From a virus, in IMG/VR virus record IMGVR_UViG_3300047550_004651, positions 1 to 29,907 of that record: a stretch of 29,907 bases of DNA; one strand, written 5' to 3'. Below, piece by piece: positions 1-29,907 of this stretch (positions are counted from its first letter, which is position 1; each line of letters starts with the position of its first letter). The notes under the pieces are model-generated. The model was given only the letters and a program-made list of their open reading frames with translations. It searched no databases and was not told the DNA's origin. A program made the position numbers and the translations under genes.

Positions 1-2
1 AA

Positions 3-128
3 AACTACTATGATCTAATAGATGATAATTTATTAAAATTTATAAATAATAGCCTAGACTGGAAGATAGAAAATCAGATAGGATACATCAAGGCCAATAG
101 CATCACTGAACTACAACAGCAGTCTTGA
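3..128 (+). CDS. 3' end of an unidentified gene (partial)
   Basis: An open frame enters from before the window and stops at TGA 126-128, giving the last 41 residues of a protein. The tail is polar and ends in a glutamine run (QQQS). It is too short to assign to a family. The 42 bases to the next start hold only a ribosome binding site and a poor promoter candidate. Codon use and direction match the following genes, so it is probably the real end of an upstream phage gene. Confidence 0.55.
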   Translation, partial: NYYDLIDDNLLKFINNSLDWKIENQIGYIKANSITELQQQS

Positions 129-170
129 TTTTTGGTGTGTAGTCTACTACTATACCTTGGAGGATAGAAT

Positions 171-737
171 ATGACAACCAAGATAAATTATACAACACCA
201 ATCAGATCTAATATCTTGTATCGTAATGGAGATCTTGTTAAAGATCTATTAAACTTTATTACTACTAAAAACAGACATGGATATGACTTATTAGTACCAC
301 AATGTTTTGGTATTAATACTAAAACTGTTAATAAATTAACACAAGTATTATACAATAATTTTCCTGGATTATCAGTTAATACAGAACTATTTATTTCTAA
401 TAATAAAAATTATGGACATACTCAATTTATAGAAATAAATAATACATATAATAAGAATCTTAATAAGATTATTTTTGCTAATATGGTTTGTATCAAAAAC
501 ACTAAAAATAAACGTAAAATAGATTATATTTCATTAGCTAGATGCTTATCTGATGTATCGGTATTTATTAAACAAAAATTATCAAATGCAGAGAATGATA
601 AAATACAAATTATTTCTTCTAGGTTTGGTACAGGATTTTTAGGTGGAAATTGGTCTTTTATAGAACAATTAGTTAACGATTCTTGGGATTCTTTTACTAC
701 AACAATATATCACTATGATAACGAAACAACACATTGA
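171..737 (+). CDS. Macro-domain-like (ADP-ribose-binding fold) protein
   Basis: Predicted 188-residue cytosolic protein. Residues 152-161 (FGTGFLGGNW) and the helix after them match the C-terminal ligand loop of phage macro-domain (Appr-1''-p processing) proteins. An ANM motif near 103-105 followed by KIDYISLARCL also fits the fold. The first ligand loop, usually CNxxGxMGxGIA, is degraded here to QCFGINTKTVNKL (44-56), so catalysis is uncertain. Macro domains bind ADP-ribose and some remove it from proteins, nucleic acids or ADP-ribose-1''-phosphate. The start is supported by a strong GGAGG 6-7 bases upstream. It overlaps the next gene by 23 bases. Family assignment is by motif reading only. 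Confidence 0.6.
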   Translation: MTTKINYTTPIRSNILYRNGDLVKDLLNFITTKNRHGYDLLVPQCFGINTKTVNKLTQVLYNNFPGLSVNTELFISNNKNYGHTQFIEINNTYNKNLNKIIFANMVCIKNTKNKRKIDYISLARCLSDVSVFIKQKLSNAENDKIQIISSRFGTGFLGGNWSFIEQLVNDSWDSFTTTIYHYDNETTH

Positions 738-1011
738 TTTTTTACATTGGCTAAAAAATAGAATTTGTTTTAAGTACAATGACCAAGATAAGTCTATTAT
801 CAATAATATTGATGAAATTATATCTGTGGTAGAACCAAAGCCGTTTGTGATTAATAAGAATAAAATTATGAAAATTTGTAAAAGATTATATCCTACATTC
901 GATTTTGAAAAAGACGAAAATTCTTTTTTTGATGTAGGTTATTCTAAAAAAGAAAAAATAGAAATCCTTAATCATGTTACATCTATTATTAACGAGTATT
1001 ATAAGTCATAA
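715..1011 (+). CDS. Small conserved-looking protein of unknown function
   Basis: 98 residues, not recognised. It is mixed charged and aromatic, with no membrane segment and no cysteine pattern. Its first 23 bases overlap the macro-domain gene, suggesting translational coupling. The start is the first ATG of the frame and lacks a strong ribosome binding site, which fits coupled translation. It is followed three bases later by a 25-codon ORF. No function is proposed. Confidence 0.6.
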   Translation: MITKQHIDFLHWLKNRICFKYNDQDKSIINNIDEIISVVEPKPFVINKNKIMKICKRLYPTFDFEKDENSFFDVGYSKKEKIEILNHVTSIINEYYKS

Positions 1012-1014
1012 ACT

Positions 1015-1092
1015 ATGGATAATATTAATTTAGGTTTTATTGTATTAGTAACAGCTATTGCTTCAATTTGTAATCAGCTTCATCAAAAATGA
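1015..1092 (+). CDS. 25-residue hydrophobic microprotein (possible)
   Basis: ATG at 1015 opens a 25-codon frame ending in TGA 1090-1092. Residues 4-19 are almost entirely hydrophobic and could make one membrane helix, with a short polar C-terminus (NQLHQK). It starts three bases after the previous stop, and its stop overlaps the next ATG in an ATGA (1089-1092). Placement exactly between two coupled genes favours a real gene, or at least a translated coupling element. There is no strong ribosome binding site. It is shorter than usual gene-calling limits. Confidence 0.4.
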   Translation: MDNINLGFIVLVTAIASICNQLHQK

Positions 1093-1283
1093 ACACAACC
1101 ACTTTAGATATTAGTAAATATACTATATGCCCATTTGGTGATATAGAAAATATTTGTAAATTCGACACTGATCAATATAATGATTATATTTTTAAACAAA
1201 TAATATTTGCAGCAAATAATGGTCAATTAGACTATACTATATATGATAATAATAAACGTTTTGGTTTGCTAAGAAATAAATAA
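1089..1283 (+). CDS. Small unknown protein upstream of glycosyltransferase
   Basis: 64 residues with no recognised family. ATG 1089 overlaps the preceding stop as ATGA. The C-terminal residues (YDNNKRFGLLRNK) end just before the truncated glycosyltransferase frame. A +1 slip around 1270-1281 would fuse the two into about 350 residues. That could supply the N-terminal part missing from the downstream protein, but the 64-residue sequence does not itself look like a GT2 N-terminus. It may be an independent small gene. Confidence 0.45.
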   Translation: MNTTTLDISKYTICPFGDIENICKFDTDQYNDYIFKQIIFAANNGQLDYTIYDNNKRFGLLRNK

Positions 1284-1293
1284 TAGTAATGTA

Positions 1294-2157
1294 TTGGAAT
1301 ATTCTTTAAAAAAACTTAGATCATCTATTAATATAGAATATGATATATTACTTGTAGATGATGGATCAGAAACAAATGATATTCTTCAACTTAGTGACTC
1401 ATTTGAAACATCGTATTTAAGGATAGAAAGTAATAATGATATTTTTAATTATTCTATTCTAAATAATATAGCAGCCAGTTATGCTAAATTCTTTGAAAAA
1501 AAAACTATCATATTTTATAATAATGATTTATGGCCATCTTCAACAAATTCATTACATAATTTATTAGTAAAACATAATAATTATAAATCTGATATTTCTG
1601 GATGTAGATTGGTTTATCCTATAGAACAAGACTATATAGATATAGGTAAGCCACAGCATTTACTTGGAAACTCTATAAGTAAAGTTTATAATACTATTCA
1701 ACACGGTGGTATCCATTTTATACCACAGAAACAATTTAATAATACTATAGTTTATTATCCTGACCACACTTGGAGATTTTATCCTGCTCAAACATTGTTA
1801 CCTAGTTTAGACACAAGATGTTTTGCTATAACAGGAGCTATACAAATTATTGATATTGATATTTTTTATCAATTACATGGCTTTAATCAGTCTTTATCTA
1901 GTAGTTTTCAAGATATTGATTTATGTATAAAAGCTATTGGAAAAAATTTATCTGTCAATTATATAGGATCAGAATATATGTACCATGCTGAAAGCCTAAG
2001 TATTGCTCAACACAGGAAAAATAATAATACCAATGAAATAACAATTAAGTTATCTGATCACATATTATGGGCTTTGCTATGCCAAGAAAAACTTCCACTA
2101 TTATTAGGCTATGGTAGTCAAATAAAAAATAATAAAGTTAAATCAAATGATAATTAA
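1294..2157 (+). CDS. GT2-like glycosyltransferase (GT-A fold), N-terminus short
   Basis: Predicted inverting GT-A glycosyltransferase using a nucleotide-sugar donor. Visible motifs are VDDGS (21-25), the NND metal-binding triad (76-78), GAIQII (181-186), and GFNQS followed by FQDIDLC (196-211), the family's ExD-like acceptor region, then H231. The usual first strand (SIIIPxYN) is absent. The frame opens only at 1273, and the earliest conventional start is TTG 1294 with no good ribosome binding site. Either the protein is truncated, a frameshift joins it to the 1089 frame, or the start is atypical. It overlaps the next gene by 11 bases. The acceptor is unknown. Confidence 0.75.
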   Translation: MEYSLKKLRSSINIEYDILLVDDGSETNDILQLSDSFETSYLRIESNNDIFNYSILNNIAASYAKFFEKKTIIFYNNDLWPSSTNSLHNLLVKHNNYKSDISGCRLVYPIEQDYIDIGKPQHLLGNSISKVYNTIQHGGIHFIPQKQFNNTIVYYPDHTWRFYPAQTLLPSLDTRCFAITGAIQIIDIDIFYQLHGFNQSLSSSFQDIDLCIKAIGKNLSVNYIGSEYMYHAESLSIAQHRKNNNTNEITIKLSDHILWALLCQEKLPLLLGYGSQIKNNKVKSNDN

Positions 2158-2680
2158 TAAATTAAAAAATCAAAGATGTTATTTAGCAGGTGCTATGGAT
2201 AGGGTTGCTGATCGTGGGGCAACATGGAGAGATAATATTTCTCCTTTTTTGGAATCGTTGGGAATCGTTGTATTTAATCCATTAAAAAAACCTTCCAATA
2301 TAGGACAAGAAGATCATAATGTAGCCACTTATAAAAAACATTTAAAAAATCATAAAAAATATGATGAATTATCCGCTATTATGAAAACTATTCGTGCTGT
2401 AGACCTTAGAATGGTTGATATTAGTGATTTTTTGATAGTTAATCTTGATCTTGATGTTCATCCGTGTGGTACTTTAGAAGAAATATTTTGGGCTAATCGT
2501 CAGAAAAAACCCATTTTGATTCATATGGAACAAGGTAAGCAAAATGCGCCAGATTGGTTATTTGGGACCATACCTCACAAATTTATTTTTGATTGTTGGA
2601 AAGATATTCAACAATACTTATTAGATATTAATACTAATAAAATAGATACAATAGATAGATGGTGTTTTTTTGATATATGA
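2147..2680 (+). CDS. Nucleoside 2-deoxyribosyltransferase-like protein
   Basis: 177 residues. YLAGAM (12-17) followed by W27, the strand-plus-NP pattern VVFNP (41-45), DLRMVDISDFLIVN (86-99) and CGTLEE (107-112) are the order of motifs in nucleoside 2-deoxyribosyltransferase and related Rossmann-like families. The nucleophilic glutamate would be in the TLEE motif. Known relatives cleave or exchange N-glycosidic bonds of nucleosides or nucleotides. The true substrate cannot be read from sequence. It lies beside GMP reductase, suggesting nucleotide salvage, though some family members act in defence or signalling. The stop overlaps the next ATG (ATGA). Confidence 0.75.
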   Translation: MIINKLKNQRCYLAGAMDRVADRGATWRDNISPFLESLGIVVFNPLKKPSNIGQEDHNVATYKKHLKNHKKYDELSAIMKTIRAVDLRMVDISDFLIVNLDLDVHPCGTLEEIFWANRQKKPILIHMEQGKQNAPDWLFGTIPHKFIFDCWKDIQQYLLDINTNKIDTIDRWCFFDI

Positions 2681-3246
2681 AAGCATACGAATGCGATGAT
2701 AATATCAATTATCTGTATAAGACATGTTCTCTGCAATTAGATAATTTACCTTTAGACTATATACATTTTAAATATCCAAATTATAGATCTATCATAAATC
2801 GCTTAGATATGAAAGAATCTGGATTTCAATATTGGTATAAAAAATTTATACTCACAAACCTATCTAATAGAATAGATTCATATAGAACAGTTTATAGTAA
2901 AATTCCTAGTATAGTATGCTATTTACCAAAATATTTTCTTTATCATAGAATTAGTCATCCTTTTATAAAAAATAGTTATAGTGTTTTTTGTCCATTAACT
3001 AGATGGCTATCTTCGAATACTATATGTGTGAAGCACGAAAATAATCTTGTCTCGCTTGATTGTGAAGATAAAAATATGTATTTTATACTAGATGATAAAG
3101 ATAGCATAGAAATGCCAAATCATAGAAATAAAATGTTAAATACTAGTTTTGGATTATTTTTTACGATCATGACATATGATAGTTATAAACAGAATAATTT
3201 AATAGACTCTAATAAAAAAATAGGTAACTTTTTCGGATTATTATAA
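2677..3246 (+). CDS. Protein of unknown function
   Basis: 189 residues, not recognised. It is rich in Tyr, Asn, Lys and Ile, with no clear membrane segment. The aromatic and basic middle (about 85-110) contains several His and Pro residues. ATGA overlap with the deoxyribosyltransferase-like gene and a one-base overlap with guaC (stop 3244-3246, guaC ATG 3246) place it in the same transcript. No function is proposed. Confidence 0.7.
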   Translation: MKAYECDDNINYLYKTCSLQLDNLPLDYIHFKYPNYRSIINRLDMKESGFQYWYKKFILTNLSNRIDSYRTVYSKIPSIVCYLPKYFLYHRISHPFIKNSYSVFCPLTRWLSSNTICVKHENNLVSLDCEDKNMYFILDDKDSIEMPNHRNKMLNTSFGLFFTIMTYDSYKQNNLIDSNKKIGNFFGLL

Positions 3247-4388
3247 TGTCTAAAATTATTAATGAAATTAAGTTGGATTTTGATGATGTGTTGATCAAGC
3301 CAAAAAGATCAAAACTAAGCAGCAGATCGGAGGTATCTTTAACGAGATCGTTCAAATTTCTGCACTCTAATAGAATACTGTCATGTGTACCAATTATTGC
3401 TGCTAATATGGATACGACAGGATCATTATTAATGGCAGAAGAACTTGCAAAGTATGACTGTATAACATGTTTACATAAGCACTATAGCATAAATACTTTA
3501 TTAGAATACTATAAAAACTTAGCATATAATTATGATCATGTATTTTATTCAACAGGTATTAATAAATCTGATCTAGATAAATTAAATAACACATTTTTAA
3601 CTTTAAAACAACATGGTGTTAGATTCCCTAATGTTTGCGTAGATGTTGCTAATGGCTACAGTGAAAAATTTGTTAAAGCCATAAAACATATTAGATCTTT
3701 ATATCCTGAAATTATAATTATGGCTGGTAATGTTGTAACGCCAGAAATGGTGGAAGAATTACTATTACATGGTGGCGTTGATATAGTTAAGGTTGGTATA
3801 GGTTCTGGTAGTGTCTGCACTACAAGATTAAAAACTGGCGTAGGATATCCTCAACTCAGTGCTATAATGGAATGTGCCGATGCTGCTCATGGCCTGGGTG
3901 GTCATATATGTAGTGATGGTGGTTGTAAAATTGTAGCGGATATTTGTAAGGCTTTTGGAGGTAATGCCGATTTTGTAATGCTGGGTGGAATGTTAGCTGG
4001 TACAGATTGTTGCGAAGGAGAATGGGAATATGAATATCGTAAAGCTATAATTGATAATAATGGTAAGATTTTAGATGAAACTTGGAGCACCTTTAATCCT
4101 GGCTACAATACATCAGCAGACATCAGAAAAAAATCACTCAAATTTTATGGTATGAGTAGCAAAGAGGCTATGGAAAAACATAATGGAGGAGTAGCAAATT
4201 ACAGAACTAGTGAAGGAAAATGTGTTAGCATACCATATAAAGGAAAAACCGATGATTTAATAAAAGATATATTGGGTGGTATTAGAAGTTCATGCACATA
4301 TATTGGAGCTAGTTCAATTAAAGATTTTGGTAAAAAAACAACATTTATACAGGTCAACAATACTCATAATAAGGTTTTCGAAAAATGA
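3246..4388 (+). CDS. guaC: GMP reductase
   Basis: Converts GMP to IMP and ammonia with NADPH, feeding guanine nucleotides back towards adenine nucleotides. Nearly every hallmark of bacterial GuaC is present: LDFDDVLIKPKRS (10-22), IIAANMDT (50-57), CVDVANGYSE (131-140), AGNVVT (160-165), the active-site loop GSGSVCTTRLKTGVGYPQ with catalytic Cys191, SDGGC (223-227), and DILGGIRSSCTYIGA (341-355). The segment order and a GMP-reductase-type C-terminus distinguish it from IMP dehydrogenase; there is no CBS domain. At 380 residues it is about 30 longer than E. coli GuaC (about 347), mostly from an insertion between 252 and 300. The stop overlaps the next ATG. Confidence 0.95.
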   Translation: MSKIINEIKLDFDDVLIKPKRSKLSSRSEVSLTRSFKFLHSNRILSCVPIIAANMDTTGSLLMAEELAKYDCITCLHKHYSINTLLEYYKNLAYNYDHVFYSTGINKSDLDKLNNTFLTLKQHGVRFPNVCVDVANGYSEKFVKAIKHIRSLYPEIIIMAGNVVTPEMVEELLLHGGVDIVKVGIGSGSVCTTRLKTGVGYPQLSAIMECADAAHGLGGHICSDGGCKIVADICKAFGGNADFVMLGGMLAGTDCCEGEWEYEYRKAIIDNNGKILDETWSTFNPGYNTSADIRKKSLKFYGMSSKEAMEKHNGGVANYRTSEGKCVSIPYKGKTDDLIKDILGGIRSSCTYIGASSIKDFGKKTTFIQVNNTHNKVFEK

Positions 4389-5461
4389 ATACTTTGAACT
4401 TAATGTGCCCTATTACTCCACACACAGGTTATGGAGTTACTTCATTCAATATTTTAAAAGCATTAATTAAAAATAATTATAATGTTGATTTATTTCCAAT
4501 GTATAGTCCACAGGTACAATCTCAAGAAGATAAAGATCTTATAATAAAATGTATCAATAGAGCCCAAACATCATATTCTCATAAAAATCCCTGTTTAAAA
4601 ATTTGGCATCAATATGATTTAGCTGCTAGAGTAGGATCTGGAAAATACGGTGCTTTGGTTTTTTTTGAATTAGATAAAATGAATCCTTTAGAAATTAATT
4701 CTATGAATAATACAGACTGTATATTTGTAGCTAGTAAATGGGCTAAAAAAATACTAGAAGATAATAATATAACTACTAAAATCATAGTTAGTCCATTAGC
4801 TGTTGATACTGATGTTTTTCAAGCACTACCAAAAAAAGAAAACGAAGTTTCAACATATAAATTTATCAACATTGGAAAATGGGAAATTAGAAAAGGACAT
4901 GATATTTTAATAGAAGCATTTAATGCTGCTTTTACAGAAAACGACGATGTAGAACTCTGGATGATGAATCATAATCCGTTTTTAAATGAAGAACAAAATT
5001 TAGCTTGGCAAAAGCTATATAGTTCATCAAAACTTAAAAATAAAATAAAATTTGTTCCACGAGTAAATACCCATAAAGAAGTAGCACAAATTATTGCACA
5101 AACTGATTGTGGTATTTTTCCGGCTAGAGCAGAAGGGTGGAACAATGAGATTTTAGAGGTTATGGCTATGAATAAGCCTATTATTACAACGAACTATTCT
5201 GCTCACACAGAATATTGCACTAGAGATAATAGCTATTTAGTAGATATAGATAATCTAACAACGGCTAAAGATGACCACTTTTTCACCCATGGTTTTGGTC
5301 AATGGGCTCAACTAGGAAATAAACAAATAGAACAAATGATTGAACACATGAGATATGTGTATACTAATAATATTAGAGATAACCAAAATGGTCTAAATAC
5401 TGTTAAGCAATATACTTGGGATCAAACCGCTAGTATAATTTCACAGGAGTTATTTACATAA
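4385..5461 (+). CDS. GT4-like glycosyltransferase (GT-B fold)
   Basis: 358 residues with a two-Rossmann layout. The N-terminal domain has the Gly-rich loop HTGYG (13-17). The C-terminal domain starts with INIGKWEIRKGHD (161-173), and the donor-binding EX7E motif is E250 to E258 within EGWNNEILEVMAMNKP. This is typical of retaining family GT4 enzymes that transfer hexoses from nucleotide sugars. The acceptor is unknown; in phages it could be modified DNA bases, virion glycoproteins or host envelope polymers. The ATGA start overlaps guaC, and the stop lies one base before the next ATG. Confidence 0.85.
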   Translation: MNTLNLMCPITPHTGYGVTSFNILKALIKNNYNVDLFPMYSPQVQSQEDKDLIIKCINRAQTSYSHKNPCLKIWHQYDLAARVGSGKYGALVFFELDKMNPLEINSMNNTDCIFVASKWAKKILEDNNITTKIIVSPLAVDTDVFQALPKKENEVSTYKFINIGKWEIRKGHDILIEAFNAAFTENDDVELWMMNHNPFLNEEQNLAWQKLYSSSKLKNKIKFVPRVNTHKEVAQIIAQTDCGIFPARAEGWNNEILEVMAMNKPIITTNYSAHTEYCTRDNSYLVDIDNLTTAKDDHFFTHGFGQWAQLGNKQIEQMIEHMRYVYTNNIRDNQNGLNTVKQYTWDQTASIISQELFT

Positions 5462-5973
5462 TGCCTATTCCATCCAGAAAACAAAACGAAGATAAGCAAA
5501 AATTTGTTAGTCGTTGCATGAGTAATGAGACTATGAAAAAAGAATATCCAGATAGTAAACAACGAGTTGCTATTTGTTTAGGACAAACACGTAAAAGTAA
5601 ATCTTCTTTAATAGAAGAAGTACATGATAATTTATTAGCTTCAAATTGTGCTTGGGATGATGAGTGGGATGAGTTTACATGGGAAATAGAAGCATCAGAA
5701 ATTCTTGATGAAGATGGTAAAGTTATTGCTGCTGAAAAAGGTGGCAGAAAAGTAACACTTAATAAGCCATTTAGAACTCCGGATGGTCCTAAGAAATTTA
5801 GTGTTTATGTTAAAAATGATAAAGGTAATGTTGTTAAAGTTAATTTTGGTGACCCTAATATGAAAATTAAAAAAAATATTCCCGAAAGACGTAAAAGTTT
5901 TAGAGCGAGACATAATTGTGATAATCCTGGACCAAAATATAAAGCAAGATATTGGGCATGTAAAAGCTGGTGA
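5461..5973 (+). CDS. Conserved phage protein, possibly head/scaffold associated
   Basis: 170 residues with two recognisable blocks. The N-terminus (MPIPSRKQNE, then FVSRCMSNETMKKEYPD and QRVAICLGQ) resembles a short segment found at the start of several phage morphogenesis and prohead protease proteins. The C-terminus (about 95-170) carries KVTLNKPFRTPDG, VYVKNDKGNVVKVNFGDPNM and RARHNCDNPGPKYKARYWACKSW, a module repeatedly seen in phage structural-region proteins. The middle is acidic and tryptophan-rich. Similarity is from memory of phage families and no function is proven. The gene is four bases before the next start. Confidence 0.7.
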   Translation: MPIPSRKQNEDKQKFVSRCMSNETMKKEYPDSKQRVAICLGQTRKSKSSLIEEVHDNLLASNCAWDDEWDEFTWEIEASEILDEDGKVIAAEKGGRKVTLNKPFRTPDGPKKFSVYVKNDKGNVVKVNFGDPNMKIKKNIPERRKSFRARHNCDNPGPKYKARYWACKSW

Positions 5974-5976
5974 TAT

Positions 5977-6396
5977 ATGACATATAAATCTAGAGCAGAA
6001 GAACTATTAGATAGTATTCAGACCAATATAGAATGTCCTCCAGCAACACAAGATATTAGTCTAAATTTAGCTAATAGACAAATTTGTGTTGATAAAGCTA
6101 ATTATGGTCCTGCAAATCCAGAATTAGAAAATACTGATTTTTGGCAACAAAAGGCCAATTTGTTTAAGTCTTCTGTCGAAGAAGCAAAAACAATGAGATG
6201 CTCAAATTGTGCTGCTTTTATAATTAAAGACAAAATGAAAAAATGTATAGAAAAAGGAATTTGTGAAGAAGATATGAACGAAGCCGCAAAGATTGTTGAC
6301 TTATCTAATTTGGGTTATTGTGAATTATTTGATTTTAAATGTGCTGGTTCAAGAACATGTGATGCATGGATAACTGGTGGTCCATTAACCGATTAA
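5977..6396 (+). CDS. Cysteine-rich phage protein, putative metal or Fe-S binding
   Basis: 139 residues. Nine cysteines lie at 20, 37, 75, 78, 90, 96, 115, 122 and 128, the last seven in the pattern CSNC...C...C...GYCELFDFKC...RTCDAW. A WITGGP motif follows. This spacing is a recurring phage family whose cysteine layout recalls small iron-sulfur proteins such as high-potential iron proteins. Whether it binds iron-sulfur or zinc cannot be told here. The N-terminal 60 residues are polar. It sits between two conserved virion-region proteins, so a structural or assembly role is possible. Confidence 0.65.
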   Translation: MTYKSRAEELLDSIQTNIECPPATQDISLNLANRQICVDKANYGPANPELENTDFWQQKANLFKSSVEEAKTMRCSNCAAFIIKDKMKKCIEKGICEEDMNEAAKIVDLSNLGYCELFDFKCAGSRTCDAWITGGPLTD

Positions 6397-6412
6397 ATAA
6401 AGGTAATAAATT

Positions 6413-6898
6413 ATGTCTAGATTTTATGATATTTTAAATAGTATAAGTCAATCCATTAAAGACACTAATATTAAACATTCTCAAGCAGAAGATGATATGG
6501 ATTTTACAGAAATAGAAGACATGGAAAAAGAAACACCAGAAATGGAAATGATGGAATATAAAAAAGATTTTTATGATATGAGTGTTGGCTCATTGAGGGC
6601 TATTGCTACCCATGCAAATGAAATTTTAAATTCTTTGGAAAATCCAAATGTCAAAGAAAACTTGACAGAGAGCTGGTTACAGGGTAAAATCGCCATAACA
6701 GAGGATTACATGAGAACGATCCATGATTTTATCATGTATGTCTCTGAGGCTGCCGATACTATATCTGCTGCTGATCGTCCTGGTTTATGGGAAAATATTA
6801 GAAATAAAAAAGAAAGGGAAGGTAAAAAATATAAACCAGCCAAACCGGGAGATCCAGATAGACCGGATCCAAATCAGTGGAAAAAATTGACTAAGTAA
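6413..6898 (+). CDS. Acidic helical phage protein of unknown function
   Basis: 161 residues. An acidic N-terminal third (24-52, many Asp, Glu and Met) leads into a helical block SVGSLRAIATHANEILNSL and SWLQGKIAITEDYMRTIHDF, which resembles a small domain seen in phage capsid-region proteins. The C-terminus is basic and proline-rich, with GLWENIRNKKEREGKKYKPA, also frequent in phage proteins. A spaced AAAGGTAA precedes the ATG. The role is not known; context with the two preceding genes suggests morphogenesis. Confidence 0.65.
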   Translation: MSRFYDILNSISQSIKDTNIKHSQAEDDMDFTEIEDMEKETPEMEMMEYKKDFYDMSVGSLRAIATHANEILNSLENPNVKENLTESWLQGKIAITEDYMRTIHDFIMYVSEAADTISAADRPGLWENIRNKKEREGKKYKPAKPGDPDRPDPNQWKKLTK

Positions 6899-6951
6899 AA
6901 ATATTACGTTTTTAAGTTTTCAGGACAAAGGACATTTTATAAAGGATAACA

Positions 6952-7563
6952 ATGACAGTTATAACTAATTTTGAGTACCCAAACCTATCATTCTACCTAG
7001 ATCTTGCTAAAAAGACCATAAATAAATTTGGTTCAAAGATGTATATGGGTCTAACTAAGGAAATGCTTAATAATGAAGATGCCGTATCAGATGTAGCACA
7101 TGCTCTGATGGTTGCCGATTGGAAGTATGACGACGCAAGAACTGGTAAGATTACTGGCAAAAAGAAAACAAGATACTCTTATAGAAATCAATGTGCATTA
7201 TGGGCTATACAAACATATGCTACAAAAGCTAGAAAAAAGAAGAATCATTATTTTTCTTTAGACAATTATATCGATGGAAATGAAGACAATGCATCTTTTG
7301 ATAGCGTATTAGCAGATGATAGTCAAGTACCAGCAATTGATCAGTTATTGAACAAAGAAAAAGAGCAATTAAGTAATGATCTATTAAATAATATTTTTAA
7401 TAGTAATCTATTAACAGATAAACAAGCTCAACAGTTACGTATGTATTATATAGATGGTTTGACACTACAAGAAATAGGAGATAGGTTTAATATAACTAGG
7501 GAGGCTGTTCGTCAAACAGTCAAAAATGCCCTAAATAAACTTAGGATTTTATTCAATGAATAA
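6952..7563 (+). CDS. Phage sigma-70-family RNA polymerase sigma factor
   Basis: 203 residues. The C-terminal part (about 150-200) is a clear sigma region 4: LTDKQAQQLRMYYIDGLTLQEIGDRFNITREAVRQ with a helix-turn-helix, ending NALNKLR. The N-terminal half (about 1-100) is divergent but has the helical, Trp- and Arg-rich character of region 2 (YSYRNQCALWAIQTYA). It would bind host core RNA polymerase and direct it to phage promoters, probably later genes. A 53-base gap with a good AAAGGA ribosome binding site precedes it, and TATAAA at 6938-6943 is a weak promoter element. Its own cognate promoter sequence is not evident in the window. Confidence 0.85.
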   Translation: MTVITNFEYPNLSFYLDLAKKTINKFGSKMYMGLTKEMLNNEDAVSDVAHALMVADWKYDDARTGKITGKKKTRYSYRNQCALWAIQTYATKARKKKNHYFSLDNYIDGNEDNASFDSVLADDSQVPAIDQLLNKEKEQLSNDLLNNIFNSNLLTDKQAQQLRMYYIDGLTLQEIGDRFNITREAVRQTVKNALNKLRILFNE

Positions 7564-7981
7564 ACTGTATGCATTATATGTAATATTATCGTCAAAAGAT
7601 AATGATATATATATTGTATCAACCAAAGAAAAAGAATTAGATATTCCTTGTATAGAAATAACTTGTCCAAGTAAAGTCAAACAAGAAGCACGATATATTT
7701 TACGTAATTTTTTTACTCGGGACAGTTATCAATTTACAGAGGAATGTTCATATAACTTTTTAGATATACAAGAAGAAAATAGCCTAGATTACTTAAAGTC
7801 TTTAGAAAAATTTTCTGATGATAATTTATATATAACATATGGTGGAATAGCTCAAACAAATACATTACAATCACATTTATATTGGTATAAATTAATATTT
7901 AATCATGATTATTTAGGATATACTACAAACAAAGCCTTGAATTTATTAATAGACAATGTTATCAATAAGACAACTTTATAA
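7556..7981 (+). CDS. Protein of unknown function
   Basis: 141 residues starting inside the sigma gene's last codons (8-base overlap). The N-terminal strand pattern (LYALYVILSSKDNDIYIVSTKE) recalls the opening of a Nudix fold, but no Nudix box (GX5EX7REUXEEXGU) is present, so it is not an active Nudix enzyme. A YGG motif and YLGYTTNKALNLLID follow near the end. No function is proposed. It probably shares a transcript with the sigma factor. Confidence 0.6.
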   Translation: MNKLYALYVILSSKDNDIYIVSTKEKELDIPCIEITCPSKVKQEARYILRNFFTRDSYQFTEECSYNFLDIQEENSLDYLKSLEKFSDDNLYITYGGIAQTNTLQSHLYWYKLIFNHDYLGYTTNKALNLLIDNVINKTTL

Positions 7982-8378
7982 TAAATATTTTACAAAAAAA
8001 AATGTAAGTCAAAATAAAAATATAGATTTTATTGATGATTCTGTTCTTTTATCTTTTGGATTAACACCAAACTATGAAATAGATTTATCATTAGAAATTA
8101 AAGATCTTTTAATCAAAGATCAAAATGATTTGGAGTTCAAAGCACAAAAATTAGCAGCTTTTTTTCATACTATTGTTTCTGGTGGACTAAATAATATTAT
8201 TATAGAGTTCTTAATGAAAGAAATGTCGGATGAACAGAATAAACAACTTTTTGAATCCATAGTCTATAATTGGTTAGTTTTAGAAAAAACCCATTCTTCT
8301 AAAAATAAAAGTAAAAATTTACATATTCCAGTTATATCTCCTCTAAAAGTATTCTCTCAATATATTCCAAATAAATAA
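7956..8378 (+). CDS. Protein of unknown function
   Basis: 140 residues, overlapping the previous gene by 26 bases. It is largely helical in character, with an acidic central block (33-60), a small hydrophobic segment AAFFHTIVSGGLNNIIIEFL (67-86) too polar to be a confident membrane helix, and a basic KNKSKN patch near 118. No family is recognised. Two bases separate it from the next start. Confidence 0.6.
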   Translation: MLSIRQLYNKYFTKKNVSQNKNIDFIDDSVLLSFGLTPNYEIDLSLEIKDLLIKDQNDLEFKAQKLAAFFHTIVSGGLNNIIIEFLMKEMSDEQNKQLFESIVYNWLVLEKTHSSKNKSKNLHIPVISPLKVFSQYIPNK

Positions 8379-8379
8379 C

Positions 8380-8808
8380 ATGCAATTAAAACCATTAATT
8401 ATTTGGGAAAAATGGCAAGACCCTATTCTGAATAATTTAACAGATATTACTGATCATATCTCAGATACTAATACAAATGAGTATAATGAAGATTATACTA
8501 CAGAAGAAAACGAGGAGTCTTTTGATCAGTCTAAATCTTATAAATATCCATTAATAATAACTCCTATGGGTCTTCTCCCATATAACGAAAAAACCTCGTG
8601 TGATAAAGTGTTTAATTTTTGGGTTGGTCATACTAATTTTTCTATTACTAAAGATATCTCTAATATTTTAGAAGAATCTATAGGAGTAGAAACATTAGAT
8701 ATATTTACTAGATATAGATTTAGAATTGGAATTGGTAAAGCTTTTAAAGACTCAAAAATTATGACAAATATAAATAATAAAATCTACGAGCACATAAATG
8801 AATATTAA
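8380..8808 (+). CDS. Conserved phage protein of unknown function
   Basis: 142 residues. The N-terminal 50 are acidic and low complexity (Asn, Asp, Glu, Thr). The C-terminal half contains FNFWVGHTNFSITKDI and GVETLDIFTRYRFRIGIGKAF, a strongly patterned block I associate with a conserved unnamed phage family. It sits directly upstream of the ClpP-like gene, with an 11-base overlap. No function is proposed. Confidence 0.65.
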   Translation: MQLKPLIIWEKWQDPILNNLTDITDHISDTNTNEYNEDYTTEENEESFDQSKSYKYPLIITPMGLLPYNEKTSCDKVFNFWVGHTNFSITKDISNILEESIGVETLDIFTRYRFRIGIGKAFKDSKIMTNINNKIYEHINEY

Positions 8809-9499
8809 TACAGATATTCCAGAAATTAATAATATATCTAATATACATGATATAAATATAGATCTTAAAAACAGAGAAATATATTTACATTCATATATGG
8901 GTTGTGAAGGAGAAGAGCCAGGAGTTGATTATAAATCAGCTATTACTTTACAAAAAAACTTAAGAATATTAGATTCATTAGATAATAGTCCAATATTAAT
9001 ACATATGCATCTACCAGGAGGAGATTGGAGCGATTGTTTGGGTATGTATGATGCTATTAAAGCATGTAGATCAAAAACTATTATATTGGCTTATGCTAAA
9101 GTTGAATCATCTAGTAGTGTTATTTTTCAAGCTGCTGATTTAAGAGTTTTAATGCCAAATGCACATGTTTTGTTGCATTATGGATCAATCTCACTAGATG
9201 CTGAACATAAAGCAGCAACAAGTAATTTGAGATGGAGTGAGAGAGAATCAGAAAAAATGTTACAAATATTTTGTGAAAAATGCGTAGATAGTCCTGTTGC
9301 TATTGAAAAAAATTGGAAAAAAATGATGATTAAAAAACATATTCAGTCTCAATTATCTAATTATTCAGACTGGATAATGTCTGCTGAGGAAGCGGTGTAT
9401 TATGGTTTTGCTGATAGTATATTAGGATTAGATTTATATCCTACAATAGATAGTTTAAAAAAACCTAAACGCCGTAGAAAGAACACCAATGATAATTGA
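8798..9499 (+). CDS. ClpP-like serine protease
   Basis: 233 residues with a ClpP/crotonase fold layout: NREIYLH (25-31), LIHMHLPGGDWSDCLGMYDAI (67-87, matching the ClpP NSPGG region), a serine run at 104-107 where the nucleophile GASMA-like motif belongs, and MPNAHVLLHYG with the catalytic His127. The catalytic Ser is probably 105. The C-terminus has SAEEAVYYGFADSILG, the usual ClpP ending. No Clp ATPase is visible here. In phages such proteins often act as capsid maturation proteases, but they could also pair with host Clp ATPases. The acidic N-terminal 20 residues are extra. It overlaps its neighbours on both sides. Confidence 0.85.
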   Translation: MNINTDIPEINNISNIHDINIDLKNREIYLHSYMGCEGEEPGVDYKSAITLQKNLRILDSLDNSPILIHMHLPGGDWSDCLGMYDAIKACRSKTIILAYAKVESSSSVIFQAADLRVLMPNAHVLLHYGSISLDAEHKAATSNLRWSERESEKMLQIFCEKCVDSPVAIEKNWKKMMIKKHIQSQLSNYSDWIMSAEEAVYYGFADSILGLDLYPTIDSLKKPKRRRKNTNDN

Positions 9500-10142
9500 G
9501 CTATCATATCATGATTTGGATATAAAAGAAATAGATCTTAAAAATAGTATAAGCGAAGCTGCAAAATTTCGACCAGATTATATTTCCGTATTTTCATACT
9601 ATACTAAATTAGTTAAAAAAAATTCTCAAAATTCTTTTAAAATTTCAACGCCAATAGATTACCCTCTGGGTATATCAGATCTAAAAACAAGACAAACAGA
9701 AATTAGTAATGCTATAAAAAATGGAGCAGCTAAACTGGATATCGTTATTCCTACTCTATATATTGTCAATAGAAGATATGATAAATTTAGAGAAGATATT
9801 CAGACTAATTTAGATCTTTGTATAAATGCTGGTGTTGATATTACATATATGTTAGAATATAGAATATTTAATCATTTAGCTTTAACTAAAATAGCAAATA
9901 TTATTAAAGAACATGGACTGCAAACGATATACGCCTCAACAGGATATATGCTTGATGATATAGGAGATAATCTTATAGCGAGTATGTATCTTGCTAAAAA
10001 AACAGATATGAACACCATAATCAATGGTAATATATGGCAAAAAGATCAGATTAAAACCATTCTTAATCATAAGCCACACGGTATTAGATTTAAGAATTTA
10101 TATGCACTAAAGCTATGGTATGAGCAGAAACAAAAAGACTAA
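9489..10142 (+). CDS. DeoC-like (deoxyribose-phosphate aldolase fold) protein, probably non-canonical
   Basis: 217 residues aligning by eye with deoxyribose-phosphate aldolase: IDYPLG (56-61), the AIKNGAAKLDIVI segment with the conserved Asp84, IYASTGY (147-153) and HKPHGIR (194-200) with Lys195. In E. coli DERA the Schiff-base lysine (Lys167) is in KTSTGF; here the matching residue is Tyr148 (YASTGY). Asp102 and Lys201 equivalents are retained. Ordinary aldolase chemistry is therefore unlikely. The TIM-barrel core appears otherwise intact, though somewhat shorter than E. coli DeoC (about 259). It overlaps ClpP and the next glycosyltransferase. It could be a binding protein or an altered enzyme. 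Confidence 0.75.
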   Translation: MIIELSYHDLDIKEIDLKNSISEAAKFRPDYISVFSYYTKLVKKNSQNSFKISTPIDYPLGISDLKTRQTEISNAIKNGAAKLDIVIPTLYIVNRRYDKFREDIQTNLDLCINAGVDITYMLEYRIFNHLALTKIANIIKEHGLQTIYASTGYMLDDIGDNLIASMYLAKKTDMNTIINGNIWQKDQIKTILNHKPHGIRFKNLYALKLWYEQKQKD

Positions 10143-11424
10143 AAATAGTATTTTTATTAGTATAGCCGCATATAGAGATTCGGAAGTAATTCCAACAATC
10201 CTTGACTGTATTAAAAAAGCTAATAAAAAATCTAGATTATTTTTTGGTATTTGTTTACAGGATACAAAAAACGTATACTGGAAATTGAAGCATATTAAGA
10301 AACAATATAAGCTTAATATGCAAATTCTATATATAGACTGGCGAGATAGTCAAGGGGCTTGTTGGGCGAGATATTTGATTCAACATAAACTATATAGAAA
10401 TCAAGATTATTATTTACAACTAGATTCTCATCATAGATTTATAGAACAATGGGATTCTATATTAGTAGATTTTTTACAAAAGAAAAAACAAGAAGGTTAT
10501 CAAAAACCAATTATTGGAGGATATTGTCCAGCATATCATCTTGATAATAATGAATGCTTATATAATGGTATACAGATTTGTTCTTTTGATACATTTGATC
10601 ATGATGGCGATTTAATGTTTAAGCCTTTGATCTTAAAAGAATCATTCTTTCATATTAAAGATATTCCAGCAAGATATCTATCTGCCCATTTTTTATTTGC
10701 TGAAGGATATTTTTGTAAAGAATGTCCATATGATCCGAATTTATATTTTAGAGGAGAAGAGTTATCTTTATCAGCTAGGGCATATACTTGTGGTTATGAT
10801 TTTTTTCATCCAACATTCCCTATTATTTGGCACTTATATTTACGATATAATGAAGAAAAACATTGGGATAATCATCATAAAAATAATGGCTTTATAATAG
10901 ATACTACGATTAGAGACAACAAATCTAAAGAAAGAGTACGTAAATTATTAGGAATAGATATTAATGATATTAATTTTGGACGATATGGTTTAGGTAATAA
11001 AAGATCTATGCATCAATATGAGCTATATGTAGGATTAGATTTTAAAAATAAAAAAGTCCATAAATATTCTGCTAATATCAGAAACGATTCTCCATTACCA
11101 TTCACAATGTCAGAAGAAGAATGGAAAAAATATATGCTAATGAAAAAGTTGGTTATAATAACCTTTCCTGACTCAACAATACAACATATTAATAAATACT
11201 TAAAATCTATAACTGTACAAATCCATAATCATAAAAATCTGATTTTACATGAAACATCATTAAACGCGAAGCAACTAGCGTCAATAATGAAAAATAATTT
11301 TCAATTTAAAAAAGAAATTGGTATTGAGGATATACCGACTAGTGCCACACTAATACCTCATTATGAAAATCCAGATCTTGGTAAAAAAATTAAAGTTACC
11401 AATATATTGTATTATGACGCATAA
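10120..11424 (+). CDS. GlcNAc-transferase-like glycosyltransferase
   Basis: 434 residues. The N-terminal domain opens with IFISIAAYRD (11-20), continues with the GACWARYLIQ helix (79-88) and the metal-binding DSHHRF (102-107), then FRGEELSLSARAYTCGYDFFHP (about 208-230). These are the signatures of the GlcNAc (UDP-GlcNAc-dependent) glycosyltransferase family that includes Skp1 GlcNAc transferases. The final about 140 residues form a separate, unrecognised beta-rich tail. The sugar and acceptor are not proven. The ATG overlaps the DeoC-like gene by 23 bases. It ends the first long gene run; a 100-base gap follows. Confidence 0.8.
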   Translation: MSRNKKTKNSIFISIAAYRDSEVIPTILDCIKKANKKSRLFFGICLQDTKNVYWKLKHIKKQYKLNMQILYIDWRDSQGACWARYLIQHKLYRNQDYYLQLDSHHRFIEQWDSILVDFLQKKKQEGYQKPIIGGYCPAYHLDNNECLYNGIQICSFDTFDHDGDLMFKPLILKESFFHIKDIPARYLSAHFLFAEGYFCKECPYDPNLYFRGEELSLSARAYTCGYDFFHPTFPIIWHLYLRYNEEKHWDNHHKNNGFIIDTTIRDNKSKERVRKLLGIDINDINFGRYGLGNKRSMHQYELYVGLDFKNKKVHKYSANIRNDSPLPFTMSEEEWKKYMLMKKLVIITFPDSTIQHINKYLKSITVQIHNHKNLILHETSLNAKQLASIMKNNFQFKKEIGIEDIPTSATLIPHYENPDLGKKIKVTNILYYDA

Positions 11425-11436
11425 ATGGCGTAAAAT
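11407..11436 (+). promoter_or_regulatory. Weak candidate promoter in the 11425-11524 gap
   Basis: TTGTAT (11407-11412) and TAAAAT (11431-11436) are 18 bases apart, resembling -35 and -10 boxes with a poor -35. They lie at the end of the glycosyltransferase gene and just before a 100-base non-coding stretch leading to the isolated gene at 11525. The gap otherwise holds AT-rich sequence, a short AT-only inverted repeat near 11462-11476, and a good ribosome binding site (GGAG at about 11514). A phage-sigma promoter of unknown consensus may be what is actually used. Confidence 0.25.
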
Positions 11437-11524
11437 ATAGAAATTTTTATTTAAATCATCAATTATTCAATTAATAAGGTGTATTATCAGATGAAATATC
11501 CAACACACTTTACTGGAGAAAAAA

Positions 11525-12097
11525 ATGTCTATTACTTCATATGCAGTTAAGGCTTCAGATGGTTCAGACTATGATTCAGTTGCCATTAATGCCAAAGGTA
11601 GCGGAGCAGGTGGAAACGGAGGTTCTGTAGCCCGTGGGGGTTCAGTAGCTTCTAATTTATTAGATAATGTTGATGTTTCAAGATATAACGCTGGTGTATT
11701 TGGCTCAACAGTATTAGATAATAGTTGGGCAGACGAGGCTCTTAGTGCTGGTACTTTTGCATATAACAATGCATCTCCAATAGCCAAAAGAGTAACAGAT
11801 ACATTAGCTGGTAGTGTCTCAAATGATACACTATTAAGTGGTGCTGCTGTTCCAGCAAATATTCGTAGTATTCATAAACTAGAAACATTAAGAACACAAA
11901 GAATCACAACAGCTATTCGTAGTAATAAGTATAATAGATATACTGGTGCTTGGGATTCTGGATTTCCAGCAAATGCAGTTGATTCTCTTAATACAGATGA
12001 TGCTGCTACTCCAACACGTAGTGTTCCTGGCGAATTAACTTATAAAACTAGTGCTCCTTTAGCCGTAAATGATAATTATAAAGCTAAAAATGGTTAA
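11525..12097 (+). CDS. Ala/Ser/Gly-rich protein, probable virion or abundant late protein
   Basis: 190 residues, unusually rich in Ala, Ser, Gly, Asn and Thr and poor in Lys compared with all neighbours. A Gly-rich stretch (24-40, GSGAGGNGGSVARGGSV) follows the N-terminus. Later segments include FGSTVLDNSWADEALSAG and AIRSNKYNRYTGAWDSG. There is no signal peptide or membrane segment. The gene stands alone: a 100-base leader with a strong GGAG site before it and an intrinsic terminator after it. That architecture and composition fit a highly expressed structural protein, but the family is not recognised. Confidence 0.6.
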   Translation: MSITSYAVKASDGSDYDSVAINAKGSGAGGNGGSVARGGSVASNLLDNVDVSRYNAGVFGSTVLDNSWADEALSAGTFAYNNASPIAKRVTDTLAGSVSNDTLLSGAAVPANIRSIHKLETLRTQRITTAIRSNKYNRYTGAWDSGFPANAVDSLNTDDAATPTRSVPGELTYKTSAPLAVNDNYKAKNG

Positions 12098-12141
12098 TGG
12101 TCTTTAGTGATAATTTAACTACAATTTATTAAACTATAATT

Positions 12142-12177
12142 AAAGGCCATTGTTTAATGCAATGGCTTTTAGTTTTT
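12142..12177 (+). terminator. Rho-independent terminator
   Basis: A perfect 7-bp stem (GCCATTG 12146-12152 with CAATGGC 12160-12166) around a 7-base loop is extended by one G-T and three A-T pairs to 11 bp. It is followed by a T-rich tract, TTTT at 12167-12170 and TTTTT at 12173-12177. It sits 45 bases after the stop of the Ala/Ser/Gly-rich gene and before the membrane-protein cluster, so it should end the monocistronic transcript. Confidence 0.9.
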
Positions 12178-12190
12178 ATGGAGACATTAC

Positions 12191-12523
12191 ATGCCAGAAG
12201 ATAATGCAGATATAATACATTTTTGGCAAACAGCAGCTATGACTCTTTTTGGTATATTAACTACCATAGGGGCATTTTGGTTTGGAATTATGAGACATCT
12301 TGTTAAAAAAGATGATATTATAGAACTAATTGAGCTACATTCCCCATATCTACAAGACAGAGAAAATATTATGGCAAGATTAGACGCTGCAAAAGATATG
12401 CAATCACAGTTCGCATCTGCATTACAAAAAAATACAGAAGTAATGTCAGAACTTAAAATTCAGATTGCGGTATTAGGTAAAACATTACAAAATTTAGAGT
12501 CTAGAATAGAGAAAGAAATTTAA
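12191..12523 (+). CDS. Small single-pass membrane protein with coiled-coil tail
   Basis: 110 residues. One hydrophobic helix at about 13-34 (AAMTLFGILTTIGAFWFGIM) follows a short acidic N-terminus. The rest (about 58-110) is charged and heptad-like, ending LGKTLQNLESRIEKEI, consistent with a coiled coil in the cytosol or periplasm. The GGAG ribosome binding site is well placed. Size and layout are compatible with a holin or spanin-like accessory, but no family is recognised. It is the first gene of the membrane cluster. Confidence 0.65.
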   Translation: MPEDNADIIHFWQTAAMTLFGILTTIGAFWFGIMRHLVKKDDIIELIELHSPYLQDRENIMARLDAAKDMQSQFASALQKNTEVMSELKIQIAVLGKTLQNLESRIEKEI

Positions 12524-12528
12524 TAACT

Positions 12529-12849
12529 ATGTACAAACCTGGATACAAAACAAGCGAATTTTGGATCACATTAGTATCATTTATATGTTCTGGTTTATAT
12601 TTAATTGGATTAATAAGTTTTGATGATAAAAATAGTACCACAGATGTATTAGCACATACTATTGAGTCTATTATTTTAATTGCGGGTCAATCTGCTGTAT
12701 TTATGAGATATATTAAGACTAGATCAGAAATTAAACAAAAAATTATTACAGAAGAAAAATTAGTAACGGAGAATAAAAATGACAACAGAAGAAAAGGTTC
12801 AACTAGAACTAGATCAAACAATAAACAGTCTACAAAAAAGCCTAAGTGA
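12529..12849 (+). CDS. Two-helix membrane protein, holin-like
   Basis: 106 residues. GYKTSEFWITL (5-15) starts the first membrane helix (about 11-31), and a second spans about 42-62. A strongly basic tail (RRKGSTRTRS..KQSTKKPK) follows. The short first loop, two helices and basic C-terminus resemble class II holins, and the YKTSEFW opening recalls small phage membrane proteins annotated as holins. The last 71 bases overlap the next gene in another frame, so the basic tail is encoded in the overlap. Function is inferred, not shown. Confidence 0.6.
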   Translation: MYKPGYKTSEFWITLVSFICSGLYLIGLISFDDKNSTTDVLAHTIESIILIAGQSAVFMRYIKTRSEIKQKIITEEKLVTENKNDNRRKGSTRTRSNNKQSTKKPK

Positions 12850-13180
12850 AGTTAAGAGTATAGCAATAGCAGAGGCATGGAAAATACTACAATTATTAGT
12901 AGCTAAAATAGTTAAAGCTATAGAAGATGCGGCTATCAATTGGTCTGGATCAGATAAAAAAGAATTAGCAATGTCTTTAATATCATCTATTTATGATAAG
13001 CTATTCTTAGTAATAGATATTCCTATGATTCCAGCTTTTATAGAAGGATATTTGCATTTATACGTCAAAAGAATACTATTATCTTTAGTTAGCTCAACCA
13101 TAGATGCTACTGTAACGACTTTTAAAGAAATAGGATTTTTTGTTTCCAAAAACCAATACAGGGGTATTAATAAAGTATAA
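12779..13180 (+). CDS. Helical, membrane-associated-looking protein
   Basis: 133 residues. The start ATG has a good ACGGAG site 8 bases upstream, despite lying 71 bases inside the previous gene. The N-terminal 60 residues are amphipathic and helical. A hydrophobic stretch (about 80-108) contains LFLVIDIPMIPAFIEGYLHLYVKR, broken by prolines and charges, so it may lie on the membrane rather than cross it. SGSDKKELAMSLISSIYD is a block I associate with small phage proteins of the lysis region. No function is proposed. Confidence 0.6.
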   Translation: MTTEEKVQLELDQTINSLQKSLSEVKSIAIAEAWKILQLLVAKIVKAIEDAAINWSGSDKKELAMSLISSIYDKLFLVIDIPMIPAFIEGYLHLYVKRILLSLVSSTIDATVTTFKEIGFFVSKNQYRGINKV

Positions 13181-13191
13181 AAGGAGAATTT

Positions 13192-13557
13192 ATGAATTTT
13201 ACACAGACGTTCGAGGAATTTAGCGGATCATTGGGTTCAACAGATTTATTATTATATGCTGGTCTTGGAATTGTATTATGGGTTCTGTTTAAGGATAAAC
13301 TAAGTCCAGTACAACAATTTGTCTTAGACTTGGTTAATAAAGCAAAAGGTAAAATTGGTAAACCGTCTTTACCAGAACTAACAGTAGTCAATAAACCATC
13401 AGATCAACAAAATCTATTTTTTGATTTAGTAGTATCATGGAAACAAACAAGAGATTTGGCAGAAAAAAGTGGGTGCCAAAAAGCTGTAGAGGTTGCTGAC
13501 CAAATGTTTCCATATCTTAGTCCAACAATTTGTGCGGAGAAGAAAGTCAATGAATAA
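13192..13557 (+). CDS. Single-pass membrane protein of unknown function
   Basis: 121 residues. A short acidic N-terminus is followed by a membrane helix at about 17-33 (STDLLLYAGLGIVLWVLF) and a soluble tail with two cysteines (about 95 and 114). A clear AGGAG site lies 5-9 bases before ATG. The N-in or N-out orientation is not certain. It overlaps the next gene by 8 bases. Confidence 0.65.
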   Translation: MNFTQTFEEFSGSLGSTDLLLYAGLGIVLWVLFKDKLSPVQQFVLDLVNKAKGKIGKPSLPELTVVNKPSDQQNLFFDLVVSWKQTRDLAEKSGCQKAVEVADQMFPYLSPTICAEKKVNE

Positions 13558-14056
13558 TAAAGTACTATTAGTATTGGGTTGTGGATTAGTATTAATCGGA
13601 CTTTTAAAACCGAGTATTCCCAATTTACTTCAAGATTTTAATAAACCAGGAAATGTTGTAGTAACGAACTATATTACCGATGCTCCAACAGATCAACAAT
13701 TATTAGAAAATTCTTTGGCTGTTAAAAAAATATTTGATGCTTCTGACTCAAATACTAAAAGATATGATTGTCTTAGACTATCTTCTTTATATGCTGATCT
13801 GGCTCTTTTAATAGAACTTAAAAACGAAGATGTTGTACTTAAAGATACAATGTCTATTAAAGAAGCTAATTCATTAGCTGGTAAAATGCTTAAATTAGAT
13901 ATTAAAAATAAATATCTAGGACTTTCTGGTAAATGCGAAGAACTAGTTAAGTCTGCTATAGGCTCTGATGAAGCGTTATTGGATGATGATTTAAGAAATA
14001 AAGCAGCAGAAGCTTTCAGAGCATTAAGCTGGGCCTGTTATAAAGGTAGTCAATAA
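13550..14056 (+). CDS. Membrane-anchored protein of unknown function
   Basis: 168 residues from ATG 13550, chosen over upstream starts because a GGAG site lies about 10 bases before it and the N-terminus then becomes a clean membrane anchor (MNNKVLLVLGCGLVLIGLL). The VLGC could suggest a lipobox, but the hydrophobic run continues beyond the cysteine, so a plain anchor is likelier. The rest is soluble, helical and acidic with two cysteine pairs. It precedes the peptidase gene, sharing one base (stop 14054-14056, ATG 14056). Confidence 0.65.
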   Translation: MNNKVLLVLGCGLVLIGLLKPSIPNLLQDFNKPGNVVVTNYITDAPTDQQLLENSLAVKKIFDASDSNTKRYDCLRLSSLYADLALLIELKNEDVVLKDTMSIKEANSLAGKMLKLDIKNKYLGLSGKCEELVKSAIGSDEALLDDDLRNKAAEAFRALSWACYKGSQ

Positions 14057-14982
14057 TGCCAAGAATGACTCCAGAAGAACTCTATAATAATTATAGAAAA
14101 GGATTTAGTGGATGTTTGTGGGAAGCCCACATCTTTGATCAATTGATGGCCAAATCTAAATATGGATTATTTGGTGATGGTGCTAAAAGAATTAAAAATA
14201 GTGGCGTTGGTAAATTATCTCTTCCATATAAGTCTGTATTAAAGTTTGATAAGAATCCATATAATGAGAGACAAACTACTGGAGATTGCGTAAGCCATGG
14301 AACTAGAGCGGCTTGTGATATAACAAGAGCCGTAGAAATAGATATTAAAGGAGATAAAGAAAGCTGGGTGGCTAAAGGCGCTACAGAAGCAATCTATGGA
14401 GCAAGAGGACACGGTGGACAGGGAATGAGTTGTGCTAGAGCCGCAGATTTTGTTAGTAACAATGGCGGTATAATATTAAGAAAAAATTATCCTGGTATTG
14501 CAGACTTTAGTAAATATAATGGTAATTTAGGAGCTAATTGGGGACCAAAAGGATTACCAGATAAAGTCATAGACCTAGCCAATGATCATCAGGTAAGAAC
14601 AGTATCTTTAATTCGTACAGTAGAAGAAGCTAGAGATGCCTTAGCTAATGGTTATGGATTAGCAGTATGTTCTAGTTATGGATTTAGTAATAAAAGAGAT
14701 AAAAAGGGATTTGCTAAAGTTAGTGGTAGTTGGGCTCATTGTATGGCATGGACGGCATGTGATGATACTAATGGCGAACCAGCATTTTTGGTTCAAAATA
14801 GTTGGGGCAAATGGAATGATGGTGGACATCCAGATTGGGGTCCGATACCAGAAGGTTCATTTTTAATTCATGCTGATGCAGCAGAAGGTATGCTTAGTCA
14901 AAGTGGTTCTTATGCCTTCAGTGATTTTGATGGTTTTCCTCCACAAAAACTCCCGGACTACGGTTTCGTAGATTATTTATGA
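14056..14982 (+). CDS. Papain-like (C1-fold) cysteine peptidase
   Basis: 308 residues. The catalytic triad of papain-like peptidases can be read in order: Gln73 and Cys78 in RQTTGDCVSHG, His228 in GSWAHCMAW, and Asn248 in LVQNSWG. There is no signal peptide, no inhibitory propeptide of the standard type and no membrane segment. The first 55 residues are a short helical lead. It may process virion proteins, cut host envelope proteins or cleave peptide bonds in cell-wall polymers. It lies in the middle of small membrane-protein genes. The stop overlaps the next ATG (ATGA). Confidence 0.8.
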   Translation: MPRMTPEELYNNYRKGFSGCLWEAHIFDQLMAKSKYGLFGDGAKRIKNSGVGKLSLPYKSVLKFDKNPYNERQTTGDCVSHGTRAACDITRAVEIDIKGDKESWVAKGATEAIYGARGHGGQGMSCARAADFVSNNGGIILRKNYPGIADFSKYNGNLGANWGPKGLPDKVIDLANDHQVRTVSLIRTVEEARDALANGYGLAVCSSYGFSNKRDKKGFAKVSGSWAHCMAWTACDDTNGEPAFLVQNSWGKWNDGGHPDWGPIPEGSFLIHADAAEGMLSQSGSYAFSDFDGFPPQKLPDYGFVDYL

Positions 14983-15149
14983 AATTTCTAGATAAAATAG
15001 CATTAAATAGACTTATAGCAATTATTACAAGTTTTATTTTAGGTTTAGCTAAGATCTTAAAAACTAAAGAAAAAGAAATAGAGCCACCTATTTTAAAACC
15101 ACGTAGACCCATTATAGAAAAAATCAGGAAAATTTTTGATCATGAATAA
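14979..15149 (+). CDS. 56-residue single-pass membrane protein
   Basis: A 56-codon frame starts at ATG 14979, whose ATGA overlaps the peptidase stop, and ends at TAA 15147-15149, which overlaps the following gene. Residues 10-27 (NRLIAIITSFILGLAKIL) form a membrane helix. The rest is basic and proline-containing (EPPILKPRRP). Tight coupling on both sides argues that it is a real gene despite its size. No family is recognised. Confidence 0.6.
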   Translation: MKFLDKIALNRLIAIITSFILGLAKILKTKEKEIEPPILKPRRPIIEKIRKIFDHE

Positions 15150-15390
15150 ATTGCTATGTTGTTTACTAATCGGATCATTAATATATGCATCCACACCCAA
15201 ATATAGTACGTTATCTGCTGTGACAGTAGCAGGAGCGATAATTAAAAGCTCTCAGAATGAACCAACAATAATTAAATATAAAAGGAAAGATTGTCCTGTA
15301 TGCAAGGGCAAAGGATGGTATATGAGTGGTGATAATATTAAAAAAATAGATTGTACATATTGTGAGCCAGATAATGAATCACAAAACTGA
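15142..15390 (+). CDS. Exported or membrane-anchored zinc-ribbon protein
   Basis: 82 residues from ATG 15142; a TTG at 15136 is an alternative start, closer to the AGGAA site at 15126-15130. The N-terminus (NKLLCCLLIGSLIYAS) is a signal peptide or anchor. Cys51 and Cys54 (CPVCKGKGW) and Cys71 and Cys74 (CTYC) make a four-cysteine zinc ribbon of the DnaJ CxxCxGxG type. A zinc-binding domain placed outside the membrane or at its surface is unusual for a phage protein. It overlaps both neighbours. Confidence 0.6.
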   Translation: MNKLLCCLLIGSLIYASTPKYSTLSAVTVAGAIIKSSQNEPTIIKYKRKDCPVCKGKGWYMSGDNIKKIDCTYCEPDNESQN

Positions 15391-15736
15391 ATTAGAGAAC
15401 ATAGCACAAGAAATAATTCATAAATCTGGATTATCTTCAGATAATCATGGTAGTGTTATATTAACTCTAATGTTTATTTCTATAATATTAACTTGTATTA
15501 GAGTATTTCAAGAATGCAATAAAAATAAAGATGCTAAGTTTTATACCTATCAGATTAAGCTATTAGCAAATAAAAGAAGCTGGTTAACTAAACTCAGACT
15601 TAAAAGAATTCTTAAAAAAGAATTAAATGCACAAGATTATCAAACACACAAAGAACAAATTGTTACAGCAATTTTGGATGTTGCTGAGAAACTCACGGAA
15701 GAACAAGTGTCAAAAATATTAGAGGTAAAATCATGA
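15374..15736 (+). CDS. Single-pass membrane protein
   Basis: 120 residues from ATG 15374; a GTG at 15362 would add four residues. One membrane helix at about 26-43 (SVILTLMFISIILTCIRV) splits a polar N-terminus from a strongly basic, helical C-terminal part (SWLTKLRLKRILKKEL). Its first 17 bases overlap the zinc-ribbon gene, and its stop TGA overlaps the next ATG. No family is recognised. Confidence 0.6.
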   Translation: MNHKTELENIAQEIIHKSGLSSDNHGSVILTLMFISIILTCIRVFQECNKNKDAKFYTYQIKLLANKRSWLTKLRLKRILKKELNAQDYQTHKEQIVTAILDVAEKLTEEQVSKILEVKS

Positions 15737-15981
15737 TGAGTTTATTAGTCTGGTGCGTATATGGTATATTTGTTGGTAGTATTGCTAAGTCTATCATTCC
15801 TGGTGAAGAAAAATTTGGTTTTTTCCAAACAGTAGCACTAGGAGTTGTTGGATCATATGCCGGTGGTGCTATATTATATATGCTTGGCAAATATGAATCA
15901 TTATCTCCTGCTGGAGTTTTAATGGGTATTATAGGAGCATCTGTTAGTCTAGTAGTATATAATAAACTAAAGCAAAACTAG
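15733..15981 (+). CDS. GlsB/YeaQ/YmgE-family-like small membrane protein
   Basis: 82 residues with three hydrophobic segments (about 3-21, 30-51 and 58-78). The sequence pattern WCVYGIFVGSIAKSIIPG, then FQTVALGVVGSYAGGAI, matches the GlsB/YeaQ/YmgE (transglycosylase-associated) family of small glycine-rich membrane proteins found in bacteria under stress. The biochemical role of that family is unclear. It closes the membrane cluster; the next gene has its own promoter immediately after the stop. Confidence 0.75.
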   Translation: MMSLLVWCVYGIFVGSIAKSIIPGEEKFGFFQTVALGVVGSYAGGAILYMLGKYESLSPAGVLMGIIGASVSLVVYNKLKQN

Positions 15982-15984
15982 CTG

Positions 15985-16013
15985 TTGACCTAAGCTCAGT
16001 TTTGGTCTATAAT
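15985..16013 (+). promoter_or_regulatory. Consensus sigma-70-type promoter for dCMP deaminase
   Basis: TTGACC (15985-15990) and TATAAT (16008-16013) are separated by exactly 17 bases: five of six -35 positions and all six -10 positions match the housekeeping consensus. Transcription would begin about 6-8 bases after the -10 box, at 16019-16021, which is the A of the dCMP deaminase ATG. It is the best promoter in the window and probably drives an early transcript with deaminase and ribonucleotide reductase. Confidence 0.85.
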
Positions 16014-16020
16014 AGATTCT

Positions 16021-16497
16021 ATGAATAGACCAGACTGGACAAATTATTTTTTAGGATTAGCCAAAGTTATATCCTATCGTAGTCATGATATTCATACCAA
16101 ACATGGATGTGTAATAACAGATCAACAACATCGTATTTTAGGTGTTGGATATAATGGTTTTCCAAAAGGTATGGACGATTCTTCTTTGCCAACTAGTCGT
16201 CCAGATAAATATCATTGGATGATTCATTCAGAAAGAAATGCTTTATCTAATTGTGTAATTAGACCAGATAATGGAATTGCATATGTAACAGGTCAATGTT
16301 GCAATGACTGTATTATGGCCTTATGGCAAGAAGGAATTAAAAAGGTTGTTATGGCCAAAAGTCATGGTACAAAATTATTTGATGATGATGCAAAAAAAAG
16401 ATTTGATTTATTTGTTAAACAAACACAAATAGAAATTGTACAAATTGATCCAGACTTTTCATGGCTGATACAAGACTGTGGTGTAATAGATAAATAG
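16021..16497 (+). CDS. Deoxycytidylate (dCMP) deaminase
   Basis: 158 residues. Converts dCMP to dUMP, the precursor of dTMP. Visible zinc site: His69 and Glu71 in HSERNAL, with Cys94 and Cys97 in the QCCNDC motif, where the usual proline of PCxxC is a cysteine. GYNGFPKG (43-50) is the family's nucleotide-binding loop. There is no Shine-Dalgarno sequence, because the predicted transcript begins at or next to the ATG, so translation is probably leaderless. No thymidylate synthase is seen in the window. Confidence 0.92.
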   Translation: MNRPDWTNYFLGLAKVISYRSHDIHTKHGCVITDQQHRILGVGYNGFPKGMDDSSLPTSRPDKYHWMIHSERNALSNCVIRPDNGIAYVTGQCCNDCIMALWQEGIKKVVMAKSHGTKLFDDDAKKRFDLFVKQTQIEIVQIDPDFSWLIQDCGVIDK

Positions 16498-16607
16498 TTC
16501 AACTATGGCCCTTGTATTCATCACAAACAGATTTATCATATCGCTATGACCAAATCATTCTTTTATGGGCCTATCTAAGATTTATTTTTTAAGGAGTTTT
16601 TATTAAT
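16498..16607 (+). other. Leader region upstream of ribonucleotide reductase with two mini-ORFs
   Basis: This 110-base gap holds two tiny overlapping reading frames: a 14-codon one (16505-16549, MALVFITNRFIISL) and a 10-codon one (16546-16578), joined by an ATGA overlap. GGCCC (16507-16511) can pair with GGGCC (16567-16571) across a 55-base loop. TTGTAT and TATCAT (16512 and 16534) are a weak promoter candidate. AAGGAG at 16591-16596 is the ribosome binding site of the reductase. It is too short to be a standard cobalamin riboswitch. Regulation by leader translation is only a possibility. Confidence 0.35.
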
Positions 16608-19600
16608 ATGTCAGCATTGAACGAGCTTCAAAATTATACTTTCGTTAGTAAATATGCTAGGTGGCTTGAGGATAAGAATCGTAGAGAAACCTGGAAAGAA
16701 GCCGTGGATAGAGTTAAAAATATGATGCTGAAACAATATGCCGATAAAGACATATCTGAAGATATAGAGTGGGCATATGATATTATGTATAAAAAGAAAG
16801 TTTTAGGATCACAAAGAGCACTACAGTTTGGTGGAGATCCTATTCTTAAAAGACATGCAAAAATTTATAACTGCACAAGCTCATACTGTGATAGGCTCAG
16901 ATTTTTTCAAGAATGTTTTTGGTTACTACTATGTGGTAGCGGAACAGGTTTTAGCGTACAAAAGCACCATGTTGCTAAACTGCCAACATTTTCACAAGAA
17001 CCAAAATCAGAAAATGGTAGAAAATATGTTATTGAAGATAGTATAGAAGGATGGGCTGATGCTTTGGGTGTTTTGCTAAGTTCTTATTTTAGTAAGCCAT
17101 CAGAAGAAAAATTTAAAGAGTATAAAGATCAATATATTGTATTTGATTATTCTAATATAAGATCAAAAGGATCATCATTATCTTCTGGTGTTGGCAAAGC
17201 ACCAGGATTTGAACCGCTACAAAATGGTCTAGAAAAAATAAGAGCACTTCTAGACAGATGTCTTGCAAATGGACAAAAAAAGCTACGACCAATAGATGCT
17301 TATGATATTATCATGCATAGTAGTGATGCTGTATTATCAGGCGGCGTTAGACGTAGTGCGTCACTAGCTTTGTTTAGTGCTGATGATGAAGAAATGGCTA
17401 AAGCCAAAACCGGAAATTGGTATGTGGAAAATCCACAAAGAGCACGAAGTAATAATTCAGCACTTTTATTAAAAGACGACACAACATTTGAAGAATTTCA
17501 AGTATTGATGGAAAGTGTCAAAGAATTCGGAGAACCAGGATTTATTTGGAGCGATTCTACAGAAATGACATTTAATCCTTGTGTTGTAGCAGATTCTACG
17601 GTGGTGACTGACCGTGGTATAAAGATGGTTGCAGATCTTATTGACCAGCCATTCAATGCTATTGTTGATGGTGTGTCGTATCCAAGTTATAAGGGTTTTT
17701 GGAAAACCGGAACAAAACAAGTCATAGAATTACAGTTTAAGTCTGGCAGAACCTTGAGGGTAACTCCAAATCATAAGATTATGACAACAACCGGATGGAA
17801 AGAAGCTGGTGATATCAATTTTGGTGAAAAGACTGTTATCAACAACCATAGAGACTACCCATTAGATAGTATAGCCAATTTAAATCCTCTATCGTCCGAT
17901 TGGAAAAAGGGATATTTGTTGGGATTATTCTTAGGAGATGGAAATCATTCAAAATCTTCTGCTCAATTAAAGTGGTGGGGAGAATCTAAAGAACAATACA
18001 GACAAGAAGCATATGAAATACTTAATGATATTGGGTTTTCCAATAATCATAATGCGTCAGAACAAAATTCTGTTGCTGTTTATAGCTCTATAGAGTCTAA
18101 AAAGTTAATGCAGTTTGCTATAGATCATGACTGTATGGTCGGAACATCCAAAAGACTAAGCAAAAAATCTATTTGCGGTTCATGGAATCATATCTCTGGT
18201 TTAATTGCTGGTTATTTCGATGCTGATGGAACGGTATTGGTCAATAATATCAAAGGGTCTTCTTTAAGAATATCGTCGGTTCAATTAGACAATTTACAAA
18301 ATCTACAAATAGCACTGAATGCTTTGGGTATTTATTCTAAGATCTATAAAAATCGCAGATCAGAAGGTGATAGGGTTATGCCAGACGGTAATGGTGGAAC
18401 CAAAAGCTATTTCTGCCAAGCATCACACGAAATAGTTATTAGTAGCGATAATATAGTTAGATTTGCAAAATATATTCCTATTAAAAATATTGATAAAGCT
18501 AACAAAATTCAAACAATAGTTAAGAACTATCAAAGAATGCCCAATAGAACTAACTTTATTGATACCCTTATTAATAAAACTATAGTTGGCGAATTAGATG
18601 TATACGATTGCACAGTAGAAGACATTCATGCTTTCGATAACGATAGTGTTTATGTTCATAACTGTGTGGAAGTAGGTATGTGGCCCGTAGATGAGGAAAG
18701 TGGAAAAAGCGGTTGGCAAGGATGTAACCTATCAACAATCAATTGCTCATCTGTATCAGACGAAGAAGACTTTTATGAAAGATGTAAAGCCGCTGCTATT
18801 ATTGGTACTCTTCAAGCTGGATTTACCAAACTAGATTATCTAGGAGAGATTAGTTGCAAAATCTTTGAAAGAGAAGCATTACTAGGTGTTTCTTTAACTG
18901 GCATCATGGAAAAGCATGATTTAGTACTGACAGAAAAAGTACTAAAAGCTGGTGCTAAAATTGCAGTAGAAACCAATAAAGAAATGGCCAAAAAAATTGG
19001 TATCAATCAAGCAGCAAGAGTGACCTGTTTAAAGCCAGAAGGAACATCTAGTTCCATGTTGGGCACCAGTTCGGGCATCCACCCACATCATGCTAAACGC
19101 TATATAAGACACGTACAGGCCAATGTTTTAGAGGCACCATACCAACACTTTAAGAATTATAACCCACAAGCCTGTGAGAAATCCTCATGGTCTGCTAATA
19201 ATACTGATGAGGTTATTAAGTTTCCTATTGAGGTTCCAGACGGTGCTAAATTAAAGAATCAATTACCAGCAGTAGAAATGTTATCAATAGTTAAAGATAC
19301 ACAAAAAAATTGGGTCTATTCTGGTAAAAATAAATCATTATGCACTCAAGAATTTTTAAGCCATAATGTTAGTAATACTGTAACAGTTAAGCCAGAAGAG
19401 TGGGATGATGTAACTAAATTTATATATCAGAATAGAAAATATTTTGCAGGAATAAGCTTAATCCCACAAAGCGGAGACAAAGATTATCCACAGGCACCAT
19501 TTACAACAGTATATACTAGTAGAGAAATAGTTAAAGAATACAGTGATGCTGCTTTATGGTGTTCCGGATTAATAGAGTTGGCCTTAAATGCTTTTAATAA

Positions 19601-19886
19601 TAATTTATGGGCAGCATGTGATTATGTAAATCTTAATCAGGCTAAAGAGAATGATAATGATGATAAATTAAAGTTTATTGTCAAGATGAAAAATTTTGCT
19701 GGTAAATATTTTGATGGGGACGTTAAAAGACTAACATACTGCATGAAAGATGTCTATAACTGGAAGATTTACTGTGATTTATATAATAGCTTTAAGAAAG
19801 TAGATTATACACAACTATTGGAAACAGAAGATAATACGGTAGGAATAGAGGAAATTAGTTGTGCCGGTGGCGCTTGTCTAATTTAA
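16608..19886 (+). CDS. nrdJ: Adenosylcobalamin-dependent (class II) ribonucleoside-triphosphate reductase with intein
   Basis: 1092-residue precursor; removal of the 361-residue intein leaves 731, matching the about 739 residues of the Lactobacillus leichmannii enzyme. Reduces NTPs to dNTPs using adenosylcobalamin. Active-site landmarks are Cys89 (YNCTSSYC, a likely partner of the redox pair), the NPCVE motif with the thiyl-radical cysteine at precursor position 686, the second redox cysteine Cys706 (GWQGCNLS), and the C-terminal shuttle pair Cys1085 and Cys1090 (SCAGGACLI). No class I R2 or class III activase is seen nearby. The AAGGAG site lies 11 bases before ATG. It supplies dNTPs for the replication genes downstream. 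Confidence 0.93.
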   Translation: MSALNELQNYTFVSKYARWLEDKNRRETWKEAVDRVKNMMLKQYADKDISEDIEWAYDIMYKKKVLGSQRALQFGGDPILKRHAKIYNCTSSYCDRLRFFQECFWLLLCGSGTGFSVQKHHVAKLPTFSQEPKSENGRKYVIEDSIEGWADALGVLLSSYFSKPSEEKFKEYKDQYIVFDYSNIRSKGSSLSSGVGKAPGFEPLQNGLEKIRALLDRCLANGQKKLRPIDAYDIIMHSSDAVLSGGVRRSASLALFSADDEEMAKAKTGNWYVENPQRARSNNSALLLKDDTTFEEFQVLMESVKEFGEPGFIWSDSTEMTFNPCVVADSTVVTDRGIKMVADLIDQPFNAIVDGVSYPSYKGFWKTGTKQVIELQFKSGRTLRVTPNHKIMTTTGWKEAGDINFGEKTVINNHRDYPLDSIANLNPLSSDWKKGYLLGLFLGDGNHSKSSAQLKWWGESKEQYRQEAYEILNDIGFSNNHNASEQNSVAVYSSIESKKLMQFAIDHDCMVGTSKRLSKKSICGSWNHISGLIAGYFDADGTVLVNNIKGSSLRISSVQLDNLQNLQIALNALGIYSKIYKNRRSEGDRVMPDGNGGTKSYFCQASHEIVISSDNIVRFAKYIPIKNIDKANKIQTIVKNYQRMPNRTNFIDTLINKTIVGELDVYDCTVEDIHAFDNDSVYVHNCVEVGMWPVDEESGKSGWQGCNLSTINCSSVSDEEDFYERCKAAAIIGTLQAGFTKLDYLGEISCKIFEREALLGVSLTGIMEKHDLVLTEKVLKAGAKIAVETNKEMAKKIGINQAARVTCLKPEGTSSSMLGTSSGIHPHHAKRYIRHVQANVLEAPYQHFKNYNPQACEKSSWSANNTDEVIKFPIEVPDGAKLKNQLPAVEMLSIVKDTQKNWVYSGKNKSLCTQEFLSHNVSNTVTVKPEEWDDVTKFIYQNRKYFAGISLIPQSGDKDYPQAPFTTVYTSREIVKEYSDAALWCSGLIELALNAFNNNLWAACDYVNLNQAKENDNDDKLKFIVKMKNFAGKYFDGDVKRLTYCMKDVYNWKIYCDLYNSFKKVDYTQLLETEDNTVGIEEISCAGGACLI
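17580..18662 (+). mobile_element. In-frame LAGLIDADG intein in the reductase
   Basis: The 361-residue insert begins with Cys1 (TGT 17580-17582, after NP) and ends His-Asn (18657-18662) before extein Cys+1 (18663). Splicing motifs are VTPNH (intein residues 61-65, block B), and VYDCTVEDIHAF to VYVHN at the C-terminus (blocks F and G). Two LAGLIDADG-type motifs, LLGLFLGDG (about 113-121) and LIAGYFDADG (208-217), define a homing-endonuclease domain with both acidic residues kept, so it may be mobile. The frame stays open throughout, indicating an intact element. It splits the host protein directly before its radical cysteine. Confidence 0.95.
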
Positions 19887-19908
19887 CTTTATTCTGAAAG
19901 GGTATCCA

Positions 19909-20634
19909 TTGAGAAAAAAAACTACCAAACATAAAAAAAGCGTACTAGATGCTACAAACAAAATACTTCCAGAAGATAAACCAATAGGTTTTAGAAATAA
20001 TTTAAAACCTAGAACTAAAAATCAAAACCTGTACATTAGAACTGTTGCAGAAAATAGTGTGACTTTTTGTCAGGGAATAGCTGGTAGTGGTAAAACACAT
20101 ATTGCTATTGGTATGGCTTTAGAATATTTATTAACTGGTAAAGTTAAGAAAATTATTATAACAAGACCAGTAGTTGAGGCCGGTGAACGTCTAGGATATT
20201 TACCAGGAACAGCAGAAGAAAAGCTTCATCCATACTTATTACCAATTTTAGATGAAATTAATTATTTTATTCAAATCTTTGATTATACTAAGCTTAAGCT
20301 AACCAATAAATTAGAGATTGTTCCTTTGGGGCTAATGAGAGGTCGTAGTTTTCATGATTCTTTTATAGTAGCAGATGAATGTCAGAATGCCTCGTATGAT
20401 CAATTAAAAATGTTGTTGACAAGAATAGGCATGAATAGTAAGATGGTATTGACTGGTGACGTAGCACAATCAGACCTTCATCGATCTGTACAAGGTGGTT
20501 TTATTAGTATGATCAAGGCATTGTCCGGTATTGATGGTATAGGCTTTTCAAGACTAGAGGCTCAAGATATTATACGTAATCCTATTATCGGACCTATTAT
20601 ACAACGCTTAGATAGTTATGAGCAAGAATCATAA
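19909..20634 (+). CDS. phoH: PhoH-like P-loop ATPase
   Basis: 241 residues. Walker A is GIAGSGKTH (56-64), Walker B is VADECQN (154-160), and TGD (182-184) with SDLHRSVQGG follows, all typical of PhoH. TRPVVEAGERLGYLPGTAEEK (85-105) is the family signature. PhoH proteins are common in phages; they are ATPases linked to RNA metabolism in some bacteria, with an unknown phage role. The start is TTG 19909, the only usable start before the ATPase core, with AAAGGG 7 bases upstream. The basic N-terminus (RKKTTKHKK) may bind nucleic acid. It overlaps the HNH gene by 17 bases. Confidence 0.92.
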   Translation: MRKKTTKHKKSVLDATNKILPEDKPIGFRNNLKPRTKNQNLYIRTVAENSVTFCQGIAGSGKTHIAIGMALEYLLTGKVKKIIITRPVVEAGERLGYLPGTAEEKLHPYLLPILDEINYFIQIFDYTKLKLTNKLEIVPLGLMRGRSFHDSFIVADECQNASYDQLKMLLTRIGMNSKMVLTGDVAQSDLHRSVQGGFISMIKALSGIDGIGFSRLEAQDIIRNPIIGPIIQRLDSYEQES

Positions 20635-21187
20635 AAATTGCTTAGTGCTTAATGCTGATTATTCACCATTATGTATCATTAATTGGCAAAGAGCCATGAC
20701 ATGGTATATTAAATATAATGATAAGAAAAAATCACAAATAGATATTATAGAATTTTATGAGAATGAAAATATTACTGGTGTGAATAAAGTATATAAATTA
20801 CCTGCTGTAATTAAACTATGTAAATTTTTTAAGTTTGGTCATTGTAGAGTCAATTTTTCTCGTAAAAATGTTTTTATTAGAGACGACTATCAATGTCAGT
20901 ATTGTGGTGATTATTTTAATATATCAGAATTAACATACGATCATGTTATACCTAAATCTGCTTGGTTGAAAGATGGATCACCAACAGTATGGACAAATAT
21001 AGTCACAGCTTGTGTTAGTTGTAATCGTAAAAAAGGAAATAAGACACCACAAGAAGCTAAGATGAACTTATTAACATTTCCTAAAGAACCACAAAAGACT
21101 ATAAGATACTTGCCGATTGTGTCCTATCTATCTACAATAAGATCAGATATTCCTAAAGAATGGACATTGTACGTATCTAATTATTAA
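20618..21187 (+). CDS. HNH endonuclease
   Basis: 189 residues. The zinc-ribbon HNH core is at about 90-145: CQYC (93-96), YDHVIPKS with Asp108-His109, N127 and CVSCNRKKGNK (132-142). The N-terminal half (VLNADYSPLCIINWQRAM) is typical of the free-standing HNH family widely found in phages and bacteria. It is probably a DNA endonuclease; it could be a homing enzyme or help DNA processing. It starts inside the PhoH gene, with one base between its stop and the next ATG. Confidence 0.9.
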   Translation: MSKNHKNCLVLNADYSPLCIINWQRAMTWYIKYNDKKKSQIDIIEFYENENITGVNKVYKLPAVIKLCKFFKFGHCRVNFSRKNVFIRDDYQCQYCGDYFNISELTYDHVIPKSAWLKDGSPTVWTNIVTACVSCNRKKGNKTPQEAKMNLLTFPKEPQKTIRYLPIVSYLSTIRSDIPKEWTLYVSNY

Positions 21188-21188
21188 T

Positions 21189-21548
21189 ATGCCAACTTAT
21201 TCATATCATTGCGATAATTGTAATATAGATTTTGAATTATTTTTTTATATCAAGGACTATATAGAAAAACCAGTGTGTGATAAATGTGAAAAATCTAATA
21301 CTCATCGCAGATATATGGATGATGTTCTAACACAAAATACTTCTGTTAAAAAAGCAGATAGTGAACTAAAAACTATTGGCGATCTTGCTAATAGAAATAG
21401 AGATAAATTAAGCGAAGATCAAAAAAATCAATTATATAATAAACATAATTCATACAAAGAAAATATACCAGATAAACCATTACCAAAAGGAATGTCTCGT
21501 ATCAAGAAGCCGCCAAAAATGTCATGGCCAAAAACTAAGAAAGGATAA
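21189..21548 (+). CDS. FmdB-like zinc-ribbon protein
   Basis: 119 residues. MPTYSYHCDNCNIDFE with Cys8 and Cys11, then Cys30 and Cys33 (CDKC), matches the FmdB-type putative regulatory zinc ribbon. The rest is a long charged tail rich in Lys and Pro (PLPKGMSRIKKPPKMSWP), which may bind nucleic acid or protein. Function in phages is unknown. Its stop lies one base before the next start. Confidence 0.8.
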   Translation: MPTYSYHCDNCNIDFELFFYIKDYIEKPVCDKCEKSNTHRRYMDDVLTQNTSVKKADSELKTIGDLANRNRDKLSEDQKNQLYNKHNSYKENIPDKPLPKGMSRIKKPPKMSWPKTKKG

Positions 21549-21549
21549 T

Positions 21550-21942
21550 ATGGAAAATTATATTTTTTCTCCACGTAAATCAACCTCCGACGAGTCATCT
21601 GACACCGAACCATTATATTTTACGTTATATGGTCAACATGACTTTATAGATGATGATGGTAATCCAAGAGCCAATATTGATAATAAAAGTATTCTAGCCA
21701 AAACATCTATATCAGAAAATAATAATCAATCCTACTATTTTCTTAAAGTAGGTGCTCATGGTAGAATTTTTAATCCTATGGGACTATATAGCGAAGGAAA
21801 ACAATTAAAATTTATGTCTAAGATTGGTAAGAATGAATTTGAGTTTAAGAAAGTAAATAAAAAAGTATTTGATTTGTATTTAAATTTTTTACGTACTAAA
21901 AATATCGCATGGTTAAATAATGCAGAAAGAGAGATGACTTAA
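21550..21942 (+). CDS. Conserved phage protein of unknown function
   Basis: 130 residues. A disordered acidic N-terminus (SPRKSTSDESSDTE) precedes a compact domain containing YYFLKVGAHGRIFNPMGLY, KFMSKIGKNEFEFKKV and FDLYLNFLRTKNIAWLNNAERE. I associate this aromatic pattern with a conserved phage protein of unnamed function. It is sandwiched between replication-region genes. Its last base is shared with the next ATG. Confidence 0.65.
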   Translation: MENYIFSPRKSTSDESSDTEPLYFTLYGQHDFIDDDGNPRANIDNKSILAKTSISENNNQSYYFLKVGAHGRIFNPMGLYSEGKQLKFMSKIGKNEFEFKKVNKKVFDLYLNFLRTKNIAWLNNAEREMT

Positions 21943-22280
21943 TGGCTAGATTAAATAAGAGTCAGCAATATGCTATACTGTGGATGTTAAGTCAAAACCA
22001 AACAGAAGCTGAGATTATCAAAGAACTAAAAGTTGATCCAAATGATCTAACTAAATTTATAGAAAAGCACCAAAAGGCTTCTGATACCAATAATATTAAA
22101 ACAACAACATCTAATACCACTAGGGCCAAAGACCTAATGATTAGAAAAACTTCTGCGAAAAATAACTCTGGTGTGTCTATTATGACTAAAGAAGCATCTC
22201 AGGTTGGAGATACTTTTCATCAAAACATGCCAAATACCAATAGACTGGATTCTATAATTCATAGACCTAACAATGGATAA
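21942..22280 (+). CDS. Small helix-turn-helix-like protein
   Basis: 112 residues. The N-terminal 40 (SQQYAILWMLSQNQTEAEIIKELKVDPNDL spread over residues 6-36) read like a helix-turn-helix of sigma region 4 or AsnC-like type. The remainder is disordered and Ser/Thr/Asn-rich, ending with TKEASQVGDTFHQ, an element seen in small phage proteins. It may bind DNA or RNA polymerase; this is inference. It overlaps the next gene by 8 bases. Confidence 0.55.
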   Translation: MARLNKSQQYAILWMLSQNQTEAEIIKELKVDPNDLTKFIEKHQKASDTNNIKTTTSNTTRAKDLMIRKTSAKNNSGVSIMTKEASQVGDTFHQNMPNTNRLDSIIHRPNNG

Positions 22281-22695
22281 ATATATCTCAAAATATTCTA
22301 ATGGTAAATATGTGAGTCCAGCTCAATATATTACCGAAATGATTTGTGAGAATAAGGCTAAAATTGATAAAAAAGATTTACACTATAGGTTTTGGCTTAA
22401 TAAAGAATGGTCGGCTTTTTTTAGAAACCAGATTGCTACAGCTAATAAATTGGTTAAAACATATGGAGATAAGGCAGTCATAAAGGCATTAAAGAATGAC
22501 AAGGCTTCAAGAATTTATTCTTTGCGATCTCCTGTGTTGTTAGATATAATTAAGAAAGAAGCTTTTATTTTATCTCAACAGCAGCCACCTGTGCCAAAAA
22601 ACTACGACAGAAATATAGACATATCAAAACGAAGAAATCTTAGAACAAGTAAAAATATTAGATCTAAACTAGAGGATATAGACAATGAGTGTTAA
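22273..22695 (+). CDS. Conserved phage protein of unknown function
   Basis: 140 residues, basic and helical. SPAQYITEMICENKA (15-29) and FWLNKEWSAFFRNQIATANKLVKTYG form a recognisable block I associate with phage replication-region proteins. The C-terminus (KRRNLRTSKNIRSK) is very basic. It lies between the helix-turn-helix-like gene and the RecA-like gene, overlapping both by about 10 bases. A nucleic-acid-binding accessory is plausible, but the function is not known. Confidence 0.65.
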   Translation: MDKYISKYSNGKYVSPAQYITEMICENKAKIDKKDLHYRFWLNKEWSAFFRNQIATANKLVKTYGDKAVIKALKNDKASRIYSLRSPVLLDIIKKEAFILSQQQPPVPKNYDRNIDISKRRNLRTSKNIRSKLEDIDNEC

Positions 22696-23701
22696 AGAGG
22701 ATGTTAAGAAAAATTTTGGAACAGATATCATCTTGTCTGGTAATTCGATTGTTGATAAAGAATCTGTAATCATACCAGTTAGCCCATCATTAGACCTTGT
22801 ATTAAATGGAGGAATACCAGAAGGTAGTTTTGTAATTTTTACTGGACAACCTAAATGTGGTAAAACAACAACATCGCTAGACTTTGCTGCAACAGCACAA
22901 AAGCCTGAGTATCAGGGCGATCTTAAAAAACCTAGAATGGTATATTATCTGAATATTGAAGGAAGACTTAAGAAAAGAGATTTGGAAGGGATTCCTCATC
23001 TTGATCTTGAAAGATTCGATGTTATAGGATCACAACAAGGTAAGATTTTACACGCTGAAGAATATTTACAGATAGCAGAAAGAATTATTAATGAAGAACC
23101 AGGATCAATTCTAATCATAGACTCATATTCTGCATTATGCACAGAAGCAGAAATTACTTCTGGTATGGATAAGATGCAAAGAGCAGATGGTGCAAAGTTA
23201 CTAGCTAAATTTTGTAGAAAAGTTGCTAATGTTATTCCTGTTAATAAAAATATTGTTATTGGTATTACTCACTTGATGGGTAATCCTGGCTATGGTACTG
23301 TTGAATGGAAAGAAAAAAGTGGACAGGCTATTGCTTATCAAACAGATATCAAGCTTAAAGCTAAGTTTTTTAAGAAATGGAATTTAAGTGATGATAGCCC
23401 ACAAATAGGCCAAGAAGTTGAATGGGAAGTATTATGTTCGGCATTAGGGCCACCAGGAGGAACTATCAAAAGTTATCTAAGATACGGACAGGGTATTGAT
23501 AAGCATACTGAATTACTATCACTAAGCGTTGATCTTGGATTGATTGCCAAAGGCGGTGCATGGTATACTATATCTACAGTTGAGGAAAAACCAAAATTTC
23601 AGGGTATGGAAAAAACCAGACAGTATTTGCTGGAACATCCAGAGGTTTATCAAGACCTTTGGAAAAAGGTTCAAGAAACCATGGGATTAAAATGCAAGTA
23701 G
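22685..23701 (+). CDS. RecA/UvsX-like recombinase
   Basis: 338 residues. Walker A is GQPKCGKTT (54-62), the catalytic-glutamate region is NIEGRL (90-95), and Walker B is ILIIDSYSALC (142-152). GITHLMGNPG and LGPPGGTIKSYLRYG follow, in the order seen in RecA-fold ATPases of phages. It would form filaments on single-stranded DNA and drive homologous pairing in repair and recombination-dependent replication. It is shorter at the C-terminus than E. coli RecA (353), with a winged element around 295-320. It overlaps the next gene by 10 bases. Confidence 0.85.
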   Translation: MSVKEDVKKNFGTDIILSGNSIVDKESVIIPVSPSLDLVLNGGIPEGSFVIFTGQPKCGKTTTSLDFAATAQKPEYQGDLKKPRMVYYLNIEGRLKKRDLEGIPHLDLERFDVIGSQQGKILHAEEYLQIAERIINEEPGSILIIDSYSALCTEAEITSGMDKMQRADGAKLLAKFCRKVANVIPVNKNIVIGITHLMGNPGYGTVEWKEKSGQAIAYQTDIKLKAKFFKKWNLSDDSPQIGQEVEWEVLCSALGPPGGTIKSYLRYGQGIDKHTELLSLSVDLGLIAKGGAWYTISTVEEKPKFQGMEKTRQYLLEHPEVYQDLWKKVQETMGLKCK

Positions 23702-24093
23702 TAGACTTGGATGGAAATTCTTATAATTGGCAATTGACTGGAAATATAGCACATGGTTCAAATAATAAAAAGTCTTCTTTGCATCTTGGTGCTAGAAGAA
23801 TTATTCATGAAATATATCCAACACTACAGATTTTAGAAGAAGTACAAGTTGTTTTAAGAAAGAGTGAATATGTCTACATGGATTTTTATATTCCATTAAT
23901 TAAAAAATGTATAGAAGTACATGGTGAGCAACACTATAAGTTTAACAGATTTTATCATCATAACTTATTGGGTTTTGTAAAACACCAAAAAAGAGACAGA
24001 GAGAAAAAAGAATGGTGTGAACTTAATAATATAGAATATATTGAACTACCTTTTGATAAAGAAAATGATTGGAAGGAAATATTAAAATCATGA
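23692..24093 (+). CDS. PD-(D/E)XK/Vsr-like nuclease
   Basis: 133 residues from ATG 23692, chosen because it overlaps the RecA stop by only 10 bases; an in-frame ATG at 23659 would add 11 residues encoded inside RecA. The core reads YMDFYIPLIKKCIEVHGEQHY with candidate catalytic Asp64, Glu75, His77 and Gln80, followed by KRDREKKEWCELNNIEYIELP. This pattern is found in small phage endonuclease-like proteins related to Vsr or restriction folds. It may process recombination or replication intermediates. Activity is not proven. Confidence 0.7.
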   Translation: MQVVDLDGNSYNWQLTGNIAHGSNNKKSSLHLGARRIIHEIYPTLQILEEVQVVLRKSEYVYMDFYIPLIKKCIEVHGEQHYKFNRFYHHNLLGFVKHQKRDREKKEWCELNNIEYIELPFDKENDWKEILKS

Positions 24094-24578
24094 ATACCAA
24101 AGAACAAGTTAATGAATGGGATAAGGTATTAGATGAATATGAAAAAGGAATTGGCATAGGCCATTATGTAAGTAATCTCTTACCAGAAGATGAACTAAAT
24201 AATTACTTTAAAATGTCTAGAGACGAAATAGAAAAACTCACGCCAGATGATTGTGGTCAAATAGCTTACCGTCTTGGCCAATTCTCACTACATGTACAAA
24301 GAACATTAAATAGAGAATTAGCTAGAGTAAATTGGGCAGATGAAACGATTAAAGAAGTTATTGCTGATGAAATTAATACATATAAGGGCTATGGTTATGT
24401 AGAAAAGTCGTTACAGGCTATTAAACATAATGAGAAAGCATCTGCATTGAATAAGATTAAAAAGTATGCAAAACAAAGATCAGACAGATTACAATATATA
24501 GCCAATGGAATCAAGAACTTGTCAGATATAATGTTGTCAATTAGTAAAACAAAGGTGAAACATGGATCTAACTCCTGA
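24090..24578 (+). CDS. Conserved phage protein of unknown function
   Basis: 162 residues starting at ATG 24090, whose ATGA overlaps the nuclease stop. It is acidic and helical. VNEWDKVLDEYEKGIGIGHYVSNLLPE (near the N-terminus) and DCGQIAYRLGQFSLHVQRTLNRE are a pattern I associate with an unnamed phage replication-region family. The C-terminal part (about 115-162) is a basic helix. It overlaps the next gene by 17 bases. Confidence 0.65.
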   Translation: MNTKEQVNEWDKVLDEYEKGIGIGHYVSNLLPEDELNNYFKMSRDEIEKLTPDDCGQIAYRLGQFSLHVQRTLNRELARVNWADETIKEVIADEINTYKGYGYVEKSLQAIKHNEKASALNKIKKYAKQRSDRLQYIANGIKNLSDIMLSISKTKVKHGSNS

Positions 24579-24939
24579 ACAAATTCAACAAATGATAACG
24601 ATGCTACAAAGTATGTTGCCTAATTCTTCTACAAAGAATGAAGCACAAGAAGAGGAAGACACAGAGTTTGTGTCTACTATTAAAACCAAAAAAGTTAGTA
24701 GTGGTAAAAAAAGTAATTTTAAAAATAAATTCAATGATATGCCAGAAAAAAATATGCATAAAGAAGATATTCTAATAGATCAAAAACTAAATGTGAGTGG
24801 CCCAACACCTAGAAGAAAAAATAATTCTTTAACAGAAGCCCAATGTAGGGTGTGTGGTAAGAAAGAAGTAATCAGTGCTGGACTTATTATGGATAAGAGT
24901 CGATTTAAGTGTAATAATTGTTCTTCTGGAGCTGGCTGA
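24562..24939 (+). CDS. Zinc-ribbon protein, possible replication accessory
   Basis: 125 residues. The N-terminus (LTPEQIQQMITMLQSML) is a helix, the middle is disordered and charged, and the C-terminus has a four-cysteine zinc ribbon: CRVC (95-98) and CNNC (117-120). It is immediately upstream of the replicative helicase and shares the A of its TGA with the helicase ATG. It might load or regulate the helicase, or bind RNA polymerase. This is context-based inference. Confidence 0.6.
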   Translation: MDLTPEQIQQMITMLQSMLPNSSTKNEAQEEEDTEFVSTIKTKKVSSGKKSNFKNKFNDMPEKNMHKEDILIDQKLNVSGPTPRRKNNSLTEAQCRVCGKKEVISAGLIMDKSRFKCNNCSSGAG

Positions 24940-26396
24940 TGAAAATTTTACAAGATCCTGCTTCTGAAAGAGCAGTATTGGCTGGGATATGTGAATTTGG
25001 TGAAGATGCATATTTAGAAATAGCAGATATAGTATCAGAAACATCTTTTACAATAGATAGTAATGCTATTCTATATAAGTGCTTAAAGAGAATTTGTGAG
25101 AACGACCACAAGCCCAAGATAGATATAGCGTCTATACTATCTGTAGCACAAGAGTTGTCTGTTGATCACATCCTAACTAAAAAAGACGAACTAGCTCATT
25201 TAAAAGCTATTTTGGATTTTCCGGTTAATATAGACAATCTTAGAAAATTTGCTGGTAAAATTAGAAAGCTAGAAATAGCTCGTTTGTTATATAAACAGCT
25301 AGAGTCTGCTAAAAATAAAGTATTAGAAGTAAATGGTTCTGAATCTATTAATAGTATAATAGGTTTAGCTGAAGATACTATCTTTGACTTTACTTCGGTA
25401 TTGAATGATGTAGATAATAATGCTGCTTTAATTGGAGATCATCTAGAAGATTATATAGATTATTTATCTAAGAATCAGATAGACCAAGTGGGTATTTCTA
25501 CTGGTTTTCCAATATATGATAGTGCTATTGGTGGAGGTTTACGCAGAAGTACTGTAAATGTTATTGCAGCAAGGCCCAAAACTGGTAAAACACTATTGTC
25601 TGATAATATGGGTTTTCACATTGCTCATAATCTAAAAGTTCCTGTATTAAATATGGATACAGAAATGACAAAAGAAGATCACTTGCATAGAATATTAGCA
25701 ATGATGACAGAAGTAGAAATTAATCAGATCGAAACTGGTAAATTTGCTGATTCGGAAAATCAAAAAATAAAAATATTAAATGCTGCTAAAGAATTAGCTA
25801 ATACAAAATTATTTTATAAGTCTATTGCTGGTAAGCCATTTGAGGAACAATTATCATTGATGCGTAGATGGATTATTAAAGACGTAGGATTAAATGACGA
25901 TGGTACAGCAAAGGATTGCGTAATATTTTATGACTATCTAAAGTTAATGGATAGTGCTGGTATTTCTCAGGATATGAAAGAATACCAAGTACTAGGGTTT
26001 ATGATGACATCATTACATAATTTTGCTACCAAATATAAGGTGCCGATAGTAGCCTTTATTCAATTAAATAGAGATGGTATTAGTAAAGAAAGTACCGATA
26101 CCGCAAGTGGTTCAGATAGAATTATTTGGTTATGTAGTAACTTTACTATTTTTAAAAGAAAATCAGATGAAGAGATAGCAGAAGATGGACCTTCTAATGG
26201 CAATCGTAAATTAGTTCCACTAATCAGTAGACATGGTGGTGGATTAGACGATAATGATTATATCAATTGTCATATGAAGGGTTGGTGTGCAAAAATTACT
26301 GAAGGTAGAACAAGACTAGAATTATTGACTAACAAAAATGGTGGAATAAATGACTTCAATGTTGAAGACCAACAAGAATCAATCCCTTTCGTATGA
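24939..26396 (+). CDS. DnaB-like replicative DNA helicase
   Basis: 485 residues from ATG 24939, selected because GGAG lies 7 bases upstream; a TTG seven codons earlier is also open. The N-terminal domain opens ASERAVLAGICEF, typical of DnaB. The RecA-fold motor holds the Walker A variant ARPKTGKT (211-218), a NMDTEM motif with the catalytic Glu, VIFYDYLKLM as Walker B, and a glutamine-containing VAFIQLNRDG. It would unwind DNA 5' to 3' ahead of the phage polymerase. It overlaps the primase gene by 47 bases. Confidence 0.9.
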   Translation: MKILQDPASERAVLAGICEFGEDAYLEIADIVSETSFTIDSNAILYKCLKRICENDHKPKIDIASILSVAQELSVDHILTKKDELAHLKAILDFPVNIDNLRKFAGKIRKLEIARLLYKQLESAKNKVLEVNGSESINSIIGLAEDTIFDFTSVLNDVDNNAALIGDHLEDYIDYLSKNQIDQVGISTGFPIYDSAIGGGLRRSTVNVIAARPKTGKTLLSDNMGFHIAHNLKVPVLNMDTEMTKEDHLHRILAMMTEVEINQIETGKFADSENQKIKILNAAKELANTKLFYKSIAGKPFEEQLSLMRRWIIKDVGLNDDGTAKDCVIFYDYLKLMDSAGISQDMKEYQVLGFMMTSLHNFATKYKVPIVAFIQLNRDGISKESTDTASGSDRIIWLCSNFTIFKRKSDEEIAEDGPSNGNRKLVPLISRHGGGLDDNDYINCHMKGWCAKITEGRTRLELLTNKNGGINDFNVEDQQESIPFV

Positions 26397-27516
26397 TCAA
26401 CATCAATTAAAGTTGTTGTGTGATGCTACTTGTGATAAGATAGAAGATCTGTTAGATTATTTTGAAATCGAATATAAGCATAATAATCATTCAATGGTTA
26501 GTATGTGTTGTCCTATTCATAATGGAGATAATCCATCAGCAGTAAATATTTATCATGAGGGAGATAATTATAGAGGCAATTGGAAATGTAGAACACATGG
26601 ATGTGACAAAATTTTCCGTTCATCTATCATAGGTTTTATTCGTGGTATTCTTTCGAATAAAAAATATGGATGGATCAATGATGGTGATCAAACAGCAACT
26701 TTTGCTGAAGCGATAGAATTTGCTACCAAATTTGTTGGACAATCACTTAACGACTACAAAGTTGATAATGCTACAAAAGAAAAAAAACAATTTGCTCAGA
26801 TTATAGAAAAGGTAACACAAAAACCAGAAAAACTAAATCTACAAATTACACGCAATCAGGTTAAGGGTATTCTTAAAATTCCTGCTCAATACTATATAGA
26901 CAGAGGATACTCTACTAAGATACTTGAAAAATATGATATAGGATTATGTGATAGACCAAATAAAGAAATGAGCAATAGAGTAGTTGCTCCAATATATGAC
27001 GATAATAGAGAATTTGTTATAGGCTGTACCGGACGTAGTATATTTCCTAAATGTCCCAAATGTTCTTTATATCATAATGATACAGAATCTTGTCCTCAAG
27101 AATATCAATGGCAATATTCTAAATGGAAACATAGTTCTGGACTCAAAACACAAAATGTTTTATATAATATGTGGTTTGCTAAAGAACATATTAAACAAAC
27201 AAATACTGTTATTATAGTAGAAAGTCCTGGCAATGTTTGGCGATTAGAGGAAAATGGTATACATAATAGTGTGGCTATTTTTGGTACCACATTAAGCGAT
27301 AGGCAAAAAATTATTTTAGATAGTTCAGGAGCGATGAAGCTTATTATTATAATGGATAATGATGATGCTGGTGTTGAAGCCACAAAAAAGATTATAGATA
27401 AATGCAATAGAACATATCAAATTCATGTTCCTACCATATCCAAAAATGATATCGGAGAAATGAATAGCGATGAAATTAATTTAGAAATTAAAGCTTTTAT
27501 GGAGAAAATCAAATGA
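26350..27516 (+). CDS. DnaG-like DNA primase
   Basis: 388 residues. The CHC2-type zinc-binding domain is near the N-terminus: CCPIH (53-57) and CRTHGC (80-85), followed by a helical linker. The Toprim domain follows: TVIIVESPGN (about 285-294) carries the catalytic Glu, and IIMDNDDAG (about 331-339) the acidic metal-binding triad. A second cluster of cysteines (CPKCSLY...CPQ, about 236-250) inside the middle suggests an extra zinc site. ATG 26350 has GGTGGA upstream; ATG 26359 is possible. Makes RNA primers; it is paired with the overlapping helicase. Confidence 0.87.
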   Translation: MTSMLKTNKNQSLSYDQHQLKLLCDATCDKIEDLLDYFEIEYKHNNHSMVSMCCPIHNGDNPSAVNIYHEGDNYRGNWKCRTHGCDKIFRSSIIGFIRGILSNKKYGWINDGDQTATFAEAIEFATKFVGQSLNDYKVDNATKEKKQFAQIIEKVTQKPEKLNLQITRNQVKGILKIPAQYYIDRGYSTKILEKYDIGLCDRPNKEMSNRVVAPIYDDNREFVIGCTGRSIFPKCPKCSLYHNDTESCPQEYQWQYSKWKHSSGLKTQNVLYNMWFAKEHIKQTNTVIIVESPGNVWRLEENGIHNSVAIFGTTLSDRQKIILDSSGAMKLIIIMDNDDAGVEATKKIIDKCNRTYQIHVPTISKNDIGEMNSDEINLEIKAFMEKIK

Positions 27517-28109
27517 TCATAGCTTTTGCTGGACGAAAACAATCTGGTAAAACAACGTGTGCAGAATTTTTAGCTAATATATATGTTGGCTATTTGTTAG
27601 GCGAACCAAAAATATATAATTTTGCTGATCCATTAAAACAAGATATTTGTATGAATATATTAGGTCTAACATATGATCAATGTTATGGTTCAGATGAAAG
27701 TAAGAATGAGCACACTAAATGTTATTGGCCAGATACTCCAGAACCAATGACAGCAAGAGAAGTTATGCAATATGTGGGCACAGATATTTTTAGAAAACTA
27801 CAAAAAAATGTTTGGGCGGATGCTACTATTAATAAAATTGAGAAAGAAAAAACAAAATATAATCTGGCACTAATTGCTGATTGTAGATTTCCTAATGAAG
27901 TAGATGCTGTTAAAAATGCTGGTGGTATGGTTATTAAACTTACTAGAAATATTTATAATTCTAATCACGATAGTGAAACAGCTTTAGACTATAACAAATA
28001 TGATCATTCTAATTTTGATTTCGTAATTGATAATACTAATATTGGTATTGGAGAACAAAATAGACTACTATATAACTTTCTTAGCAGCAAAGGAATCCTA
28101 CCATTATAA
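27513..28109 (+). CDS. Deoxynucleoside monophosphate kinase
   Basis: 198 residues. P-loop GRKQSGKTT (7-15) near the start, NFADPLKQDI (about 41-50), MTAREVMQYVGTDIFRK (about 79-95) and DCRFPNEVDAVKNAGG are the signature layout of T4 gp1-type dNMP kinases. It phosphorylates dNMPs to dNDPs, complementing the deaminase and reductase. The ATGA start overlaps the primase stop. The C-terminus is complete and overlaps the likely start of the nuclease. Confidence 0.88.
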   Translation: MIIAFAGRKQSGKTTCAEFLANIYVGYLLGEPKIYNFADPLKQDICMNILGLTYDQCYGSDESKNEHTKCYWPDTPEPMTAREVMQYVGTDIFRKLQKNVWADATINKIEKEKTKYNLALIADCRFPNEVDAVKNAGGMVIKLTRNIYNSNHDSETALDYNKYDHSNFDFVIDNTNIGIGEQNRLLYNFLSSKGILPL

Positions 28110-29146
28110 TTACATATTTTAGAAGTTCATCGTATAACACACATTCAATGTGTGAGCAGCAATATTTTGTTGAATATAATCTTGGTATTAGATCGCCTTC
28201 AGGACTAAAAGCAGATAAGGGTACTATAGTACATAAAGTATTAGAAATATTAGCATTTATAAAACAAGCTCATCAAAATAAGACTTCTACTATCGATGAT
28301 GATATTGTTGGAAAAATTGATGTTAATAAATATAGTTTAGATAGTATTATACAAACTGTCTATGATTATTATTCATCAAATTTTAAGCACCACAACTGGA
28401 AAGATAAAGACTACAACGATTGCTATAACTGGGTATACAAAGCAATTAATTATCATAATGGGGCATTTGATCCTAGAAATAAAACTATAGTTTGTCCAGA
28501 ACAAAGATTTGATATAGAAATTGATAAACCATGGGCCTCATATAAATATGAACTACCCAATGAAACATTAGAGGGTAATTTAGCAATCAAAGGCACTATA
28601 GATCTTATAACAAAGGTTAATGATGATACATTAGAGATAGTTGACTGGAAAACAGGAAGAAGATTAGATTGGGCGACTGGCCAAGAAAAAACTCAGGAAA
28701 AACTAGAGAAAGATCCACAACTTAGAATATATCACTATGCTATACAAAAACTATATCCAAATATTAAACATGTTATTGTGACTATATTTTTTATTAATGA
28801 TGGTGGACCATTTTCTGTTTGTTTTGGAGAAAACGACTTAAAAGATACAGAAACAATGCTTAGAGATAAATTTGAATATATTAAAAAAACACAAAAGCCT
28901 AGATTAAATAAAACTTGGATGTGCAGTAAATTATGTCATTTTGGCAAAACAACTTTTGAAAATACGACTGTTTCAGCATTAAAAGAATATAGAGATAATC
29001 AATTAACTCCGGTTGGTCAATATATGACAAAATGTGAACAAATAAAACATGATATTGAAATTAAAGGTATGCCTCTGGTGCTTGACGAATATACTGTTCC
29101 AGGCTATACTGTAGGTAAGTACAAGGCACCAGGATCAATAGAATGA
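28103..29146 (+). CDS. RecB/Cas4-like PD-(D/E)XK exonuclease, likely non-AUG start
   Basis: About 347 residues if started at ATT 28103 (332 from the internal ATG 28148). The family's N-terminal motif is encoded upstream of ATG 28148: codons 28112-28147 read TYFRSSSYNTHS, running into MCEQQYFVEY. The frame opens at 28085 and holds no ATG, GTG or TTG before 28148; an AAAGGAA site (28089-28095) sits 7 bases before ATT 28103. Nuclease motifs are GTIVH, GTIDLIT and EIVDWKTG. Late cysteines (CSKLC and others) could hold a Cas4-like cluster. It probably acts in recombination or DNA processing. The stop overlaps the polymerase ATG. Confidence 0.8.
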   Translation: MIITYFRSSSYNTHSMCEQQYFVEYNLGIRSPSGLKADKGTIVHKVLEILAFIKQAHQNKTSTIDDDIVGKIDVNKYSLDSIIQTVYDYYSSNFKHHNWKDKDYNDCYNWVYKAINYHNGAFDPRNKTIVCPEQRFDIEIDKPWASYKYELPNETLEGNLAIKGTIDLITKVNDDTLEIVDWKTGRRLDWATGQEKTQEKLEKDPQLRIYHYAIQKLYPNIKHVIVTIFFINDGGPFSVCFGENDLKDTETMLRDKFEYIKKTQKPRLNKTWMCSKLCHFGKTTFENTTVSALKEYRDNQLTPVGQYMTKCEQIKHDIEIKGMPLVLDEYTVPGYTVGKYKAPGSIE

Positions 29147-29907
29147 ATTATATACCTCTTCACGTACACAGTCATTTTTCACTATTAGACGGATTGAGTA
29201 AACCGTCCAAAATTGCACAAAGATGTATTGATATAGAAGCTAAGGCATGTGCCTTAACAGATCATGGCAATATAGCTGGTTCTGTTCAGTTTTATAAAGA
29301 AATGAAAGCAAAAGGTATTAAGCCAATCTTAGGCTGTGAGATATATGTATGTAATGATGATCCTTCTATTAAAACTAAAGATAATTATAAACTAAGTCAT
29401 TTTTTGGTTTTAGCTAAAAATTATAATGGGTGGAGAAAACTAATATCGTTAGTCTCAGAGTCTAATAGAGAAGATTATTTTTATCGTAAGCCAAGATTAA
29501 GCATAGATAAATTGTCTGAATTTACTGGTGGTGATCTGATAGGAATTACTGGTCATCTTGGTTCAACACTAGCAAATAAGATAACACAAGATGATACTAT
29601 TAGTCCAGAATGGGAACAAAACGGATCTCAACATCTTAGTGAACTAATTAATATTTTTGGTAAAGATAATCTATTTTTAGAAGCTCAATTAATAGATAAA
29701 GAAAATTTACCAATACAGAAAAGTCTAACTGATTGTATCAGGCAAATATCTAAAAAATTTAATCTAAAGGTTATATCTACTCCAGATGCGCATTATTGTA
29801 CAAGAGAAGATGCTGACGATCAAAGAATATTATTATGTAATAATTTAAAAACCACATTATCTGCTATTAATGAAAAACTAGAAAATGACGATGATGTTGG
29901 TATGGGT
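29143..29907 (+). CDS. dnaE: DNA polymerase III alpha-type (DnaE-like) subunit, N-terminal part
   Basis: The first 255 residues, cut by the window end. The PHP domain begins at once: YIPLHVHSHFSLLDG (3-17), then LTDHGNIAGSVQFY and ILGCEIYV, the metal-binding His, Asp and Glu motifs of C-family polymerases. TPDAHYCTREDADD follows near 205-218. The catalytic palm lies beyond the window. ATGA overlap with the nuclease puts it in the same transcript. It would be the phage's own replicative polymerase. Confidence 0.92.
   Translation, partial: MNYIPLHVHSHFSLLDGLSKPSKIAQRCIDIEAKACALTDHGNIAGSVQFYKEMKAKGIKPILGCEIYVCNDDPSIKTKDNYKLSHFLVLAKNYNGWRKLISLVSESNREDYFYRKPRLSIDKLSEFTGGDLIGITGHLGSTLANKITQDDTISPEWEQNGSQHLSELINIFGKDNLFLEAQLIDKENLPIQKSLTDCIRQISKKFNLKVISTPDAHYCTREDADDQRILLCNNLKTTLSAINEKLENDDDVGMG

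Follow-up and report, generated by a model that had tools for sequence, protein, structure and literature searches.

The holin-endolysin(-spanin) cassettes of tailed phages combine small membrane genes with one soluble, signal-less hydrolase. The endolysins themselves usually vary. Where normal murein is absent, peptidases can take this role, as the pseudomurein endoisopeptidases PeiW and PeiP serve as endolysins of methanogen viruses. Both proteins are mentioned in a passage of PMC12596118. Here, we describe a locus within 29,907 nt of viral DNA (IMG/VR record IMGVR_UViG_3300047550_004651; "the window") that resembles holin-endolysin cassettes in composition, in its proximity to adhesin genes, and in a promoter motif common to structural genes. 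Unlike those cassettes, its hydrolase is a papain-fold protease rather than a murein hydrolase, there are about nine partners, the most constant partners are two unfamiliar anchored proteins, and no spanin pair was recognised. The likeness to PeiW and PeiP is one of proposed role, and those enzymes act on pseudomurein, unlike the protein target that we propose for the peptidase of this locus. The reading that we prefer, with a probability of roughly 0.45, is a late lysis (i.e., envelope-breaching) module that uses proteolysis in place of murein hydrolysis.

The block comprises ten coupled genes on the + strand (12191-15981; Table 1), with ends that overlap or nearly abut. Hydropathy predicts at least one membrane helix in seven of the encoded proteins (genes 1, 2, 4, 5, 7, 9, and 10). 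An earlier note on this DNA had described this arrangement, together with an amphipathic protein (gene 3), an exported zinc ribbon (gene 8), and a central, signal-less cysteine peptidase with a full Gln-Cys-His-Asn site, and each of these features is borne out. For genes 5, 8, and 9, the tabulated positions begin at the likely ATG start codons, which differ from those in a mechanical list of open reading frames. Gene 10 scores 32.5 bits against Transgly_assoc (PF04226), above the curated cut-off of 25.3. The block sits among nucleotide-metabolism genes.

Table 1. Features of the peptidase block and its flanks (positions in the window)
Feature	Position	Strand	Description
Phage promoter motif	11478..11487	+	GGTGTATTAT; RGKGTAT class; upstream of gene A
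Gene A	11525..12097	+	190 aa; Gly/Ser/Ala-rich, without helix; immediate upstream neighbour of block
Intrinsic terminator	12145..12177	+	Gene A/gene 1 gap; hairpin GCCATTG-TTTAATG-CAATGGC, then TTTTAGTTTTT (T-run)
Gene 1	12191..12523	+	110 aa; TM helix at N terminus, then conserved coiled coil
Gene 2	12529..12849	+	106 aa; two-helix hairpin, basic C-terminal tail
Gene 3	12779..13180	+	133 aa; amphipathic/weakly hydrophobic; kept in 77/80 relatives
Gene 4	13192..13557	+	121 aa; TM helix at N terminus, then linker and conserved C-terminal domain; core partner
Gene 5	13550..14056	+	168 aa; N-terminal anchor, then conserved ~130 aa domain; core partner
Papain-fold cysteine peptidase	14056..14982	+	308 aa; Q73/C78/H228/N248; without signal peptide
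Gene 7	14979..15149	+	56 aa; one TM helix, basic
Gene 8	15142..15390	+	82 aa; signal-like N terminus, then zinc-ribbon motif CxxC...CxxC
Gene 9	15374..15736	+	120 aa; single TM helix, helical tail
Gene 10	15733..15981	+	82 aa; 2-3 TM; Transgly_assoc family
Sigma70-like promoter	15985..16013	+	TTGACC-17-TATAAT, 11/12; downstream dCMP-deaminase/nrdJ unit; block boundary

The block is a real module and not a chance arrangement, because its genes recur in order among relatives. In 80 close relatives, gene order is fixed, and nearly all block genes are present in 58-80 of the 80; the count for gene 1 is 40, in part owing to truncated contigs. Three sites within the block carry insertions of adhesin and glycosyltransferase genes in these relatives, and in one sub-clade the block has moved as a unit to another location. 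Linkage persists across three deep clades: among 221 distinct peptidase loci, 197 have gene 5 near the peptidase and 169 have gene 4, with the two adjacent in 163. An iterative profile for gene 9 also picks up clade II members. The earlier note had proposed an undescribed module built around a papain-like peptidase, to be checked by conservation of gene order and set against unlinked occurrence in relatives; the module proved strictly linked, with linkage persisting in three clades, and the literature searched, which covered planctomycete phages, subtilase endolysins, and lysis by papain-like phage enzymes, yielded no described counterpart. The peptidase is conserved at 76-82% between large phages, versus mostly 39-62% for neighbour genes. 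A 448-aa gene at 144390 of the complete, 230-kb relative G001 was considered as a major capsid protein to provide a yardstick of conservation, and was rejected since it has no match in 12 other genomes.

The block is present in hundreds of uncultured aquatic phages, and no relatives were found among isolate phages when three peptidases and a paralogue were used as queries. A genome scan returned six contigs with relatives in metagenome-assembled genomes assigned to SAR202, Lokiarchaeota, Flavobacteriales, and others; we take these to be binned viral contigs and therefore infer no host from them. The phages encode a sigma-like protein, which points to bacterial hosts, and archaeal hosts were set aside for this reason.

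A terminator upstream and a new promoter downstream bound the block, as had been noted earlier. A program scan places the terminator hairpin at 12146-12166 on the - strand, and relatives have equivalent hairpins in their gene A-gene 1 gaps. The accompanying claim that the block behaves as one unit goes too far: more than one transcription unit is probable, because relatives carry a conserved promoter motif within it, frequently upstream of genes 1, 2, and 7 (for gene 7, in 25 of 61 relatives), as well as frequent internal insertions. What sets this RGKGTAT motif apart is solely that it lies in sense orientation ahead of certain genes. Upstream of gene A in relatives, it occurs in 75/113 in the sense orientation versus 3 in antisense; in G001, it precedes 6/10 gapped structural genes versus 0/6 replication genes; and in relatives it is absent upstream of the dCMP-deaminase/nrdJ unit. 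The 8-base form shows no whole-genome enrichment (62 occurrences versus ~70 expected, in one genome). That the motif is common to structural genes suggests late expression of the module. The promoter class counts against a cytosolic host-takeover protease with host proteins as targets, as do the membrane-bound or exported partners. Such a role would suit a peptidase that lacks a signal peptide and is encoded amid nucleotide metabolism, but we regard it as highly improbable.

An AlphaFold model built on an alignment of 60 diverse rows gives the peptidase a papain (C1A) fold (pLDDT 90.9), replacing a poor earlier model from 15 mostly close sequences (pLDDT 45). The best structural matches are C1A enzymes, led by xylellain (3ois; Z 21.0, rmsd 2.9, 231 residues), which shares both fold and Gln/Cys/His/Asn site. 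Every one of 60 diverse family members has Q73, C78, and H228, and N248 is present in 96%. Unlike xylellain, to which it is 14% identical, the peptidase is phage-encoded among membrane genes and has no signal peptide, and its score against Pfam Peptidase_C1 (14.3 bits) lies under the curated cut-off of 20.7; 5 of 15 family members reach E<0.1 for this profile. On the model, then, it is papain-like by fold and not a curated Peptidase_C1 member. Family members match only Peptidase_C1 and C39_2, weakly, and do not match the CHAP or NlpC-P60 murein amidase profiles. The structure search gave no CHAP or NlpC chain among the matches listed, although such absence is no evidence. Among PDB entries, the 60-sequence profile matches Cwp84 best (E 0.0017), a cysteine protease of the Clostridioides difficile S-layer whose fold is likewise similar (Z 17.4); unlike the phage enzyme, Cwp84 sits on the cell surface and has a lectin-like domain, and it is encoded outside any phage or module of this kind. 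Similarly, BFVD contains papain-like proteins of uncultured Caudovirales (e.g., A0A6J5TCZ4, with the annotation Peptidase_C1) that share a phage-encoded fold (TM-score ~0.55) at 13-17% identity, the comparison being by fold rather than gene context.

Conservation of the peptidase at the level of a core enzyme is what a prohead or virion-maturation protease would show, with the adjacent membrane genes unrelated to it. This is very unlikely: in G001, the structural genes are distant and on the opposite strand, a separate ClpP-like protein (g8798 family) is encoded beside the block, and membrane genes 4 and 5 accompany the peptidase. A different link to the particle is offered by a long, Cys-rich paralogue that has lost the catalytic Cys in 28/28 cases and, in several relatives, adjoins a large adhesin-like gene, one of which is clearly repeat-rich. 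Together with the adhesin-like genes inserted inside the block and the structural appearance of gene A (possibly virion-associated, and retained beside the block in both clade I and clade II), this could mean that peptidase and inactive paralogue are particle proteins acting in entry, adhesin processing, or anchoring, while the membrane proteins aid passage of the particle or genome through the envelope. We consider such a virion-associated system quite unlikely, since glycosyltransferase genes occupy the insertion points too, which means that proximity to adhesins may be incidental, most active peptidase loci lack the paralogue (17 of 221 have one), and genes with transmembrane helices are atypical of tailed-phage virion proteins.

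The earlier note saw no standard endolysin and named a clear one elsewhere in the genome as evidence against its proposal. Six-frame searches of up to 20 relative genomes found none of eight murein-hydrolase families (PF00959 in 20 phage records; PF01464, PF01510, PF05257, PF00877, and PF01551 in 13; PF13539 and PF01520 in 18), and controls were detected; murein hydrolases of other families, such as GH19, GH25, and glucosaminidase, may still be present. In G001, scans of 45+25+29 proteins gave no murein hydrolase among the matches listed. Other proteases are encoded in these genomes: a subtilase occurs in 16 of 18 relatives, the two without a match belonging to clade II. In clade III (the 60-kb clade), it adjoins gene 4-gene 5-peptidase, and in three large clade I genomes a trypsin-like gene is followed by the subtilase, with the promoter motif upstream. 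G001 additionally encodes an exported thioredoxin.

Small transmembrane genes in all three clades have holin PHROGs as their best matches, but these are weak, and short transmembrane proteins attract such matches. Gene 3 matches phrog_6918 at E 0.0066 (one member of a mixed set reaches 0.00058), and the gene 1 analogue in clade III has weak holin/XhlA matches. The statement that no classical holin is obvious thus stands only in a weak sense, the holin-family matches being below normal significance. As candidate equivalents of a spanin pair, there are anchored proteins 4 and 5 and exported protein 8; these have no family match in profile searches, although a probable gene 8 counterpart in a marine relative (L175) has a thioredoxin domain (Thioredoxin_2, E 1.4e-10). 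The gene 2 tail carries a charge of +9 in a near-identical copy (L002); in other members, a ComEA-like helix-hairpin-helix domain replaces it (HHH_3, PF12836, E 1e-15). The long form thus resembles ComEA-type proteins in joining a membrane anchor to an HHH domain; unlike them, gene 2 is phage-encoded and forms a two-helix hairpin with both ends predicted to be cytosolic, and its short form has the basic tail instead.

A membrane hairpin with either kind of tail, the many different membrane proteins where one or two holins would be expected, and the high conservation of the peptidase could all reflect an envelope-modification or superinfection-exclusion module, which during infection would alter the inner membrane and envelope, exclude incoming DNA, or tether phage DNA at the membrane, without lysis. 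We judge this unlikely: a secreted-cathepsin-type peptidase in the cytosol would be unusual for exclusion, the promoter motif suggests late timing, and the phages would be left without an identified lysis enzyme. Of the three functions first offered for the block, that of a new type of lysis cassette is the best fit, though unproven, and superinfection exclusion and envelope remodelling fit less well.

In the proteolytic lysis that we favour, the module would be expressed late, probably from the phage-specific promoter class. The predicted membrane proteins of holin-like genes 1, 2, and 3 (perhaps also 7, 9, and 10) would build up in the inner membrane and form pores, while the peptidase accumulates in the cytosol, to be released when the membrane opens. 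It would then digest protein parts of the host envelope, as proposed because it has a protease fold and no murein-hydrolase families were found. Gene 8 may open disulfides, and the subtilase and secreted trypsin-like protease that relatives encode elsewhere may contribute. The membrane-anchored proteins 4 and 5 would hold the peptidase in place or keep it in check, and through its nucleic-acid-binding tail, gene 2 might link the opening of the membrane to DNA. The natural host is assumed to have an envelope dependent on protein, not mainly murein. We counted in favour of lysis the linkage across three clades with relocation of the block as a unit in one sub-clade, the papain fold with its matches to xylellain and Cwp84, the retained catalytic residues, the eight murein-hydrolase families not found, the subtilase, trypsin-like, and thioredoxin genes, the weak holin matches, the motif common to structural genes, and the sigma-like protein that points to bacterial hosts. 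Against it, we counted the unusually high conservation of the peptidase, a membrane-anchored DNA-binding domain with no established role in holins, the lack of resemblance of genes 4, 5, and 9 to known lysis proteins, the weakness of the holin matches, the two clade II genomes without subtilase, the reliance on an assumed protein-dependent host envelope, and the possible presence of murein hydrolases from other families.

More tentatively, and with somewhat greater doubt, a widespread uncultured phage lineage may lyse its hosts by proteolysis, with a holin-like set freeing a papain-fold "endolysin" that, with subtilase, secreted trypsin-like protease, and exported thioredoxin, would dismantle a protein-dependent, possibly disulfide-linked envelope, the opening possibly being gated by the DNA-binding hairpin protein. 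If true, this would be a candidate case of lysis via proteases instead of murein hydrolases. The module is a marker of a phage group frequently met in aquatic metagenomes, without an isolate relative in the searched phage collection, and it gives handles on the hosts, which would be cells with a protein-dependent envelope.

The window (29,907 bases of an IMG/VR viral record, ~30% G+C) carries its genes on the + strand nearly throughout. The ten coupled genes that an earlier note placed within it were all found as described. Hydropathy agrees with one or more helices in seven of the block's proteins, an amphipathic gene 3 product and a signal-like gene 8 product, and the terminator upstream of the block and the sigma70-like promoter downstream are both present, all as claimed. 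Gene 10 has the sole secure Pfam name in the block (Transgly_assoc, 32.5 bits); the peptidase gene, PEP, matches Peptidase_C1 under the cut-off, and PHROG matches of block proteins are weak. Just upstream of the block lies a gene for a ClpP-like protein (family match made on its homologue in the relative G001), possibly the prohead protease. The window also encodes a class II ribonucleotide reductase with an internal, intein-like insertion of ~350 aa; the 732-aa G001 relative aligns as two blocks flanking it.

Features of the block, its surroundings and related loci (L, relatives' loci or contigs; G, relatives' genomes)
Feature	Location	Remarks
Block, genes 1-5, PEP, 7-10	window 12191-15981	+ strand
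PEP	window 14056-14982	+ strand, 308 aa
A, upstream neighbour gene	window 11525-12097	+ strand
RGKGTAT motif copy	window 11478	upstream of A
ClpP-like protein gene	window 8798-9499	
Ribonucleotide reductase gene	window 16608-19886	1092 aa
Trypsin-like and subtilase genes in tandem	L082 3416-6843 (G001); L343; L344	reverse strand in L343, L344
Long Cys-rich paralogue, catalytic Cys lost	L003 15263-17002; L058 14339-15895; L064 12211-13788; further copies	
Very large structural-half genes	L085-L088 (G001 63877-128604)	2631, 5078, 4589 codons

The block is a real, conserved module. With PEP as query, 220 viral relatives were found; isolate phages gave no match. Among the best 80 of the 220, all ~78% or more identical over essentially the whole PEP length, genes 2-5 and 8-10 keep their strand and order and occur in 69-80 of 80 loci; the counts are 58 for gene 7 and 40 for gene 1, with contigs cut. 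Insertions fall between genes 1 and 2, after PEP and after gene 10, and consist of adhesin-like, structural or glycosyltransferase genes. PEP identity (76-82%) is above that of most neighbours (gene 2, 39-61%; gene 4, 52-62%; gene 5, 44-59%; gene 10, 63-76%).

Wider searches reached two deeper clades: clade II, which is marine, and clade III, made up of ~60-kb phages (one clade III record, G020, has 59% G+C and a terminal repeat of ~123 bases). One clade II group has the order A-TM/PAS-70 aa-PEP-8-like-9-4-5. In a second, PEP-8-like-58 aa holin-like-4-5 lies upstream, not downstream, of A and g8380, and was therefore relocated as a unit. In clade III, a subtilase gene adjoins 4-5-PEP, with a zinc-ribbon gene and a TM-coiled-coil gene close by. 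Across 221 distinct peptidase loci, gene 5 is near PEP in 197, gene 4 in 169, and the two are side by side in 163. Four phage-group contigs (L175, L176, L177 and L178) were found within MAGs labelled SAR202, Lokiarchaeota and Synechococcaceae, and are most likely mis-binned viral sequence.

On an AlphaFold model built from 60 diverse sequences (pLDDT 90.9), the PEP family is papain-like by predicted fold. C78 sits at the start of the central helix, and Foldseek and VIA-align returned C1A enzymes (xylellain: Z 21.0, rmsd 2.9, 231 residues). Because the alignment with pro-cathepsins begins at residue 5, the N-terminal ~45 residues overlay propeptide ends, which suggests a zymogen. Sequence-profile comparison gives Cwp84, an S-layer protease, as the best PDB match (E 0.0017). 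E71, Q73, D77, C78 and H228 are invariant among the 60 members and N248 is 96% conserved; the Cys and Asn motifs are retained in 158/158 short members first collected. Long paralogues lack the Cys motif in all 28 cases, with G, S or A at that position in 14 aligned representatives (515-750 aa), and are probably pseudoproteases reused as binding or structural proteins. They usually follow gene 10, often ahead of an adhesin-like gene that is ~1000-1300 aa long and, in one case, clearly repeat-rich.

The motif RGKGTAT lies upstream of A in relatives in 75/113 cases (3 antisense), of gene 1 in 22/63 (1 antisense), of gene 2 in 32/77 (0 antisense) and of gene 7 in 25/61 (1 antisense). It is hardly present upstream of 4, 5, PEP, 8, 10 or the downstream dCMP deaminase and nrdJ genes. 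In G001 it precedes 6/10 structural genes with an upstream gap versus 0/6 replication genes. The motif appears to be phage-specific and promoter-like, marking A/module and structural transcription units. From this placement, the block is probably regulated together with the structural genes, with timing that we infer; copies ahead of genes 2 and 7 make two or three units probable, not the single unit first proposed. A gene for a sigma-like protein in the window speaks for bacterial hosts; the motif's cognate sigma may be g6952.

The earlier statement that no standard endolysin is obvious stands: eight murein-hydrolase families were absent from the relatives searched in six frames with positive controls (PF00959 in 20 phage records; PF01464, PF01510, PF05257, PF00877 and PF01551 in 13 phage records and one MAG; PF13539 and PF01520 in 18). 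Protein scans of G001 (a complete relative of 230,691 bases, terminal repeat ~124 bases) gave no murein hydrolase among the matches listed, its giant or chunk-crossing genes being covered by the six-frame searches only. Near its very large structural-half genes are proteins with Mtd_N, fn3 and lectin-like domains. Other proteases are present. A ~300-aa subtilase occurs in 13/13 clade I genomes (the close relatives), 3/3 of clade III and 0/2 of clade II. In three genomes (G001, G017 and G009) the subtilase gene comes after a trypsin-like one, with RGKGTAT upstream; in the first two of these, the trypsin-like product has a signal peptide. Just upstream of the pair in G001 are exported thioredoxin, TM-coiled-coil and actin-like (Volactin profile) genes, and in clade II locus L175 thioredoxin is fused to a gene 8-like protein.

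The module has the anatomy of a lysis cassette, with small membrane proteins, a signal-less hydrolase, an adhesin neighbourhood and the structural-gene promoter class, but its hydrolase is folded like an enzyme that cuts proteins. Since no murein hydrolase was found, these features together favor proteolytic lysis, to which we give a probability of roughly 45%. The proposal of a new type of lysis cassette is retained in proteolytic form, as a candidate by resemblance. Counting most strongly against it are the unusual conservation of PEP, weak holin evidence and the need to assume a host with a protein-dependent envelope. A recent survey of lytic proteins mentions papain and subtilase nowhere (PMC12596118), and PMC4456609 treats proteolytic lysis only as a hypothesis, for archaeal viruses.

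Gene 2 homologues are two-helix hairpins, some ending in a tail that is strongly basic (charge +8 to +13), others in a ComEA-like HHH domain (PF12836, E 1e-15); by the positive-inside rule, both ends would be cytosolic. A passage in PMC8385771 provides a precedent for DNA-sensing in lysis control, T4 antiholin RI, believed to sense periplasmic phage DNA; we offer DNA sensing as a parallel only. As a system, the module would resemble a lysis cassette in its working, as a candidate.
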